The notes: generated by a model from the letters alone, not told the origin. Shown: positions 1 to 64,000, counted from the first letter of the stretch. The stretch: 64,000 nucleotides of DNA from Chryseosolibacter indicum (GCF_018598585.1 NZ_JAHESD010000008.1:62001-126000); one strand, 5' to 3'. Numbers and translations are program-made.

Positions 1-80
1 GAAGTGATAATAAACTTTGTAAACTTTTTTACAGTTTAGGTGTGTAACTAATGTGTGTTAGCCGAATAACTTAAAGATTA

Positions 81-208
81 GAGCCAGGCTTATGAAACAT
101 CATAAGGCTAAGGTATTACCTGGTTCCCCTGCAGCTTTTACGCGCCAAGACCGGCTCGGGTAGGGCGCATTCGATTTAAAAGGTCGGAAACGAGGATGCG
201 ATTTCCGG
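81..208. ncRNA. Possible structured RNA or leader in the 5' 331 bases
   Basis: The first 331 bases hold no convincing gene, but 81-208 contains three consecutive stem-loops. In the first, GAGCCAGG (81-88) pairs with CCTGGTTC (118-125) with one G:U, enclosing the hairpin CTTATGA (89-95) / TCATAAG (100-106). The second pairs GCGCC (142-146) with GGCGC (164-168) around CCG/CGG. The third pairs CGGAAA (185-190) with TTTCCG (202-207). I could not match it to tmRNA, RNase P, a B12 riboswitch or group II intron domain V. It could be the leader of the small secreted protein that follows, or the 3' end of something outside the window. Strand is unknown. Confidence 0.3.
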
Positions 209-355
209 ATATAGTCTGGTCATTTGTCTGGCTGGTCGCTATTAATAATATATTAGTCAGTCCTTCTAACGAATTAAACTTTTGTTCATCCTTTTGATAA
301 AGGAATTTATTACAGCTGGCATGTACTTATTATGGGTATCCTAAAGAATCATTGT

Positions 356-709
356 ATGAGAATAGCATCATTAATAATAACGTCATTATTTATAGTAATA
401 ATAACGTTCACCGAAAGTATTGCTCAGGATGATACTTTGCTTAAGAACAACAAAGGGAAATTGAATCATAGTAAGAAAGGCGTTGTAGCTGTTGAGCCTG
501 AGGAGATTCCAGTAGATGTAAGGAGAACGTTAAGTGAAAGTGAACAGTATGAAGGATGGGAGGAAGCTGATTTTTATTATGAGAAGCGCAAGAAAATATA
601 TATAGTTTATGTTGGTGATGGTAATGAAGAGCGAGTTTTTCGATTTGATAAAAAGGGAAATCCCATAACAGATCATACGTCTGCGAGGAGAAAGAAGGAT
701 GAATATTAA
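356..709 (+). CDS. Small secreted protein of unknown function
   Basis: A 117-residue protein that I do not recognise with certainty. It opens with a good signal peptide (MRIASLIITSLFIVIITF, then ESIAQ/DD), so it is probably exported to the periplasm. The mature part is charged and short; its GWEEADFYYEKRKKIYIVYV and VFRFDKKGNPI segments look like the strand pairs of PepSY-like periplasmic domains, but this is weak. An ATG at 332 would add eight residues ahead of the signal peptide; I prefer 356 because the signal sequence starts there. A strong hairpin terminator follows the stop codon. Confidence 0.6.
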   Translation: MRIASLIITSLFIVIITFTESIAQDDTLLKNNKGKLNHSKKGVVAVEPEEIPVDVRRTLSESEQYEGWEEADFYYEKRKKIYIVYVGDGNEERVFRFDKKGNPITDHTSARRKKDEY

Positions 710-739
710 AACGAAATATTTAATTTAGAAAGATTGAGG

Positions 740-770
740 AAGCCGGAGTGCAACTACTACTCCGGCTTTT
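740..770. terminator. Bidirectional intrinsic terminator
   Basis: A perfect 10-bp stem, AAGCCGGAGT (740-749) and ACTCCGGCTT (759-768), with a 9-base loop and T-rich flanks. It sits between two convergent genes, the small secreted protein (+) and the FtsX permease (-), and can serve both. Confidence 0.85.
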
Positions 771-780
771 ATAATTATAA

Positions 781-3411
781 CTATTCAGATTTTAATATTT
801 CAGCAGGATTCGTTCTCGCTACTTTAAATGTTTGAGTTCCAATTATGACAAGGGCAAGTAAGAGTACTGCTATAACACCAACGAAAAGCTCGCTGAGATT
901 TAGTGGAGCATGATTGGCAATTTCTGGAAATAATACTTGTTGAAAGAAGAAGTAGATTAGCGGAAGAGCGATAGACGCTGCAATGAGTAGCAATGTTAAA
1001 AAACTCTTGCTAAGTAAATAAAGTAGTCCTCTTTCGCTTGCACCCATCACCTTACGGATACTGATTTCTTTCAGGCGTGTTTCTGTTGTAAAAATTACCA
1101 TTCCAAGTAAACCCACTGAAGCAATACAAATTACCAGCACAGCGAGAAAACCTCCTAATTTCATTGCAGCTTTTAATCCATTGAATGCCTCTTCAATTTG
1201 ATCATCATAAAACTTTGCTTCGAAGGGATGTACAGGATCTATTTTCTTCCAGATGGCTTCCAGCTCGGCATACGTTGCGGGCCAATCAGCTGATAATATC
1301 TTTACATTCAAATGACGTGGCTTTTCTTTCAGGTAGCGTATAATAACTTCCTTGCCTGAGTTATTATTAACCTTGCCATATTCAAAATTCTTTATTACAC
1401 CAATGATGCGTAAATCTTTTCCGTCAACTTTTACTACCTCGCCAATTGCTTTTGCAGGATTTTGTTCTGCAATATTAAATCGCTTTAATACATGTTGGTT
1501 TACGATTACTTCGGTTTCTATTGAGTCCTGCGTGTTCGCGGTAAAATTATTTCCTGCTATTAATTCATGATTATGAAGAGGCAGGTAGTTTTCATCAACA
1601 CTGTTATAGTATACACCAGCAGAGTCTGTTGGATTATTTGGGTTTTTCATGTGAACACCCCAATAATTACCAACACTGGTAACAAGCAATGATTGAGAAA
1701 TGCCTTTTACTTCCGGTAGTTCTGAAAGCTCCTTTATCAGCAATTCTGCTTTATTGTCCTTAAGCGAAATGTTAAGGATGTTGGCTGTTGAAAAGCCAAG
1801 ATCAAATGAAATAAAGTGTTTGTACTGTTTGTAAATGATAAGGGTAGCAGTAATAGCTATGATGGAAAGACTGTATTGAAATACAATAAGTACTTTACGA
1901 AGGGTTAGTCCTTTCAATACAGGCACAGATCCTAAATTCTTTAATACCTGCACGGCATTTATGCGCGAGAAGAACAATGCAGGGAACAACCCAGCCAAAA
2001 CGCCCACCATTATCGCAAATAAAATGAAAAGAAGCACCAATGCAGGAGTAAGTTGTAACTTCAGCATTTGCAGTGATGATTCGAGACTGATAAAATGAGG
2101 TCTGATAACTAAAAATAGTCCGAATGCAACGAGCAATGCCAACAAAGAAATGAATACGGATTCGACAATAAATTGAGATACAACATGACTCTTCAGTGCT
2201 CCAATTGATTTTCTTATTCCTACTTCTCTGGATCTGCGCAACGACCTTGCAATCGAAAGATTGGTATAATTAAAACACGCTGATAATATAACGATAAACG
2301 AAAGGCTGCCTAATATCCATACCACGGTACTCCCTATTGTTGTTCCAATCTGGTTATTCAGGTTTTCGCCAGCCATAATGTTGGTTAAGGGCTGCAGTGC
2401 CAGTTGGATATGTGTATGCTTTATAGTTTTGTCTTCCCGTTCACTTAGTTTATTTAACTCTTGTTGAAAAGTGTTTAGGTCGGCACGCGGTGGCATTAAT
2501 ACGTATGCCCATGTACTCCATATGTTATTCCAGGCCATCTCATGCTTGTTGTTTTTTTCCAGTACTTCACGTGTGCTAAGCGAGGTCAGCATATCAAACT
2601 TGATGTGGGAAAAAGTAGGAACATCTTTTACAATGCCGGTAATGGTGTATTGCTTGTCTTTGAGGTTGATGGTTTTGCCCAGCGCATCAACATCACCAAA
2701 CATCTTCTTTGCCGATTTTTCGGTAAGAACTATGGCAAAGGGTTGCTTCAGTGCTGTTGCAGGATTACCCTGAAGCAATTCAAAAGAGAATACTTTAAAT
2801 ACGGCTTCATTTGCCCAAAAGCCTGATAAAGGAATAGTCTTATCATTATAAGAAACATCACCGTTAAATGCCCAGCCAAATATGGCCACGTCTTCTATTC
2901 CGGAAAATTCTTCTTTAATTGCCTTTGCAGCTTTCAACGATGTTGTTGCCATAAAGCTATTGTCTTTATGGTCGAGGAATTGATATTTTGAAATAATCCT
3001 GTAAATGCGATCGTGGTTCTCGTGAAAACGGTCATACGAAAACAGATCCCACAACATGCTAATCATAATAAGACCCACCGACATACTTATGGATAAACCA
3101 ACGATGTTGATACTTGAGAACAACTTGTTACGAACGATATTTCGTCCTGATGTTTTGATGTAGCTAACTAGCATGATGAAATGAATTAAAAGGTTGATGA
3201 ACTCGGGTTTGCGGATAGTATATAGTCTGAAGAATTTTAAGACATCAATAACATAAATGATCCTGGCACGTGCGATACTCTTGTTTTTTAGATTCCTTCT
3301 GAAATATTCATTCAAGTCGCCTTCCAGGTCTTCAAGCAGTTCTGGTTTGCAATACCAGGCCAACAAGCGCTGTGCCCAACGGGGAGGATGAGGGTCTTTT
3401 TGCTTTTTCAT
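781..3411 (-). CDS. FtsX/MacB-type ABC transporter permease with N-terminal prefix domain
   Basis: An 876-residue inner-membrane permease. Residues 1-70 are a cytosolic prefix region (PPRWAQRLLAWYCKPELLED and following), as in permeases encoded beside PadR regulators. A MacB-type first TM helix (near 95-120), a large periplasmic domain and three-TM blocks follow, arranged as two FtsX halves. The repeated cytosolic motif RSLRRSREVGIRKSIGA / ETRLKEISIRKVMGAS is the hallmark of FtsX modules. No ATPase lies nearby, so it must use one encoded elsewhere if it works as a transporter. The PadR gene is directly upstream; its stop and this start overlap as ATGA, so the two are co-transcribed. The substrate cannot be read from sequence; peptide, lipid or drug export is usual for MacB relatives. 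Confidence 0.9.
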   Translation of the reverse strand: MKKQKDPHPPRWAQRLLAWYCKPELLEDLEGDLNEYFRRNLKNKSIARARIIYVIDVLKFFRLYTIRKPEFINLLIHFIMLVSYIKTSGRNIVRNKLFSSINIVGLSISMSVGLIMISMLWDLFSYDRFHENHDRIYRIISKYQFLDHKDNSFMATTSLKAAKAIKEEFSGIEDVAIFGWAFNGDVSYNDKTIPLSGFWANEAVFKVFSFELLQGNPATALKQPFAIVLTEKSAKKMFGDVDALGKTINLKDKQYTITGIVKDVPTFSHIKFDMLTSLSTREVLEKNNKHEMAWNNIWSTWAYVLMPPRADLNTFQQELNKLSEREDKTIKHTHIQLALQPLTNIMAGENLNNQIGTTIGSTVVWILGSLSFIVILSACFNYTNLSIARSLRRSREVGIRKSIGALKSHVVSQFIVESVFISLLALLVAFGLFLVIRPHFISLESSLQMLKLQLTPALVLLFILFAIMVGVLAGLFPALFFSRINAVQVLKNLGSVPVLKGLTLRKVLIVFQYSLSIIAITATLIIYKQYKHFISFDLGFSTANILNISLKDNKAELLIKELSELPEVKGISQSLLVTSVGNYWGVHMKNPNNPTDSAGVYYNSVDENYLPLHNHELIAGNNFTANTQDSIETEVIVNQHVLKRFNIAEQNPAKAIGEVVKVDGKDLRIIGVIKNFEYGKVNNNSGKEVIIRYLKEKPRHLNVKILSADWPATYAELEAIWKKIDPVHPFEAKFYDDQIEEAFNGLKAAMKLGGFLAVLVICIASVGLLGMVIFTTETRLKEISIRKVMGASERGLLYLLSKSFLTLLLIAASIALPLIYFFFQQVLFPEIANHAPLNLSELFVGVIAVLLLALVIIGTQTFKVARTNPAEILKSE

Positions 3412-3743
3412 CAGATGGCTTTAAAACCGAAATCAGGAATAAGACTCCAAAGTTGATCACGCACTTCTTTTGCTTTTAGAAGCGATGCCTTGCCCGCATT
3501 GGTAACTGTGTAGTATCTTTTTCTTTTGCCTCCCCTTACATTGGTAGCTTCGCCGAGTGAACTTTTCACAAGTCCTTTATCTTCAAGTCTGTTCAATACA
3601 GCATGAACTACACCCAACTTCACTTCGCGGCCTGTGTACTTTGTCAATTCATCGCAGATGCCTACGCTATAAGCATCATTAACAAGTGCGGCTACCGTAA
3701 GCAATACAAGTTCTTCAAACTCACCCAGGTTTGAACCTTTCAT
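3411..3743 (-). CDS. PadR family transcriptional regulator
   Basis: A 110-residue winged-helix repressor of the PadR type. The region LGVVHAVLNRLEDKGLVKSS is the recognition helix and wing approach, and VRGGKRKRYYTVTNAGKASL is the wing typical of PadR. The length matches the short PadR subfamily, which has little beyond the HTH and one dimerisation helix. It overlaps the FtsX permease gene by four bases, so it probably controls its own operon. Two copies of TGTATGTAA in its upstream region are candidate operators. The inducer is unknown. Confidence 0.92.
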   Translation of the reverse strand: MKGSNLGEFEELVLLTVAALVNDAYSVGICDELTKYTGREVKLGVVHAVLNRLEDKGLVKSSLGEATNVRGGKRKRYYTVTNAGKASLLKAKEVRDQLWSLIPDFGFKAI

Positions 3744-3770
3744 ACGTGTTCTTTTTATTAATTACGTAAA

Positions 3771-3812
3771 TGTATGTAAAATGGTTGATATTAATTCTAT
3801 ATTTGTATGTAA
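3771..3812. promoter_or_regulatory. Candidate PadR operator: direct repeat TGTATGTAA
   Basis: TGTATGTAA occurs at 3771-3779 and again at 3804-3812, exactly 33 bases apart or about three helical turns, in the region upstream of the padR start (3743, minus strand). The repeats are visible; the role as operator for autoregulation is inferred from position and from how PadR repressors usually act. Confidence 0.4.
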
Positions 3813-3818
3813 TATTGT

Positions 3819-3886
3819 GGATGCTGGGAATTGGATGCTGGATTCTTGATACCGGATTCTTGAATCTGGAAACTTGATGCTGGGAA
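3819..3886. repeat. Dispersed degenerate repeat with GATGCTGG / GATTCTTGA units
   Basis: This stretch repeats GGATGCTGG three times and GGATTCTTGA-like units twice. Similar strings occur at 4886-4934 (inside the ada upstream region) and 6892-6926 (just after the alkA-type gene), all intergenic. They look like a lineage-specific low-complexity intergenic repeat rather than coding DNA. Function unknown. Confidence 0.5.
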
Positions 3887-3938
3887 CAACCTTAAGCCTT
3901 TAGCTTTAAACAATCGAACTGAGTTGTTGCAAGTTTTG

Positions 3939-3983
3939 AGGTTTCAGGTTACACGTTGTTAAAAGGTTAAAAACCTGAAACCT
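3939..3983. repeat. 12-bp perfect inverted repeat after the MGMT gene
   Basis: AGGTTTCAGGTT (3939-3950) and AACCTGAAACCT (3972-3983) are perfect complements with a 21-base spacer. The hairpin lies just downstream of the minus-strand MGMT gene, where a terminator is expected, but no T-run follows on either strand. It may stabilise the mRNA 3' end or be part of the neighbouring repeat family. Confidence 0.45.
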
Positions 3984-4010
3984 GTAACAACCTAACCCTG
4001 AACCCCGAAC

Positions 4011-4871
4011 TCAGAACCGACTTTCCCCCTTCGCCATTTCCCAGCCTATCATGCTCTTCTTGCGTGCTGATGCCCACCGGTATTCACCGAGGATGCCATC
4101 CTTGCGTATCACGCGGTGGCAGGGGATGAGGTAGGCAATGTGGTTAGAGCCAACGGCTGAGCCCACGGCCTGCATCGCTTTTGGTTTTTCAATAAGCTGT
4201 GCAATGTCTTTATACGTTGTTATGTGGCCTGATGGAATGCGGAGTAATGCCTCCCAGACTTTTACCTGGAAGTTGGTACCCTTTACAAATACATGAAGTT
4301 TCTTGGTGGTGTTGGCCTGAAGAAATATCTGGTTGATAAACTCTTGTGTAAGTTGCTGGTTCTGATGGAAGACAGAGTTATGCCAATATGCTTTCATCTC
4401 TTCCAATGATGTACGCTGATCTTCGTCCGATAATAAAAACGACATCCAGCATATTCCTCTTTCGGTAACACCAATAAGACAAATACCAAATGGGGTAGGA
4501 TGAAAGCCATACTCGATTTGAATACCGGAACCATGAAGTTTATATTCATGTGGTGTTACAGCTTCAAGGGTGGTAAACAGGTCGAACACGCGCGATTGGC
4601 TGGAAAGCCCTGCTGATTCAGCTGCTTCCAAAATGTTTTTAGATGCCAGAAGTTTATCTTTCAGGTAATCAACGGTAAGGTATTGAAGAAACCGCTTGGG
4701 ACTGATGCCGGCCCATTCGGTGAAGATGCGCTGAAAGTGAAAAGGACTCAGGTGTACTTTCTCTGCTACCTCATCAAGGTCAGGCTGGCTCATAAAATTC
4801 GCTTCAAGGTATTTTATCGCCTGCTCTATGCGTAGGTAATTGATATGGTGCTGTTCAGATGTCAATGGCAT
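4011..4871 (-). CDS. ada: AraC-HTH / methylated-DNA-[protein]-cysteine S-methyltransferase (Ada without zinc domain)
   Basis: A 286-residue protein with an AraC-type helix-turn-helix (about 15-105: IEQAIKYLEANF, LDEVAEKVHLSPFHFQRIF) followed by an O6-alkylguanine transferase domain ending in IPCHRVI; the acceptor is Cys251. It transfers the alkyl group from O6-alkylguanine to itself and may regulate its operon. Full-length Ada of about 350 residues also has an N-terminal zinc/phosphotriester domain, absent here; a matching domain is encoded separately just upstream. A longer reading to 5000 is open, but those 43 codons run through the intergenic GATTCTTGAT-type repeat, so I start at ATG 4871. 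The last gene of the alkylation-repair cluster. Confidence 0.92.
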   Translation of the reverse strand: MPLTSEQHHINYLRIEQAIKYLEANFMSQPDLDEVAEKVHLSPFHFQRIFTEWAGISPKRFLQYLTVDYLKDKLLASKNILEAAESAGLSSQSRVFDLFTTLEAVTPHEYKLHGSGIQIEYGFHPTPFGICLIGVTERGICWMSFLLSDEDQRTSLEEMKAYWHNSVFHQNQQLTQEFINQIFLQANTTKKLHVFVKGTNFQVKVWEALLRIPSGHITTYKDIAQLIEKPKAMQAVGSAVGSNHIAYLIPCHRVIRKDGILGEYRWASARKKSMIGWEMAKGESRF

Positions 4872-4885
4872 ACAAAGATAATTTA

Positions 4886-4934
4886 GATTCTGAATACTCG
4901 ATTCTCGATGCTGGTTTCTTGATTCTTGGTCTTG
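4886..4934. repeat. Second copy of the GATGCTGG / GATTCTTG repeat
   Basis: GATTCT..., CGATGCTGG and TTTCTTGATTCTTGG units resemble 3819-3886 and 6892-6926. It lies between the two ada-like genes and argues against extending the MGMT gene upstream. Confidence 0.45.
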
Positions 4935-4987
4935 TAAAGATGTGGTACGTGTTATTGAAGTGAAACCCGTTTCTTGTGATTCTTCCC

Positions 4988-5215
4988 TTACGGGGAACAT
5001 CTTTTACACGCCCTGAATCCTTGCTGCAATGCTTCTTCAACAGAGGTGAAAAAGATTCGGTTTTGCTTTTTCATTCGCTTACCCGATGAACAGTTGAGCT
5101 TGCCATATATTTTCAACTTGATGTTGCCGGCTATGGCAATTTTACCCGATCGTATCAATCGCCATACTTCTTTCTCGGTAAGATGTTGATGGAGGTACAT
5201 GTTATTGGGCATCAT
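4988..5215 (-). CDS. Stand-alone Ada metal-binding domain protein
   Basis: A protein of about 75 residues resembling the Ada N-terminal zinc domain. The diagnostic run is IAGNIKLKIYGKLNCSSGKR, then NRIFFTSVEEALQQGFRACK and RCSP at the end. Three cysteines are visible, one in KLNCSSGKR and two in the terminal CKRC, where full-length Ada uses four, so one ligand would have to differ. In Ada this domain takes methyl groups from DNA phosphotriesters; whether this form repairs DNA or only senses damage is unknown. ATGs at 5236, 5215, 5212 and 5200 are possible; 5215 overlaps the oxygenase stop, 5200 follows it directly. Co-transcribed with the oxygenase and the MGMT gene. Confidence 0.8.
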   Translation of the reverse strand: MMPNNMYLHQHLTEKEVWRLIRSGKIAIAGNIKLKIYGKLNCSSGKRMKKQNRIFFTSVEEALQQGFRACKRCSP

Positions 5216-5900
5216 GAAAAATAATTCCAAGGGCATAACGCCTTCCGGATGTTACGGTACTCACACCGTGTTTCATGTTTGCGCGGTAGTATCCTTTGCT
5301 GCCCTTTGCAGGACGGAAATTTGTTGTGAAGATCAGCGCATCTCCCGCATCTAATTTCAATACATGCGCCCTCGACTGCGCTCTCGGTATTTGTTCTGTC
5401 ATCACAAACTCGCCGCCTTCATAATCCTTTCCTTCCTGGTTAAGAACAAAGAGTATCTGAAAAGGAAAATACAACACTCCGTACAGATCCTGATGTAATG
5501 TATTGTACCCGCCTGCCTCATAGGTTAAGATCAAAGGTGTTGGTCGCAATTGATTTACCGCATGACAGCTCTTTATAAAAGTATCATGATCCAACGGGTA
5601 TTGATTGTCGATTTGTAAATGCTGCATCCATGCATTAGCCAGCGTTGCAAGGGGAGTATAGAGTTCGTTTCGCAGTTGTTGAATAAGCGCAGGAAGCGGA
5701 TAACTGAAATATTTATATTCTCCCTTACCAAAACGATAGCGTTCCATTACAATGGTATTGCGGTAGCGAGCCGTTGCGTGATAACCCTCAATAAGACTAC
5801 CACAATCTTCTTTTGAGAGCGCGTTTTTTATTTTTGCAAAACCATGTTCATTCAAATCCTGATAAAGCAATTTCCAATCAAGTAATTCCAGGTTTGTCAT
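5202..5900 (-). CDS. 2OG-Fe(II) oxygenase in the alkylation-repair locus
   Basis: A 232-residue Fe(II)/2-oxoglutarate dioxygenase. The facial triad can be read: H-x-D in GGYNTLHQDLYG, the distal His in NMKHGVSTVTSGRRYAL, and the following Arg that binds 2-oxoglutarate. The fold resembles the prolyl-4-hydroxylase-like group rather than classical AlkB, whose NxYxxGxxxxxxHxD signature is not evident. The substrate is not known; it is first in an operon with an Ada zinc domain and an MGMT protein and divergent from an AlkA-type glycosylase, so a role in repairing alkylated DNA or in the response to it is a reasonable inference. Confidence 0.85.
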   Translation of the reverse strand: MTNLELLDWKLLYQDLNEHGFAKIKNALSKEDCGSLIEGYHATARYRNTIVMERYRFGKGEYKYFSYPLPALIQQLRNELYTPLATLANAWMQHLQIDNQYPLDHDTFIKSCHAVNQLRPTPLILTYEAGGYNTLHQDLYGVLYFPFQILFVLNQEGKDYEGGEFVMTEQIPRAQSRAHVLKLDAGDALIFTTNFRPAKGSKGYYRANMKHGVSTVTSGRRYALGIIFHDAQ

Positions 5901-6011
5901 CGCTATAATTTTTAAGTAAAGATGGAAGTGGCTAACGCGTTTCTCAACCCGAATCTTGCTAACCTTTAGTCTGTATTTGTATTTACCTAAAGAAACCAGC
6001 TACTTTGCTGT

Positions 6012-6893
6012 ATGTCGAAAATGCAACTGTCACTGCCGGAAGAATTTGATTTTAATCTTAACCTGGAGTTTCTGAAGCGCTCGCCTCGCGAACTGCTGCA
6101 TCAGGTTGAGAACGACACGGTACTTAAAGCGTTAAAGTTTAATGATGAAAAAATGCTTTGCAGAATCCGCTGTAGCGGGAAGACATTGATTGTTGAATTT
6201 CTTAATGGCGAGCCAACATCATCAGCGAAAGATTGGATCAGAGCCTATGTTCAGGAATGGTTTGACCTGGAGACGGACTTAAAACCGTTTTATGCATTGG
6301 CAGCAAAAGATAAATTACTCCAACCACTTGTCGATAAATTTTATGGTTACAGAATTATGGGCCAGCCCGATCTTTTCGAATCGCTTGTATGGGCTGTATT
6401 GGGTCAGCAGATTAACTTACAATTTGCCTACACGCTGAAAGCAAGATTTGTTGAGAAGTTTGGCGAACGCTTATTCTGGAATAATGAATCGTTCTATCTC
6501 TTTCCAACAGCCAAGCTGGTAACCACACTTAATGATGACGTACTGTTACCCCTTCAGTTCTCACGACAAAAAAGTAAGTATACCATTACCATTGCCGAAG
6601 CTTTTGCATCCGGCGAAATCTCCAAAGAAAAGCTGGCAGGGCTTCCGTTGGTGGAAGCCAAAGAACAGCTAATAAAGATCAAAGGTGTCGGCAACTGGAC
6701 CGCCAACTATGCCTTAATGAAAACCTTTCGCTATCCTGATGCCTTCCCCCTGGAAGATGCGGGCATCCATAACGCCATCAAAAATCTCAAGAAGATGGAC
6801 CGCAAACCAACCCTCGACGAGGTGAAGAAGATATTCAAGAAATACAAGGGCTGGGAGGCGTATGCTACGCTGTATCTATGGAAAAGCCTTTGA
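6012..6893 (+). CDS. alkA: DNA-3-methyladenine glycosylase II (AlkA-like)
   Basis: A 293-residue HhH-GPD glycosylase. The helix-hairpin-helix LIKIKGVGNWTANYALM lies at about 220-236 and the catalytic aspartate is Asp249 in FPLEDAGIHNAI, equivalent to Asp238 of E. coli AlkA. An N-terminal AlkA-type beta domain (about 10-90) precedes FESLVWAVLGQQINLQFAYT, the conserved helix of the family. It removes 3-methyladenine and other alkylated bases, leaving abasic sites. Transcribed divergently from the oxygenase/Ada genes, with 111 bases between the starts that could hold a shared regulatory region. Confidence 0.93.
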   Translation: MSKMQLSLPEEFDFNLNLEFLKRSPRELLHQVENDTVLKALKFNDEKMLCRIRCSGKTLIVEFLNGEPTSSAKDWIRAYVQEWFDLETDLKPFYALAAKDKLLQPLVDKFYGYRIMGQPDLFESLVWAVLGQQINLQFAYTLKARFVEKFGERLFWNNESFYLFPTAKLVTTLNDDVLLPLQFSRQKSKYTITIAEAFASGEISKEKLAGLPLVEAKEQLIKIKGVGNWTANYALMKTFRYPDAFPLEDAGIHNAIKNLKKMDRKPTLDEVKKIFKKYKGWEAYATLYLWKSL

Positions 6894-6985
6894 TGCTCGA
6901 TTCCGATGACTGGATTCTTGCATCTTAAACTGCTCGCCCTCCTTAAGATTGCTTGTAGGTACGGGAGTGCCTCTAAATTGAGAAC

Positions 6986-7108
6986 CATGGTGATAGGGTG
7001 GTGATAGGGTCTTGGTTCGGATAACATAGGGAAAAACCGCCTTTTTACCGATAAAACACCCTATTTTCCCTGTTTTTGCCCTATTTCACCATGAAATCCG
7101 AACCGAAG
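6986..7108. repeat. Two interlocked inverted repeats in a 397-base gene-free stretch
   Basis: The gap 6894-7290 has no credible gene. Bases 6892-6926 are a third copy of the GATGCTCGATTCC/GGATTCTTG repeat. Further on, CATGGTGATAGGG (6986-6998) is complementary to CCCTATTTCACCATG (7079-7093, two extra Ts), and CTTGGTTCGGAT (7011-7022) to ATCCGAACCGAAG (7096-7108, one extra G). The pairs are crossed (A, B, A', B'), as in a pseudoknot or a rearranged repeat. GTGATAGGGTG is also tandemly duplicated (6990-7010). I see nothing definite in 7109-7290. Confidence 0.45.
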
Positions 7109-7290
7109 GTACTCTGATGGCGGTTGGTACCTGCTTCTATCCGACAATTTGATGAATCCTGACCGAAGGCGGTCGTCCTGGTCCGGCATTGGACATCAGT
7201 ACTTTTAGATAACGTGTAATGCGCTCTATCTGGCGTGCAAGTACGTGGCATACTTGTTGGATTGGGGGGTGATAAAATAAATAGACTCCT

Positions 7291-9681
7291 ATGCTTATCA
7301 ACTTTCTCCGGGTGGCCATTCGTAACCTACAGCGCAATCGCGGATATGCTTCTATTAATATAGCAGGCCTAGCCATCGGAATGGCCGTTGTCATCCTTAT
7401 CGGGATGTGGATGTTCGACGAGTTGTCGTTCAATAAAAATCATAAGAACTACGATCGGATTGCTCAGGTCTATATGAATCAGACAGTAAACGATCAGGTT
7501 ACGACACGTGCTGAGTGTCCTATGCCTACGCATCAGGAGTTGAAAACTACTTACGGCAACTATTTTAAGCATGTAGTTACGGCGTGGTGGGAGAACAATC
7601 ACTTGTTGCAAGTAGGTGAAAAGAAACTCATGCAGAACGGAACATTCATAGAGCCTGCAGCGCTGGAAATGTTTAGTTACAACATCAAACTGGGTTCGCT
7701 GGCAAGTTTACAGGATCAGTCGTCCATCGTTCTTTCAGAGCCTGCTGCAAAAGCTTTGTTTGGTGACAAGAATCCTTTGAATCAGACTATCAGAATTGAT
7801 AATAATATTGATGTGAAAGTGACTGGCGTCTTTGAACAAATGCCTTACAATTCCCGCTTTCATGATATACAATTCCTGGCAAGCTGGGACATGTGGGTAG
7901 CACGCAATGCGTGGCTGGAAGCAGATACTCACAATTGGAGCAAAACGGTTTCAACATTTGTAGAGCTGAAGCCTGGCTTATCGCTTGATGAAGTCAATCA
8001 AGCCATCGGCGATCTGAAGAAGAAAAATATTTCGGAAGAGCAAGCCGGGGCAGAGAAGCCCGAGCTGTTTCTCGAGCCCATGTCGAGATGGCACCTGTAT
8101 TCGGTATTTAAAGATGGAAAATCTATTGGTGGCAGAATTCAGTTTGTGTGGTTGTTTGGTATTATTGGTGCGTTTGTTTTGTTCCTGGCGTGTATCAACT
8201 TCATGAACCTGAGCACAGCGCAGTCGGAGAAACGCGCCAAAGAGGTGGGCATACGAAAGTCGATCGGCTCCATGCGATCGCAGCTTATCCAGCAATTCCT
8301 TTCCGAGTCATTCGCTGTAGTAGTGTGTGCTTATTGCATAGCACTTACGTTGGTTACAGCCCTATTGCCTGTATTTAATGAGCTTACTGATAAACGGATG
8401 ACATGGCCGTGGGATAATCTGTACTTCTGGGGAGCCAGTTTGATATTTATTTTGTTCACCAGTTTCATTTCAGGAAGTTATCCTGCGTTATATCTCTCAT
8501 CATTTCAACCGGTGAAGGTGTTGAAAGGTACATTCAGAACAAGTAGGTTTTCAGCCACTCCACGCAAGGTTCTGGTTATCGTTCAATTTACAGTTTCCAT
8601 TGCATTGATTATAGGAACGGTTGTCATTTGGCAACAGGTTCAGTATGCCAAGAACCGCCCCGTTGGCTATACGCGTGATGGACTTATTATGGTGCGAAAG
8701 ACGCTCGACGAATTCTTTAGCAATAACAACTCTGAGACATTGCGAAATGAGCTCATGCGGTCATCAGCTGTTGAAGGTATGGCGGAGTCATCTAATCCTG
8801 CAACTGAAGTATGGTTTAATTCCAGTTCGCTTGCCTGGCGCGGAAAAGATCCGAATGTTCAGGCAGACTTTGTAACCATGGCTGTGACACACGATTTTGG
8901 AAAAACCATTGGTTGGAAATTTGTGCAAGGCCGCGACTTTTCCCGAGAACACTCCACGGATTCAACTGCAGTTGTGCTGAATGAAACAGCAGCACGACTT
9001 ATGAACTTTGAAAACCCGCTCGATGAGGAGATCGTTTGGGATGGAAAAAAACGTAAGGTAATTGGTGTCATCAAAGATATGGTAATGACTTCTCCATATG
9101 ACCCTGTAAAACCTACCGCTTACAAACTAAGCTATGAAGAAGCTTACATGATTACAATACGGGTCAATCCCGCGATGAGCATGAGTGAAGCGTTATCAAA
9201 AATAGAGAAGGTGTTTCAGGCTGTTATCCCATCAGCCATGTTCGACTATAAGTTTGTGGATGAGGAATATGCCCGCAAGTTTGCCAGTGAAGAACGTGTT
9301 GGAAAGCTTGCCAGTACCTTTGCAGTGCTGGCCATATTCATCAGTTGTATGGGCTTGTTTGGAATGGCCTCTTTTGTTGCCGAACAACGAAGAAAGGAGA
9401 TTGGTATTCGCAAGATTCTGGGCGCATCGGTTGGTAACTTATGGACAATGTTGTCTGTTGAATTTGTGCAAACTGTTTTGATAGCATGTGTGATCGGAAT
9501 ACCTGTTGCGTGGTTATACCTGGACGAATGGTTGCAACAATTCACATATCGGGTAAGTGTATCTGTATGGGTTATCATACTTTCCGCGGCATGTGCCTTG
9601 ATCATCACCATTATTACCGTAAGCTTTCAAACAATCAGGGCATCAATGGGAAATCCGGTGCATTCGTTGCGATCTGAATAG
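7291..9681 (+). CDS. FtsX/MacB-type ABC transporter permease
   Basis: A 796-residue inner-membrane protein with two MacB-periplasmic/FtsX modules. It opens with MLINFLRVAIRNLQRNRGYA and the first TM (SINIAGLAIGMAVVILIGMW), has a periplasmic domain, a three-TM block beginning near residue 280, and a second half. The FtsX cytosolic motif occurs twice: QSEKRAKEVGIRKSIGSMRS and EQRRKEIGIRKILGASVGN. Unlike the 781-3411 permease it lacks the N-terminal prefix region and has no PadR gene beside it. No ATPase gene is adjacent. Substrate unknown; such permeases occur in many copies in Bacteroidota genomes. Confidence 0.9.
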   Translation: MLINFLRVAIRNLQRNRGYASINIAGLAIGMAVVILIGMWMFDELSFNKNHKNYDRIAQVYMNQTVNDQVTTRAECPMPTHQELKTTYGNYFKHVVTAWWENNHLLQVGEKKLMQNGTFIEPAALEMFSYNIKLGSLASLQDQSSIVLSEPAAKALFGDKNPLNQTIRIDNNIDVKVTGVFEQMPYNSRFHDIQFLASWDMWVARNAWLEADTHNWSKTVSTFVELKPGLSLDEVNQAIGDLKKKNISEEQAGAEKPELFLEPMSRWHLYSVFKDGKSIGGRIQFVWLFGIIGAFVLFLACINFMNLSTAQSEKRAKEVGIRKSIGSMRSQLIQQFLSESFAVVVCAYCIALTLVTALLPVFNELTDKRMTWPWDNLYFWGASLIFILFTSFISGSYPALYLSSFQPVKVLKGTFRTSRFSATPRKVLVIVQFTVSIALIIGTVVIWQQVQYAKNRPVGYTRDGLIMVRKTLDEFFSNNNSETLRNELMRSSAVEGMAESSNPATEVWFNSSSLAWRGKDPNVQADFVTMAVTHDFGKTIGWKFVQGRDFSREHSTDSTAVVLNETAARLMNFENPLDEEIVWDGKKRKVIGVIKDMVMTSPYDPVKPTAYKLSYEEAYMITIRVNPAMSMSEALSKIEKVFQAVIPSAMFDYKFVDEEYARKFASEERVGKLASTFAVLAIFISCMGLFGMASFVAEQRRKEIGIRKILGASVGNLWTMLSVEFVQTVLIACVIGIPVAWLYLDEWLQQFTYRVSVSVWVIILSAACALIITIITVSFQTIRASMGNPVHSLRSE

Positions 9682-9817
9682 ATTATATTAAATTATAGGT
9701 AAAGCAAGTTCTTTTTTATCGTTACGAGATAAGTAGGAAGTATGCTGTTAGGTTAAGATCAATTTTACAATTTTATCCGTAATGCATACCTTACTTCAAT
9801 TATTAACCTGAAAAGAC

Positions 9818-11755
9818 ATGATACCGAAAAAGATTATTAGAGGCATACTGGTTTCTCTGCTAGCAATGCCGTCTCTTGCTCAACAAAACATACCCGTTCC
9901 TGACAATCTTGTTACCGAAGGAATACCTGCATTGCCTGTTACGCTTGTGAGTGATGTTAAAAGTTACACAGAGTCACGTGGTGCATCGCTTGTAGAATGG
10001 CATCCTTTAAAAAAGGAAATGCTCATCGGTACACGTTTTGGAAACAGTAATCAGATACACCATGTGGCGTTTCCTGGTGGTGACAGGAAGCAGCTTACCT
10101 TTTTTGATGAGCCTGTTGGTTCAGCAACGTTCGACCCTGTAGCAGGTTCTTACTTTCTTTTTCTTAAAGATATTGGTGGTAATGAGTTCTCGCAGATCTA
10201 TCGCTACGACTTTTCGAATAAGAAGATCACGCTATTGACCAATGGAAAACGCAGCCAAAATGGAGGAATCAGGTGGAGCGAAAAAGGCGACCGGATTGCA
10301 TACGGATCTACACAACGAAACGGAAAAGACAGGGATATCTTTGTTATGAATCCGCTTGATTCTGCCTCTAAAAAGCTGGTAGCTCAAAATACTGGTGGCG
10401 GATGGGGTGTTGTTGATTGGTCTGTAGATGATAGCAAGCTTCTGATCAGCGAAGGTATTTCTGTTAATGAGTCACGGTTGTATATGCTTGATTTAGCTAC
10501 GGGAAATAAAACCAGGTTATTGCCTGAGAAAGATGAGCGATCTTCATTTTCTGGTATAGCGCTAACTGAAGATGGTAAGGGCCTTTACCTGATCACCAAT
10601 AAAGACAATGAGTTTAACAGACTTGCTTATTATGAACTGGCGAATAAAAAGATCAATTATATTACCAATATACCCTGGGATGTAGAGGATGCTGAATTAT
10701 CGAAGGACGGCAAGCAATTGGCTTTTATTACCAATGAAAATGGTGTCTCCAAATTATACATACTGTCAACAGCTAATAATCAATACAGTGCCATAGCTAA
10801 TTTGCCAACTGGAGTAATGGGAGGTGTTAGCTGGTCTGGAGATTCGAAATCAGTAGGGATTACGTATGTAACATACAACTCGTCGTCAGATGTCTATGAA
10901 TACAACACGGATACAAAAGCTTTGACACGCTGGACGGAAAGTGAGCTTGGCGGAATGGATATATCTACACTACAGGAGCCAAAATTAATCACATGGAAAA
11001 CGTTCGATGGAAAAAACATCTCTGGCTTTCTGTATAAGGCTTCATCTAAGTTTACAGGAAAACGACCTGTCGTTATTAATATTCACGGTGGCCCGGAAGG
11101 CCAATCATTACCTGTATTTCAAGGTCGATCTAATTACTTCCTCAATGAGCTTGGCGTCTCTATTATTTATCCTAACGTGAGAGGTTCTACCGGTTATGGT
11201 AAAACTTTTGTAGACCTTGATAATGGTGTGAAGCGCGAAGAGTCAGTAAAAGACATTGGTGCCTTAATAGATTGGATAGCACAACAACCCGATCTTGATA
11301 AAGACAGAATTATGATTACCGGCGGAAGCTATGGCGGGTACATGACGTTGGCTGTTGCTTATTTGTATAGCGATAAAATACGGTGTTCGCTTGATGTTGT
11401 TGGGATTTCAAACTTCAACACGTTTATGAAGAACACAGAAGCCTATAGAAGAGATTTGAGAAGAGTTGAATATGGCGATGAGCGCGATCCGAAGATGGCT
11501 GAGTTCTTTGAGAAGATTGCACCGCTTAACCACACGGATAAAATAAAGAAACCTTTATTTATTGTACAGGGCGGAAATGACCCTCGTGTACCTTACACAG
11601 AATCGATACAGATGAAAGATAAAATAAAACAAAATGGTGGAACTGTATGGTTTCTAATGGCAAAAGATGAAGGTCATGGTTTCAGGAAGAAGAACAATGC
11701 CGACTTCCAGTTTTACGCTACCATAGCCTTTGTAAAGCAATTTCTCCTTAATTAA
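9818..11755 (+). CDS. S9 family (prolyl oligopeptidase-type) peptidase, secreted
   Basis: A 645-residue serine peptidase with a signal peptide (about 1-21, ending SLAQQ). A WD40/beta-propeller region (about 45-380) gates the C-terminal alpha/beta-hydrolase domain. The catalytic triad reads as Ser504 in GGSYGGYM, Asp588 in GGNDPRVP and His620 in DEGHGF; NIHGGPEGQS is the oxyanion region. It should cleave short peptides in the periplasm or at the cell surface, of DPP-IV, acylaminoacyl-peptidase or oligopeptidase type; specificity cannot be assigned. It probably has its own promoter in the 136 bases upstream and ends at a clear terminator. Confidence 0.92.
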   Translation: MIPKKIIRGILVSLLAMPSLAQQNIPVPDNLVTEGIPALPVTLVSDVKSYTESRGASLVEWHPLKKEMLIGTRFGNSNQIHHVAFPGGDRKQLTFFDEPVGSATFDPVAGSYFLFLKDIGGNEFSQIYRYDFSNKKITLLTNGKRSQNGGIRWSEKGDRIAYGSTQRNGKDRDIFVMNPLDSASKKLVAQNTGGGWGVVDWSVDDSKLLISEGISVNESRLYMLDLATGNKTRLLPEKDERSSFSGIALTEDGKGLYLITNKDNEFNRLAYYELANKKINYITNIPWDVEDAELSKDGKQLAFITNENGVSKLYILSTANNQYSAIANLPTGVMGGVSWSGDSKSVGITYVTYNSSSDVYEYNTDTKALTRWTESELGGMDISTLQEPKLITWKTFDGKNISGFLYKASSKFTGKRPVVINIHGGPEGQSLPVFQGRSNYFLNELGVSIIYPNVRGSTGYGKTFVDLDNGVKREESVKDIGALIDWIAQQPDLDKDRIMITGGSYGGYMTLAVAYLYSDKIRCSLDVVGISNFNTFMKNTEAYRRDLRRVEYGDERDPKMAEFFEKIAPLNHTDKIKKPLFIVQGGNDPRVPYTESIQMKDKIKQNGGTVWFLMAKDEGHGFRKKNNADFQFYATIAFVKQFLLN

Positions 11756-11779
11756 TTTTTGTTAAGTTTTATAATTGTT

Positions 11780-11814
11780 AACGCCTGGATGTATAAATGC
11801 ATACCAGGCGTTTT
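11780..11814. terminator. Bidirectional intrinsic terminator
   Basis: AACGCCTGG (11780-11788) pairs perfectly with CCAGGCGTT (11804-11812), followed by TT on the + strand. It separates the convergent S9 peptidase and DoxX genes. Confidence 0.8.
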
Positions 11815-11819
11815 GCATA

Positions 11820-12296
11820 CTACACCGATGCAAGATCTGAGCGCTCTCTTCTCTTTAATACTCGTTCAAGTACAGCATCCAGAGAATAAGCTCCACTGCC
11901 TTGTAATAGCAGGGGTATGCTTAATCCGAATGTTAAGAGATCAAACTCATAACCTTCGCCTTTCTGGTTGCCAAACCAGTTCATGAAGAAACCGTGCTGT
12001 GCATGATCAAAATAAAGTGCCCCGAGTATGATGATGAAAAGACTTGCAGCAGAAAATCTTCCGAATAGTCCAAGTATAATGGCAATGGCCCCAAAGCTTT
12101 CGCCGATAATAACCAGTAACCCGATTATATAAGGTATACCCACAGAAGAGGTAAAGTAATTCATGGTGCCGTCAAAGCCATATCCTCCAAACCACCCGAG
12201 AAGCTTTTGAGCGCCATGCGGAAAGATTACGATGCCCAGTGCTAGCCTCATAATTAGTAATGAAATATTCTTGAATGTATTTTGATTCGTTGTCAT
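11820..12296 (-). CDS. DoxX family membrane protein
   Basis: A 158-residue protein with four TM helices in the DoxX pattern: LIMRLALGIVIFPHGAQKLL, IPYIIGLLVIIGESFGAIAI, AASLFIIILGALYF, and a C-terminal helix in FGLSIPLLLQ. The HGAQKLLGWFGG run after the first helix is characteristic. DoxX proteins sit in the inner membrane and are tied loosely to redox or quinone-linked functions; no reaction can be given. The neighbouring minus-strand SnoaL-like gene (now broken) and Crp/Fnr gene suggest a former small stress-response group. Confidence 0.88.
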   Translation of the reverse strand: MTTNQNTFKNISLLIMRLALGIVIFPHGAQKLLGWFGGYGFDGTMNYFTSSVGIPYIIGLLVIIGESFGAIAIILGLFGRFSAASLFIIILGALYFDHAQHGFFMNWFGNQKGEGYEFDLLTFGLSIPLLLQGSGAYSLDAVLERVLKRRERSDLASV

Positions 12297-12308
12297 TGTT
12301 GTAAATTT

Positions 12309-12662
12309 TTAGTTTCCGTAGAAGAATTGTTCTTTGATGATGAGGCCGTCTTTCCAATGTTGAACAGACGCCTGCGTATATTTCCTGGTGCCCCATTCTT
12401 TATGCGTGTAGTCATAGTGCCAGATAACTGTTGAAAAGTTATCGCCTGTGGCAATACCTTTTACTTCCGCATTTCTGAATTCTGTAATTGCCGAGAAGAA
12501 TTAAATCTCACGTGCACGGTTGGCTTCTTTGCCTATGGTAGGTGCGTTTTCATTTTCCTGCATCACAACATCAGGATGGTAAAACTTTTCAAAAGCTTCG
12601 AGTGCGTTGCCACGAAGAACCAGATCATTTAGTTCTTCGAGTTTTTGTTTTAGTGTAGTCAT
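12309..12662 (-). pseudogene. SnoaL-like / nuclear transport factor 2-fold protein, in-frame nonsense codon
   Basis: Reading from ATG 12662 gives MTTLKQKLEELNDLVLRGNA, ... EKFYHPDVVMQENENAPTIG, KEANRAREI, then TAA at 12501-12503. The same frame goes on after the stop with FFSAITEFRNAEVKGIATGD, WHYDYTHKEWGTRKYTQASV and QHWKDGLIIKEQFFYGN, ending at 12309. Together this is a complete SnoaL-like domain of normal length (117 positions), so one substitution interrupts an otherwise intact gene. Glu, Gln or Lys codons are one step from TAA. Either the gene is recently inactivated or the base is a sequencing or assembly error. SnoaL-like proteins bind or isomerise small hydrophobic molecules; no substrate can be named. 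Confidence 0.85.
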
Positions 12663-12776
12663 AACTTTGTGTTTGTTTTTGTACAGCAAAGTTGACATGA
12701 CTATACCGCTGCGGCATTGATGTAGCGCAGGAAATGATCTTGATGTAGATCAATAAAGTAAAAATGGCTCGCGTTT

Positions 12777-13349
12777 TTAACGCAGTTTTCTGATCCTGCT
12801 GATGGTTTCAGGGGTTATTCCGAGGTAGGAAGCAATCTGGTGTTGAGGTACACGTTGCTCGATAGTTGGATATTTTCCTATAAAGGATTTGTAACGTTCT
12901 TCAGCGGTCTGGCTTATCCCTGCTAGGATGCGTTGCTGATGGGCAACAAAGGCATTTTGCAGGAGGATTCTGAAGAGACGTTCAAACTTGGGTACCTGGA
13001 GGTAGAGGTTTTCAAGGTCTGTTTTCTCAATACAAAATACCTCGCTATCCTCCAGCGCATCAATATTCTGTGAGGCTTCGCTGCCGGTTAGCAAACTGTA
13101 GAAGTCAGAGATCCACCATCCTTCAATGGCAAACATGGCAATGTGCTCATGACCTTTATCATCAACGGTATAAGCACGAAGACATCCTTTTATAACAAAT
13201 GTTTCTACTTTACAAACATCGCCGGCCTGTAAAAGGTATTGTCTTTTTCTCAACTTCTTATGCCTGAGTACGGGTTTGGTTAATTCAATTTCTTCATCCG
13301 TAAGCTTTATGTGCCTGGATATGCTTTTAAAGAAAAAATCGAAAACCAT
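12777..13349 (-). CDS. Crp/Fnr family transcriptional regulator
   Basis: A 190-residue regulator with an N-terminal cyclic-nucleotide-binding beta-roll (about 20-115; RKRQYLLQAGDVCKVETFVI, KGCLRAYTVDDKGHEHIAMF) and a short C-terminal HTH in which VPQHQIASYLGITPETISRI is the recognition helix. No Fnr-type cysteine cluster is present, so oxygen sensing by an Fe-S cluster is unlikely; this form, common in Bacteroidota, has no known ligand. It lies between two broken genes (SnoaL-like and MFS), one or both of which may have been its targets. Confidence 0.9.
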   Translation of the reverse strand: MVFDFFFKSISRHIKLTDEEIELTKPVLRHKKLRKRQYLLQAGDVCKVETFVIKGCLRAYTVDDKGHEHIAMFAIEGWWISDFYSLLTGSEASQNIDALEDSEVFCIEKTDLENLYLQVPKFERLFRILLQNAFVAHQQRILAGISQTAEERYKSFIGKYPTIEQRVPQHQIASYLGITPETISRIRKLR

Positions 13350-13363
13350 GATATGTTGGATAC

Positions 13364-14623
13364 TTAGTGTGACATTACTTCAGTGTTGACAACAGGTTGT
13401 GAAGGAATGGCATTTTTAAGATTCTTCTTCAATGTATTACGCGCCATAATGGTAGCAACAATCGTCAACACGGCGCCAAGTAACATGGGAGCTCCAGGTA
13501 AGTAAATGGGTGCATCCTTTTCAATAAAGTATGCGAATGTGGTTGTCATTAACGGAGGACCAACAACAGAGGTAATGCTCATGAGACTTGTCAAAGCACC
13601 TTGTAATTCGCCTTGTTCATTGGGCGGCACTACCGTTGATATAATACCTTGCAATGCCGGGCCAGCAATAGCACCGAGACAATATACGATGGTAAAGGCA
13701 AACATCATCCAGCTTTCAGTTGCTAGCGCATAACAAACAAAGCCAGCAGCACTTAATCCTAACCCTACGTATACGCTTTTTTCCTGACCTAACTTGGGGA
13801 TGATAAAACGGATTAAGCCACCCTGCACCACCGCAAATACAAATCCTACTACAGTTAATGAAATTCCGATCATTTTGCTATCCCAGTGGAATTTTTCTAT
13901 TGTATAGTAAGGCCAATTGGTTTGTACGGCATGTGCAGCAATGTAGACGAGCACAAGTGAGGCAACGAGCCCCGTAATAACAGGATACCTTTTTAGATTC
14001 ATTAATGATCCAATAGGGTTCGCTCTCTTCCATTCAAATTTTCTTCTATGATCTTTTGATAAAGACTCAGGTAAGATAAAGAATCCATAGAGCCAGTTAA
14101 GTAATGTTAATGCAGCAGCAACAATAAAAGGAACACGTGCACCATAAGGTCCTAACAGTCCACCAATGAGTGGTCCTACAATAAACCCTAATCCAAAGGC
14201 TGCACCTATTAATCCAAAGTTCTGTGCTCTTTTCTCAGGTGTACTTATGTCTGCAATGTATGCTGAAGCTGTTGTGAAACTGGCACCCATCATGCCGGCA
14301 ATGAGACGCCCCAGGAATAACTAGGCTATGGTAGGAGCGAAAGCCATCAGGATATAATCTAACCCAAATCCAAAAAGAGAAGCAAGCAAGACCGGTCTTC
14401 TTCCAAAGCGATCACTTAGTCCTCCCATTATAGGAGCACATAAGAACTGCATTGCAGAATAAGCAAACAACATCCATCCTCCATATTGAGAGGCTTCACT
14501 AAGCGTTCCACCAGTTAATTCCTGGATCAGTTGAGGTAGTACCGGGATAATAATGCCAAGTCCAATAACATCAATGAGAAGCGTAATAAAAATGAAGACT
14601 AGTGCTGGTTGTTTATTAGCCAT
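13364..14623 (-). pseudogene. TetA-like MFS transporter, in-frame amber codon
   Basis: Starting at ATG 14623 the reading is [20 protein letters not shown] and so on, through the MFS motif A ([14 protein letters not shown]), to [10 protein letters not shown] and then TAG at 14321-14323. The same frame continues without a shift: [40 protein letters not shown] and the rest of a 12-TM drug/H+ antiporter to 13364. TetA relatives usually have Trp at this position (APTIAWLFIGR), so TGG to TAG is the simplest event. Total length (419 positions) is normal for the family. An internal ATG at 14293 could yield only TM helices 4-12, unlikely to function. Recent inactivation or a base-call error. Confidence 0.88.
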
Positions 14624-14672
14624 AAGGATACTTTTAGGGGGTGTGAAAATAACTAATTCTTTTTATTTGAGA

Positions 14673-15410
14673 CTAAAGTCCTAACACTGTTTTTAATTTG
14701 GCGTACCCGGTTTTGCTCAGCGGGATGCGCGCTCCGCTTTTTAACAGTGCTACGTGTGTGTCTTTTTCCAGCGGTTCGACTCTTGTTAAATGGCTAAGTT
14801 GTATTAAGTACGATCGGTGAACACGTATAAATTCTTTGTCGTCAAGAGTGTTTTCGTAGAAGCTCATGGTTTTCTTTTTCAGAAACATTTCCTTTGTTGT
14901 GTAGATCTTTACGTAGTCGTCATAGGCTTCAAGATATTGAATGTCCTGTACAGGAATTATCCTGATGTTGCCTCCTTCCTTCACAACAATTCTATTGCTC
15001 TCTTCTGGTTGCCTGATTTGCTCGGGAAGTGGTGGGGTTAATTTTACTTCTGTTTGTTTATACTTAATAAGCCATTTTTGAACGGCTTTGTCGAATCGCT
15101 CTTTGCCGAAAGGTTTTAACAGGTAGTCTATGGCATGTGCTTCAAAAGCCTTGAGTGCGTACTCGTCATACGCTGTCGTAAAGATTACAGCCGGAGGTTG
15201 TTCAATAAGCTCAAGCATTTCAAATCCATTGATTTTTGGCATTTGTATATCCAGGAAGATAAGATCGGGCTTGTGTTGTGTTATTGCTTTTACACCTTCA
15301 AAACCATCGTTACATTCCTGAATTATTTCAAGCTCAGGATATGTTTGTAAGTACTCTGCTATTACGCTTCGTGCAAGCGGTTCATCATCAATGAGAATAG
15401 TTTTGATCAT
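14673..15410 (-). CDS. LytTR response regulator
   Basis: A 245-residue response regulator: receiver domain (1-120) with phospho-acceptor Asp54 in LIFLDIQMPK, the acidic pair DDE at 8-10 and the switch lysine in LLKPFGKERF; then a LytTR DNA-binding domain (about 150-245; IRIIPVQDIQYLEAYDDYVK, FIRVHRSYLIQL). LytTR proteins bind direct repeats in promoters. Its start overlaps the stop of the histidine kinase gene (TAATG), so the two form one two-component system, downstream of LiaF-like and DUF4288 genes. Confidence 0.94.
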   Translation of the reverse strand: MIKTILIDDEPLARSVIAEYLQTYPELEIIQECNDGFEGVKAITQHKPDLIFLDIQMPKINGFEMLELIEQPPAVIFTTAYDEYALKAFEAHAIDYLLKPFGKERFDKAVQKWLIKYKQTEVKLTPPLPEQIRQPEESNRIVVKEGGNIRIIPVQDIQYLEAYDDYVKIYTTKEMFLKKKTMSFYENTLDDKEFIRVHRSYLIQLSHLTRVEPLEKDTHVALLKSGARIPLSKTGYAKLKTVLGL

Positions 15411-16435
15411 TATTGAGGTATTCTTATTTGTGTTGAAAATGTAACTTCGTCCTGCATAGTGGTTAGTAGGTCTTGTCTTGCATATAGTAGGTATAGCCTG
15501 CGTTGTATGGCATTTAGGCCAAAGCCTGTACCTTGCTTTGGCTTGGAGGTTTCGGGGTCATAAGGATTTTCGACCGTCACAACAAGAAAGTTGTTTTCGG
15601 TGCGTGCTTTGATTCTTATTATTATCTCGCCCGTGGTGTCGTATAGCCCAAACTTAATTGCGTTTTCTACAACAGGTTGCAATAACAACGCAGGAAGTAC
15701 TAAGCCCAATGCGTCATCATCATGTTCAATATGTGTTTTAAGGCGATGACCAAAACGTACTTTTTCAATATCAAGATATAATTCAAGATGTTGAAGTTCT
15801 TCAGAGAAGGGAACAAGCTGTTGGTCATCTTTCTTTAATGTACTTCTGAAAAAATCAGAGAGCTGTTGTACCATCTTTCGGGCTTCCTCTGGCCGTGAGC
15901 CGATAAGCGCATTAATTGAGTTTAAACTATTGAAAAGAAAATGTGGTTGTAATTTTTGGCGTAGGCTCGCCAGCTCCGCTTCGCGGGCAAGTTTCTCAGT
16001 AGTGAGTTTTCGTAGCTCTGACTCTTTTTGTTCTTTTATATTAAACCATAACCAGCTAAGAACAGTAACCACAGCAAGCATTAGCCAGTTTATAATCCCC
16101 CTTATGATAATCCAGTTGTTTACAAAATTCAGGTAGTCTTCATTATCAGGAAAGATCTGAGTGGTGGCGAGCTGAAATAACAACACCGCGAAAGCAGTAA
16201 GCACTGTTGCTGCTATTAACTGGTAGGTAAGGCCGGGATGATAATACTTTAAACCTTGAAACATGGCGTATCCGGCCATTGCGAGTAAGATGTTGTTTAC
16301 AAGGGCATCCGTAACCGACAGATATAAATTAAGTCCTACTACTATGTAAAGTATGAGTGCCTGGATAACAGTCCATCCTGCTATCCATGAGACATTAGCA
16401 ATAACAGTTGTTCTGTATGAAAGATTTTTGATCAT
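15410..16435 (-). CDS. LytS/YehU-type sensor histidine kinase
   Basis: About 341 residues. Four to five N-terminal TM helices (first about 150 residues) act as the sensor, followed by a His_kinase domain with the phospho-accepting histidine in LRQKLQPHFLFNSLNSINAL and an ATPase part with the N-box PALLLQPVVENAIKFGLYD and G-box KQGTGFGLNAIQRRL. An ATG at 16456 is possible, but ATG 16435 begins one base after the stop of the preceding gene and is preferred. It phosphorylates the LytTR regulator encoded directly downstream. No extracellular ligand domain is seen, so the signal is likely in or at the membrane. Confidence 0.92.
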   Translation of the reverse strand: MIKNLSYRTTVIANVSWIAGWTVIQALILYIVVGLNLYLSVTDALVNNILLAMAGYAMFQGLKYYHPGLTYQLIAATVLTAFAVLLFQLATTQIFPDNEDYLNFVNNWIIIRGIINWLMLAVVTVLSWLWFNIKEQKESELRKLTTEKLAREAELASLRQKLQPHFLFNSLNSINALIGSRPEEARKMVQQLSDFFRSTLKKDDQQLVPFSEELQHLELYLDIEKVRFGHRLKTHIEHDDDALGLVLPALLLQPVVENAIKFGLYDTTGEIIIRIKARTENNFLVVTVENPYDPETSKPKQGTGFGLNAIQRRLYLLYARQDLLTTMQDEVTFSTQIRIPQ

Positions 16436-16436
16436 G

Positions 16437-16784
16437 TTAGAATACTGGCTTCTCACTCATTCTAATAAAAATAGCTTTTTGATGTGCATTATGTATGTAA
16501 GCTTTGGCTTCGTCGGTTTCATAGATCTGAGAATAAAGTTCAATACCATCTTCAAGGTTTTTCACAGGAACGATTTCTGTTACGTTAATAAACTCCCACT
16601 TCACTTTGTTATGGTTATCATTTAAAAATGTATCTTCTTCTCTCAGTCCCAATGTCCGTGCTTTATAAAAAGCTTCTTCTCTGCTTTCAGCTGCAATAAG
16701 CCTGAGTTGTTCATCAAACTGCGGTTTATGCGTTGTGTTTTCTGCTGAAATGTTAAATACGATTTTTGCAATGTACCAATTCAT
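16437..16784 (-). CDS. DUF4288 domain protein
   Basis: About 115 residues, soluble: MNWYIAKIVFNISAEN, then a QLRLIAAESREEAFYKARTL helix and KWEFINVTEIVPV. This matches the DUF4288 pattern, a small alpha/beta protein of unknown role. A longer start at 16820 would add a hydrophobic stretch (LLIIFIQALI), but ATG 16784 gives the domain itself. It lies between the LiaF-like gene and the kinase, with gaps of a few bases, so it is part of the same operon and could be an accessory of the two-component system. Confidence 0.75.
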   Translation of the reverse strand: MNWYIAKIVFNISAENTTHKPQFDEQLRLIAAESREEAFYKARTLGLREEDTFLNDNHNKVKWEFINVTEIVPVKNLEDGIELYSQIYETDEAKAYIHNAHQKAIFIRMSEKPVF

Positions 16785-16822
16785 AATCAGTGCCTGAATA
16801 AAGATTATTAAAAGAGGCATTA

Positions 16823-17599
16823 TTAAAAACTTTTGATATCAATGCCACCGAAGATACAAGTGCCCTTGATAACTAGTACCTTATTGTGGTCAGTGTTAGG
16901 TTCTGGCATCACAGGGCGTTTATCATCAAGACCACCAAAGATGTTTACAAGATCGTCCGATTGTATTTTCCAATGTGCAGGTACTATAAGTTTTGCGCCT
17001 CCAAATACCTGCGTGATATCCAGCACAATTTTTCCCTGGACATCAGCTTGAGTTAGGTTCAAATCAGTGCCGCCAAATATTGTTGTAATTTCTCCTCCTT
17101 TAAACGTTTTAGAGATTATGTTCTTTTTTACGCCGCCAAAAATTACGACAGAATCAATAACATCATTGTCTGATTGTATGCCTGAATCAACAACAGCACC
17201 TTCCCAGTTCTTCCATCCTTCTGCTGATCGTGGTCTTCTTGAGCGGAACATAACTGCGAGCCCGATACCAATAATCACAATAGGCCAAATGTATTCTTTA
17301 ATATGAATACTGGGATCAATATCATCAAGCATGAAGAGGGATCCAATAAGAATCAGGACAATCCATACTGGCCCTCTGAAAGAATGGCGAACACCAACAT
17401 AAAATCCTAATAGGATCAGAAGCATTTCCCATGACAACATCCAGTGTGGTATACCGATATCCATCTTTCTTGCGAGCAGAAGAACGCCAGCCGTTATTAT
17501 TAACAAACCACTAAAAATGCGTCCCGAACGTGCTCCTCTAGATTCACCAAAGCCTCTGTTTTCTGTTGGACCTGATGATGTGTTATACTGTGCTTCCAT
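16823..17599 (-). CDS. LiaF-like membrane protein
   Basis: A 258-residue protein: cytosolic N-terminus, about four TM helices (residues 29-115, e.g. IFSGLLIITAGVLLLARKMD and YIWPIVIIGIGLAVMF), then a repeated beta-solenoid-like domain (about 150-258) with the recurrent phrase VIFGGVKKN / TIFGGTDLN / QVFGGAKLI / NIFGGLDDK / CIFGGIDIK. That is the cell-wall-active antibiotic response domain of LiaF/VraT, which in Firmicutes inhibits a cognate histidine kinase. The operon here includes a LytS-like kinase and LytTR regulator, so a similar inhibitory or sensing role is plausible but inferred. Confidence 0.85.
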   Translation of the reverse strand: MEAQYNTSSGPTENRGFGESRGARSGRIFSGLLIITAGVLLLARKMDIGIPHWMLSWEMLLILLGFYVGVRHSFRGPVWIVLILIGSLFMLDDIDPSIHIKEYIWPIVIIGIGLAVMFRSRRPRSAEGWKNWEGAVVDSGIQSDNDVIDSVVIFGGVKKNIISKTFKGGEITTIFGGTDLNLTQADVQGKIVLDITQVFGGAKLIVPAHWKIQSDDLVNIFGGLDDKRPVMPEPNTDHNKVLVIKGTCIFGGIDIKSF

Positions 17600-17851
17600 A
17601 ATTGCTATTTTTATTCAAATGTACGCGTAGCTTCTAATCACAGCCATGGTAGTTAGGCAGGTAAAGGAACAAAGTAGGTGAATGAAGGATTGGGGGCGGT
17701 GAAAACAACTTCGGTTAAAGGTTAAATGTTAATTAGTTTTATGTTCTGAGTTATGGGTTGTTAAAAATTCGATGTTCGCTGTTCTGTGTTCAGGAAATAG
17801 AAGTTAAGGTTTACATGTTTAATGTTTTTAGGGTTTGTATTATATTAAGGG

Positions 17852-18439
17852 ATGGTTTCTTCTAAACTACAGCGTGCTTTTGAGTCGTTTGATGCTTATA
17901 ATTCAAACGACCCGCACCAGGAGGTTGTAAACGGCAAGTCGTATCCCAAAGAATATTTATATGGTGTAAGAATGACGGAAAGGCTTAATGCCTACGCACC
18001 TGATGCAAACGAACATGTTCAGCTGGCAGCACGTTGTCAGCATATCGGAAGGTGGGAGATTCCCCGTAATTCTTTTCCAATGGACAGAAAAGGATATTTG
18101 CAGTGGCGTAGCAGGTTGGCCCTTCACCATGCGCGTATCGCCTCTACTATTCTTGCTACCTGTGGCTATGATGAAGAGATGATTGAAAAGGTGAAGTTTC
18201 TTTTGCAGAAGAAAGAGCTTCATCAACATCATCCCGAAACTCAGCTTCTTGAAGATGTAGTTTGTCTAGTGTTTATAGAGTTTTATCTAGCTGACTTCGC
18301 GCAGCAACATGAGGATGATAAAGTGGTTGACATCCTAAAGAAGACAATAAAAAAAATGTCTTCTAATGCCTTGAATGTGGCAACAACAATAAGCATGTCG
18401 CCGAAGATAAGTCAGTTAGTTGCCCGGGCGTTAAATTAG
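17852..18439 (+). CDS. DUF4202 domain protein
   Basis: A 195-residue cytosolic protein. The conserved signature of DUF4202 is clear: LAARCQHIGRWEIPRNSFPM, DRKGYLQWRSRLALHHARIA, and later ETQLLEDVVCLVFIEFYLAD. The family is all-helical; its His and Asp/Glu pattern (ARCQHIGRW, LHHARIA, LEDVVCLVF) recalls HD-domain metal sites, but no activity has been established as far as I know. Its stop codon overlaps the stop of the convergent phosphatase gene. Upstream 17600-17851 is AT-rich with no gene. Confidence 0.8.
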   Translation: MVSSKLQRAFESFDAYNSNDPHQEVVNGKSYPKEYLYGVRMTERLNAYAPDANEHVQLAARCQHIGRWEIPRNSFPMDRKGYLQWRSRLALHHARIASTILATCGYDEEMIEKVKFLLQKKELHQHHPETQLLEDVVCLVFIEFYLADFAQQHEDDKVVDILKKTIKKMSSNALNVATTISMSPKISQLVARALN

Positions 18440-18918
18440 TTTTTACTGTATTGCCCTTGCAAATGGTTTATCAGGTTTTCCATTGATCTGTCAAGAATAT
18501 CAAAAACTTCCTGGAAACCTGTTTCACCACCAAAGTATGGGTCAGGTACGTCTCCTTCCCCAAAAGGGTCAAAGTCCCGCATCATCTTAACCTTATGTTG
18601 AAGATTTTTGCTGTTAGGGAGTCTTAAAATATTTTGAAAGTTGCTGCTGTCCATGGCGAGTATCAGATCAAACTTTTCCAGGTCTGCTTCACAAAGCTGC
18701 CGGCCGCAATGTTCTATAATAATGCTGTTTTTAGTTGCGTTTGCGATGGTTCTTGGATCAGGAGAATCGCCAATGTGATAATTTGAAGTGCCGCAGGAAT
18801 CAGAGAATATATGTTGTTCTAATCCTTTTTGTTTGATCTTATTTTTAAAAATCGCCTCCGCAAGAGGTGATCTGCATATGTTACCCAGGCATACGAATAA
18901 AACGTGTATTTCCTTCAT
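18436..18918 (-). CDS. Low-molecular-weight protein-tyrosine phosphatase
   Basis: A 160-residue LMW-PTP. The P-loop is VCLGNICRSPLAEA with catalytic Cys10 and Arg16, and the general-acid aspartate is in the VPDPYFGG loop. It removes phosphate from phosphotyrosine, or arginine phosphate in some bacteria. An upstream ATG at 18936 would add six residues; MKEIHVLFVCLGN at 18918 matches the usual family start. It ends convergently with DUF4202: the two stop codons overlap by two bases. No tyrosine kinase gene is present in the window. Confidence 0.94.
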   Translation of the reverse strand: MKEIHVLFVCLGNICRSPLAEAIFKNKIKQKGLEQHIFSDSCGTSNYHIGDSPDPRTIANATKNSIIIEHCGRQLCEADLEKFDLILAMDSSNFQNILRLPNSKNLQHKVKMMRDFDPFGEGDVPDPYFGGETGFQEVFDILDRSMENLINHLQGQYSKN

Positions 18919-19029
18919 GTTTGGCTGAAGCGTCAATTATGGCTTTAAATAAACCGCAAAGAAAGTTAAAATATATGATAGAAAATGGTTACTTATCTTA
19001 CACGAAACCTATTTATAGACATAGGACAC

Positions 19030-19087
19030 TAAACCATATGGTTTAGAAGGGCCCATCTCACCGCCTAAGAGGGCCCTTCTTTTTTTA
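19030..19087 (+). terminator. Orphan + strand terminator preceded by a 16-bp palindrome
   Basis: TAAACCATATGGTTTA (19030-19045) is a perfect palindrome. It runs straight into AGAAGGGCCC (19045-19054), which pairs with GGGCCCTTCT (19071-19080), followed by seven Ts: a textbook + strand intrinsic terminator. The nearest + strand gene ends at 18439 with an antisense gene in between, so this terminator may end a short transcript starting about 18940-19020. On the minus strand there is no T-run after the stem. A small RNA is therefore possible but not shown. Confidence 0.7.
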
Positions 19088-19324
19088 ATCACGCACTATC
19101 AGTCCTGCCAGGATATCTGATCCAGCACTTTATAAACATCCAAAACCTTCAAATTTTTAGAATTAGAGGGTTGCAAAATTTTAGTCAATTTACTTAGGCT
19201 CTTAGCTTTCTAAGTGCAAAGGGGTCATCTACTCAGGAGTTTTGAAGGGGATATTCTATTGGATTGTGTAAGAAGTTAAAAGAAGGACGAAGGCATGGAG
19301 AAGAGAAAGTCCTGTCAAACAAAT

Positions 19325-19355
19325 AAAAAGGGTATGGATAACAACCATACCCTTT
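19325..19355 (-). terminator. Intrinsic terminator for the DUF6588 gene
   Basis: AAAAGGGTATGG (19325-19336) pairs perfectly over 12 bp with CCATACCCTTTT (19344-19355), loop of seven. On the minus strand the stem ends in a T-run, and it lies just past the stop of the minus-strand DUF6588 gene at 19379. Confidence 0.85.
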
Positions 19356-19378
19356 TAATATTTAAGTTTTTCAGGATA

Positions 19379-20422
19379 CTATCGGATACTAAGACCAACC
19401 CCTACAGTTAAGCAATTATATTTTTGAAGTGTATAATCTGCATGAAGGGTCAGAACTGCAAGTTTTAATCTGAACCCTGCTGTCATTCGTGGTCCTGATG
19501 ATCCAAATTTCAGGTCGAATGGGTTTTTCTCTCTGGCATCGTTAAAATCACCATCGTCATTAATATCGTATTCACCCTGAAGCGCCAGCTTTGATTTGGC
19601 AATGTTGTAACCCAAGCCCCCATATACTGTAAGAACAGAGATTTTTTTTGAGATTAGCGCCTGGATGGTGGTAGCATTCATTTCGAATACACCCTTGGCG
19701 TTGCGGGTTCCTTCATCATCAAACTCAGTAGAAAGTTCAAATTTGGTATAAGCCACAAAAGCTGAGAGATCAAATGGTAATGCTCTTACACCGGGGATCC
19801 ATTGTTTTACATCGTGCATAAGACCAAACCCGATCATCTTTAGTTGCCCTTCATCACCTAGATCTACGGTAGGTACAAACCTTATTTTAAGATCAGTTCC
19901 TTTTGGCAAGCCAATACCCAGGTGGGCGATGGGTACAGGCATAGAATTCATTTTAATATTTTTCTTCAGATCAATACCTCCAGGTCCATTAAAGGTATCA
20001 CCGTAATCACCGTTAGTTGGGTCGTTAACAACAAAAACTGGCTCATCTTCAGATCCAAAAATGGTCGGTGCTAACTTCTGGGACGGGCTTTTATAATGAG
20101 GGGAAGATGGATCAAGATCTACAACCTGAAGGTCAAGGTCTGCCACATTGTAAAACATTTCCTTTTTAGGGATGTTCATTAAGTTAGCTGTTACGGTAAT
20201 GTCAATTCCTGCAACTTTGTGTGGCTTAGCGGTATTATACCAACCCTGATTTAGTCCAGAGCTTACGCTTTTCATCAGCGGAGCGGCATAGGCGCTTACA
20301 AGCTTTTCAGCGTCATCCGCACTTTGATTTAGAAGTTTGTCAATGTCATCCTGCGCAATTACTTGTGAGAAGGATAGAAGCACAGAAAACAGGAGTAAGG
20401 GAAACTGTTTTAGTAATTTCAT
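19379..20422 (-). CDS. DUF6588 family protein, probable outer-membrane barrel
   Basis: A 347-residue exported protein: signal peptide MKLLKQFPLLLFSVLLSFSQ ending VIAQ/DD, then a mature region with many alternating strands (LSAFVAYTKFELS, ISVLTVYGGLGYNIA, KLALQGEYDIN, RMTAGFRLKLAVLTLHADYT) and a C-terminal VGVGLSIR strand. This agrees with DUF6588, a Bacteroidota family that looks like a small outer-membrane beta barrel. DINDDGDFNDARE is an Asp-rich loop that could bind calcium. Function unknown. Transcribed alone, divergent from waaA. Confidence 0.75.
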   Translation of the reverse strand: MKLLKQFPLLLFSVLLSFSQVIAQDDIDKLLNQSADDAEKLVSAYAAPLMKSVSSGLNQGWYNTAKPHKVAGIDITVTANLMNIPKKEMFYNVADLDLQVVDLDPSSPHYKSPSQKLAPTIFGSEDEPVFVVNDPTNGDYGDTFNGPGGIDLKKNIKMNSMPVPIAHLGIGLPKGTDLKIRFVPTVDLGDEGQLKMIGFGLMHDVKQWIPGVRALPFDLSAFVAYTKFELSTEFDDEGTRNAKGVFEMNATTIQALISKKISVLTVYGGLGYNIAKSKLALQGEYDINDDGDFNDAREKNPFDLKFGSSGPRMTAGFRLKLAVLTLHADYTLQKYNCLTVGVGLSIR

Positions 20423-20525
20423 GATTATGTGGGGTTTATCAACTTTAAAGTTAGTTATTTTAAATCATTCGAAGTTTAGGGAGGTAATAATATTTTGAGA
20501 AGACTGATGTATTTTTGTAACCGTA

Positions 20526-21764
20526 ATGACCATAATCTATAGCCTTTCAATATATATCGTTCAGCTTCTAATCAAGGTGGCCAGTCTCTTTAATACAAAA
20601 GCAAAGGCGTTTGTGACCGGCCGCAGACAATGGGCAAATAAGTTAAAGGATAAGTTTGCCGTCAATACATTTCCGGTTGTTTGGGTGCATTGCGCTTCAT
20701 TGGGTGAGTTTGAACAGGGTAGACCAATAATTGAAGCAATACGGAAACAATACCCGCAACATAAAATTTTACTTACATTCTTCTCACCTTCCGGCTATGA
20801 AGTAAGGAAAAATTATGAGTTAGCAGATTATGTATGCTATCTTCCCTGGGATACAGCAAAGAATGCAAAGTTGTTTATCGAAACAGTAAAACCAGTACTC
20901 GCAATATTTGTGAAGTATGAGTTCTGGTATCATTACGCTGTTGGACTAAAAAAGTACAATGTTCCGTTGATATCAATATCTTCTATTTTCAGAAGTGATC
21001 AATTTTTCTTCCATTCACTTGGTGGTTTTTACAGACGTATTCTTAAAAACTTTTCCTACTTCTTTGTTCAAAATAGCGAATCGGTAAAGTTACTTCAATC
21101 AATAGGAATTAATAGTGTAGCACAGACAGGCGACACGCGTTTTGATCGGGTATATCAGGTAGTAAAGCAGGCAGATGAGATTGAGATCGTAAGAAATTTT
21201 AAGGGAGATCAGCGTGTTTTTGTTATAGGAAGTTCATGGCCTGAAGATATGGATATACTTATACCTTTTATTAATGAAAACAGGCTTAAGTTTATCGTTG
21301 CGCCTCATGAGATTTCGGAGGTGTCAATCACAAACCTTGAGAAGGCACTGCGTGTAAAATCGATTCGATACTCGCAGGCCTCCGGACTAAATCTTGATGA
21401 CTATACTGTTCTTATTATAGACAATATAGGTATGCTGTCAAAGCTTTACCGGTATGGAGAGTTTGCATATATAGGTGGTGGTTTTGGAAAAGGACTTCAC
21501 AACATTCTTGAAGCTGCGTGTTATGGTGTTCCTGTATTGTTTGGTAACAAAAATTATGAGCGGTTTCAGGAAGCTGTTGATTTGATTAACAGGGGAGGAG
21601 CTTTTGAGATAAGAGATTACCCCGACTTAAAAGCCAAGTATGAGATGTTAAATGTTCCTTCTAGCTTTCTGCTGGCTTGTGAGGTGACCAAGCAATATGT
21701 TGAGGAGAATCTCGGAGCGACAGAAAAGATAATGCAATACTGTAACAAGGTTTTGGCACGCTAA
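20526..21764 (+). CDS. waaA: 3-deoxy-D-manno-octulosonic acid (Kdo) transferase
   Basis: A 412-residue GT-B glycosyltransferase (GT30). An N-terminal membrane anchor (about 1-20) precedes VWVHCASLGEFEQGRPIIEA, the family signature with the catalytic Glu, and the C-terminal half holds YIGGGFGKGLHNILEAACYG, where the sugar-nucleotide site lies. It adds Kdo from CMP-Kdo to lipid IVA at the inner membrane, the step that begins the LPS core. Followed by rsgA after 36 bases, probably in one transcript. Confidence 0.95.
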   Translation: MTIIYSLSIYIVQLLIKVASLFNTKAKAFVTGRRQWANKLKDKFAVNTFPVVWVHCASLGEFEQGRPIIEAIRKQYPQHKILLTFFSPSGYEVRKNYELADYVCYLPWDTAKNAKLFIETVKPVLAIFVKYEFWYHYAVGLKKYNVPLISISSIFRSDQFFFHSLGGFYRRILKNFSYFFVQNSESVKLLQSIGINSVAQTGDTRFDRVYQVVKQADEIEIVRNFKGDQRVFVIGSSWPEDMDILIPFINENRLKFIVAPHEISEVSITNLEKALRVKSIRYSQASGLNLDDYTVLIIDNIGMLSKLYRYGEFAYIGGGFGKGLHNILEAACYGVPVLFGNKNYERFQEAVDLINRGGAFEIRDYPDLKAKYEMLNVPSSFLLACEVTKQYVEENLGATEKIMQYCNKVLAR

Positions 21765-21800
21765 TTCCTGCTCATAATCCGAATTATAAAAAACTAGAGT

Positions 21801-22715
21801 ATGAAGGGACAAGTATTACGTTCTACTGGATCGTTTTATGACATTCTGGCTGAAGACGGCAATACTTATGTATGTAAAGTAAGAGGCAAGATTCGGCTTG
21901 AAGGAATAAAGGAAACAAATCCAGTTGCCGTTGGCGACAGGGTTGTGTTTGAAAACTCCCGCGATGTAGGAGCAATAACAGAAATTCTGCCGCGCGACAA
22001 TCACATACTGCGGCAGTCGATAAAAAAATCTGCTCATGCCCATGTGCTTGCCGCTAATGTTGATCAGGTAATGCTTGTTGCAACAATAGCGTTACCAAGA
22101 ACATCGTTTGGATTTATAGACCGCTTTCTGGTGTCAGCAGAGTCATTCCGTATTCCACAAATCATCATATTCAATAAACAAGATTTATTAGATGAAGATA
22201 GCCTTGCCATACAGAAGGAAGCTATCGCGATCTATGAAAATATTGGTGTTACGTGTATGGCTATTACGGCAACGCAGGATGACGTGCCTGATTTAAAGGA
22301 GGTGTTAAGAGGGAAGACAACACTTATTGCGGGACACTCAGGTGTAGGTAAATCAACGCTGCTTAATAAACTTGCTCCTCATGTAAACCAGAAAGTGGGT
22401 GAGATTTCGGAGTTCTCGTCTAAAGGAATGCATACCACAACCTTTGCTGAAATGTTTTTATTAGAAGATAAAACATTTGTTGTAGATACACCGGGTATTA
22501 AGGAATGGGGACTTATAGACATGGAGGAGCAGGAGATCTCTGATTACTTTCCGGAGATGAGAGAGCTACGTCTTGACTGTAAGTTTGGATCAAAATGTTT
22601 GCATATCAATGAACCAAAATGTGCTGTGATAAAAGCAGTAGAAGAGGGTAAAATTGCAATCAGCCGATACGAGAGTTATTATAGTATTGTGTTGGGAGAA
22701 GACAATAGAAAATGA
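21801..22715 (+). CDS. rsgA: Ribosome small-subunit-dependent GTPase A
   Basis: A 304-residue circularly permuted GTPase. The G4 motif NKQD (125-128) comes before G1 GHSGVGKST (178-186) and G3 DTPG, as expected for RsgA/YjeQ. An OB fold (about 1-70) binds 16S rRNA; the C-terminal zinc finger is CKFGSKCLHINEPKCAV. It acts late in 30S maturation. The stop overlaps the start of the next gene as ATGA, so they are translationally coupled. Confidence 0.96.
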   Translation: MKGQVLRSTGSFYDILAEDGNTYVCKVRGKIRLEGIKETNPVAVGDRVVFENSRDVGAITEILPRDNHILRQSIKKSAHAHVLAANVDQVMLVATIALPRTSFGFIDRFLVSAESFRIPQIIIFNKQDLLDEDSLAIQKEAIAIYENIGVTCMAITATQDDVPDLKEVLRGKTTLIAGHSGVGKSTLLNKLAPHVNQKVGEISEFSSKGMHTTTFAEMFLLEDKTFVVDTPGIKEWGLIDMEEQEISDYFPEMRELRLDCKFGSKCLHINEPKCAVIKAVEEGKIAISRYESYYSIVLGEDNRK

Positions 22716-23521
22716 AGTATACCGTCAATAATATTTCTATATCTTATAATGCAGAGGGCACTAAAGCGTATGGGGAAGATGTAGTATTACTAAGACAAGC
22801 ATTGGATTTAACAGCACAAAAGCCATGGGGCAATGAAGGCTATACCGTTGAAAAGCTTTTTAACGATGATATCGAATATAGATTATTTGAAAGGAGTGTA
22901 GCGGAGCTTTTATATAGTTGCTGGCGAAAGGCCGGCCTTTTGGTGCCTGCTGACTTTCAATTGGACCAATATCACGCGTTAATTAAAGATCGTGTACAGC
23001 ATTTAGCCGCAGTGGATCAAACGAAGTTGCTTTCAGTGGATGACTTTCCTTTAGGCATAGAGAGAATTGAAAAGCGGATCTCCGAAATTAGTGGTGTCGC
23101 CTTGCGGGCTCATAACCCTTATGATGAGCAACGCGTATTTCACTTTCGTGTGATTCGTCCCGAAAGCAGAGATAATAATCCATTGCATCGAGATGTATGG
23201 CTTGAAGATTACGAAAGTTGCATTAACTTGTATATCCCAATAGCAGCTAGCAATGAAAACTCTTCCCTCATTATCTTTCCTGGAAGTCACTTGTGGCCAG
23301 AATCAAGAATAGAGCGAACTACAAAGGGGGCATTAATAGATGGAGTTAAATTTAATGTGCCAGCTGTAACAAATATTAAAGGAGAATATGTAGTTAAAAG
23401 ACCTGATCCAAAACCAAATCAGGTTCTTGTCTTTTCCCCTTACATCATTCATGGTGGTTCTGTTAACTTTAACAGTGACAAGACAAGGATTTCTATAGAA
23501 CTTCGGTTATGGAAAGTATAG
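22712..23521 (+). CDS. Phytanoyl-CoA dioxygenase (PhyH)-like 2OG-Fe(II) oxygenase
   Basis: A 269-residue oxygenase with the PhyH facial triad: H-x-D in NPLHRDVWLEDY, and the distal His in FSPYIIHGGSVNFNSDKTRI, whose Arg would bind 2-oxoglutarate. The segment SSLIIFPGSHLWPESRIERT is the usual PhyH loop. It overlaps rsgA by four bases, but there is no known link between them; coupling may only reflect genome compaction. The substrate is unknown. The adjacent minus-strand GT2 and GNAT genes could make a glycan or peptide it modifies, which is speculation. Confidence 0.82.
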   Translation: MKYTVNNISISYNAEGTKAYGEDVVLLRQALDLTAQKPWGNEGYTVEKLFNDDIEYRLFERSVAELLYSCWRKAGLLVPADFQLDQYHALIKDRVQHLAAVDQTKLLSVDDFPLGIERIEKRISEISGVALRAHNPYDEQRVFHFRVIRPESRDNNPLHRDVWLEDYESCINLYIPIAASNENSSLIIFPGSHLWPESRIERTTKGALIDGVKFNVPAVTNIKGEYVVKRPDPKPNQVLVFSPYIIHGGSVNFNSDKTRISIELRLWKV

Positions 23522-23523
23522 TT

Positions 23524-24480
23524 TCACTTCCCATATTTTAATTTGTGATATAACCTTCGGATTCCTGATAGCGGTAACTTTAACCTGTTAAGTAACATAA
23601 CAAAAGTACTCATTACATCGTCCCGATTTATCTCGTGAAGTAAAGCATAAAAGTTCTCTGCTTCTTTCCTGTTCTCTGAAAATACTGATTGTCTTATTTC
23701 ATAACGCAAGCGTTTTGCCAGCGCTTCGTGATCTTGATTGTTCTTGTTTAATACTTGTGCTTTTTTGCAAACCAGGTAAGTTGAGTATAATTGTTTGTCT
23801 CCTGGAATGTACCACCCTCGTGACATGGACCTGACGCTTATCCTCACTTTCGTTGTGATCTCATTAAGAAATGAATACTTGAACTTTCGGGATGAACGTA
23901 CCCAGAAATCAAAATCTTCATAGGAGAGCCGTTCATCGTAACCCTGGAGGCAGTCAAATACTTCCTTGCGGGAAATCATTGTGGGTGAAGAAATAAAGTA
24001 AGTAGATAATATCTGTTGATATACATCTCCTTCTGGTACTGTATGTAGTAATCCCTTATCTTTTAAATACGTGTAGTGAGATCTTATATAGTTTCCTTTC
24101 TCATCAATGTAAATGGAATCGGTAAAAACCACACCATACGATTTATCCAGTAATGAAAAATGCTTTACCTGCTGTTCAATGCGTTGGCGGAGCATAACAT
24201 CATCTGTAGCAAAGTCAATAACGAAATCTCCTTTAATATAAGGTAAACTTCTGTTAAAGGCCCTGCAATTTCCTATATTCTCATTCAACTGGATAAACTG
24301 AATAGTAGGATGGTTGTTAATAATTTGTTTTATAATAGCTGCGCTGCCATCTATACTGGCATCGTCAATAATGATAACCTGTATATTCTTATAAGTCTGA
24401 TCTATTACAGAATGGATCGCTTCTTTAACAAACTTCTCGTGGTTATAGCAAAGACAAACAACTGTAACAAGAGGACTCAC
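23524..24480 (-). CDS. Family 2 glycosyltransferase
   Basis: A 318-residue inverting GT-A glycosyltransferase. N-terminal PLVTVVCLCYNHEKFVKEAI and VIIIDDASIDGS give the nucleotide-binding fold; FVIDFATDDVM is in place of the usual DxD. The start is GTG at 24480, two bases after the stop of the GNAT gene, and no better ATG is near. The C-terminal about 60 residues are basic and could contact membrane. Likely adds a sugar to a surface polysaccharide or lipid; acceptor unknown. Ends three bases from the stop of the PhyH gene on the other strand. Confidence 0.88.
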   Translation of the reverse strand: MSPLVTVVCLCYNHEKFVKEAIHSVIDQTYKNIQVIIIDDASIDGSAAIIKQIINNHPTIQFIQLNENIGNCRAFNRSLPYIKGDFVIDFATDDVMLRQRIEQQVKHFSLLDKSYGVVFTDSIYIDEKGNYIRSHYTYLKDKGLLHTVPEGDVYQQILSTYFISSPTMISRKEVFDCLQGYDERLSYEDFDFWVRSSRKFKYSFLNEITTKVRISVRSMSRGWYIPGDKQLYSTYLVCKKAQVLNKNNQDHEALAKRLRYEIRQSVFSENRKEAENFYALLHEINRDDVMSTFVMLLNRLKLPLSGIRRLYHKLKYGK

Positions 24481-24481
24481 G

Positions 24482-25417
24482 CTACGCTAATGTTTTTTCA
24501 AAGGTGAATTTAGTTGAAGGAGTGGCTCCCAGTTTAAGTTTGAAGTTCAACAGTGAAACATTTGTGCTGTTGTTAATTGAAGATGTTCCAAGGTCGAGTA
24601 GTTTTATATCCTCCATATAACAATATTCAGCTATTCCATTTATAAGCATTACAACGGGACTAAAGTAGTTGAAATCTTTGTGATGATCGTGGTAAAAATC
24701 ATATAGTACATTACGTTTTACCCGAATAGAAATTGACGCGGCCGCTATTCTATCGTTGTAAAACACAGCGAATAACAGAAAGTCATGGGGAAATGTTTGA
24801 ACCGTTTTTTCAAGGTCTCTGAACTCCATCGAAAGTTTATAGCCTTTGCTGCTTCGGCATTCCTCGATGAATGTGTAAACGTCTCTAAGGTGATCAATAT
24901 TTAATTTCTGAAAAGTTAACCCTGCTTCTCTTGATTTTAAAAGTCTTCTCTTATCTGAATGCCTTAATGAAGATTCAATGTTTGGCGCATTAATTTCAAT
25001 AATTGCACTTATGTCTTCCATTTTGTTGTAACCGTGGTCAATTAACATAGTTGTTACAGCGGGCAACAAGTTATTATACTTTTCCGGCGGATTCTTCAAG
25101 ATGACTTTAGTGACTTTGTTTCTATGAAGTATTTCCTCGACAAAAAGCAGAAAGTTAAAAAGTATCGGGTTAGGTACGTCTTCGCAGAAGTCAATACCTC
25201 CAAAAGGACTTTTGAAAGGGCTTATGGCTACTCGATCTTTAGTGTTGAAGAATATAGCTGCAACAATGCTTCTTTCTTTTTTATTTATGATATAGAATGA
25301 AGACCATCCCGTTAATGACTGAAGAAGTAAATGCTCTCGCCTGTTGAAGATAGCTAGTTCAAAGGCCAACTTATAATCAGGTGTAAGCTCACCTTCATAA
25401 AAAGAATATTCTTCCAA
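24482..25417 (-). CDS. FemAB/BioF2-like GNAT acetyltransferase
   Basis: A 311-residue protein with two GNAT-like halves: FYIINKKERSIVAAIFF early, and LLFAVFYNDRIAAASISIRV with YDFYHDHHKDFNYFSPVVML later, ending with LLDLGTSS...LNFKLKLGA. This pattern resembles the FemAB-like acetyltransferase (BioF2/Acetyltransf_6) group, often found with polysaccharide or glycan genes. It sits directly before the GT2 gene and directly after Mpo1-like, with no gap, so all three are probably in one minus-strand operon. Substrate unknown. Confidence 0.72.
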   Translation of the reverse strand: MEEYSFYEGELTPDYKLAFELAIFNRREHLLLQSLTGWSSFYIINKKERSIVAAIFFNTKDRVAISPFKSPFGGIDFCEDVPNPILFNFLLFVEEILHRNKVTKVILKNPPEKYNNLLPAVTTMLIDHGYNKMEDISAIIEINAPNIESSLRHSDKRRLLKSREAGLTFQKLNIDHLRDVYTFIEECRSSKGYKLSMEFRDLEKTVQTFPHDFLLFAVFYNDRIAAASISIRVKRNVLYDFYHDHHKDFNYFSPVVMLINGIAEYCYMEDIKLLDLGTSSINNSTNVSLLNFKLKLGATPSTKFTFEKTLA

Positions 25418-25897
25418 CTAATATGGTATTCCTAATCTTTTATAAATGAAATGCATAAGCCAGGCAGGGCCTATCAGCAGGAATTGTATATCTTTAAAGA
25501 ACGACGGTTTCTTTCCCTCGACCTTATGCCCATAGAACTGGCCGATCCATGCCACTACAAAAATAACAATAGAAGTGAGCCATAAAGGGGCTACTCCTGA
25601 TTCGCTGATAACTCTTGCCATAAACAGACACATAATAGCAAACAGCAACATGCCAATACTTAGCGAGATAGAAAGAGAAACATAGTATACGAGCACAAGA
25701 ATAAGTATAACGGCTGCCCAGTTTGCGTAAGGGTTGCCCTCTCCGAGAAAGCGCTCGATTACTCCAGAGGGTATAGAAGCAATTAAACCAACAATACTGA
25801 AAAATATAAGGGGCACGCAAATCCAGTGAATTGCTTTATTGGTGGCGTTTCGGTGACTTTCACCATACTCCGCTAAAAGTTCATCTATCCTGCGCAT
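25418..25897 (-). CDS. Mpo1-like (DUF962) membrane protein
   Basis: A 159-residue inner-membrane protein with about four TM helices. The family signature is present: SHRNATNKAIHWICVPLIFF near the N-terminus and AWIGQFYGHKVEGKKPSFFK near the C-terminus, with His residues that bind Fe(II) in yeast Mpo1, a dioxygenase that shortens 2-hydroxy fatty acids. Whether this bacterial form acts on sphingolipid-derived 2-hydroxy acids is inferred; sphingolipids do occur in many Bacteroidota. Abuts the GNAT gene. Confidence 0.85.
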   Translation of the reverse strand: MRRIDELLAEYGESHRNATNKAIHWICVPLIFFSIVGLIASIPSGVIERFLGEGNPYANWAAVILILVLVYYVSLSISLSIGMLLFAIMCLFMARVISESGVAPLWLTSIVIFVVAWIGQFYGHKVEGKKPSFFKDIQFLLIGPAWLMHFIYKRLGIPY

Positions 25898-25965
25898 GTG
25901 GATTAGTTTAAAGTAAGTTAACGATAATGGGCAAATGGGTCAATAGCAACTTGCTAAACATTCAA

Positions 25966-26478
25966 CTACTTTACTTTTGTTTTAACTTTGCTCCAATCCT
26001 TTACCTGCCAGAAAACCTTTCCCGTAGTTAAATGATTTCCTTTCTCATCATGTATCTTCACTTCACAGGTCAGGTTTACAGCATCCTGACTTTGCAGAGG
26101 TTTGTAAATATTCTGCTCAAGCCAGTCCTGAGAAATCGAAAAGTGTGCATATGAATCTGTTTTTCCCTGGTAATGATAGTCCATTTCAAGGCGTTGCATG
26201 ATTATTCTGTACTTCTTGCCGTCAAGTTTTGTGATGAGAAGAAAACCAGTGGTAAATTCAGAAAGGGTAGCAAGAGCACAGGCATGGAGTCCGCGAATGT
26301 GATTAAAGTTTTTCTTTTTATAAGGGATGAAAGTTTTAAGGGAGTAGTCGCCTATCTCAATGATCTTAAATCCGTGAGGTTTATTAAAGGGAATCATCCT
26401 ATCAAGTGCCCAGTTAAGAAGCGTTCTGTAAAAGGATGAGTGCTTGGCTTTTTCAGTAATAACAAAGGGATTGATCAT
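25966..26478 (-). CDS. DUF4442 hotdog-fold protein
   Basis: About 170 residues. KPHGFKIIEIGDYSLKTFIP, then NHIRGLHACALATLSEFTTG and ITKLDGKKYRIIMQRLEMDY, agree with DUF4442, a hotdog-fold (thioesterase-like) family; the HACALATLSEF helix carries the position where hotdog thioesterases hold their catalytic acid. A start at 26499 is possible, but ATG 26478 starts the domain better (MINPFVITEKAKHSSFY). Substrate unknown, perhaps an acyl-CoA or acyl-ACP. Confidence 0.72.
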   Translation of the reverse strand: MINPFVITEKAKHSSFYRTLLNWALDRMIPFNKPHGFKIIEIGDYSLKTFIPYKKKNFNHIRGLHACALATLSEFTTGFLLITKLDGKKYRIIMQRLEMDYHYQGKTDSYAHFSISQDWLEQNIYKPLQSQDAVNLTCEVKIHDEKGNHLTTGKVFWQVKDWSKVKTKVK

Positions 26479-26578
26479 AGAAAGTACAATAAAATGCATG
26501 GTAAGTTAACAAAGGATTTGTAATAACGTAATTACCATTTTTATGTACATTGTTTTTCCAATATTCGTCAAAGGGTAG

Positions 26579-26632
26579 AGACCATCGCTACATGCCTGTG
26601 CTTAGCTACATGCAGGATGGTGGTCTTTTTAT
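26579..26632 (+). terminator. Orphan + strand terminator-like hairpin
   Basis: AGACC(ATC) at 26579-26586 pairs with GATGGTGGTCT (26616-26626), with a further CCTG/CAGG pair inside and GCTACATGC repeated twice, followed by five Ts on the + strand. No + strand gene exists between 23521 and here, so it would end an unseen short + transcript from 26500 on, or else serve no gene. On the minus strand no T-run follows the stem. Confidence 0.5.
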
Positions 26633-26647
26633 TAACTAGATAAATTT

Positions 26648-27559
26648 CTAGTTTGTAGCTTCTTTTACGTTCTCTCGTGCCTCTTTAAGATCTTTTAATG
26701 TTCCTGTGGTCTTCATGGCAATTTTGCTGTCGTCAAACATCTCATTCTTACTTACAATTTTGCACGAAAAGTTTACAGCAAAGGGAGTGTCATCTTTGTT
26801 AAACAATGTATTCCATGCCAGCTTCGCTATTTTTTGTGTTTGAATGTCAAGCTGCACCGGAACTGTAGCGGAAGATTTAGCAGGTATATTGGTTATGCCT
26901 GGAATTGTCCCATTCATTTCAAGGTCTTTGCCTACTACTACATCGTAGTTCGCATCCTCCATTATTAAAGGATATGTATTTGGGTTCTCAACCACCACGT
27001 CCATCTTTAGAGAAGATTCTTTAAACTTTAACTTCTTTATATCAAGATCTTCTGTTTTAATTTTAGGAAGAAGGAATGAAGGGAGCTTTTTTGTTTCATC
27101 AAAATCAAAAGTACGCTTGCCCGCTATAGGAACGTCAATATCCATTGATGCCTGCAGTGTATAAACAGCACTGTCTATTTTTTGATCCTTAAGCTGGTCA
27201 AGTATAGATATCAATGGCTTTGCAAGAATTTCCATCGGCATTTCAATAGATGAGCTGTCATTCGACTTAACGCTGATCGGCTTATTGTATGAACTTTCAA
27301 GAACTTTTGTTCCGTTAATTAGTAACCGGTAATTCAGTTTCTGCGATTTTAACTCTACAGGTAACGGATTTTTTAAATTCATCTTTGCGTTCATGTCAAT
27401 TTTTTCATCGTCGATATTGTTAATCGATACCGATGCTACTGATAACTCGGGCTGCAACATTGAATTGTTTTTGTTGTTTATTTTTGCTGCTCTCCACCAT
27501 ATTAATGCAATGGCAACAAATACCATTGCAATTGCTACTACCCATATTCTCGATCTCAT
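26648..27559 (-). CDS. LEA type 2 (WHy-domain) membrane-anchored protein
   Basis: About 303 residues. The N-terminus MRSRIWVVAIAMVFVAIALI is a signal anchor; the rest looks like two LEA_2/WHy domains, each starting with a strand set such as ELSVASVSINNIDDEKIDMN and LKMDVVVENPNTYPLIMEDA, where the NP dipeptide of the family is seen (NLKNPLP, VENPNTYP). LEA_2 proteins resemble desiccation-related proteins; in bacteria the role is unclear. An ATG at 27676 would add 39 residues without a matching signal; I prefer 27559. Confidence 0.75.
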   Translation of the reverse strand: MRSRIWVVAIAMVFVAIALIWWRAAKINNKNNSMLQPELSVASVSINNIDDEKIDMNAKMNLKNPLPVELKSQKLNYRLLINGTKVLESSYNKPISVKSNDSSSIEMPMEILAKPLISILDQLKDQKIDSAVYTLQASMDIDVPIAGKRTFDFDETKKLPSFLLPKIKTEDLDIKKLKFKESSLKMDVVVENPNTYPLIMEDANYDVVVGKDLEMNGTIPGITNIPAKSSATVPVQLDIQTQKIAKLAWNTLFNKDDTPFAVNFSCKIVSKNEMFDDSKIAMKTTGTLKDLKEARENVKEATN

Positions 27560-27748
27560 GCTGTTCAAGTTTAAATTGGTAGCTGTGTCGTAATAATTCG
27601 TACCCCTAACTATATCGTTATAAGCAGGTGGTTTGCGTAGATGAAAATTCTCAAAAGGATATACTCCTTCCATCAATATGGGTATTACTTAATGGGTACA
27701 CGCACTACCGTGCAGATTGCGGGGGATGACGAAGTAATAAATTCTTAT

Positions 27749-29416
27749 TTATATCCTTCTAACGGCCAGTCTGCTTTTCCAGTAGCCGTAACTAAAATAG
27801 ATGACAAGACCAAAAGCCATCCAGCCGAAGAAAACAACCCAGCTACGCGCAGGTATTTCAATCATCAGGTAGAGGCAGCACAACATGCCAAGCACAGGAA
27901 TGAGAGAAAACTTTTTGATGAAAGTAACAACAGCGATTGCAATTGCAATCCCAATAAATATGAGGAACAGTAATTCCTGACGTGAGTCATGACTTAAATT
28001 TAATGCTGCATCACTTATGCGATCCTGAAAAGAGTAGAGAAATATGATGAGCAACACCGGAATGATGAACTGCCCGTTAATGTAGGGGAGCCTGAACCGC
28101 TTAACACCGGGATTAGATTCTTTAGGGAGTACGAGTACACCACCACATACGAGAACAAAGGCAAACAATGTCCCTATGCTGGTAAGGTCTGTCATCAATG
28201 CACTTTCTACAAAAAGTGATGGTATACCAACGATAATACCTGTAATGATGGTAGAGAAAGCAGGCGTATGATGCTTTGGGTGAATACTGGCAAATCTACC
28301 GGGCAACAAGCCATCTCTGCTCATGCTCATCCAGATTCTCGGTTGCCCAATTTGAAAAACAAGAAGAACGCTTGTTGCAGCAACTACTGCGCTTACAGAA
28401 ATGAAGAATCCTACTTTGCTTAGATTAATTTTTTCAAATACATAAGCCAGCGGATCAGACACATTGTTGAACTCGCCGTAGTGTACCATACCTGTTATTA
28501 CCAGCGTAACCACAACGTATATAAGCGTACAGATAATAAGTGAGTATATCATTCCTTTAGGCATGTCACGCTGCGGATTTGCACATTCTTCAGCTGTAGT
28601 TGAAATGGCATCGAAGCCAATGTAAGCAAAGAATACTGCAGAGACGCCTTTCAATACACCGCTAAAACCATTTGGAAGAAAAGGGGTCCAGTTATCTGTA
28701 TCAATGTAAAATAAGCCGATGATCACAATGATGGCCAGTACAACAAGCTTGAGGGCCACCATGAAGTTTGCGCTCTTTTTACTTTCTTTAATGCCGATAT
28801 AGGCGAGGATGGTGATAATTAAAATGATTAGGGCTGCTGGCAGGTTTGCGATAAACTTGAAGCCTATTATTGTAGGCGCTGTTGTCCAGGCCATACCAAT
28901 AGTAGTTTCACCTGCTTCCTGTGCGCGTAAAAAAGCCTGATGCGCCGTCTCCGGATCAGTTGCCAACCATGGCGGCAAGTGTAGGCCCAGGCCTTCCAAT
29001 AAGTTAACAAAGTAGCTGCTCCATGAAATAGACACAACAACATTTCCGATACCATATTCGAGAATCAGGGCCCAACCAATAATCCAGGCTGTTACTTCGC
29101 CAAAGGTTACGTACGAGTATGTATAGGCACTTCCAGCAACAGGTATTCGCGACGCAAATTCGGCATAACACAAGGCGGTAAAACCACACGTAATAGCGGT
29201 AATAATAAATAGGAAAATAACACCAGGGCCCCCATTGTAGGCTGCTTGACCAATTGTTGAAAAGATTCCAGCTCCAATAACAGCGGCAATACCCATTGAA
29301 GTAAGGTCACGTACTCCTAAAACTTTCCGTAGTTCACTTCCATGGCCGTCACCACCATGCCTTGCATCTTCTATTGTACTTTCGAGCGGTTTCTTTCTGA
29401 AAAGAGAATTCAACAT
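27749..29416 (-). CDS. APC superfamily amino acid permease (CAT type)
   Basis: A 555-residue permease with 12 or more TM helices. The first helix has GIAAVIGAGIFSTIGQAAYN, the substrate-binding unwound segment of APC transporters, and ALCYAEFASRIPVAGSAYTY is the CAT-type motif; FFAYIGFDAISTTAEECANP is the conserved TM6 region of cationic amino acid transporters. The C-terminus has two extra helices as in YfnA-like CAT proteins. Likely imports an amino acid with protons; the amino acid cannot be named. Confidence 0.93.
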   Translation of the reverse strand: MLNSLFRKKPLESTIEDARHGGDGHGSELRKVLGVRDLTSMGIAAVIGAGIFSTIGQAAYNGGPGVIFLFIITAITCGFTALCYAEFASRIPVAGSAYTYSYVTFGEVTAWIIGWALILEYGIGNVVVSISWSSYFVNLLEGLGLHLPPWLATDPETAHQAFLRAQEAGETTIGMAWTTAPTIIGFKFIANLPAALIILIITILAYIGIKESKKSANFMVALKLVVLAIIVIIGLFYIDTDNWTPFLPNGFSGVLKGVSAVFFAYIGFDAISTTAEECANPQRDMPKGMIYSLIICTLIYVVVTLVITGMVHYGEFNNVSDPLAYVFEKINLSKVGFFISVSAVVAATSVLLVFQIGQPRIWMSMSRDGLLPGRFASIHPKHHTPAFSTIITGIIVGIPSLFVESALMTDLTSIGTLFAFVLVCGGVLVLPKESNPGVKRFRLPYINGQFIIPVLLIIFLYSFQDRISDAALNLSHDSRQELLFLIFIGIAIAIAVVTFIKKFSLIPVLGMLCCLYLMIEIPARSWVVFFGWMAFGLVIYFSYGYWKSRLAVRRI

Positions 29417-29620
29417 TTAGCAGCGTTTAGGTGCCCCGAAAATAGTAAAATAAACCAGTTCAATAAATTCCGTGTTGTAAGTGGCATAGTTTAAATCCGA
29501 AAGGAGCATGAAAGTACTACTTCTTGCGGGAGCATATAAACATTTTGTCAGTTGCTTGCGATTGAACCGAAATAACTCCACAAGAACTTACTGAAGTTAA
29601 CGGATTTACTTAAATTAATG

Positions 29621-29652
29621 GCGCCTTAAAAACTAAGGTGTGCTAATTTTTT
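29621..29652 (+). terminator. Terminator-like hairpin in the exonuclease 5' region
   Basis: GCGCCTTA (29621-29628) pairs with TAAGGTGT (29634-29641) including two G:U pairs, loop of five, followed after five bases by six Ts. It lies 20 bases before the start of the + strand exonuclease gene and after a 28-codon frame at 29508-29594 with a GGAG close to its ATG. Attenuation is possible but speculative. Confidence 0.4.
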
Positions 29653-29672
29653 AAACTTACTTAAATTTTTTT

Positions 29673-30293
29673 ATGGACGTGGCACCTATTGAAAATGAAG
29701 CTTTACAATCAAGTTCAGATGAGGTAAGGGTTACCATTACGCAGGAGGAAATCAATATCCTCCCCTTAAAAACTTTTGATGGGAAAACTTCGGTAGTTAG
29801 TGAAGCCGATAAACTCCCGAAGATTGTTAAGGAGATTGAGAAATACGATGTGGTTGGGTTTGATACGGAGACGCGTCCGAGTTTTAAGAAAGGTCAACTA
29901 TATCAGGTCTCATTGTTGCAGCTTGCTATACCGGAAAAGGTTTTTCTGATCAGGGTAAACCATACGGGCGTAACAGACGAAATAGCGCAACTTTTTGAAA
30001 ATGAAAAAATTGTAAAGGCAGGTGTAGGTATCCGTGATGACCTGAAGGCACTGCAGAAGCTTAGGGCTTTTGAGCCGAAGAACTGTTTCGACTTGCAGAC
30101 GTTGGCTAAACAAGCAGGTCTGCAGGTTGAAAGCGTAAAGAAATTGTCGGCTTTACTGTTAGGTTTCCGGATATCGAAGGGAGCCCAAACTTCCAACTGG
30201 GAAGCTCCGACCTTAACGCAGAAGCAAATTGAGTACGCAGCTACAGATGCCTGGGTGTGTTTGGAGTTGTATAAGAAGCTTAGACACAACTAA
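29673..30293 (+). CDS. RNase D-like 3'-5' exonuclease domain protein
   Basis: A 206-residue DEDDy exonuclease. The motifs in order are VVGFDTETRPSF (Exo I, D-x-E), GVGIRDDLKALQKL (Exo II) and IEYAATDAWVCLELYKKL (Exo III, Y-x3-D). No HRDC domain is present, so this is the exonuclease module alone, as in many short bacterial forms. The target, RNA or DNA, cannot be told from sequence. Followed by the Nudix gene after 35 bases, likely in the same transcript. Confidence 0.9.
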   Translation: MDVAPIENEALQSSSDEVRVTITQEEINILPLKTFDGKTSVVSEADKLPKIVKEIEKYDVVGFDTETRPSFKKGQLYQVSLLQLAIPEKVFLIRVNHTGVTDEIAQLFENEKIVKAGVGIRDDLKALQKLRAFEPKNCFDLQTLAKQAGLQVESVKKLSALLLGFRISKGAQTSNWEAPTLTQKQIEYAATDAWVCLELYKKLRHN

Positions 30294-30328
30294 ATTTTCT
30301 ATGTCTCGTATTGTGAATTTAAAAAGCT

Positions 30329-30901
30329 ATGGCTGACGTAAAGATCGTAGAGAAAAAACTCTTATCCGATAATTGGTATAAACTCTATAAGTATACTTTC
30401 GAGATCAAGGACAAGAAGGGGAATACCCAAACCCAAAGCCGTGAGGCGTATGACAGGGGAAATGGGGCTACCATTCTTTTATACAATGTTCAACAGAAAA
30501 CAGTGGTGCTTACCAAGCAATTCCGACTTCCCTCGTTTGTTAATGGAAATGCTGACGGGATGATGATTGAGGCTATTGCCGGATTACTGGATGAGGATAG
30601 TCCTGAAGAATGTATTAAACGCGAAACTGAAGAAGAAACAGGCTATCGTATTTCGCGTGTCGAGAAGATCTATGAAGCCTACATGTCGCCCGGCTCGGTA
30701 ACAGAGATATTATACTTCTTTATTGGCGAGTATACCAAAGATCAAAAAGTAAATGAAGGTGGCGGTGTAGATGAAGGTGAGGATATTGAAGTACTTGAAG
30801 TTAAGGCGGACGATGCCTTTAAAATGATAGCAACGGGCGAGATCCGTGATGCAAAAACCATCATGCTCCTCCAGTATATCAAATTAAAAGGTATCCTGTA
30901 A
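30329..30901 (+). CDS. nudK: NudK-type Nudix hydrolase (GDP-mannose pyrophosphatase family)
   Basis: A 190-residue Nudix enzyme. The leader REAYDRGNGATILLYN and the Nudix region AGLLDEDSPEECIKRETEEE, TGY, then YEAYMSPGSVTEILYFFIGE, are the NudK pattern; the spacing before RE..EE differs by one from the canonical box, as it does in E. coli NudK. NudK cleaves GDP-mannose to GMP and mannose-1-phosphate. Substrate is assigned by similarity of motifs only. Confidence 0.82.
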   Translation: MADVKIVEKKLLSDNWYKLYKYTFEIKDKKGNTQTQSREAYDRGNGATILLYNVQQKTVVLTKQFRLPSFVNGNADGMMIEAIAGLLDEDSPEECIKRETEEETGYRISRVEKIYEAYMSPGSVTEILYFFIGEYTKDQKVNEGGGVDEGEDIEVLEVKADDAFKMIATGEIRDAKTIMLLQYIKLKGIL

Positions 30902-30904
30902 CCT

Positions 30905-31900
30905 TTAACTTAACGGAAGACTGTTAAAAGCTATCCACCTTTTAATGATTCCCAGAAATCGCTTTAAATGATCTTTGTTAAGAAAGATGTTCGACCACGT
31001 GTCAAACTTCTCGCATTGAATTCTTAAGTAGAAGAACCAGATGCTGATGGCAATAAAAGACATAATGCGCTTTTCTTCGTCAGAGATGCGTATCATGCTC
31101 TCATATCCTTTTAAAAAGCTTTCTGCTTTCGGTTGATAATCACTTGTATTGGCGTTGGTGTTGAAAAGTTGTATCAGAAAATAACTTATATCATAACAAA
31201 GCCATCCATTACCACAGAAGTCGAAATCGAAAATGGTGATCGTTCCATCATCCTGAATATGCATATTATCAAACCAGATATCCAGGTGGATGGCACCTGT
31301 ACGTACATCGCCTGAATTTATTTGCTCATAGAAATCCAGCAATTGATGCGTGGTTCGCTCAATAAAATGTATTTCGTCTGAAGATTCTTTAAAGAATGAC
31401 TTAATGGTTGCTAATGAGTCTGTTAATAGCACCTTTGGCGTATACGATACCCGTTCTAGCCTCAGGTGTTGCGTTGCCTGATGCATTTTTGCCATGGCAA
31501 CGCCTATGGTATAACTTATCTCTGGTGTAAAGTTGCTTACCTTTCCACCTTCGGCGTAAGAAAAAAGTACACCATAACGTTTTCCTTCAGGAGCATGTAC
31601 CTCGTGGATATAACTATCTTCTTTATCAGGTAGGGGATAGGAAACAGGTATATTGTTGTCTTTAAGATGTAGAAGAAGTCTTACCTCTTCCAAAATCTCA
31701 AGTTTTGTTCGCCAGTTAAATGTATAAATCCTGAATACATATTTTTTGTCGGCGTCGTTTACAAAATAAAGGTGATTAATGCCCGTGCGAAACAGACGGC
31801 ACGTAACGCTTTCACTAAAGGTATATTTTTCTTTCAGATATTGGGCGAGATGTGTGGCAGAGAGGGTTGACGCTGTAACAGGGAAGACGGACGTGTGCAT
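30905..31900 (-). CDS. APH-family phosphotransferase
   Basis: About 331 residues with an aminoglycoside phosphotransferase/choline-kinase-like fold. The Brenner motif is GAIHLDIWFDNMHIQDDGTI (catalytic Asp in HLDIWFDN) and the metal-binding Asp is in ITIFDFDFCGNGWL. The N-lobe ATP lysine would be in KKYVFRIYTFN (R replaces K in place of the usual VLRIY-type pattern). Start at ATG 31900 rather than 32014, which would add an extra hydrophobic tail. It probably phosphorylates a small hydroxy compound such as a sugar, choline or homoserine; no reason to call it an antibiotic-resistance gene. Confidence 0.82.
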   Translation of the reverse strand: MHTSVFPVTASTLSATHLAQYLKEKYTFSESVTCRLFRTGINHLYFVNDADKKYVFRIYTFNWRTKLEILEEVRLLLHLKDNNIPVSYPLPDKEDSYIHEVHAPEGKRYGVLFSYAEGGKVSNFTPEISYTIGVAMAKMHQATQHLRLERVSYTPKVLLTDSLATIKSFFKESSDEIHFIERTTHQLLDFYEQINSGDVRTGAIHLDIWFDNMHIQDDGTITIFDFDFCGNGWLCYDISYFLIQLFNTNANTSDYQPKAESFLKGYESMIRISDEEKRIMSFIAISIWFFYLRIQCEKFDTWSNIFLNKDHLKRFLGIIKRWIAFNSLPLS

Positions 31901-32034
31901 AAAGGTGCTTGAAGGCCACAATTTAACCAATATCATTGAACCCAAAATTGTCATTAGAAAGAAGGAAGTAAACTTCTGGTATCCATGGCTCTGTAAGCAG
32001 TGATGAGCCGCCAATCAGCTATTAGTAACCCATC

Positions 32035-32139
32035 AGAGTGCCTGGGAAGTGCCTGCGGTTAATCTCGGGTATCCTTCGGTCAAAATGCTCCTGACCGAAC
32101 ACCACCGTAGGCACCCAAGGGGCATCCAGGAAGCACTCT
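32035..32139. repeat. Nested palindromic element of about 105 bases
   Basis: Three stems nest in one hairpin: AGAGTGC (32035-32041) with GCACTCT (32133-32139), extended by CTGG/CCAG; GTGCCTGCGG (32049-32058) with CCGTAGGCAC (32105-32114), nine of ten paired; TTCGGTCA (32075-32082) with TGACCGAA (32092-32099), perfect. The stems are GC-rich compared with the AT-rich flanks. It lies in a 297-base gap between two minus-strand genes and has no T-run. A structured RNA or a MITE/REP-like element are both possible. Confidence 0.6.
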
Positions 32140-32197
32140 ACCGCTATTCTCTATCGTTATTCTATTATTAGTCAATATTAATGAATAAGCAAGGAAG

Positions 32198-33430
32198 CTA
32201 TTCGCTTCCCTTTCCTGTTTCCCTTTGCCTTTCCATATTTGCTCGCCCTCGCGACTGCCGTTTTTCTTCTTGCTGCAACGGGGGTGTTCGCTTCCGGGAT
32301 AGATCTCTCATGGCAGGCGATGTTTTCTGAAGCTCAACGGTTCTGTGTTGTTGTGGGATAACAGTACGTTGTTGAAAATCTGTATTTATGTTAGACTCTC
32401 GTTTTAAATCCTGTTGTCTGAATTGTTTTGTATCGCGATTATTACTCATATCTGGTTTGCTGAAATGATCACTTTCTCTTGGTGTTAGGCTGCGCTGACG
32501 ATCATTTCTTTCTGGCTCAGAGAAATGCCTGCGCGATGACATATCTCTCTCCTTTGTGTTGGTTCTTCTGTCATTAAAATCTTCTCTGCGTCGCTCTTTT
32601 CCATATTCTCTCCTTGCGTTGTAATCATGGCTGTGTGAAGGCCTTGTGTCACGTCTGTCTCTTCTGGCGTATTCGTGATGATGTTCTTTTCTAAAGTGTT
32701 CAACCTTACTATGATGCATGTTATATACTATCACAGAAGTTGTTCTGTGTGGTCGATAAATAGGTTGAGCATAAACAATGCGCCTTGTGCTGCAAACAAC
32801 ATAATGAGGTCGGTAAGGGCGCCATACAGGATAATAATGCACATAAGCAACAGGCCTCCAGGTCCGCCACCATACCGGGCGTGAATACCATCCCCAGGGT
32901 GAAATCCAGGCGGTATAACGTGGTGCATACACATATTGAACAGCAGGCCATGCCCACACATTTACAACGGTATTTGTTGTTGTAGCACCTGCGTATGTTC
33001 GCACTTCCTGTGTTGGTTCTATGATGGTTTCAATACCATAAATATCTTCATCACCGATGATCTGAAGTACAGCTTTTCCATTCGCTAGCTTTTCAAGTTC
33101 AATTACTGCTATGTCCTGGTTTTCGTTGTCAGAAATTACAGCTTGCATAATAAAGGCATGTATGTTTCCCTCATAGCGGTCGAATACTCTGATGTAATCA
33201 ATATAACCATCACCATTCAGGTCCAGGTTGTTTACTTTCAAATCGGATGAGTTAAGCAGTCTTTCAAATTCTTCAGGAGATGCGGATTTCTTAAATAACT
33301 CAAGAGCACCTTCAAGGCTAAACTGATCACCCGGCACTTCAGGTTCAACAGCTTGCGAATACTGTGAATAAGATGTCACCCATCCCAACACCAATATCGC
33401 CGTCACCAATAACATTCTAATCGGTTTCAT
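32198..33430 (-). CDS. Secreted Trp/Tyr/Arg-rich protein with EF-hand-like loop
   Basis: A 410-residue protein of no known function. A signal peptide (1-24, MKPIRMLLVTAILVLGWVTS then YSQ) is followed by a folded domain (about 30-150) holding FERLLNSSDLKVNNLDLNGD and the calcium-loop-like DLNGDGYID (70-78). Residues about 155-225 are packed with Trp and Tyr (WAWPAVQYVYAPRY, WISPWGWYSRPVWWRTWRPV), and the last about 180 are an extremely Arg/His/Asp-rich, probably disordered tail. The stop codon lies inside a small hairpin, GGAAGC-GAATA-GCTTCC. A cell-surface or periplasmic role is likely; ligand binding through the basic tail is inferred. Confidence 0.75.
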   Translation of the reverse strand: MKPIRMLLVTAILVLGWVTSYSQYSQAVEPEVPGDQFSLEGALELFKKSASPEEFERLLNSSDLKVNNLDLNGDGYIDYIRVFDRYEGNIHAFIMQAVISDNENQDIAVIELEKLANGKAVLQIIGDEDIYGIETIIEPTQEVRTYAGATTTNTVVNVWAWPAVQYVYAPRYTAWISPWGWYSRPVWWRTWRPVAYVHYYPVWRPYRPHYVVCSTRRIVYAQPIYRPHRTTSVIVYNMHHSKVEHFRKEHHHEYARRDRRDTRPSHSHDYNARREYGKERRREDFNDRRTNTKERDMSSRRHFSEPERNDRQRSLTPRESDHFSKPDMSNNRDTKQFRQQDLKRESNINTDFQQRTVIPQQHRTVELQKTSPAMRDLSRKRTPPLQQEEKRQSRGRANMERQRETGKGSE

Positions 33431-33598
33431 ACTTTACAACGTTTGCGTTGGTACTTAAAATGCAAAGAGCAAGCCAGAAAGATGCTGTGTTTTAGAGGGC
33501 CGTGTTGTTATAGCTGGTTGAGTGGACCAAACCAGGAACTTTCTTTACTTAATGTCGGTTGAAGGAGACATAAATGCATTCCATTTTTAAGTCCCAAT

Positions 33599-34141
33599 AT
33601 GAAACTAGCCAACAAACAACAAGCACCTGACTTTACAGTAACCGATATCAGTGGTAAGACCTTGAAGCTTTCTGATTTTAAAGGTAAGAAAGTACACCTC
33701 GGCTTTTTCAGGAATGTGAGTTGTCCTTTTTGTAACCTGCGTGTCCATCAGCTCAGTAAGCTTGCTGCGAGCATGAAAGATAAAGGACTCGAGTCTATCT
33801 ACTTCTTTGAAAGCAAACCGGATGTCATACGCAGAAGCAGTTTTCACCAGGGTGTATCGCCCATACCACTCGTTGGCGATCCGGAAAGAAAAATATATAC
33901 ACAATACGGCATAGAGGCATCTGTTACTAAAATGTTGAGTACACTATTTTCAAAAGGTGTAGCTAAAGACTTTAAGGAAGGCAGGGCACTAGACCTTCCG
34001 CAGGATAAGGAGGCAACACAATCGCTTATTCCTGCCGACTTCTTAATCGATGAAAATGGAGTAATCGTGAAAGCGTACTATGGAAGTAATCTTAACGATC
34101 ACATTTCGATTGATGAAGTAAAAGCTTTCGCAGGCATATAA
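33599..34141 (+). CDS. Peroxiredoxin-like / AhpC-TSA family thiol protein
   Basis: A 180-residue thioredoxin-fold protein without a signal peptide: PDFTVTDISGKTLKLSDFKG, KKVHLGFFRNVSCPFCNLRV and later VSPIPLVGDPERKIYTQYGI. The active site is CPFC, giving two cysteines three apart as in TlpA-type proteins rather than the single peroxidatic Cys of typical peroxiredoxins. Likely a cytosolic thiol peroxidase or reductase. It is followed by an AraC regulator on the same strand. Confidence 0.83.
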   Translation: MKLANKQQAPDFTVTDISGKTLKLSDFKGKKVHLGFFRNVSCPFCNLRVHQLSKLAASMKDKGLESIYFFESKPDVIRRSSFHQGVSPIPLVGDPERKIYTQYGIEASVTKMLSTLFSKGVAKDFKEGRALDLPQDKEATQSLIPADFLIDENGVIVKAYYGSNLNDHISIDEVKAFAGI

Positions 34142-34168
34142 GCAATCTCTTCAATCATAGAACTAGTA

Positions 34169-34194
34169 GTATTACCCGAATCAACGGGTAGTAC
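34169..34194. promoter_or_regulatory. Inverted repeat upstream of the AraC-family gene
   Basis: GTATTACCCG (34169-34178) and CGGGTAGTAC (34185-34194) are complementary at nine of ten positions, six-base spacer. It lies about 50 bases before the AraC-family start. No T-run follows, so an operator is somewhat more likely than a terminator. Confidence 0.35.
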
Positions 34195-34242
34195 GCTCGT
34201 ATTTATCATTACTTTAGCATATTCTTGTCTAAATAAGTGATA

Positions 34243-35157
34243 ATGAAATCAGACACGATCAAAACGTTTAATCAGAAGGAATTCCTGAGCAAGTTTATGG
34301 GGCCTGCTCCTAAGCTCAGGAAGATGATTAAAGATGATCAGGGTCGTTTCTTTATGGTGCCGGTGCAGGATATGATCAAAATATCGCAGGTGCCCGTGCC
34401 TCCTACAAGAGCCACAACGCATACCCTGATTTATTTAACAGAGGGTGTCGCCAGCATGACAATTGGTTTTCAAAAGGTGAGGATCAGAAAAGATGAATGT
34501 CTTGTTGTGGCTGCAGGGCAGGTGTTCAGCTACGATAAACATGAGGTAAACAGAGGTTTCATTTCCAACTTTGATGATGATTTTCTGATCAGTCGTATTT
34601 CTGGTAAAGAGTTACTAAAGGAATTTGATTTTTTAAACATCTGGGGCAACCCTGTTATTAAACCAAAAGGCAATACTGTAAATTATATAAGGCAGACTCT
34701 GCAACGCGTGCTGGATGAATATCAGCATAACGGATTAACCAATGTTGCTCTTATTAAATCGTATTTTATTGCTGCGTTATGCGAGCTGAATACAGCCTAT
34801 CAGCCTATAGCAAAATCAGGAAGCCAGGTAGCTCTTACATTGGTGAACGGGTTTAAAGAAGCGATCCATAAGTATATTAAAGAAAAACATCATGTTGCTG
34901 ATTACGCATCGCTACTCCATGTTAGTCCGAATCATTTAAACAAAACTGTCAAGTCAGTAACAGGTAAGCCCGCATCAGCATGGATCAGTGAAACGTTAAT
35001 TACAGAGGCTAAAGTAATGCTTGTGCACACAGATCATTCTATTAGTGAGATTGCAACAGCACTTGGTGTTTATGATCAATCTTATTTCAGCAGGCTCTTT
35101 AAGAAATACGAAAAAGTTACACCACTTGAATACCGGAAAATGATTGATTTATCCTAA
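34243..35157 (+). CDS. AraC family transcriptional regulator
   Basis: A 304-residue regulator: an N-terminal cupin-like sensing domain (about 50-150; TRATTHTLIYLTEGVASMTI, DECLVVAAGQVFSYDKHEV) and a C-terminal double HTH with HVADYASLLHVSPNHLNKTV and SISEIATALGVYDQSYFSRL, FKKYEKVTPLEYRK. GTG at 34237 is in frame; ATG 34243 is the more likely start. It precedes two small membrane-protein genes on the same strand, its likely targets. Ligand unknown. Confidence 0.92.
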   Translation: MKSDTIKTFNQKEFLSKFMGPAPKLRKMIKDDQGRFFMVPVQDMIKISQVPVPPTRATTHTLIYLTEGVASMTIGFQKVRIRKDECLVVAAGQVFSYDKHEVNRGFISNFDDDFLISRISGKELLKEFDFLNIWGNPVIKPKGNTVNYIRQTLQRVLDEYQHNGLTNVALIKSYFIAALCELNTAYQPIAKSGSQVALTLVNGFKEAIHKYIKEKHHVADYASLLHVSPNHLNKTVKSVTGKPASAWISETLITEAKVMLVHTDHSISEIATALGVYDQSYFSRLFKKYEKVTPLEYRKMIDLS

Positions 35158-35225
35158 TTATTGAATTATCCATCCTAATACCTGCATGAACAGTTTCAGC
35201 ACTTTTGCAGGAATTGTAATTCAAT

Positions 35226-35690
35226 ATGTATCTAACCTTACTGGCATTTCATTCTGCTTTCCGATGGCTTGTTTTGCTTTCACTATGCGTGTCCATCTAC
35301 CAGGCCTTTAAAGGTGTAAGAAACAACAAACTGTTTTCAAAAAACGATAATGCATTAAGGCATTGGACAGCCACCATCGCACACATCCAACTTATCATCG
35401 GCATCTTGTTGTATACACAAAGTCCGATTGTAAAATACTTCTACAGCAACTGGCACGAAGCAGTAAATAACATCGACATGCTTTTCTTTTCTATCATCCA
35501 TTTCCTGTTAATGATATGTGCCATTGTTGTCGTTACCATTGGTTCAGCTTCTGCCAAACGAAAAGAAACCGATCACGAGAAATTCAAAACAATGCTTACG
35601 TGGTTCAGCGTAGCGCTTGTACTTATTATCATAGCAATACCCTGGCCGTTTTCACCATTGGCAAACAGACCTTATTTAAGACCACTATAA
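35226..35690 (+). CDS. Four-TM membrane protein of unknown function
   Basis: A 154-residue inner-membrane protein with about four TM helices. It begins MYLTLLAFHSAFRWLVLLSL, has ATIAHIQLIIGILLYTQSPI, and ends PWPFSPLANRPYLRPL. Histidines in helices 1, 2 and 3 (HSAFRW, HWTATIAHIQ, HFLLMI) resemble the heme-ligand spacing of small cytochrome-b-like proteins, but I cannot confirm heme binding. One base separates its stop from the next gene. Confidence 0.65.
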   Translation: MYLTLLAFHSAFRWLVLLSLCVSIYQAFKGVRNNKLFSKNDNALRHWTATIAHIQLIIGILLYTQSPIVKYFYSNWHEAVNNIDMLFFSIIHFLLMICAIVVVTIGSASAKRKETDHEKFKTMLTWFSVALVLIIIAIPWPFSPLANRPYLRPL

Positions 35691-35691
35691 C

Positions 35692-35997
35692 ATGATACAA
35701 CTTTTAACAACCAACATTGGCCGTCTACGCCTTCTCGCCATGCTCGAAGGCATATCACTTCTTGTACTGATTTTTATCGCCGTGCCCATAAAGCATTTTT
35801 ACGACAACCCGGCTTTGGTAAAAATGATAGGCCCCATTCACGGCGCCCTGTTCCTGCTTTTTGTTTTTAATACCTTGCACGTAGGTGTTGAACAACGTTG
35901 GCGGTTCGCCCAAACCACCTGGAAAGTTTTGCTCGCATGCTTTATCCCTTTCGGTACATTTTACATTGATTATAGGGTTTTAAGGAATTTGCGGTAG
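35692..35997 (+). CDS. DUF3817 family membrane protein
   Basis: A 101-residue protein with three TM helices and the DUF3817 signature: RLRLLAMLEGISLLVLIFIA, IGPIHGALFLLFVFNTLHVG and IPFGTFYIDYRVLR. Function is unknown; the family is found near many kinds of genes. It follows the four-TM protein gene closely and is probably in the same operon, which the AraC regulator may control. Confidence 0.85.
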   Translation: MIQLLTTNIGRLRLLAMLEGISLLVLIFIAVPIKHFYDNPALVKMIGPIHGALFLLFVFNTLHVGVEQRWRFAQTTWKVLLACFIPFGTFYIDYRVLRNLR

Positions 35998-36329
35998 CAC
36001 CGCTCCAGAGTAGCTACCGAGTGGCTTTAGATAAGCTATAGATGATCTCTCATATTCTCTCATTGTTTCCAGATGGTGTCTTATTAAGCACCCTTTTTCT
36101 CCCATGGTTCTCCCATTACCCTTCAGATAAGGCCAGTGTTTTATGAGATACCGTGCGATAAAATACACCGTTATGGAACAATCACTAGGGCCACCCTCCA
36201 CCTACTCTGCGGCTACACTAACCTCATTGCTTATACGATTCAAGGATGGGCATTCGTGATCGGGCTTTCACTTTTGGGAAATATCCGGGCAAAGTTAATT
36301 TCAGCTTTCAATATCAAACATCTGCTACA
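35998..36329. other. Gene-free convergent gap
   Basis: 332 bases between the convergent DUF3817 and lysC genes. I see no credible gene, no clear terminator hairpin and no repeat. A 65-codon frame at 36136-36333 has no recognisable feature and is likely chance. Confidence 0.6.
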
Positions 36330-37580
36330 CTAAAGTTTTACAAGCACCTGCAATGTAGAGCGTGAGACTTGCTCCATTAGCGCTCCTTTCATGTGGTGGT
36401 ATTTTTCGAAGGTTTTGGCGTCGTAGTTTTTTACTGTAATCAGTGTAAGGCCAGTGTTGTAGTACACTTCAAAATGCTCATGTAATCTTTTGATCAAGGC
36501 CGCTATCTTATCCTGCCTGAAGTCAATACAAAACGAGAATGAGATAGCCGAGTTTTGCATTACATTGATCCTTAGGTTCAATTCCGATAAGGTAGAGAAG
36601 ATACTTCGCATCTGATCTTCCGATACAAAAGTGTAGTCGGTGACCTTACAGGATACCAGGCACTGGTTGTCCTTAAAAACAATGAGGGGGGGAAGGTGAT
36701 CTATTTTGCATTCATGAATTTTTGTGCCAGGAAGGGAAGGGTCATCGAAGTTCTTTACATAGAGCGGAATACCTTTATTTGCTAGGGGTTTAATTGTTTT
36801 GGGATGTATTACAGACGCGCCATAATAGGTCATTTCGGCTGCCTCTTTAAAAGGCAGTTCATCAAATACAATTGCAGCGTCCGGAACTCTTTTAGGGTCA
36901 ACGTTCATCACACCCGGCACATCTTTCCAAATGGTTACAGATTGAGCATGAAGGCATGATGCAAAGATGGCTGCGGTAAAGTCAGACCCGTCTCTTCCCA
37001 ACGTGGTTGTAAGTCCTTCTCTGCTTCTGCCAATGAAACCTTGTGTTAATATGATTTTCTTTCGTTGCAGAATCGTAGGAATCTGCTGCATCTTTTCTTC
37101 TGTGGCTTCCCAATCTATTTTGCCTTCGCGATAGGTGCTATCAGTAACAATAAAATTTCTGGCGTCAAGCCATTCAGCAATAAGTTGCTGGTTAAGGAGG
37201 TAGCGGTGAACAATAATGGTAGAGATTACTTCGCCCAGTGAGACGACCTGGTCATATTGCTGATCGTCTGCCCGTTTCTTCTTTAGCTCATTTATAAGCG
37301 TAGCAAATACATCGTCAATATCTTTCCATACCGGGTGCAGCTCCAGGAAGAGCTCGCGCATAATATCGTAATGATACTTTTTCAGCTTGTCAATTTCAGC
37401 GAGGTAATTCTGATTGGCGTAATAAAGGCTTAATATTTTCTCAAGAGCATTTGTGGTTTTGCCCATTGCCGAAACAACAATAATAAGGGGATGTTGGGTG
37501 TAAGTATGTAGAATAGCCGCTACATTCTTAACGCCTTCTGCATCTTTAACAGAAGCTCCTCCAAACTTAAAAACTTTCAT
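36330..37580 (-). CDS. lysC: Aspartate kinase (monofunctional)
   Basis: A 416-residue aspartokinase. MKVFKFGGASVKD is the ATP/aspartate-binding start, TTLGRDGSDFTAAIFASCL and WKDVPGVMNVDPKRVPDA are the catalytic core, and the C-terminal about 130 residues are two ACT-like regulatory domains (LVSCKVTDYTFVSEDQM, LNLRINVMQNSAISF). It phosphorylates L-aspartate, the first step to lysine, threonine and methionine, and is usually feedback-inhibited through ACT. It lies head to head with fbp, 53 bases apart. Confidence 0.95.
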   Translation of the reverse strand: MKVFKFGGASVKDAEGVKNVAAILHTYTQHPLIIVVSAMGKTTNALEKILSLYYANQNYLAEIDKLKKYHYDIMRELFLELHPVWKDIDDVFATLINELKKKRADDQQYDQVVSLGEVISTIIVHRYLLNQQLIAEWLDARNFIVTDSTYREGKIDWEATEEKMQQIPTILQRKKIILTQGFIGRSREGLTTTLGRDGSDFTAAIFASCLHAQSVTIWKDVPGVMNVDPKRVPDAAIVFDELPFKEAAEMTYYGASVIHPKTIKPLANKGIPLYVKNFDDPSLPGTKIHECKIDHLPPLIVFKDNQCLVSCKVTDYTFVSEDQMRSIFSTLSELNLRINVMQNSAISFSFCIDFRQDKIAALIKRLHEHFEVYYNTGLTLITVKNYDAKTFEKYHHMKGALMEQVSRSTLQVLVKL

Positions 37581-37633
37581 TTATAGTGTTCTAAATCGAT
37601 TGCATCTTAACTTTACAACATAATCCTAAGACC

Positions 37634-38647
37634 ATGATGAAGACAAATTCAACCAGTATTGAAACCTCGCGCATAGCTCAACCCATAGGTTCAGCGCTTG
37701 ATCGTTTCATAAAAAACAATCAGAACCAGTTTCAGTATGCCAGTGGTGAGTTGTCGCAGATCTTAAGAGACATTGCACTCGCCTCGAAGGTAGTAAATCG
37801 TGAGGTAAACAAAGCAGGACTTATCGATATTATGGGAGCTGTAGGATCTACAAATATGGCAGGCGATCAACAGCAGAAGCTCGACGTGCTCGCTAACATT
37901 CGCTTTACAAGAGCACTAGCAAAAGGAGGCGAAGTAGCCGCTCTGATCTCAGAAGAATCAGAGACTTATGTAGATTTGAATAACGATGGCAAATATGTAA
38001 TTGCTATCGATCCCCTGGACGGATCGTCCAATATCGATGTTAATGTTTCGATAGGTACAATTTTCTCGGTGTACAGAAGGAAGAGCCCTGCAGGCCTACC
38101 TATCCAGGAGGAGGATATTTTACAGAAAGGATCAGAACAGGTTGCGGCGGGTTATATTCTGTATGGATCATCAACTATGCTTGTATACACAACAGGTTAT
38201 GGCGTTAATGGTTTTACTTATGAGCCAAGTCTGGGTGAATATTTTCTATCGCACCCGGATATGCAGATGCCTGATAATGGAAAGATTTACTCTATTAATG
38301 AAGGATTATCAAACTCCTTTGATACTTCTGTGAAGGAATATCTAAACGATTGTAAAGAAAAAGCTTTTACTGCGAGGTATATCGGTTCTTTGGTAGCAGA
38401 CTTCCATCGAAACTTATTAAAAGGAGGCATTTATATTTATCCGCCTACAGCTAAAGATCCTAAAGGAAAACTGCGTCTTATGTATGAGTGTAATGCGTTG
38501 GCTTTTGTTGCAGAGCAGGCAGGGGGCAAAGCATCAGACGGAAGAGGCGGAAGGATATTGGATATTCAACCTACAGGGTTACATCAGCGAACACCATTCT
38601 TTGTGGGCTCTAAGCACATGGTCGAGCATGCTGAGCGCTTTGCTTAA
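37634..38647 (+). CDS. fbp: Class 1 fructose-1,6-bisphosphatase
   Basis: A 337-residue FBPase. The substrate and metal motifs are [18 protein letters not shown], the acidic pair in SEESETYVD and [38 protein letters not shown] completes the fold. It removes the C1 phosphate of fructose 1,6-bisphosphate for gluconeogenesis. The terminator at 38661-38694 ends the gene. Confidence 0.96.
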
Positions 38648-38660
38648 TTTTGATAAATTT

Positions 38661-38694
38661 AAGAGAAGAGTTAACGAAAATTAACTCTTCTCTT
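38661..38694. terminator. Bidirectional terminator overlapping the end of the DUF5606 gene
   Basis: AAGAGAAGAGTTAA (38661-38674) pairs perfectly over 14 bp with TTAACTCTTCTCTT (38681-38694), loop of six. Its right arm encodes the last codons and stop of the DUF5606 gene on the minus strand, and the left arm ends fbp transcription on the + strand. Confidence 0.8.
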
Positions 38695-39130
38695 CTTTTG
38701 TTCCTTCTTTTTCGGTTGTTTCTGCTTCCTCGTTATCAGTAATAACTTCAGGGGCAAATTTGAGAATGAGCTCGTACCATTTTACAAGCTTCTTCATGTC
38801 TGAAGTGTAAACACGGCTTTCGTCAAAATCTGGTAACACTGATTTGAGAAATGCTTTTAATTCAGAAGCATCAGAATTAGTGTCAACACCAAGGTCATTG
38901 TTATATTCCTTGTGAATTCTTTTCAAAATCTCCAATAAGGAAACAGTACCTTCTTTCGAAGTAGTGTAGATTGAAATCTCATTTAACAAGGATAATCTAT
39001 GGCTGCTGGTAGCTACCATTTTGGTTTTAGTATCATCCAGAGATTCTAGTATTACACCAGATTTTGTTGGAGCTACTACTTTAAACAATCCTCCTTTACC
39101 ACTTACAGTTGCTATTTCAGATAACTTCAT
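38681..39130 (-). CDS. DUF5606 family protein
   Basis: A 149-residue soluble protein starting MKLSEIATVSGKGGLFKVVA; the run SGVILESLDDTKTKMVATSS, HRLSLLNEISIYT matches DUF5606, a family restricted to Bacteroidota as far as I know. A helical middle (about 60-125) is followed by an acidic, Glu-rich tail. An ATG at 39151 is in frame but the family starts at 39130. It follows engB closely on the same strand, 32 bases, so co-transcribed. Function unknown. Confidence 0.78.
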   Translation of the reverse strand: MKLSEIATVSGKGGLFKVVAPTKSGVILESLDDTKTKMVATSSHRLSLLNEISIYTTSKEGTVSLLEILKRIHKEYNNDLGVDTNSDASELKAFLKSVLPDFDESRVYTSDMKKLVKWYELILKFAPEVITDNEEAETTEKEGTKEEKS

Positions 39131-39162
39131 AATCGTTGTTTGGGGCGGCAAACTAAAACATT

Positions 39163-39762
39163 TTAAGCATTATCTGCTAATGCATTTTCGATAAATAACA
39201 GTAAGTCGTCTTTGCCGGTTTTCTCTGTTGCGGAGGTGACCAGGAGTGATGGCAACTCAGACCAGGTGCGTTTTAACGTAGCCGAATAAACACTTATATT
39301 TTTGTTAAGTTGATTTCGGGTAAGCTTATCGGCTTTTGTAAAAACAAGGCAGAGTGGAATTTCTTTTGAGCCGCACCACTGAATAAACTCAAGGTCTATT
39401 TTCTGTGGTTCAAGTCTTACATCAATAAGAATGAACAGGCAATAGAGGTTTTCTCTTTTTAGAATATACTGTTCAATCATTTTTCCGAAACCTTGTCTTT
39501 TGTCACGGCTAACACTTGCATATCCATAACCAGGCAAATCTACCAGATACCAATTACTGTTTATTATAAAGTGATTAATTGTTTGGGTCTTACCAGGCTT
39601 GCCCGATGTTTTGGCAAGGTTTCTGCGGCTTGTAAGCATATTGATAAGCGACGACTTGCCTACATTAGACCTTCCAATAAATGCAAATTCCGGTTTATCG
39701 GGCGGCGGACATTTACTTACATCTGCATGACTAGATACAAACTCGGCATTTTTAATTTCCAT
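39163..39762 (-). CDS. engB: Ribosome biogenesis GTPase YihA/YsxC (EngB)
   Basis: A 199-residue TrmE-Era-EngA-EngB-type GTPase. G1 is GRSNVGKS (30-37), G3 is DLPGYGYA, and G4 is TKAD (FTKADKLTR). The KPGKTQTINHF switch region is typical of EngB. It is needed for 50S subunit assembly. Followed on the same strand by the DUF5606 gene. Confidence 0.96.
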   Translation of the reverse strand: MEIKNAEFVSSHADVSKCPPPDKPEFAFIGRSNVGKSSLINMLTSRRNLAKTSGKPGKTQTINHFIINSNWYLVDLPGYGYASVSRDKRQGFGKMIEQYILKRENLYCLFILIDVRLEPQKIDLEFIQWCGSKEIPLCLVFTKADKLTRNQLNKNISVYSATLKRTWSELPSLLVTSATEKTGKDDLLLFIENALADNA

Positions 39763-39917
39763 AAAGCAGATAGCTTAAAGTAAAGATTGAAGGGCAAAAT
39801 ACTAATAATGTAAGGTTCGTGTAGCTTATGCAGACAATTTTAACGTGTGAGTGCTGCTTTTTTCGTATATTGCTAATATTTTTTGATTTCTAACTTTTAT
39901 TGTTAATTTTTTAAGCG

Positions 39918-42170
39918 ATGTCCAGTATCCGTGTACTGATTTTTTCAGCTTTTACACTGGCGCTCCTAAACCCCGCATTTGGTCAGCAAGACAACAAAGA
40001 ACTGGCTAAACAATATATGGAGCAGGCAGAATTGATTCTCGAAGCAACGAAAGCTTTGGATGACGCGCGGGATAATATGGTAACAGCAGCTGACCTTGAT
40101 ACAACGTTGTTGAAGGCAAACTACGGTGCGGCCCATCTCCATTTAATTACGATTAATAAGAATCTTGCAGTAAAATACCTGATGCGTGTTTATCGCCAAG
40201 ACCCAAACTACAGGTTTGATCTGGAGTACTGGATCGGGAAGAGCTATCAATATGGTCTGGAGTTCGACAAGGCAATTGATTTTTATAATCGTTATAAACG
40301 TAAATTACAACAAAAGTCCAATTACCAGGGTAAGGATAAAGTTGCAGTAACTACCGTTGACCGCGCTATTTTTGAATGTGAGAACGGGAAGAACTTCGTA
40401 TCTAATCCAAAAAACTTTTCTATAGTTAATATAGGAAGAGAAATCAATTCTGAATACGATGATTATGCTCCTGTGTTTAATGAAGCAGGAACTGAAATAG
40501 TTTTTACAACCAGAAGAAAAGACGGCAACTTGAATGAAAACGTGGCGGATGACAACAAGCCGTGGGAAGATATTTTTTACGCAACAAAGTCAGGCAAAAA
40601 TTGGAATTATGCGAAGAATATTGCTGCGCCAGTAAACAGCCCTACACATGACTCGAACCTAGCAATGTCAGCTGACGGTAGTTTACTATTTAAATATACC
40701 GATAATAATGGGGGAGATATTTACTACTCAGAAAGACAAGCGGATGGAACGTGGAGTATGCCAATTCCCCTTCCTGGGATTATCAATTCCAGTTATGAAG
40801 AGAAATCAATTTCTATTTCCAAGGATGAAAAGACTTTATACTTCTCAAGTAACAGACCTGGCGGATTTGGAGGTTTAGATATTTATAAGGCTACCAAAGA
40901 TACCAAAGGCAATTGGACCTACGTGAAGAACCTTGGACCAAAGATTAATACTGAGTTTGATGATGACGGTCCTTTCATTGATTATGATGGGGTTACTTTG
41001 TATTTCTCAAGTAAAGGCCATAAGGGTATGGGTGGTCATGATATTTTCAAAGCTACTGCGCTTAACAATAACGATTGGAGCGATCCTGAAAATTTAGGTT
41101 ATCCTATAAACACACCTGATGATGACGTGTTCTTTATTAGTTCACCAGATGGTAAAACTGCTTATTACTCGTCGTTACGGGATGATGGAATGGGGTACCA
41201 GGACATATACATTATTACAATTCCCGATGGATTAAAAAACACTGAACCTGTTTCAGCAAAAGAATCAACATCAGAAAAGAAAAACGAAGTAACTACAGCG
41301 TCTAACAACCAGACACCTGCAAAGACAGAACCCGTTAAAACAGAACCCCTTAAAATAGAGCCTGCGAAAACAGATCCTGTTAAAACAGAACCGATAAAAA
41401 CAGAGCCTAAGGTAGAGCCAACAAATACGGTGGCGAAAGATGAACCTAAAACGCAACCTGTTAATACAGAACCGAAGAATACAACAGCGCCGAAAGCAGA
41501 ACCACAAAAAACGCAGCCTGCGACGGAACCTCAGAAGGCATTGATACCAATGAAGTATGTAGTTACTGTGGTAGATGCGGAGGGTCATCCGGTAAGTGCT
41601 AAGGTAAGAATGCAGGGTCTTAAGGATAATGTAATTGTAAAGTCTACTACACCTCAATCAGGTACGTATGAGTTTTCAGTAACAAGTAAAACACCTAAAG
41701 ACTATCGCCTCTCAATAGAAGCTGATGGTTTTGTATTCGTTAATGAGAATGTTAAGCTTGGCGGGGCCGCTACAGAAGAAAAAGTACAGGGCAGAACAAT
41801 ACAAATGAGAAAGCTTACGGTGGGAGTAACTTCTATATTAAGAAACATCTACTTCGACTTTGATAAAGCAACTTTCAAAACAGAGTCTTATGGTGAGCTA
41901 AACAAGCTTGAAGCGATGCTTCGCCAAAATTCAAATGTAATGGTGGAAATTGGCGGACATACAGATGGTGTTGGTAGTGTAGCTTACAATACTTTCTTAT
42001 CGCGGAAGCGTGCTGAAGCTGTTAAGGATTTCCTTGTTAAAAAAGGTATTGATGCACGCAGGGTGAAAGCTGTCGGTTACGGGAAAACAAAACCACTGGC
42101 AAGTAACGATGACGAAGAGGAGGGAAGAGAGCTTAATCGCCGCGTAGAATTCAAGGTTCTCTCTAATTAG
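39918..42170 (+). CDS. OmpA-family protein with TPR, PD40, CRD and OmpA domains (PorE-like)
   Basis: A 750-residue exported protein. Order: signal peptide (1-23, ending FGQ); a TPR-like helical region (about 25-150); PD40/WD40-like repeats (about 165-435; DDYAPVFNEAGTEIVFTTRR, FSSNRPGGFGGLDIYKA, FSSKGHKGMGGHDIFKA); a Lys/Thr/Glu/Pro linker of KTEPVK-type repeats (about 438-540); a carboxypeptidase-regulatory-like domain (about 545-635); and a peptidoglycan-binding OmpA domain (about 640-750) with NIYFDFDKATF and VEIGGHTDGVGS. This is the architecture reported for PorE of the type IX secretion system, but many Bacteroidota paralogues share it, so the identity is unproven. Confidence 0.85.
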   Translation: MSSIRVLIFSAFTLALLNPAFGQQDNKELAKQYMEQAELILEATKALDDARDNMVTAADLDTTLLKANYGAAHLHLITINKNLAVKYLMRVYRQDPNYRFDLEYWIGKSYQYGLEFDKAIDFYNRYKRKLQQKSNYQGKDKVAVTTVDRAIFECENGKNFVSNPKNFSIVNIGREINSEYDDYAPVFNEAGTEIVFTTRRKDGNLNENVADDNKPWEDIFYATKSGKNWNYAKNIAAPVNSPTHDSNLAMSADGSLLFKYTDNNGGDIYYSERQADGTWSMPIPLPGIINSSYEEKSISISKDEKTLYFSSNRPGGFGGLDIYKATKDTKGNWTYVKNLGPKINTEFDDDGPFIDYDGVTLYFSSKGHKGMGGHDIFKATALNNNDWSDPENLGYPINTPDDDVFFISSPDGKTAYYSSLRDDGMGYQDIYIITIPDGLKNTEPVSAKESTSEKKNEVTTASNNQTPAKTEPVKTEPLKIEPAKTDPVKTEPIKTEPKVEPTNTVAKDEPKTQPVNTEPKNTTAPKAEPQKTQPATEPQKALIPMKYVVTVVDAEGHPVSAKVRMQGLKDNVIVKSTTPQSGTYEFSVTSKTPKDYRLSIEADGFVFVNENVKLGGAATEEKVQGRTIQMRKLTVGVTSILRNIYFDFDKATFKTESYGELNKLEAMLRQNSNVMVEIGGHTDGVGSVAYNTFLSRKRAEAVKDFLVKKGIDARRVKAVGYGKTKPLASNDDEEEGRELNRRVEFKVLSN

Positions 42171-42266
42171 AAAGTGCTTGTTCAAGAAGTCTAATAACTG
42201 AATAATTTCTTTCATAAGTCTAAACCCTCTAACTTGAGGCCTGTTTTATATTCTTAAGTAGAGGGA

Positions 42267-42989
42267 ATGGCAGTTTTACCATATAAACAAGATCAGGCTG
42301 GTAAGAAACAGCAGGTGGCTAAGATGTTTGATAACATTAGTCACCGTTATGATTTTTTAAATCACTTTTTAAGTCTTGGTATTGATAAGGGTTGGCGCAA
42401 AAAGGCCATAAACACCCTTAGAGCCATCCGTCCAAAGGTTATTCTTGATGTTGCCACTGGTACTGGCGATTTTGCCCTTCAGGCACTCTCTTTAAATCCT
42501 GAAAAGGTTATAGGTGTAGATATATCAGAAGGCATGCTAGAAGTAGGTCGAAAAAAGATCCAAAAACTGGGGTTGTCGCATATTGTCGAGTTAAAAGGCG
42601 GAGATTCGGAAAATCTTGGTTTTGAAGAAAATAAATTCGATGCTGTCACCGTTGCTTTTGGAGTCAGGAATTTCGAGAACCTTGAAAAAGGATTAACAGA
42701 GATACACCGTGTGTTGAAAAGCGAGGGTATGATTGTTGTACTCGAATTTTCCAGACCAAGGGCTTTTCCATTTAAACAGGTTTATAGTTTTTATTTTAAA
42801 CACATTTTACCTAAAGTGGGCCGTCTGATAAGCAAGGATAGTGCTGCATATACCTACTTGCCTGAATCAGTCGAGGCCTTCCCTGATGGAGAAGCATTTC
42901 AAAACATCCTGACAAAAGTTGGATTTAAAGACACTACATGCAGACCATTGACGTTCGGAATCAGCACAATCTATACTGGAAGAAAATAG
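42267..42989 (+). CDS. ubiE: Demethylmenaquinone methyltransferase UbiE/MenG
   Basis: A 240-residue SAM-dependent methyltransferase. The SAM motif is ILDVATGTGDFALQAL; KMFDNISHRYDFLNHFLSLG, FDAVTVAFGVRNFENLEKGL and VLEFSRPRAFPFKQVYSFYF are the UbiE family signatures. It methylates demethylmenaquinone to menaquinone, the main respiratory quinone of Bacteroidota. Its 3' end overlaps the porT gene by 52 bases, a pairing often seen in this phylum. Confidence 0.95.
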   Translation: MAVLPYKQDQAGKKQQVAKMFDNISHRYDFLNHFLSLGIDKGWRKKAINTLRAIRPKVILDVATGTGDFALQALSLNPEKVIGVDISEGMLEVGRKKIQKLGLSHIVELKGGDSENLGFEENKFDAVTVAFGVRNFENLEKGLTEIHRVLKSEGMIVVLEFSRPRAFPFKQVYSFYFKHILPKVGRLISKDSAAYTYLPESVEAFPDGEAFQNILTKVGFKDTTCRPLTFGISTIYTGRK

Positions 42990-43684
42990 TATTACTTATT
43001 GGTGTATTTGTTCTTTGTCTCTCAACTGTTAGCCAAGCACAAAGAACACGTTGGGTTCAAAAAAACAATCCCAACTACGATGACAGAAAATTTACTTATG
43101 GTTTTCTTATCGGTATACATTCAAGCTCATACAGGGTTAAATACTCTGATCGTTTTGTAACCCCCGCATTTGATACAGTATATTCAGTAGATGCAAAATG
43201 GTCTCCTGGTTTTGCGCTTGGGTTCATTGTTAATTACAAGCTTGCTGACTTTTTTGATCTTCGTTTAACTCCCTCGGTGGCTTTTCTTGAAAATAAGTTG
43301 ACATATCGTTTTACAGATGAGACAAAAACGCACGAGGAAGTTGTAGAAACATCTATGGTAGAAATTCCCCTGTTGCTCAAGTATAAATCGGAGCGAAGAG
43401 GTAATGTTAGAATGTATATGATTGGGGGAGTGAAGCCGAGTATAGAAGTGTCAGGAAAGAAGCAAGAAGAGAACGTTACAGGATCGCTAGAAGTAACAGG
43501 TTCAAACCTTAGTCTAGACTTTGGCTTTGGCTTCGATCTTTATTATCCCCTTTTTAAATTTTCACCAGAAATACGGTTCTCAAAAGGTATGGTGGATATT
43601 CTGGATAACAAAAATAATAGCCTTGGCCAACCCCTTAACCGTCTAAGTACCAATACAATTACTGTCTACTTCTTATTTCAATAA
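42938..43684 (+). CDS. porT: PorT family outer-membrane protein (type IX secretion)
   Basis: A 248-residue protein: a signal sequence preceded by a short N-region (KKIVLLIGVFVLCLSTVSQA, cut before QRTRW), then an eight-strand-like barrel with FTYGFLIGIHSSSYRVKYSD, FALGFIVNYKLADFFDLRLT and SLDFGFGFDLYYPLFKFSPE, and a final TITVYFLFQ strand. These match PorT, required for type IX secretion and gliding. The only in-frame ATG for this signal peptide is 42938, inside ubiE. No other secretion gene of that system except possibly the PorE-like gene is near. Confidence 0.88.
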   Translation: MQTIDVRNQHNLYWKKIVLLIGVFVLCLSTVSQAQRTRWVQKNNPNYDDRKFTYGFLIGIHSSSYRVKYSDRFVTPAFDTVYSVDAKWSPGFALGFIVNYKLADFFDLRLTPSVAFLENKLTYRFTDETKTHEEVVETSMVEIPLLLKYKSERRGNVRMYMIGGVKPSIEVSGKKQEENVTGSLEVTGSNLSLDFGFGFDLYYPLFKFSPEIRFSKGMVDILDNKNNSLGQPLNRLSTNTITVYFLFQ

Positions 43685-43782
43685 TATTATTTATGTTGCC
43701 ATCGGCTGGCAAGCATTAATGTTTCCCGCTCTTTACTCTTGGTGTGATATTCCTGTTGGGATATATTTGTTTCTTTAGTGTT

Positions 43783-44541
43783 ATGGAAAAAAGAAATGTT
43801 CTAATAACAGGAGCCACTTCAGGAATAGGAGAGGCGACAGCAAGATTATTATCTGAGAAGGGTTTTAACCTTATTCTTTGTGGAAGGCGCAAGGATAGAC
43901 TTGAGAAACTGAAAGCTGAACTGTCTTCTAAAACAGAAGTAATTACATTGTCTTTCGATGTTAGAAAGAACGAAGAGGTGCTGGATGCATTATCAGGTTT
44001 AACAGGAAAATGGCGGAAGATAGATGTTCTTATAAATAACGCGGGTAATGCACATGGCCTTGATCCTATTCAAAACGGTGATGTAGCTGACTGGGATGCT
44101 ATGATTGATATTAATGTAAAAGGCTTGCTCTACATGTCAAAGCAGGTGTCAGCGTGGATGATCGAAGGGAAAAGCGGACACATCATTAATATCGGCTCTA
44201 TCGCAGGAAAAGAAGTTTATCCTAACGGAAATGTTTACTGCGCAAGCAAGTTTGCTGTAGATGCCCTTACCAGGGGAATGAGAATGGACCTTAATCCATA
44301 TGGGATCAAAGTAACATCTATTAATCCTGGAATGGTAGAAACAGAATTTTCACTTATACGTTTCAAAGGCGATGCTGACAGAGCCTCTAATGTTTATAAA
44401 GGATTAACCCCTTTAAAAGGAGAGGATATTGCAGATATAATACTCTATGCTTTGTCTGCTCCTGCACATGTTGTTCTTGCAGATATAACTGTTTTTCCGA
44501 CGGCACAAGCCAGCGCTACAATTGTTAATCGCAGTAATTAA
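43783..44541 (+). CDS. SDR family NAD(P)-dependent oxidoreductase (YdfG-like)
   Basis: A 252-residue short-chain dehydrogenase. The cofactor loop is TGATSGIG (9-16), NNAG follows beta-4, and the catalytic Ser-Tyr-Lys are in INIGSIAGKEVYPNGNVYCA and SK (YxxxK). RRKDRLEKL after beta-2 suggests NADP(H). The sequence is like YdfG, which oxidises 3-hydroxy acids such as serine or 3-hydroxypropionate. ATG 43744 would add 13 hydrophobic residues; 43783 begins the fold. Confidence 0.93.
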   Translation: MEKRNVLITGATSGIGEATARLLSEKGFNLILCGRRKDRLEKLKAELSSKTEVITLSFDVRKNEEVLDALSGLTGKWRKIDVLINNAGNAHGLDPIQNGDVADWDAMIDINVKGLLYMSKQVSAWMIEGKSGHIINIGSIAGKEVYPNGNVYCASKFAVDALTRGMRMDLNPYGIKVTSINPGMVETEFSLIRFKGDADRASNVYKGLTPLKGEDIADIILYALSAPAHVVLADITVFPTAQASATIVNRSN

Positions 44542-44608
44542 AGGGCTTATATTATATTTAGCAGAAGTACTTGTTGTACCTATTTCAGGGCGGGAGATAA
44601 TAAATAAA

Positions 44609-44633
44609 AAAGGCTTCTTATGAAGAAGCCTTT
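44609..44633 (-). terminator. Intrinsic terminator after the secreted-protein gene
   Basis: AAAGGCTTCTT (44609-44619) and AAGAAGCCTTT (44623-44633) form a perfect 11-bp stem with a three-base loop. On the minus strand it is followed by a T-run, so it ends the unit of the secreted protein, lipoprotein and ABC exporter genes. Confidence 0.85.
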
Positions 44634-44653
44634 CGTATTCAAATGAATTTATG

Positions 44654-45073
44654 TTATCGCTTGAAGCCTAATGCGCTACCACCGCAATAATTGGTAGAAC
44701 CATCAAAAGTATATTGGATATAATAGATGCCAGTTGTGTTGCAGGGATATGCAATTGCTGATATAAACTGTCCGCCTACTTTACTTGTGGCTACTTTGTT
44801 TCTGTTTGAGTCATATAGACTTACTACAATACCATCTGTATTTTGTCCTGCAGCACAAATATTTATCATGTATTGAGTACCTTTTGTAAATACATAGGAG
44901 TATTCTACGTAGTCTTTTCCGCCTTTTTCTATTTTGTAACTTTTAAGGAAGTTGAAGCCTTCTGCAAGCTTAGGTATACATTCTGAGCTTAACGCATCGG
45001 CATTGCATTGTCCAATTACTTCTAAAGTGCTGAAAACAAAAACAGACAGAACAATGAATATTAACTTTTTCAT
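44654..45073 (-). CDS. Small secreted Cys-containing protein
   Basis: A 139-residue exported protein that I do not recognise. Signal peptide 1-21 (MKKLIFIVLSVFVFSTLEVI then GQ). The mature part has five cysteines (CNADALSSEC near its N-terminus, NICAAG, AYPCNTT and YCGGS), probably disulfide bonded, and strand-like stretches (VEYSYVFTKGTQYMINICAA, DGIVVSLYDSNRNKVATS, GIYYIQYTFDGS) that look like a PPC-type beta sandwich. It is the last gene of the ABC exporter unit; it may be exported or anchored by that system, which is inferred from position. Confidence 0.65.
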   Translation of the reverse strand: MKKLIFIVLSVFVFSTLEVIGQCNADALSSECIPKLAEGFNFLKSYKIEKGGKDYVEYSYVFTKGTQYMINICAAGQNTDGIVVSLYDSNRNKVATSKVGGQFISAIAYPCNTTGIYYIQYTFDGSTNYCGGSALGFKR

Positions 45074-45091
45074 ATTGGCTCTTTATTGATC

Positions 45092-45991
45092 TTAGCTGAT
45101 TACCTTGGTTCTGATGTTTGTAATAATTTCGCTGATGCTCTTAATATCATCAGGCGTGATGTCAATAGTGCTTGTGCTATTGTCCTTAATAACCATTACA
45201 CCATTTACAACTTCGAATGTTGACTCCTTGTATGTATAAGTGATCTTCACTTTATCAAAAGCGGCTTTCAGCTGCTCCATATCGGTCAACAATGATGCCA
45301 TGTTTTGGTCTGTGTCTTTGTAGAAAGAAAGCAAAAGAATGATATTCTCAAGGATCACTTTTTGTTCACCGATGGTTTCCTGTAATTGCTTGTTATCAGG
45401 ATTTGCTTTTGAGACCTCACACACAATGTGCAATGCTTCTAACCATCCACCTGTAAGGAAGAGCACGCTTAAGTTGGCTCTGCTTTGCGTCTGAAGGTAG
45501 TGGTTAATGCTGTTGAAGTTCTGTGTTGTAATCAATAATAAAGAATCAAGGTTCTTGCTGTTTGTGGCAAGTCTTCCGATTGTTTCAATATCAAAAAACT
45601 GGCCAAGGTTAAGACCATCAGCTAGATCCTTAATAGAAGCCATATACTTAACGCCATCCTGATTTTGTTCATAGATGTTAGTATATCCCAAATCGGTTCC
45701 GTATACGCCAAGATTGAGAGCCTTTTTGTAATTACTGTTATACTTAGGGAGGTTATCGTTAGAGTTAAGATAAGATACGTTGTATTTCTTACCTGACTCT
45801 TTCAGCAATACAGATATTTCCAGCGGGCTGGGTATCGATTGCAGAATATCACCAATTACCTCTTCAGATATAGCAGGGCCTTCGGCTTTTGCAGTATCAA
45901 GCCCCTCAAGAAAGGCTTGTTCTTCCGTTTTTTTTCCGGAGCTGCAAGCGAACAAGCAAGCTATAATGAGTCCGGTTGTAATAATTCTCAT
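45092..45991 (-). CDS. Lipoprotein of unknown function
   Basis: A 299-residue lipoprotein: signal MRIITTGLIIACLFACSSGK with the lipobox LFAC, acylated Cys16. The mature protein is mostly helical (AISEEVIGDILQSIPSPLEI, LLLITTQNFNSINHYLQTQS, LLTDMEQLKAAFDKVKI). I do not recognise a family. Eighteen bases separate it from the secreted protein gene and 68 from the ABC exporter gene, all on one strand, so the three are probably one transcription unit. It may be a periplasmic partner of the exporter. Confidence 0.7.
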   Translation of the reverse strand: MRIITTGLIIACLFACSSGKKTEEQAFLEGLDTAKAEGPAISEEVIGDILQSIPSPLEISVLLKESGKKYNVSYLNSNDNLPKYNSNYKKALNLGVYGTDLGYTNIYEQNQDGVKYMASIKDLADGLNLGQFFDIETIGRLATNSKNLDSLLLITTQNFNSINHYLQTQSRANLSVLFLTGGWLEALHIVCEVSKANPDNKQLQETIGEQKVILENIILLLSFYKDTDQNMASLLTDMEQLKAAFDKVKITYTYKESTFEVVNGVMVIKDNSTSTIDITPDDIKSISEIITNIRTKVIS

Positions 45992-46059
45992 AGGTGTAAA
46001 ATTATCCCGTTACAAAATTAAAAATTCAGCATTCCTTGCCAAAATGTTACTTGGATAGG

Positions 46060-49000
46060 TTAATTCTTTTTTGGTAAAGGCATCTTGAACTTCATTCCAG
46101 GCACTTTATCAAAAGCATTAATGATTTTTCTAAATACTTCGAAATATAAAGTAAGGTAAAGTATCGCGCTCATTACCCAGATGATCAAAATGTCAAACCA
46201 ATACGTGTCGACTGACACCCCAAACAAATTCTTTCTTGGAGCAAAAAAATGTGTTCTGTAGTCCAAAGCATGTTCGGGTTTAGGATCAAGGAAAACAGGG
46301 TTAATCTGTTGATAGAGTTTCCCATTAAATTCAATAACCCTGTCTTTTACGGATATATTGGTTACAAGGTCAGCAAGGCTCTCGTTGTGATATCTATTCT
46401 TATAGTCATTTAGTTTATAATCGCTGCCTTTTTCTGATTCTCGTGCGTAGATCCTACGTTCGCGTTCATTTACCGCTTTGTTATAAGCATCCTGATAAAA
46501 CTTCTTGTATCCTGTAAAGTATGCGTCAAGTTTCTGATCAAAAGCCGAGGTAAATTCATTTAGTGTCCATGCTTTATTCAGGTTTAAGCCCTCAAGACCC
46601 TTTTTGTAATAGGGTTCCTCCTGAATGGTGTTTTGAATGATAGCTAAATACTGACCCATAGTAGCACGAACTGAGTCATTCTTTTGGCTGATATTATCAT
46701 TAATAAATTTTCTCCTTTTATTTAACTCATCGACCAGAAATGAAGAATTAAAATCCGACTGTGCTTCGACTTTTTCTAAAGCATAATAAGGTTCTTCGTA
46801 TGAATTGTTCTTGAATTGATAAACAGCCATCGCTTCATATGCCCAGCGTGATGCCATCATGTCGGCTACAATAGGTACTTTGCCCTTTGTACTGATCATG
46901 TTATTAAGCTTGTCGAAACTGAATAACAATCCGCTGAGAATCATTTGTGGGATAAGCAATAGCGGAATCATTACGTAAACAGTAACAGCAGAGTTGAATG
47001 CAGATGATATGTTGAGTCCTAGCACATTTGCCATGCAGGACGTTGTAAACAATACAAACCAGAATGGTAATAGCATGCTCCATTCAATCTCAAGAATTAA
47101 ATGCCCCACCAAAACGAAAGTGAGTGTTTGAATGGCAGAGAGCACGAATAGGATCGAGATTTTGGATAACAGATAGCTATTCCAGCTTAGGTTTAAGAAT
47201 GATTCACGCTTTAGAATTTTTCTATCACGAATAATTTCTTCAGCACTTACTGTTAACCCCATAAACAGGGCAACAATAATGCTCATTAGCATAAACGCAG
47301 GGAAGTTATCATTAAACCGGAACATGTATTCCTTGCCACCTGGTGCACTTCTGTACTTAATAATAAAGGCAAGAATAAGTGCCAAGAGTGGTCCTTCCAA
47401 AAGGTTAATCAGAAGATATTGTTTGTTACTTATTTTGGCTAACGTATCCCTTATTGTAAAAATAATTGTCTGCTTGATCTTGCTGGGTAGATTCAGGGAG
47501 TGAGGAGGCTCCTCCTTTACATCTTCAACACGGTTTATTTTAAACCTTTCTTTGTATAAGTCATACCATTGTGGGGGAGTGATCTTTCTTTTACTGGTTG
47601 GTTGCCCGTACTCGTCAACAACCTTTGCTTCAATGATATTAAATATCTGCTCAGGGTTTACATTACCACAAGTCTCACACTGACCTCTGTTGCTGTCTAC
47701 CTGAAGGGTAGATTTCTTAAAGTAGGTAATGGCTTCAACAGGAGGGCCATAGTAAGCCTGGTATCCACCGGTATCCATAATAATCATCTTATCGAACATC
47801 TTGTAGATGTCTGATGACGGCTGATGGATTACAACAAATATTAATTTACCTTTTAGTGAAAGTTCTTTTAATAAGTCAATTACGTTTTCAGAATCTCTTG
47901 AAGATAAACCAGAAGTAGGTTCATCTAGGAAGAGAATTGCAGGTTCGCGAATAAGTTCAAGGGCTATATTTAAACGCTTACGTTGCCCTCCAGAAATTGT
48001 CTTGTCCAAGGCATTTCCAACCCTCAAATCCTTACGCTGATCAAGGCCGAGGTTTTCGAGAACTTCCATTACACGTTTATGTAACTGCTCTTCCGTGAAA
48101 TCAGCGAAGCAAAGTTTTGCGTTGTAATATAAGTTCTGGTAAACCGTAAGTTCTTCTATTAATAAGTCATCCTGAGAAACATAGCCGATAACTCCATGAA
48201 TCTTTTCTTTCTGTTCATGAATATCAAATCCGTTAATGAGGATACGCCCTTGTGTTGGGGTTACCAATCCGGCCAGTACATTTAATAATGTTGTCTTTCC
48301 TGCGCCACTGGCTCCCATAATGCCTATAAGCTTTCCGGGACCTTCAGATATCAATACGTTTCTGAGCCCAATGCCTCCGTTAGGAAATTTTAATTCATCA
48401 ATAGCGGCGTTAAAGGAAAGCTTAGTTGTTTTTAATTCTTCATTATAGTTCGCAACGAGATCACTGTAATATAGTGCATCGCCAGCTTGTGTCTTTATCG
48501 TGCTTCCATGCGAAAACAGGTATACCCTGTTCGGTTGCATAGGAAAGCCGTTGAGAATATTGGCCTCATCACCAAGGTACTTGGTAAAGTACATCTCAAC
48601 ACTGCGCACGCGCATGAAAACAAGGTTCCCCTGAATATGACCATGGACATGCTTATATGTTTTTGTACCATCTGCATGTTCAGAGTTAAGAAGGAGTATA
48701 TCGGGGAAAGCAAGTGACTTAGCATTGTCAGTGATAACAAAGTTTTCAATCAGCTCATACTCACCTTCTGTGATGTTAAAGACTGTTGAAACTGTATTGA
48801 TAATTTCCCTGCGTTGTGGCGAAAAGTTTTTATCGGTACCAACAAGTTCGAGAAGTTTAATAAGAACAACTACTTTCTGTTTTTGTGTAAGTGTTTTGTT
48901 GATCTTCTTACATATACCCAGGGTCTTTACAGAATCCTTTACAGAAGTTAATCTCGATTTGCCTTCGTCTTCTTCTTTACCATAACCAGAAAACTGATCA

Positions 49001-49152
49001 TATAGCGCCAAGTACTCCTTTACAGAATCCTTATCTAATTCAGTTTGAAAAAAAGTAATTACGTATTGGCGTTCCTTCTCTGTAACTCCGCCATCCTGTT
49101 TGGTAATGATGGCAAAAAGCTGGGTTAAAGCTTTGAGTATTTCCTCACTCAT
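46060..49152 (-). CDS. TerB-like/ABC (ABCG-type) fused ATPase-permease
   Basis: A 1030-residue half-transporter. A TerB/tellurite-resistance-like helical domain (about 1-145) and a beta-rich FHA-like region (about 160-240; VEMYFTKYLGDEANILNGFP, HGSTIK, YYSDL) precede the ABC ATPase: Walker A GASGAGKT (280-287), signature ISGGQ (386-390), Walker B AILFLDEP (405-412), and the H-loop in VVIHQPSSDIY. A Cys-x2-Cys pair (QCETCGNVNP) follows. An ABC2-type membrane domain (six TM) is split by a large soluble helical insert (about 790-960) before a last TM near 990. This layout is like eukaryotic ABCG exporters. Substrate unknown. Confidence 0.88.
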   Translation of the reverse strand: MSEEILKALTQLFAIITKQDGGVTEKERQYVITFFQTELDKDSVKEYLALYDQFSGYGKEEDEGKSRLTSVKDSVKTLGICKKINKTLTQKQKVVVLIKLLELVGTDKNFSPQRREIINTVSTVFNITEGEYELIENFVITDNAKSLAFPDILLLNSEHADGTKTYKHVHGHIQGNLVFMRVRSVEMYFTKYLGDEANILNGFPMQPNRVYLFSHGSTIKTQAGDALYYSDLVANYNEELKTTKLSFNAAIDELKFPNGGIGLRNVLISEGPGKLIGIMGASGAGKTTLLNVLAGLVTPTQGRILINGFDIHEQKEKIHGVIGYVSQDDLLIEELTVYQNLYYNAKLCFADFTEEQLHKRVMEVLENLGLDQRKDLRVGNALDKTISGGQRKRLNIALELIREPAILFLDEPTSGLSSRDSENVIDLLKELSLKGKLIFVVIHQPSSDIYKMFDKMIIMDTGGYQAYYGPPVEAITYFKKSTLQVDSNRGQCETCGNVNPEQIFNIIEAKVVDEYGQPTSKRKITPPQWYDLYKERFKINRVEDVKEEPPHSLNLPSKIKQTIIFTIRDTLAKISNKQYLLINLLEGPLLALILAFIIKYRSAPGGKEYMFRFNDNFPAFMLMSIIVALFMGLTVSAEEIIRDRKILKRESFLNLSWNSYLLSKISILFVLSAIQTLTFVLVGHLILEIEWSMLLPFWFVLFTTSCMANVLGLNISSAFNSAVTVYVMIPLLLIPQMILSGLLFSFDKLNNMISTKGKVPIVADMMASRWAYEAMAVYQFKNNSYEEPYYALEKVEAQSDFNSSFLVDELNKRRKFINDNISQKNDSVRATMGQYLAIIQNTIQEEPYYKKGLEGLNLNKAWTLNEFTSAFDQKLDAYFTGYKKFYQDAYNKAVNERERRIYARESEKGSDYKLNDYKNRYHNESLADLVTNISVKDRVIEFNGKLYQQINPVFLDPKPEHALDYRTHFFAPRKNLFGVSVDTYWFDILIIWVMSAILYLTLYFEVFRKIINAFDKVPGMKFKMPLPKKN

Positions 49153-49190
49153 GGGATTTAACTAGTTAGGGGCTTAATCTATAAAGATAG

Positions 49191-49258
49191 CAAAAAAATA
49201 TCGGTTACCGGTCAGTTTTATGCATAGCATGGAAAAACTATTTTGACTGGTAACCGAT
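49191..49258 (-). terminator. Strong intrinsic terminator of the SiaC-like unit
   Basis: ATCGGTTACCGGTCA (49200-49214) pairs with TGACTGGTAACCGAT (49244-49258), 14 of 15 Watson-Crick plus one G:U, with an inner AGTTTT/AAAACT stem. On the minus strand the stem runs into a T-run (complement of 49191-49198). It ends the sia/che operon, so the ABC gene downstream is transcribed separately. Confidence 0.88.
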
Positions 49259-49281
49259 CCTCTAAAAAAATCGATTCGTCT

Positions 49282-49644
49282 TTAGTAAGTTCTAAAGTCG
49301 AAAGGGATTTCAACAAGTTCGGAGAACTCTTGTCCTGCTTCTTCCATGTCTTCGTCATCTTCATGGAAGTACCAGTTTATTTTCATTCCTTTAATATCTT
49401 CCAATGCTGATAGTACATCGAGAATCAGTTTAGAAGATGCTGTATTGAAATATTCAAGTTTGAATACAAATTCAGTTGAAGGATTAGGCTCTGCACTATA
49501 TTTCGCAATCCACTCAAGTACAGGTCTGTAAAATTCAGCTGAATCTTCTGGCAGCGAACGGCCTGAAATTTCAAAGATTCCGTTTTTCTTATCAAGGATT
49601 ATTTTCGGTGTATCTTCGGTTCCTTCGAGGTTTAAGATTTCCAT
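49282..49644 (-). CDS. siaC: SiaC-like regulatory phosphoprotein (DUF1987)
   Basis: A 120-residue cytosolic protein matching DUF1987: DTPKIILDKKNGIFEISGRS, LPEDSAEFYRPVLEWIAKYS and FVFKLEYFNTASSKLILDVL. In Pseudomonas aeruginosa SiaC the kinase SiaB phosphorylates Thr68 and the phosphatase SiaA removes that phosphate; here the threonine in YFNTASSK is also residue 68. Unphosphorylated SiaC there activates the diguanylate cyclase SiaD; no such cyclase is found here, so the partner differs or lies elsewhere. Last gene of the operon; the strong terminator follows. Confidence 0.9.
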   Translation of the reverse strand: MEILNLEGTEDTPKIILDKKNGIFEISGRSLPEDSAEFYRPVLEWIAKYSAEPNPSTEFVFKLEYFNTASSKLILDVLSALEDIKGMKINWYFHEDDEDMEEAGQEFSELVEIPFDFRTY

Positions 49645-49676
49645 GGTATTTATGCTCGTTTATGTTCTAAAATTAA

Positions 49677-50228
49677 TTATTCAGCATTTTCACGCTGTAC
49701 ATTTACTTTAAGGCAAAAGAAGCAGTACTCTGCATTCATTTCGGGAAATGTATATTCAAGTCTGTCTCCTGATTTTCTTGCCATATCAACGAAACCTAAT
49801 CCTGCTCCTCCTTTATCTGATATCGTTGTGTTTTTGATAATCTCTTTGTAAAGATCTTTTAATCCTTCCTTATCCAGGCTATTGATTCGTTCAAGCTTAT
49901 CTTTCAGGGGACCAATATTCTCCTTACGGATCGGGTTGCCAGACATAATCGTGTAACGTGTTGATTCCCGCCCTATCAGGAAGATAGCAGAATGGTTATG
50001 GATAGTTCCATCAATCAATTCATCACTATGTTTTACTATATTCTGTAGCGCTTCAACCATTACATTGAACACTTTGCGCTTGATGCTTGAATCTTCTCCT
50101 GAAGAATCAATGTTTCGTTCTGCCATGGCCAGAATAGACTTGGTTGTTTCCTGCGTGAAATCGCCCTGGTAAACCAATATCAGCTTCTGTGACATCATGG
50201 TTTGGTGCAGGTCAAAGATAAAGTTCAT
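49677..50228 (-). CDS. siaB: SiaB-like GHKL protein kinase
   Basis: A 183-residue single-domain kinase. The GHKL N-box is KVFNVMVEALQNIVKHSDE with Glu59 and Asn63, and the G-box is SDKGGAGLGFVDMARKSGD (138-147). No receiver or sensor part is attached, as in SiaB. By analogy it phosphorylates the SiaC-like protein on Thr68; the histidine used by histidine kinases is missing. It lies 32 bases before siaC and 87 after the PP2C gene, same strand. Confidence 0.87.
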   Translation of the reverse strand: MNFIFDLHQTMMSQKLILVYQGDFTQETTKSILAMAERNIDSSGEDSSIKRKVFNVMVEALQNIVKHSDELIDGTIHNHSAIFLIGRESTRYTIMSGNPIRKENIGPLKDKLERINSLDKEGLKDLYKEIIKNTTISDKGGAGLGFVDMARKSGDRLEYTFPEMNAEYCFFCLKVNVQRENAE

Positions 50229-50315
50229 GTGCTAATGGATTACGTTTGTAATTTGCTAAGTTATTAAGTTTTTGTTAAACCCAATCGTTTAACGGTTATA
50301 AAGGAGTTCTATGTT

Positions 50316-53300
50316 TTAAAATTTAATTCCGATTAATAAAACATCATCTGTTTGCTTATGGTCACCTCTCCAGCTCTCCCACTCATGATCAAAGATGTTC
50401 ACCGCTTCGTTCATTGATAAGGTATGCACCCGCTCAATGATTTCACGTGTTCTCTTCGGGCCGAATTTTCTGCCTTCAGGACCTCCGAATTGATCAGGGA
50501 AACCATCTGAGCTGAAATAGATAGAGTCTCCTTTGCTCAATTTAATTTTCGTGTTGGTAAAGTTTGTCTGGTTCTTAAATATGCCTCCACCAATAGGGAA
50601 CTTGTTACCTTTAACTTCTTCCATCGCGCCGTTCTTCATGATATACAAAGGTCTGTGCGCTCCGGCGTATTCTACCTCTCCAGTTGCCATATTTATCTTA
50701 CACAACGCTATGTCCATACCATCTTTGGTGGTTGCGTCTTCATCTTGTCTCAGCGTAGTAGTAACACCTTCATCCAGCAGGTCGAGGATTTTGCCTGGTT
50801 CTGTTACTTTTCGGCTTCGTACAATGTCGTTCAATAAGAAGTATCCAATTAAAGAAAGAAGAGCTCCTGGTACGCCGTGTCCTGTACAATCTACGGCTGC
50901 GATAAAGATTTCGTCTTTGATCTGAACAAACCAAGGGAAGTCTCCGGAAACAACATCACGTGGTTTATACAGGATGAATGAATCAGGAAGAGCGCGGTTA
51001 ATTACGCGGGTATTAGGGAGAATAGCAGTTTGTATTCTCTTCGCGTAGTTAATACTTTCTGTGATCTTCTTGTTCTTATTCTGGATTTCAAGTTCGATGA
51101 TCTTTCTGTCGGTGATGTCGTGCGAAACGACAAGTACTGACTCAAGTTTTTCCGTCTCATCAAATTCAGGAATTGCATTTACCTGCATTACGCGCTTACC
51201 CATTTCCGAAGGGAAGTCCATTTCAGTAGCAACCTTACCGCTGGTCTGGTTAACTTCTTCAACAATCTTCAACCAAGCTTCAAAAACTGTAGAATCAAGT
51301 GCCGTTTCCCTTACGTTTTTGTTTAAGAAGTCAGAAGGATTCTTGCCTGTATATGCTTCAATAATCGGGTTGATGTAAGAGATAGAGCCTTCTTCCAAAC
51401 GTGTGATAAGATCAGGCGAGTTTTCTGATAACGCTTGCATTTTGCTTCGCATACGCTGTTCTTGTTCGGCTCTTCTGCGCTCTGTAATATCCCTTGAGTT
51501 TAAGATATAACCGTGAATAGCAGGGTTAGCCATACAGTTCGTTCCGGTAGATTCAATCCACATGTAACTACCGTCTTTTGCCTTATATTCATACTGAACA
51601 GTAACTTTTTCATCAGGAGACTCAATCATCTTTTTGAACAAGTCTTTGAAGATGTTTCTGTGGTCAGGATGAACTTTGTCAACGTCGCTCTTACCGATCA
51701 TTTCTTTCTGTCCGTAACCAAGAATAGTTTCTACTGATGGCGAAATGTAACGGATCGTTTCATCTTCTTCATAAATAGTGATTACCTCAGACGCGTTTTC
51801 AAGAAGAAGCTGCATCCGCTTCTGCGTGCGGTTTACTTCTTCTATCTGCTCTTCAAGCTTTTGGTTAGAACGTTGTAGTTCCTCCTGCGTAGCCTGCATT
51901 TCTTCTGCGTTCTGACGGAGTACTTCCTGCTTCTCTTTCAACTCATTACTCATTTCCTGAGATTCAGCAAGTAGTCTTCTGGTACGTTCGTTTACTTTGA
52001 TATTGAAAATTGTTCTCGCCAGGATTAAGCTAAGCTCCTGAACAAATTTTACTTGTGACTGATCGAATTTTTTAAAGCCCGCAAACTCAAGGATACCATA
52101 TACTTCTTCATTTGTTATAAGCGGGACAATCAATATACATTTAGGTCTCTGGTCTCCAAGAATACCTGAAGTAATGGATACGTAGTCATCAGGTATTTCG
52201 GTTCTTAATATTGTATCTTTTTCTGCGGCAGCCTGTCCTACAAGACCTTCAGCAAACTTAAACTTGGCTTTCAGGTACTTCTTACGGTTGTATGCCCAAC
52301 TGGCTCGCATTTCAATCATCGGTTGCTTTTCATTCTCATCATTGATTACGTAAAAAGCTCCCTGTATCGCACCTATTTTGTCAAGAATAAAACGGATAAC
52401 ATCTTCACCAAGATCGTCGGTGCTGTCGTGCATCCTTAAAATTTCACTGATCTCTGCAACGCCTCTTACAATCCAGTTACGTTCTTTATCTCTGCGTTCA
52501 TTCTCAATCAGATTATGACGCATGTTGATAAGCGACATACCAAGGAGGTCGTTCTCACTGGCTGGCTTGAATTGCGTGTCGTATTTTCCTTCTCCGATTC
52601 TTTGGGCAAAGTCTGCGTTTCCTTTCAGTGTTTTTACTAACTCATCTACTTTCGCTTCCATTTGCCCGAACTCATCATTGGCGTGGTCTTCCGTACTCTC
52701 TGGTAAAACACCCTGTGCTACCATGCTAAGCTTATTACGCATGCCATATAAAGGCCGGGTAAGCGAACGCGACAATACCATGGAGAGCATTGTTGCAATA
52801 ATGATAACTCCAATGCCGGCATATACCTGTGTCCTAATGAGAGAACCTGTATCACCGTTAGCCTCTTTCGTATCAATTTTTGATAAAAGGACTATGTTAC
52901 CGTAGTTAACAGGGCGAGCTGTTTCTAAAACCTTTTCTTCTCTGTAGTCAATTCCTTCAGGAGCAACTGCCTTTTTGTCAAGTGTGTTCTTGATGGCAGC
53001 CACTACGTTGTCTTGTTCGTTAAAGGGTTTTAGCGTTACGTCTTCACGTAGGGGGCTAATGAAAGAAATCTTTTTTGCAACAGGATTGTATTGTGCTAAG
53101 ATAACTTCGCCTGTTTCTCCTAATCCTGTGTAGTTTTTAAGTACACGGTATGCCTCTTTAAGATTGATTTTTGTTATTAATAGTTGTGTTCCTGAAGGTG
53201 TCGTTACTGGGGCTGCGGCAAAAGAGTGATAGCCTAAAGAATCTTCTCTTACCATACTAAAGTAAATGCCGCGTTGTGCCTGTTCAAATGTTATTCCGTC

Positions 53301-53783
53301 AGGGTCAAGGAGGTTACCTGTTTTTCCATTGGTAGAAGTTGCAATAGCACCGGTAGTGCTTGTCAGGTAGATCTCCTCAAAACCGAAAAGTTCTTTCTGT
53401 TCATTTAAGTAATCTGCCAACGATTGAGCGGGAGCTACTTCTGGTACTTCAGCTTCTGCTGTGTCGGCTTCTGCTGTCTCAGGAGCGTTGCTCATTAGCA
53501 TCATGAGGTCGTCTCCTCCTGTGTTGGCCGTTGAAGTAGATCCACCTTCTTTAATTGCAGAAGATTCCTGCATAAAATGAATTGCAGAAGTTACTTTTTC
53601 GAAGTAATGATTGAAATATGCCGCACGATTGTCTGCTATAACGGTCAGATTGGTGATAAACTTCTCCTGCTTGGTCTTTAATACGTAGTCGTATGTAAAT
53701 AAGCTAATTGCAGTAACAGCGACCGTTGCCAAAAGCAGAACAAGCAACGTGACCTTTGTACTGATTTTAATTCCTTTTATCAT
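50316..53783 (-). CDS. HAMP-GAF-PAS-PAS SpoIIE/PP2C phosphatase (SiaA-like)
   Basis: A 1155-residue membrane receptor phosphatase. N-terminal TM (about 8-30), periplasmic sensor with an Ala/Glu-rich insert, second TM near 320, HAMP (about 340-400), GAF (about 440-600), a coiled coil (about 600-660, with NAEEMQATQEELQRSNQ), two PAS domains (about 665-905), then a PP2C/SpoIIE domain (about 935-1155). Metal Asp residues are in VVSGDFPWF, FIAAVDCTGHGVPGALLS, FSSDGFPDQFGG and QTDDVLLIG. By analogy with SiaA it dephosphorylates the SiaC-like protein on a signal. P. aeruginosa SiaA has only HAMP and PP2C; the GAF and PAS parts are extra. The ligand is unknown. Confidence 0.9.
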   Translation of the reverse strand: MIKGIKISTKVTLLVLLLATVAVTAISLFTYDYVLKTKQEKFITNLTVIADNRAAYFNHYFEKVTSAIHFMQESSAIKEGGSTSTANTGGDDLMMLMSNAPETAEADTAEAEVPEVAPAQSLADYLNEQKELFGFEEIYLTSTTGAIATSTNGKTGNLLDPDGITFEQAQRGIYFSMVREDSLGYHSFAAAPVTTPSGTQLLITKINLKEAYRVLKNYTGLGETGEVILAQYNPVAKKISFISPLREDVTLKPFNEQDNVVAAIKNTLDKKAVAPEGIDYREEKVLETARPVNYGNIVLLSKIDTKEANGDTGSLIRTQVYAGIGVIIIATMLSMVLSRSLTRPLYGMRNKLSMVAQGVLPESTEDHANDEFGQMEAKVDELVKTLKGNADFAQRIGEGKYDTQFKPASENDLLGMSLINMRHNLIENERRDKERNWIVRGVAEISEILRMHDSTDDLGEDVIRFILDKIGAIQGAFYVINDENEKQPMIEMRASWAYNRKKYLKAKFKFAEGLVGQAAAEKDTILRTEIPDDYVSITSGILGDQRPKCILIVPLITNEEVYGILEFAGFKKFDQSQVKFVQELSLILARTIFNIKVNERTRRLLAESQEMSNELKEKQEVLRQNAEEMQATQEELQRSNQKLEEQIEEVNRTQKRMQLLLENASEVITIYEEDETIRYISPSVETILGYGQKEMIGKSDVDKVHPDHRNIFKDLFKKMIESPDEKVTVQYEYKAKDGSYMWIESTGTNCMANPAIHGYILNSRDITERRRAEQEQRMRSKMQALSENSPDLITRLEEGSISYINPIIEAYTGKNPSDFLNKNVRETALDSTVFEAWLKIVEEVNQTSGKVATEMDFPSEMGKRVMQVNAIPEFDETEKLESVLVVSHDITDRKIIELEIQNKNKKITESINYAKRIQTAILPNTRVINRALPDSFILYKPRDVVSGDFPWFVQIKDEIFIAAVDCTGHGVPGALLSLIGYFLLNDIVRSRKVTEPGKILDLLDEGVTTTLRQDEDATTKDGMDIALCKINMATGEVEYAGAHRPLYIMKNGAMEEVKGNKFPIGGGIFKNQTNFTNTKIKLSKGDSIYFSSDGFPDQFGGPEGRKFGPKRTREIIERVHTLSMNEAVNIFDHEWESWRGDHKQTDDVLLIGIKF

Positions 53784-53811
53784 AACTCTCCTGTGGGGTT
53801 TTAGGCTTTAA

Positions 53812-54573
53812 TTAACCGTTTATGCTATTGGCAATTAGTTGCGCTGACTCTTCTACAAATTTTCTTTGATCTTCAGTAATAGGGGTAAACGAAGCTATTT
53901 CCATAACACCTAAAGTTTTGTTAGCTTCTTGTATTGGTACAACAAGAAGATACTTTGGTGATGCACTACCCAGGCCCGAAATTATCTTTACATAACCGTC
54001 AGGAACTTCATCTACATATAATGTTTTATTACCTGCAGCTGATTGGCCGACGAGCCCTTCTCCGAACTCATAAGATAATACAGTGCTTTCTCCAATGCTT
54101 AATGCATATCCTCCCTGTAATTCAACAATGCGCTTGCCTTCCTTTTCTGAAGTTGCGTATACGGCTCCCTGTCCTGCATCCAATTGCTTGCAAATTGCCT
54201 GCAGGGCAGCATGCATAAGTTCTTTCGTACTTTTTGCCTGTTGTAAATTGGCTTTTACGCTTTCTAATGAGATTGTAGTCTGAGAACCTGCATCATTTGC
54301 TTCATTCGCAGCAAACGCACTTTCTAATTTCTTATCACGAAAAACGATTACTTCGTTTTTGTATTGCAGCGCGTACCATATTGTAATACCTCCTAGTATG
54401 AAGGTAATACCTAAAGTAGTATATACGGGAGTGAAAACAGATTGATAGCCCGATGTGAGGCTAAGTTCATGCGGCAGCGAGTAGATGGAGTAGATGCTGT
54501 AGATGATTCCAAGAAAAAACAGTCCGGCCAGGAATAAGCCAACTTTGTAATGATCTTTAAGTAGTTCCATCAT
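53812..54573 (-). CDS. Two-TM GAF domain protein
   Basis: A 253-residue inner-membrane protein: TM helices near residues 10-32 (VGLFLAGLFFLGIIYSIYSI) and 44-67, a short coiled coil, then a GAF domain (about 110-253) with GEGLVGQSAAGNKTLYVDEV and PDGYVKIISGLGSASPKYLL. The same GEGLVGQ and PDxYxxIxSGLG motifs occur in the GAF domains of the PP2C gene and the 56916-58757 sensor, so the three GAFs are close relatives. No catalytic domain; likely a signal-input partner. Start overlaps the cheB stop as ATGA. Confidence 0.85.
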   Translation of the reverse strand: MMELLKDHYKVGLFLAGLFFLGIIYSIYSIYSLPHELSLTSGYQSVFTPVYTTLGITFILGGITIWYALQYKNEVIVFRDKKLESAFAANEANDAGSQTTISLESVKANLQQAKSTKELMHAALQAICKQLDAGQGAVYATSEKEGKRIVELQGGYALSIGESTVLSYEFGEGLVGQSAAGNKTLYVDEVPDGYVKIISGLGSASPKYLLVVPIQEANKTLGVMEIASFTPITEDQRKFVEESAQLIANSING

Positions 54574-55163
54574 CTGTATTGTTTATCTAATTCTTTTAAA
54601 AAATCCACAATCTGATCGACCTTCATAACGTGGTCTATTTTAGTTGCAGCCATCGCGGCTTTGGGCATTGTATCAATCATACATTCAGAAGGCTCCTGTA
54701 CGATGGTAAAACCGCCTCTATCGTGAATGGCCTTCATGCCTGCAGCCCCGTCCCGGTTAGCGCCCGACAATAATATCCCAATTAATTTTTCTTTGTAAAC
54801 AAAGGCACAAGTTGATAATGTAATATCTATAGCCGGTCTTGAATTATTCACCATCTCTTCTGTCGATAAGGCAAAATAATTCCCGAGTTCAACAGACATG
54901 TGATAATTGGCAGGGGCTAAGTAAACTGAGCCTTTTTTTATACTTTCCTTGTCATGTGGTTCAGTGACCTGTACTACACTTTTTATCGACAAGGCCTCTA
55001 CGAAACCATTGCGCACGTGCTTGAGACGGTGTAAGCACATAATAATAGGTATAGGGAATGACTTTGGCAGCTGTGACAGGATTTTTACGACACCCTGAAA
55101 GCTGCCTGCCGACCCTCCAATAACAACGGCCTTATAGCTGTTATTTATGTTATACTTACTCAT
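54570..55163 (-). CDS. cheB: Stand-alone CheB methylesterase
   Basis: A 197-residue CheB catalytic domain with no receiver domain. The triad is Ser18 (VIGGSAGSF), His45 (MCLHRLKHV) and Asp138 (GANRDGAAGM), as in CheB S164, H190 and D286 of Salmonella. It should remove methyl groups from glutamates or deamidate glutamines on a receptor. It is not controlled by a phosphorylated receiver here. No CheA, CheW or standard chemoreceptor is in the window, so the target is likely a neighbour. Twenty-one bases after cheR. Confidence 0.93.
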   Translation of the reverse strand: MSKYNINNSYKAVVIGGSAGSFQGVVKILSQLPKSFPIPIIMCLHRLKHVRNGFVEALSIKSVVQVTEPHDKESIKKGSVYLAPANYHMSVELGNYFALSTEEMVNNSRPAIDITLSTCAFVYKEKLIGILLSGANRDGAAGMKAIHDRGGFTIVQEPSECMIDTMPKAAMAATKIDHVMKVDQIVDFLKELDKQYR

Positions 55164-55184
55164 TACGTCTCTAACAGCTTCGTT

Positions 55185-56009
55185 TTAGTCCTTTATTTTC
55201 TTATAAATTTTCTCTTCATTGTTAACCACTATAAACCTATTGGCGTAATCGCACCATATTAATGATTCTTTAGAACCAATAGCGAGGTAGCCGTATTTGA
55301 ATAAGCTTTCATGGAATTTCTTGAGTACATCGTTTTGTAATGACTGGTTAAAGTAGATCATTACATTACGGCAAAGTATCAAATCGAATTTGTTGAAGAT
55401 GTCCCCTAAAACAAGGTCATGTTTCCTGAAAGAAACATTGGTTAGCAAATCTTTATTAAAAACAGCATAACCGTTTTCTTCCTTGTAATAATCTTTAAGG
55501 GTAGGAGCCGATCCCTGGAAACGAATGTAGTTCTTTTCATTTAACTCCATGTTCTTAATGGGATAGGTCGCTGATTTAGCGCGTTCAAGTATATTCACAT
55601 CCAGATCGGTTGCAATAATACTCACATCATGCAGTATACCCATTTCCTTGAGCATAATGCACATTGTCATTACCTCCTCACCAGACGAGCAGCCTGCATG
55701 CCAGATCTTGAACTGCCTGTGATTCAAAAGAATTGCCGGAATTATCTCTTCACGCATAACCCGCCAGAAGCTGGGGTCTCGGAACATCTCTGTAACGTTT
55801 ACTGTAAGCTCATCAAGAAACTCATTGATGAACATGGGCGAGTCATTGAATTTTTTAAGAAGCGTTTCTACGTTAAGCTTTTTAAGCTCCATTATTCTGA
55901 GAACGCGTCTTTTAAATGATGACATTGCGTAGTTGCGGAAATCATAATTATACTTCTGGTATATGACTTCCGAGATTCGTTTAAGGTCAGCTATGTCAAT
56001 ATCCTGCAT
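55185..56009 (-). CDS. cheR: CheR methyltransferase
   Basis: A 274-residue CheR. The N-terminal helical domain contains ELTVNVTEMFRDPSFWRVMR and the SAM domain has IWHAGCSSGEEVMTM (about 102-116, motif I; standard GCSTGEE) and ILCRNVMIYFNQ. It methylates glutamates on receptors using SAM. First gene of the minus-strand operon cheR, cheB, GAF, PP2C, siaB, siaC, joined by gaps of at most 87 bases and one overlap. Position suggests the modified protein is in this cluster. Confidence 0.95.
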   Translation of the reverse strand: MQDIDIADLKRISEVIYQKYNYDFRNYAMSSFKRRVLRIMELKKLNVETLLKKFNDSPMFINEFLDELTVNVTEMFRDPSFWRVMREEIIPAILLNHRQFKIWHAGCSSGEEVMTMCIMLKEMGILHDVSIIATDLDVNILERAKSATYPIKNMELNEKNYIRFQGSAPTLKDYYKEENGYAVFNKDLLTNVSFRKHDLVLGDIFNKFDLILCRNVMIYFNQSLQNDVLKKFHESLFKYGYLAIGSKESLIWCDYANRFIVVNNEEKIYKKIKD

Positions 56010-56255
56010 AATGGGGCTTAAGAAAACTCAAAGTTAATTTTCAAAACGAACTCGACGGGGTGTATTCACCTGTAAATATTACATGTGTTGAAACATTGGG
56101 TACGCCGAGTATTTTAAGGGATTTAAATTAAGGGAATTTGTCCTAATAAGCTTAAAAAATCAGATTTAATGCGGTTTCAGCATATTTTCATCTCCGCCTC
56201 ATAATAGTGTTTATTTATACAATACTTTTTGTTTAAAAAATTCGCTGAAATATAT

Positions 56256-56284
56256 TTTAAGAGAACGCTAAAATCATAAATTTG
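56256..56284 (+). promoter_or_regulatory. Possible Bacteroidota-type promoter for the small ORF
   Basis: TTTA (56256-56259), 17 bases, then TAAATTTG (56277-56284), a perfect match to the TAnnTTTG -7 consensus with a one-off -33. It points toward the small frame at 56349. The rest of 56010-56348 shows no gene or repeat. Confidence 0.35.
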
Positions 56285-56348
56285 GATAGAGCTTACTTAA
56301 CAGGCGCAGGGTTTGCTTACTTCAGTATACCAATTTGTATAAAGTCAT

Positions 56349-56489
56349 ATGCTGAAGCAATTTGTTAAACAATGCCTCTTCTTTAAGACCAGGGAAATGT
56401 TTTATCTATTTCTTGGTATAATGGGCTGGTTATGTATTTTTCTTTTCGCCTACGGAGTCTACAACCTTATTAAATTTGAATTAACCTGA
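56349..56489 (+). CDS. Predicted small membrane protein, 46 residues
   Basis: ATG at 56349 opens a 46-codon frame ending TGA at 56489. It reads MLKQFVKQCLFFKTREMFYL, then FLGIMGWLCIFLFAYGVYNL and IKFELT: a basic N-terminus followed by one well-formed TM helix (about 18-40), topology N-in. A possible promoter lies 65 bases upstream, and the DUF1801-like frame begins soon after. The hydrophobic profile is better than expected by chance in this AT-rich gap, but no homologue can be named. It lies between the two signalling units. Confidence 0.4.
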   Translation: MLKQFVKQCLFFKTREMFYLFLGIMGWLCIFLFAYGVYNLIKFELT

Positions 56490-56554
56490 AAACGTCAGTT
56501 ACTTATCACATTTCAAAGTTTGGGAGTTCAGTTAAAAACACCCAGGCAGATGAA

Positions 56555-56911
56555 TTGTTCAATAAGTTAAAGGAGATGGTAATTAAACACACCAAGGGGT
56601 TTAAAACAAAAGTCAATACAAATGTTCACTACGAAGTATGGACAGACCGTGAAGCAGTAATTAAAAATCTTAAACGCAGGCCCGGGGTCATGTTTGTATC
56701 CCTTATTCTCTATAAAGATTACGTAGGCTTGTATTTTCAGCCCTTGTATTTTAATCCTTCTCTCTTATCTGAAATACCAAAAAATCTTCTTCCTTATAAA
56801 AAAGGAGTGACAAGCTTTCATTTCAGAGAGCTCTCCGCTTCGCAGCTCCTTGAGATAGAGCTATTAATTATATTAGGGTTATCCTTTTACAAGTCCAAAC
56901 ACTGGGTGTAG
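56555..56911 (+). CDS. DUF1801-like protein
   Basis: About 118 residues if TTG 56555 is the start; the frame is open back to 56480 and ATG 56576 is also possible, so the start is uncertain. The C-terminal half, KDYVGLYFQPLYFNPSLLSE and KGVTSFHFRELSASQLLEIE, fits DUF1801, a small alpha/beta fold; the N-terminal part is unlike the usual family start. Function unknown. Convergent with the 613-residue sensor, with five bases between the stops. Confidence 0.6.
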   Translation: MFNKLKEMVIKHTKGFKTKVNTNVHYEVWTDREAVIKNLKRRPGVMFVSLILYKDYVGLYFQPLYFNPSLLSEIPKNLLPYKKGVTSFHFRELSASQLLEIELLIILGLSFYKSKHWV

Positions 56912-56915
56912 CAGG

Positions 56916-58757
56916 CTAAGCATTATCTTCTGAAAGTCGCAGCGCTTCAAGCTGTATGCGCAACGTCTTCTCTACTTCAGTAGCCAGTTCCCAATCGTCG
57001 CCTTTTGCAGGTTTTTCTGCCAGCTTTTGTTCCAAGGTTTTAATGGTTGCACTATAGTCAAGTTCTTTCAGGCGTAACTCTTCCTTCAACCGTTCATGAT
57101 CCCTGGCAGGAATTATCTGTTTGGTTTGTTGCTCCAGCTCATTAATACGATTGATATAATCCTTTTCTTTACGTGCCAGCTCCTCCTGGGTGGCCTGCAA
57201 TTCTTCCATGTTTTGTCGCATCTCTTCCTCCTGAGCACGCATTACTTCAGTTTGTTGCTGGAACTGCTCAATCAGGTGACGGTTTTTCTGTGCAGATCTT
57301 ACTGAAGCTAGCGTAGAGGCAATCGTTTCGGCAAGCTTCTCAACAAAAGCTATCTCGTGAGGCAGGTAGTTTTTGAATGACGCCAGTTCTACTATTCCAT
57401 AAACTTCGGTATCAACTTTTAAGGGCACCATTAGAAGTGCTTTTGGATTTGCGCCTCCCAGCCCTGACGTTATTCTGATATATTCATCAGGAATGTCATT
57501 CAATAGTGTAGTTTCTCTTTCAAGGAAAGTCTGTCCAAGAAGACCCTGTCCTAATTTTACTTTTTGCGCCTCATACTTCTTTGTGTCAAAAGCAAATAAG
57601 GATACCAGTTCAAGATGTTTATTGCTCTCGTCTTCGTCATTAAGAATGTATAAACTTCCCTGGTTGGAGTTAGTGTATTTTACAAGAGAAGAAATGATCT
57701 TATCTCCAAGTGTTGTAATGTTATCGTTAGATGAACGCAGTATATCTACAAATTTTGTAAGTCCTTCATTGGCCCACTGTCTTCTCTGTTCAGCCTCGTT
57801 TAACTGTCTTAATTTCAATTGCATAGAAACTAAGGAGTCGGCAAGCTTATTCTTTCCTGACTTGTATTCGCTATCGAGAATAGTATAATCATAATCGAGT
57901 TTGCCTTCTCCAATAGCAGCCACAAATTCGGTTGCATCTTTAAGTTGTTCAATAATAACATTGATTTCTGACGCTAAGGCACCGACTTCGTTTTTGGGAA
58001 AGCTGAAATCCTGGTGCTGATTGGCTGCGTTATCCGTCAACTTTCGTAAAGGCTTCAGAACATATTTAAAGAAAAGGTAGAATAAAGATGAGAAGATCAG
58101 AATATCCAGTATTATAAAGAAGAAGAACCACCCTTCTACTGATGCCTTCTTGTTCTCAGCTTCTTCCTGCAGGTCTACCATTAGCTTCTCATACCAGTTT
58201 GACATGGTGAGCCATTGACCGGCAAGAACAGTTTTATTAGACGTTTTGCTAATTTCCGTAACCATGGCAACGCTTGTAGCCACGGTCGCAGAAACAGAAT
58301 CGGTAATGGTAGAAGTGGAGTCAGATTCCTGTATTATTTGCTGAATTTCAGGCTCGTTTTGTATTGAACTCATTACATCAGCGCGGTATGTGACCCAATG
58401 ATTGTAAAGGTTATCAAACGAAATTCTGGGCAGGCGAGGGAGTGGCTTAAGGAAGATTTCTGTTTCATCGACACGGCCACCCAGTCCAAGGGTTTGTAGT
58501 TGATGGTCCTGTTCGTTAAGGCGGCTGTATATTTCAGGTGCCAGGCCTGGTTGTCCGCTTGTATGAAGTTGTACGATATATGCGATTTGTTGACCCTTAA
58601 GTTGCGTACTTCTTGCAAAATCTTTCTTTCCTTCAATCTCTTCTAAGGTTTCTATTTTGCTGCGTATGATAAGGTATTCGCACAAAAAAATGGCACTCAT
58701 GCCAATTAACAAGTAGATGGCGAATTGCTTCAATGACTTGTTTTTCCAAAACTTCAT
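56916..58757 (-). CDS. HAMP-GAF sensor protein without an output domain
   Basis: A 613-residue inner-membrane receptor: TM near 10-30, a helical periplasmic part (about 32-205) with a Ser/Thr-rich stretch, second TM near 212-232, HAMP-like region (FKYVLKPLRKLTDNA, about 230-285), GAF (about 335-485; LGQGLLGQTFLERETTLLND, PDEYIRITSGLGGANPKALL) and a long coiled coil (about 490-600) with QNMEELQATQEELARKE. There is no kinase, cyclase, phosphatase or MCP signalling tip. The GAF and coiled coil closely resemble those of the PP2C protein, which suggests a receptor working with that system. Genes between them are on the other strand. Confidence 0.85.
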   Translation of the reverse strand: MKFWKNKSLKQFAIYLLIGMSAIFLCEYLIIRSKIETLEEIEGKKDFARSTQLKGQQIAYIVQLHTSGQPGLAPEIYSRLNEQDHQLQTLGLGGRVDETEIFLKPLPRLPRISFDNLYNHWVTYRADVMSSIQNEPEIQQIIQESDSTSTITDSVSATVATSVAMVTEISKTSNKTVLAGQWLTMSNWYEKLMVDLQEEAENKKASVEGWFFFFIILDILIFSSLFYLFFKYVLKPLRKLTDNAANQHQDFSFPKNEVGALASEINVIIEQLKDATEFVAAIGEGKLDYDYTILDSEYKSGKNKLADSLVSMQLKLRQLNEAEQRRQWANEGLTKFVDILRSSNDNITTLGDKIISSLVKYTNSNQGSLYILNDEDESNKHLELVSLFAFDTKKYEAQKVKLGQGLLGQTFLERETTLLNDIPDEYIRITSGLGGANPKALLMVPLKVDTEVYGIVELASFKNYLPHEIAFVEKLAETIASTLASVRSAQKNRHLIEQFQQQTEVMRAQEEEMRQNMEELQATQEELARKEKDYINRINELEQQTKQIIPARDHERLKEELRLKELDYSATIKTLEQKLAEKPAKGDDWELATEVEKTLRIQLEALRLSEDNA

Positions 58758-58854
58758 AGTTCAAATAAAGTAAAAATTATCAGGATTTTAACCCGGACGA
58801 TTAGGCAGAAGCTTTCAGAATATGACTATGTAAGTTCTTTTAACTTAATGTCAA

Positions 58855-59319
58855 TTAAAGACTTTCGTTAGTAAAGCAAAAAGGGAGTAAAGACCTGGCA
58901 GAGGACGCCTTAACCCATTGCCGCTCCTGGTTTTGCATCAATATTTCGTAAGGTTTATGCTGTCGAAACTCAAACTCAAGCATAACCTGCCTGCATTGGC
59001 CGCACGAAGTTGCAGGGGTTAATGCGTCGAAGTCCTTTTTACGCGCCACAACAGCCATCCGTTTAATTACTGCTTGTGGGTTTTGGCTAATTGCAGAATA
59101 CAATGCTACTCTTTCGGCACACATCCCTGAAGGATAGGCTGCATTTTCCTGGTTAGTACCAGTTACTATAGATCCATCTTCAAGGAGCAACGCCGCACCT
59201 ACAAAAAAATTGGAATAAGGAGCATAAGCATTATCAGTAGCTTGTTTTGCTTTTTGTATAAGCTCTTGTGCTTGCTCATCAAGATCCTGTAAACTTTTGT
59301 AAATGACAAAGTCGTCCAT
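58855..59319 (-). CDS. cdd: Cytidine deaminase
   Basis: A 154-residue zinc enzyme. The CAE motif is Cys67-Ala-Glu69 in YPSGMCAERVALYSAI, and Cys106 and Cys109 are in SCGQCRQVMLEFE; together they bind zinc and Glu69 moves the proton. AYAPYSNFFVGAALLLEDGS is the usual N-terminal signature. It deaminates cytidine and deoxycytidine to uridine forms in pyrimidine salvage. The length is a little above the 130-residue norm. Confidence 0.94.
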   Translation of the reverse strand: MDDFVIYKSLQDLDEQAQELIQKAKQATDNAYAPYSNFFVGAALLLEDGSIVTGTNQENAAYPSGMCAERVALYSAISQNPQAVIKRMAVVARKKDFDALTPATSCGQCRQVMLEFEFRQHKPYEILMQNQERQWVKASSARSLLPFCFTNESL

Positions 59320-59397
59320 AATTTTTAATAGAAAGGGAAGGTAAGATAATGATTATTGACATTTTTCATTTACTATAATGTTTAATTTGCTTTCCTT

Positions 59398-60729
59398 ATG
59401 AAAACCATTCTTGTAGTAGGTGCAGGCAGATCTTCTGCTTCTCTGATTTCATATTTGTTAAGTCAGGCTGAGAAATTCTCATGGAAGATTGTAGTAGGTG
59501 ACACTTCTATGGAGGCAGCCAGGCAAAAAGTAGGTAGTCATCCCCAAGGAAAGGTAATACTGTTTGATATAGCACAATCTGACTGTTTACAGGAAATAGA
59601 GAAGGCAGACCTCGTTATTTCTTTACTGCCACCCCACCTGCATCCGCTGGTAGCAGTACATTGCCTTAAGTTCAATAAACATCTACTCACTGCGAGTTAT
59701 GTTGCTGATGAAATGAAAGCATTGGATGCAGAGGCAAGATCAAAAGGGTTGATCTTTTTAAATGAATGTGGTCTTGATCCTGGTATTGACCACATGAGTG
59801 CCTTACAGGTAATTGACAAGATCAGGGCACAGGGTGGGGAACTTAAAGCATTTGAATCCTTTACAGGTGGACTTATCGCACCCGAGACAGATAAAGATAA
59901 TCCATGGAGATACAAGTTTACTTGGAATTCAAAAAACGTTGTAATGGCAGGCCAGGCAACGGCAAAGTATTTACAGAACGGTAGTTATAAATACATTCCT
60001 TACCAGCAGTTATTTAAAAGAACAACTCAAGTACACGTTGCCGGGTTGGGTGACTATGAAGGATATGTAAACAGAGATTCACTAAAGTATATCGATACTT
60101 ATGGAATTGGTGGTATTCAAACCATGATAAGAGGTACGTTAAGGAATAGAGGTTTTTGTTCTGCATGGAATGTACTGGTTCAGTTGGGTTGTTGTGATGA
60201 TACTTACCAAATGGAGAAAGTCGATCAGATGACCCATCTTGATTTCATTAGTTCTTTTCTCGATGGAAACTCGCCAAGGCATATTAAGGATAAGATCAGC
60301 ATACAACGATCACTCGACCTACAGGGACATGAAGTAGAATACCTGGAATGGGTTGGCTTGTTTTCTAACGAAAAGGTAGGACTTAAAAAGGGTACACCTG
60401 CAGAAATACTTGAACACATTCTGAATAAGAAATGGAAACTTCAGCCCGATGATAAAGATCAGATCGTGATGTGGCACCGGTTCGTGTATGATGATGGAGG
60501 AGAAGAAAGAGAAATCCAGGCCTCACTGGTTGCAACCGGAAGCGATTCTGTCTTCACTGCAATGGCTAAAACAGTAGGTCTGCCGTTGGGTATTGCAGCC
60601 AGGCTGATCCTCGAAAACCGGATTCAAAGCAGGGGAGTAGTTATTCCAACATCCCCTGAATTTTATATTCCTATATTGGAAGAGTTGCGTGCTTACGACA
60701 TAGCGTTAAAAGAAGAGCAGTTAAGGTAA
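59398..60729 (+). CDS. Saccharopine dehydrogenase-like protein
   Basis: A 443-residue oxidoreductase: an N-terminal Rossmann fold (TILVVGAGRSSASLISYLLS), a domain with LLTASYVADEMKALDAEARS, NECGLDPGIDHMSALQVID, and a C-terminal part (YGIGGIQTMIRGTLRNRGFC, TVGLPLGIAARLILENRIQS, RGVVIPTSPEFY). It matches the C-terminal saccharopine dehydrogenase (LYS9-like) group, which uses NAD(P). In many Bacteroidota the pathway is not obvious, so the substrate may be saccharopine or a related amino acid conjugate. Confidence 0.9.
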   Translation: MKTILVVGAGRSSASLISYLLSQAEKFSWKIVVGDTSMEAARQKVGSHPQGKVILFDIAQSDCLQEIEKADLVISLLPPHLHPLVAVHCLKFNKHLLTASYVADEMKALDAEARSKGLIFLNECGLDPGIDHMSALQVIDKIRAQGGELKAFESFTGGLIAPETDKDNPWRYKFTWNSKNVVMAGQATAKYLQNGSYKYIPYQQLFKRTTQVHVAGLGDYEGYVNRDSLKYIDTYGIGGIQTMIRGTLRNRGFCSAWNVLVQLGCCDDTYQMEKVDQMTHLDFISSFLDGNSPRHIKDKISIQRSLDLQGHEVEYLEWVGLFSNEKVGLKKGTPAEILEHILNKKWKLQPDDKDQIVMWHRFVYDDGGEEREIQASLVATGSDSVFTAMAKTVGLPLGIAARLILENRIQSRGVVIPTSPEFYIPILEELRAYDIALKEEQLR

Positions 60730-60735
60730 CCTATA

Positions 60736-61194
60736 CTATACTCCTTTCTGAAGTTCGTATTGTTCATCAACTAATAACGGCGGACTCTTCGCTGCTTTTA
60801 CTGCGAGATAATCACAGCGCTCGTTCTCCGGGTGACCCGCATGCCCTTTAACCCATGTAAACTTAGGGCTAAACTTTTTATGCAAAGGAATATAACGCTG
60901 CCAGAGGTCGGGGTTCGCTTTTTTGCTGAAATTCTTTTTCTCCCAACCCCAGAGCCATCCCTTTTCTATCGCGTTGATTACATATTCGGAATCTGAAAAG
61001 ATCATTACAGGAATACCTTCTTTTTTTATTGCTTCCAGTCCTGTAATCACAGCAAGAAGCTCCATCCGGTTATTGGTTGTAAGCCGGTATCCCTGCGAGA
61101 GCTCCTTTACATAGTCATTGTACTTGAGAATAACACCATAACCGCCAGGCCCGGGGTTTCCTTGAGCAGCACCATCTGTATAGATTCTGATCAT
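60736..61194 (-). CDS. rnhA: Ribonuclease HI
   Basis: A 152-residue RNase HI. The catalytic carboxylates are Asp7 (YTDGAAQGNPGPGGYG), Glu45 (NNRMELLA), Asp68 (FSDSEYV) and Asp128 (NERCDYLA), corresponding to D10, E48, D70 and D134 in E. coli; TWVKGHAGHPENE carries the flexible-loop His. It cleaves the RNA strand of RNA-DNA hybrids. Its start overlaps the marC stop as ATGA, so they share a transcript. Confidence 0.96.
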   Translation of the reverse strand: MIRIYTDGAAQGNPGPGGYGVILKYNDYVKELSQGYRLTTNNRMELLAVITGLEAIKKEGIPVMIFSDSEYVINAIEKGWLWGWEKKNFSKKANPDLWQRYIPLHKKFSPKFTWVKGHAGHPENERCDYLAVKAAKSPPLLVDEQYELQKGV

Positions 61195-61763
61195 CCTGGA
61201 AAGACATTGGATTTGAAGATCTTAACAGCAATTGCCAGCAAGATTACACCAAACACCCTGCGTAACACGGCAAAACCTGATTCACCAATAACCCGCTCAA
61301 GCCACGCACTTGAACGGAGAACAATGTAGATGATGATGAGGTTGAGTACAATTCCTGTTAAAATATTTATCGGTGCATAGACTGCTCTTAAGGAAAGAAT
61401 GGTTGTTAAGGTACCCGCGCCAGCAATTAACGGGAAGGCCAGCGGAACGATGGAACTTGAACCTTTTGAGTGACTGTCATCTTTTATCAATGTAATACCC
61501 AGAATCATTTCCATGGCTACAATAAAGATTACAATAGCACCAGCCACAGCAAAAGAAGCTACATCCAAACCAAATAACTGGAGTATAGACTGCCCAAGAA
61601 ACATAAACCCAATCATCAGTATAGCTGAAATGACTGTAGCTTTTTCTGCTTGAATCCTTCCTTCTCTCTTTCGGATGAGAATTATGAAAGGGATGGACCC
61701 AAGAATATCGATAACGGAAAAAAGAATAAGTGTTACAGAAAATATTTCCTTAAAGTTGAGCAT
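61191..61763 (-). CDS. MarC family membrane protein
   Basis: A 190-residue inner-membrane protein with six TM helices in the MarC pattern: FSVTLILFSVIDILGSIPFI, VISAILMIGFMFLGQSILQL, VASFAVAGAIVIFIVAMEMI, and SSIVPLAFPLIAGAGTLTTI with its Pro-Leu-Ala-Phe-Pro run. MarC-like proteins have no settled function; the E. coli MarC itself is not a drug efflux pump. It lies between an aminotransferase and rnhA, with short gaps or overlaps. Confidence 0.9.
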   Translation of the reverse strand: MLNFKEIFSVTLILFSVIDILGSIPFIILIRKREGRIQAEKATVISAILMIGFMFLGQSILQLFGLDVASFAVAGAIVIFIVAMEMILGITLIKDDSHSKGSSSIVPLAFPLIAGAGTLTTILSLRAVYAPINILTGIVLNLIIIYIVLRSSAWLERVIGESGFAVLRRVFGVILLAIAVKIFKSNVFPG

Positions 61764-61769
61764 CTTTTG

Positions 61770-62828
61770 TTATTTATAATTGGATAAAAACTCCTGGAGT
61801 GTTTTGATTTCCTTCTTTTTTATGGCAGGGAAATTTGCAATGCGAAACGTAGACGATTTAAGCTCGCCATACCCTTCACCTAAAAGTATTCCTCTCGATT
61901 TCGCCTTTGCCTTTACTTTGGTTACTATTTCATCCTTCGCAATTACCGGTACTACTGTAAATGATCTTGCTTCTTCGTTTCGTATGAGGTGCTGCAATGT
62001 TTCTTTCTTCGAGAAATAATTGGCCCAACGTTCATATCTTTTAACAATCTTTGCGTGTACCTCTTCAATAGGTTTCACTTCCTCCAATACACGCATAAGA
62101 AGATAGATGTTTAGAACATTTGGTGTAAACGGAGTTTGCAATTTGGCCATCATATCATTCATAAAAGCAAGACTATTATAGTGATTGCGCTCGTTGATAG
62201 CCAATGCTTTTTCAATTGCTGAAGGTGAACATATTAATAAACCCAGGCCTGCTGGTAATCCAAAACATTTCTGGACAGAGGCAAGCCAGATATCAGCTGC
62301 TTTAAAATCAAGTGCAACGCCGCCCATGCTGGAGGTTGCATCTACAGCAATCAGGTGTGTGGGATTGTTTTCCTTGATCTGTCTGATTATATCATTGCTA
62401 ACCTGCGTTCCGTTGGATGTTTCATTCTGCGTAATACAAATTACACCTTCTTCAGCACCAAATCTTAGCTTCTTAGGATTTACAATTTCCTCTCTGTTAA
62501 ATGGATAACTTCGTACTCCTGATGCTATCCGTTTTGTGTATTCAAACCATTTTTCTCCAAAAGAGCCATTGTAGATATGATAGCTTCTTTTGTTTGTTAA
62601 AGATTGTGCTATAATTTCCCAACACTCTGTTGCAGAGGTTGTATAAAAGACGGTGTAATCTTTTGGAACATTCAGCTTGTCTTTCAATAATGTAATAACC
62701 TTTTCCGATATAGTCATAAACTCCTCACTTCTGTGATTGATGCTTAAGATTCCTTTTTTATAAGCATCTTTCACGTAGCTGGGTATTTCGTCATACACGC
62801 GTGAGGGACCAGGATAGAATGAAATCAT
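61770..62828 (-). CDS. Class V aminotransferase (SerC/alanine-glyoxylate-like)
   Basis: A 352-residue PLP enzyme of fold type I. GPSRVYDEIP near the start, TTSATECWEIIAQSL, VDATSSMGGVALDFKAADIW and the PLP lysine in SVQKCFGLPAGLGLLI are class V signatures. FRIANFPAIKKKEIKTLQEF resembles the C-terminus of phosphoserine aminotransferase-like proteins. Substrate may be phosphoserine, serine or glyoxylate/alanine; I cannot decide. It is preceded by aroQ with two bases between them. Confidence 0.88.
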   Translation of the reverse strand: MISFYPGPSRVYDEIPSYVKDAYKKGILSINHRSEEFMTISEKVITLLKDKLNVPKDYTVFYTTSATECWEIIAQSLTNKRSYHIYNGSFGEKWFEYTKRIASGVRSYPFNREEIVNPKKLRFGAEEGVICITQNETSNGTQVSNDIIRQIKENNPTHLIAVDATSSMGGVALDFKAADIWLASVQKCFGLPAGLGLLICSPSAIEKALAINERNHYNSLAFMNDMMAKLQTPFTPNVLNIYLLMRVLEEVKPIEEVHAKIVKRYERWANYFSKKETLQHLIRNEEARSFTVVPVIAKDEIVTKVKAKAKSRGILLGEGYGELKSSTFRIANFPAIKKKEIKTLQEFLSNYK

Positions 62829-62830
62829 AG

Positions 62831-63259
62831 TCAGTTCTTTTTCATGTTCTTAAAATATTCGAGCGCCAAAGCATATCCCTCCATTCCAAAGCCAGTCATC
62901 ATTCCAATACACTTGGAGGTAATCAGACTTTTGTGTCTGAATTCTTCGCGGGCATATACATTCGAAATATGAACTTCAATGGTTGGTGTCTTAATGCCGC
63001 CAATGGCATCATGTATCGCAACAGAAGTATGTGTATAGGCACCAGCATTGATTATGATACCATCGAAGGTGAATCCAACCTCGTGAAGCTTGTTAATAAT
63101 CTCACCTTCAACATTAGATTGGTAGTAATGCAGATCAAAAGAAGGGAACCTTTGTTTTAAAGTATTAAAGAAATCCTCAAAAGACTGGTTGCCATAAATT
63201 GAAGTTTCACGTTTACCAAGTAAGTTAAGGTTCGGGCCGTTGATGATCTGTATTTTCAT
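62831..63259 (-). CDS. aroQ: Type II 3-dehydroquinate dehydratase
   Basis: A 142-residue type II dehydroquinase. Signatures are INGPNLNLLGKRETSIYGNQ, with the catalytic Tyr in SIYGNQSFED, the Asn in INAGAYTHTSVAIHDAI, and the His in VEVHISNVYAREEFRHKS-type region (IEVHISNVY). It converts 3-dehydroquinate to 3-dehydroshikimate in the shikimate pathway. It sits divergent from xerD, an arrangement often seen in Bacteroidota. Confidence 0.95.
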   Translation of the reverse strand: MKIQIINGPNLNLLGKRETSIYGNQSFEDFFNTLKQRFPSFDLHYYQSNVEGEIINKLHEVGFTFDGIIINAGAYTHTSVAIHDAIGGIKTPTIEVHISNVYAREEFRHKSLITSKCIGMMTGFGMEGYALALEYFKNMKKN

Positions 63260-63285
63260 TCAGAAGTGTCTTGCTCAAATGTTTC

Positions 63286-63323
63286 AAATATAGATCATTA
63301 TTATACCAAAAGTGATAAATTTG
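63286..63323. promoter_or_regulatory. Divergent -7 boxes for aroQ and xerD
   Basis: TATATTTG on the minus strand (63286-63293) and TAAATTTG on the + strand (63316-63323) both match the TAnnTTTG -7 consensus exactly. They face the aroQ and xerD starts respectively. No convincing -33 element is seen at standard spacing for either. Confidence 0.4.
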
Positions 63324-63390
63324 TATTGATAAGATGAATTATGGGGTTCGAGACGGCTTCATGATTGAAAACTGGAGTGTGATATAAACG

Positions 63391-64000
63391 ATGTGGTCGA
63401 ATGAAATTAAGGATTTCGCCAGCTACCTAAAGCTCGAACGCTCTCTTTCAGGCAATTCCATCGAAGCGTATGTAAATGATGTTACAAAGCTTCAGCAGTA
63501 CATTGAGATAACAAATGCTTCTCTCAGTCCATTAAAAATTTCATCAAAAAATATACAAGGCTTTCTTGAATACATCAACGAGCTGGGTTTGAGTGCCTAC
63601 AGCCAGGCCCGTATTCTTTCCGGCATCAAGGCATTTTATAAATATCTTTTGTTTGAAGGATCTATTGAAGATGATCCTACCGTGCTGATTGAGGGTCCTA
63701 AGCTAGGTAGGAAATTACCGGATACATTAAGCTATCATGAAATAGAAAAGCTTTTTGATGCCATTGATCTTTCTACCGCCGAAGGTGGAAGGAATCGTGC
63801 CATGCTTGAAGTACTTTATAGCTCTGGTCTTCGGGTTTCTGAGCTAGTAGATCTCAGGATCAACCATGTTTATTTTGATGTTGGTTTTTTACGCATCATA
63901 GGAAAAGGCAATAAGGAGAGATTGGTTCCTATAGGTAGAGATGCCATGAGATACACGAAGATATACATAGATCAGATACGAGGAAGGCAACCGCATAAAG
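63391..64000 (+). CDS. xerD: Tyrosine recombinase XerD, 5' part (cut by window end)
   Basis: The frame opens at ATG 63391 (MWSNEIKDFASYLKLERSLS) and stays open to the last base, giving 203 residues. The N-terminal SAM-like DNA-binding domain (about 5-95, with ARILSGIKAFYKYLLFEG) is complete, and the catalytic domain begins: LYSSGLRVSEL has the first catalytic Arg (residue 148) and GKGNKERLVPIG the catalytic Lys. The remaining H-x-x-R, H/W and Tyr residues lie beyond the window. It resolves chromosome dimers at dif with XerC, or acts alone. Confidence 0.95.
   Translation, partial: MWSNEIKDFASYLKLERSLSGNSIEAYVNDVTKLQQYIEITNASLSPLKISSKNIQGFLEYINELGLSAYSQARILSGIKAFYKYLLFEGSIEDDPTVLIEGPKLGRKLPDTLSYHEIEKLFDAIDLSTAEGGRNRAMLEVLYSSGLRVSELVDLRINHVYFDVGFLRIIGKGNKERLVPIGRDAMRYTKIYIDQIRGRQPHK

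Follow-up and report, generated by a model that had tools for sequence, protein, structure and literature searches.

The window analysed here, a stretch of 64,000 nt from Chryseosolibacter indicum, holds a conserved cluster of nine minus-strand genes at 44654-56009, in the order cheR, cheB, a gene for a TM-GAF protein, siaA, siaB, siaC, a gene for a TerB/FHA-like/ABC/ABC2-membrane protein (hereafter ABC protein) and the genes of a lipoprotein and a small secreted protein (Table 1). The original prediction had described the first six as a unit ended by a terminator. All six ORFs were recovered on the minus strand where it had placed them, and matches to the domains that it had assigned were confirmed. 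The hairpin and its T-run are likewise real (stem 49249-49258/49200-49209), but they lie inside the conserved cluster, which continues with the ABC, lipoprotein and secreted-protein genes and thus comprises nine genes. The gap between siaC and the ABC gene does not exceed 60 bp in 22 of 77 loci, and related hairpins occupy the same gap in three near relatives. No Rfam family reached its gathering threshold in the window.

Table 1. Genes and features of the cluster (coordinates of the window)
Feature	Position	Strand	Evidence
cheR methyltransferase, 274 aa	55185..56009	-	PF01739 1e-42, CheR_N
cheB, 197 aa, methylesterase domain only, without receiver	54570..55163	-	PF01339 5e-50
TM-GAF protein, 253 aa	53812..54573	-	GAF_2 1e-13; hydrophobic segment 12-30
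siaA-like membrane sensor phosphatase, 1155 aa, HAMP-GAF-coil-PAS-PAS-PP2C	50316..53783	-	domains; SiaA model 892-1155, 4.8e-61
EEMQATQEE segment, SiaA coil residues 627-635	51879..51905	-	near-invariant, 76 rows
siaB-like kinase, 183 aa	49677..50228	-	PF19788; NF038262 above cut-off; 6kko
siaC, 120 aa	49282..49644	-	PF09345 6e-40; PDB SiaC 6kko/6k4f 4e-15
SiaC T68 codon (predicted phosphorylation site)	49441..49443	-	T in 81/81 rows; T68 in P. aeruginosa
Hairpin and T-run between siaC and ABC gene	49192..49258	-	sequence; related hairpins in L003, L009, L042
TerB/FHA-like/ABC/ABC2-membrane protein, 1030 aa, ABCG-type order	46060..49152	-	3' of siaC in 80/80 close loci
TerB domain of ABC protein, residues 8-135	48748..49131	-	PF05099 in 71/71 members; 2h5n Z 9.6
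FHA-like domain of ABC protein, about residues 147-234	48451..48714	-	model pLDDT 86; Rad53 FHA1 Z 7.7; 5yyx E 0.009
Lipoprotein, 299 aa, no known family	45092..45991	-	75/80 close, 30/40 divergent loci; lipobox-like start
Secreted protein, 139 aa, no known family	44654..45073	-	73/80 close, 23/40 divergent loci; signal-like start

Proteins of the cluster

Three of the proteins resemble the switch of Pseudomonas aeruginosa in which T68 of SiaC is phosphorylated by SiaB and dephosphorylated by SiaA, phosphorylation blocking the binding of SiaC to SiaD (PMC7278518). SiaC is a full-length member of PF09345 that aligns with its P. aeruginosa counterpart through the NT motif; N67 and T68 are invariant in all 81 rows of the orthologue alignment, and the equivalog model NF038265 is matched at 85 bits, short of its cut-off of 150. 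The SiaB-like protein scores above the NCBIfam SiaB-family cut-off (NF038262; 176 versus 85 bits), matches the P. aeruginosa SiaB structure 6kko (3e-13) and has a catalytic glutamate, E59, that is invariant among orthologues together with N63. The SiaA-like protein combines a weakly matching HAMP domain with GAF, two PAS and SpoIIE/PP2C domains and has two TM segments (11-29 and 315-333). For its last 264 aa the closest curated model is SiaA, at a score below the full-length equivalog cut-off, and its PP2C metal motifs are invariant among orthologues. In CheR the AdoMet motif is nearly invariant (71 rows), and in CheB the S18, H45, D138 triad is invariant (72 rows). Since the catalytic residues, read from alignments of 71-81 orthologues per protein, are invariant or nearly so, all enzymes of the cluster look active. 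With these residues and the P. aeruginosa biochemistry as a guide, SiaB is predicted to phosphorylate SiaC at T68, and SiaA, as a membrane sensor phosphatase, to take the phosphate off again. Fusions of SiaC were considered as pointers to its partner and set aside, as both of those examined are SiaB-SiaC fusions and confirm the kinase pair only. Up to 23 SiaC copies occur per genome in the order of the host.

The ABC protein carries its ATPase (Walker A, signature and Walker B at 280, 387 and 406) N-terminal to the ABC2 membrane domain, with TM segments from residue 580 on, and ABCG2 was aligned over residues 273-751. An AlphaFold2 model of the head (residues 1-263, 71 sequences, pLDDT 86) contains the TerB bundle and an FHA-like beta sandwich, the latter matching Rad53 FHA1 with a moderate score over 83 residues. 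Among the structure matches listed for this part most are FHA domains, and the FHA domain of MEK1 (5yyx) was the sole match of a profile search of the PDB. The canonical phosphothreonine residues are, as judged by eye from an alignment and by comparison with Rad53, seemingly absent. Binding of phosphorylated T68 by the FHA-like domain, by analogy with the Mycobacterium tuberculosis protein Rv1747, was therefore not adopted, the binding residues looking degenerate. Rv1747 is not known to have a TerB domain. This FHA-ABC transporter is under the control of Rv2623, a partner for which threonine phosphorylation matters, and it possesses two FHA domains, including a phosphothreonine binder (PMC5549992), whereas the head described here pairs TerB with a degenerate-looking FHA-like domain. 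The SiaB/SiaA/SiaC switch is the candidate controller of the host ABC protein.

The lipoprotein has no Pfam match, and its fold could not be assigned with conviction (best Z 7.0, helical). Paralogues of the ABC gene beside other genes (L153 in the same genome, L158 and L163) are adjoined by a lipoprotein homologue as well, so ABC protein and lipoprotein look like an independent module, which in this lineage sits with SiaABC. A relation to anti-phage defence was dropped, such families being matched only by the ABC protein and there only in its ATPase portion; viral contigs yielded no relatives of the ABC head.

Conservation of the cluster and of the siaC-ABC pair

The genome collection provided 80 close loci, with SiaC 78-94% identical, in which the order cheR-cheB-TM-GAF-siaA-siaB-siaC is kept wherever a contig end does not cut it. 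The ABC gene follows siaC in every one of them, and cheR and cheB are present in all 69 with sufficient upstream sequence. Additionally, 40 divergent loci were hand-picked from the search lists across genera, nearly all of them from other families of the order. Here, the cluster genes were found in 23-40 of 40 loci at a median identity of 32-71% (the lipoprotein being counted at E 1e-3), and the genes flanking the cluster in the window were found in 0-1, with the HAMP-GAF count inflated by cross-matches to GAF domains. Conservation across about 120 loci rules out chance. Both cheR and cheB occur in 23 of the divergent loci, some of the others being cut by contig ends, so the association of these genes with siaABC that had been predicted is indeed conserved, and CheR and CheB are part of the unit in most loci.

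Some loci are reduced. Four (L117, L130, L143 and L144) consist of siaB-siaC-ABC without siaA, cheR and cheB. A pair of loci occurs in one genome: cheR-siaB-siaC-ABC (L140) and cheB-TM-GAF-siaA-siaB-siaC, the latter truncated at a contig end (L141). As reduced loci keep siaB-siaC-ABC, SiaC and the ABC protein form the tightest pair. These loci also bear on a reading in which the methylation enzymes CheR and CheB are the output and are controlled by SiaC, the ABC protein acting as sensor or signal supplier. The strong conservation of cheR-cheB in the operon of the close loci is in its favour, but one or both genes are missing from 17 of the 40 divergent loci (contig ends cutting some of them) and siaB-siaC-ABC is found without either, which makes this reading improbable.

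Across 194 genomes of the order of the host, SiaC was detected in 116 and the ABC head in 112; both are present in 110 genomes and neither in 76, leaving 8 discordant (186/194 concordant; Fisher p about 6e-44, a value that is too small since the genomes are related). Two families, f1 and f16, include genomes with and without the pair and are concordant in both states, indicating at least two joint gains or losses of the pair. Because paralogues of the ABC protein are included in the 112, gene linkage is the stricter measure: among the 96 genomes whose SiaC has at least 55% identity, 79 have the ABC gene no more than 3.5 kb away from SiaC, and in 17 the two are unlinked, partly owing to contig ends.

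The missing diguanylate cyclase and the output of the switch

The original prediction had proposed a SiaABC-type switch that has no diguanylate cyclase, the GGDEF partner being absent from the window. This absence extends to the whole host genome (99.4% complete; PF00990, E up to 0.001) and, in the same search, to each of the 116 genomes of the order that have SiaC, close relatives included, in which a survey of DUF1987 neighbourhoods had been suggested. A GGDEF domain was detected in only one of the 194 genomes, and that genome is without SiaC. As a control, the search was positive in 8 of 14 control genomes, and among 296 genomes sampled across the phylum it detected GGDEF in 157. A GGDEF partner encoded elsewhere in the genome was consequently rejected, and it is extremely improbable that the switch still controls a cyclase that is distant or was missed: the precedent of P. 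aeruginosa speaks for such a control, but neither the nearly complete host genome nor any SiaC-positive genome has a match to a domain that the same search readily detects in the phylum. A canonical siaA-siaB-siaC-GGDEF operon does exist in one family of the phylum (L169, L170 and L174), and there the GGDEF gene occupies the place that the ABC gene has in the host cluster.

The cluster shares with SiaABCD of P. aeruginosa the T68 of SiaC, the SiaB kinase, the membrane PP2C protein SiaA and the tight operon (PMC8457831, PMC7647112, PMC7278518). It differs in having no SiaD, in the ABC, lipoprotein and secreted-protein genes that come after siaC, and in the addition of CheR, CheB and TM-GAF genes. 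A further difference concerns docking. In P. aeruginosa, SiaC docks on the stalk of SiaD around residues K77 to Q86 (PMC8457831), and a motif was built from this region and SiaD-like proteins. It was found beside SiaC in the GGDEF proteins of L169, L170 and L174, in proteins of 158-199 aa (L098, L105, L108, L181, L183 and L185), in proteins of about 350 aa (L171-L173) and in an L180 protein with a weak PP2C match. Searched as a DNA pattern in 46 genomes, it gave 9 matches, 7 of which lie beside SiaC. The short motif protein of L183 has a hydrophobic segment. The motif is absent from the nine cluster proteins and from the host genome, and SiaC of the host type differs from that of P. aeruginosa at SiaD-contact positions (E10, L31 and A69); among the stalk-linked SiaC proteins compared, S69 is present in 12/12 and E10 in 0/12. 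The enrichment of changed SiaC residues at the interface is statistically weak. The missing motif and the altered contacts fit a change of partner, whichever the new partner may be.

Taken with the linkage data, the SiaABC partner switch was probably rewired from a diguanylate cyclase to an ABCG-type ABC transport module, onto which SiaC is proposed to dock; the switch would then govern transport across the cell envelope. Unphosphorylated SiaC would be the docking form and gate the transporter by binding to the cytoplasmic TerB/FHA-like head, so that transporter activity would depend on whether SiaC is phosphorylated. The ABC protein would in turn work with the lipoprotein and the secreted protein, whose genes are associated with it. 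The claim that the cyclase is replaced by another output thus holds as regards the missing cyclase, but the output itself had been overlooked: most likely it is the TerB/FHA-like ABC transporter encoded downstream, with the lipoprotein. Counted against the transporter reading were the hairpin, the degenerate-looking FHA residues, the 17 of 96 genomes with unlinked genes, the weak interface enrichment and the kinship within the co-occurrence counts.

Some of these points recur in a rival that is rather unlikely, though well ahead of a hidden cyclase. According to it, the partner of SiaC is encoded elsewhere or is a sensor from its own operon, either TM-GAF or SiaA through its coil. The genes for the ABC protein, the lipoprotein and the secreted protein would then be neighbours inherited along with siaC, having no more in common with it than a signal or regulon. 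The hairpin does separate siaC from the ABC gene, the ABC protein is without the SiaD-type docking motif, the SiaA coil is near-invariant, and ABC paralogues function without a siaC neighbour. Mere co-inheritance sits poorly with the loci that hold only siaB-siaC-ABC, with the near-perfect co-occurrence of SiaC and the ABC protein, and with the fact that other SiaC targets are encoded directly next to siaC. A wider form of the transporter reading, advanced here tentatively, views SiaC as an exchangeable adaptor for GGDEF, stalk, PP2C-like and ABC proteins, which in this lineage gates the ABC protein directly, while CheR and CheB tune the sensor by methylating a protein other than a chemoreceptor.

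The mechanism of SiaC/DUF1987 is known only from the activation of a diguanylate cyclase, and a full-text literature search by family names retrieved only work on SiaD. Since the switch is widespread (116/194 genomes) in an order almost without GGDEF, c-di-GMP is not its general output, and the cluster offers a concrete and testable alternative in its ABC transporter, with the regulatory head, and the lipoprotein encoded beside it. No description of this combination was found in the open-licence literature, which is weak evidence of absence.

CheR, CheB and possible methylation in the unit

Methylation had been proposed as an input to the switch, and such a role is plausible: CheR and CheB may adjust one of the unit's sensors by methylating glutamates reversibly. 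The EEMQATQEE segment of the SiaA coil resembles the methylation helices of MCPs, in a similar register. It is near-invariant within the close clade and occurs in 82 of the 194 genomes, versus 0 for the reversed control. It is at most a candidate site for CheR/CheB methylation, as it does not track with cheR adjacency, being lost in several cheR-bearing loci (L132, L134 and L152) and kept in some cheR-less ones (L113, L139 and L142).

As in chemosensory pathways with alternative functions (PMC3447774), the catalytic domains of CheR and CheB are here found outside flagellar taxis; the cluster differs from these pathways in having no genes for MCP, CheA or CheW. The host genome itself has MCPs. 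In 50 of the 194 genomes, SiaC, the ABC protein and CheR occur with no detectable MCP, and 33 of the 50 have exactly one CheR. In seven of these 33 (L114, L115, L116, L132, L134, L137 and L138) the sole CheR is that of the cluster; the CheR substrate there is therefore presumably something other than an MCP, and such genomes provide a direct route to non-MCP methylation substrates.

SiaC copy number and candidate targets

Several genomes of families f12 and f15 hold 11 to 23 copies of SiaC each, in an order that is devoid of GGDEF domains except for a single match among 194 of its genomes. This match (locus L112, G030:C1:2037506-2037712) spans only positions 3-77 of 161, and SiaC is absent from the genome that carries it. 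Proteins that combine a SiaD-type SiaC-docking stalk with the lack of a GGDEF domain are encoded beside siaC at loci L098, L105, L108, L181, L183, L185, L180 and L171-L173, and these likely represent new SiaC targets. At L183 and L184, SiaB and SiaC are joined in a single protein (see table).

Features in the window and at compared loci
Feature	Location	Strand	Context
HAMP-GAF protein	window 56916-58757	-	upstream of cheR
Hairpin ATCGGTTACC...GGTAACCGAT with T-run	window 49200-49258		siaC-ABC boundary
SiaB-SiaC fusion, single protein	L183 3774-4739		
SiaB-SiaC fusion, single protein	L184 3558-4601		

Elements flanking the switch genes

The HAMP-GAF protein contains the coil motif EELQATQEE, which is shared by SiaA and recurs in three more proteins of the window genome (L155, L156, L157). 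Its gene is less constant than the nine cluster genes, and the protein is a possible sensor of this unit. At the siaC-ABC boundary, near relatives present related hairpins at the same position, and the element could serve as either a terminator or an attenuator.

TerB/FHA-like ABC genes at other loci

Two additional TerB/FHA-like ABC proteins are encoded away from siaC in the window genome (L153, G000:C114; L154, G000:C106), one of them adjoined by a lipoprotein homologue. At L175, which belongs to a different order within the class, the siaB-siaC pair and a TerB/FHA-like ABC gene, the latter accompanied by a lipoprotein gene, are in convergent orientation, so the siaB-siaC/ABC association may extend past the order of the window genome.
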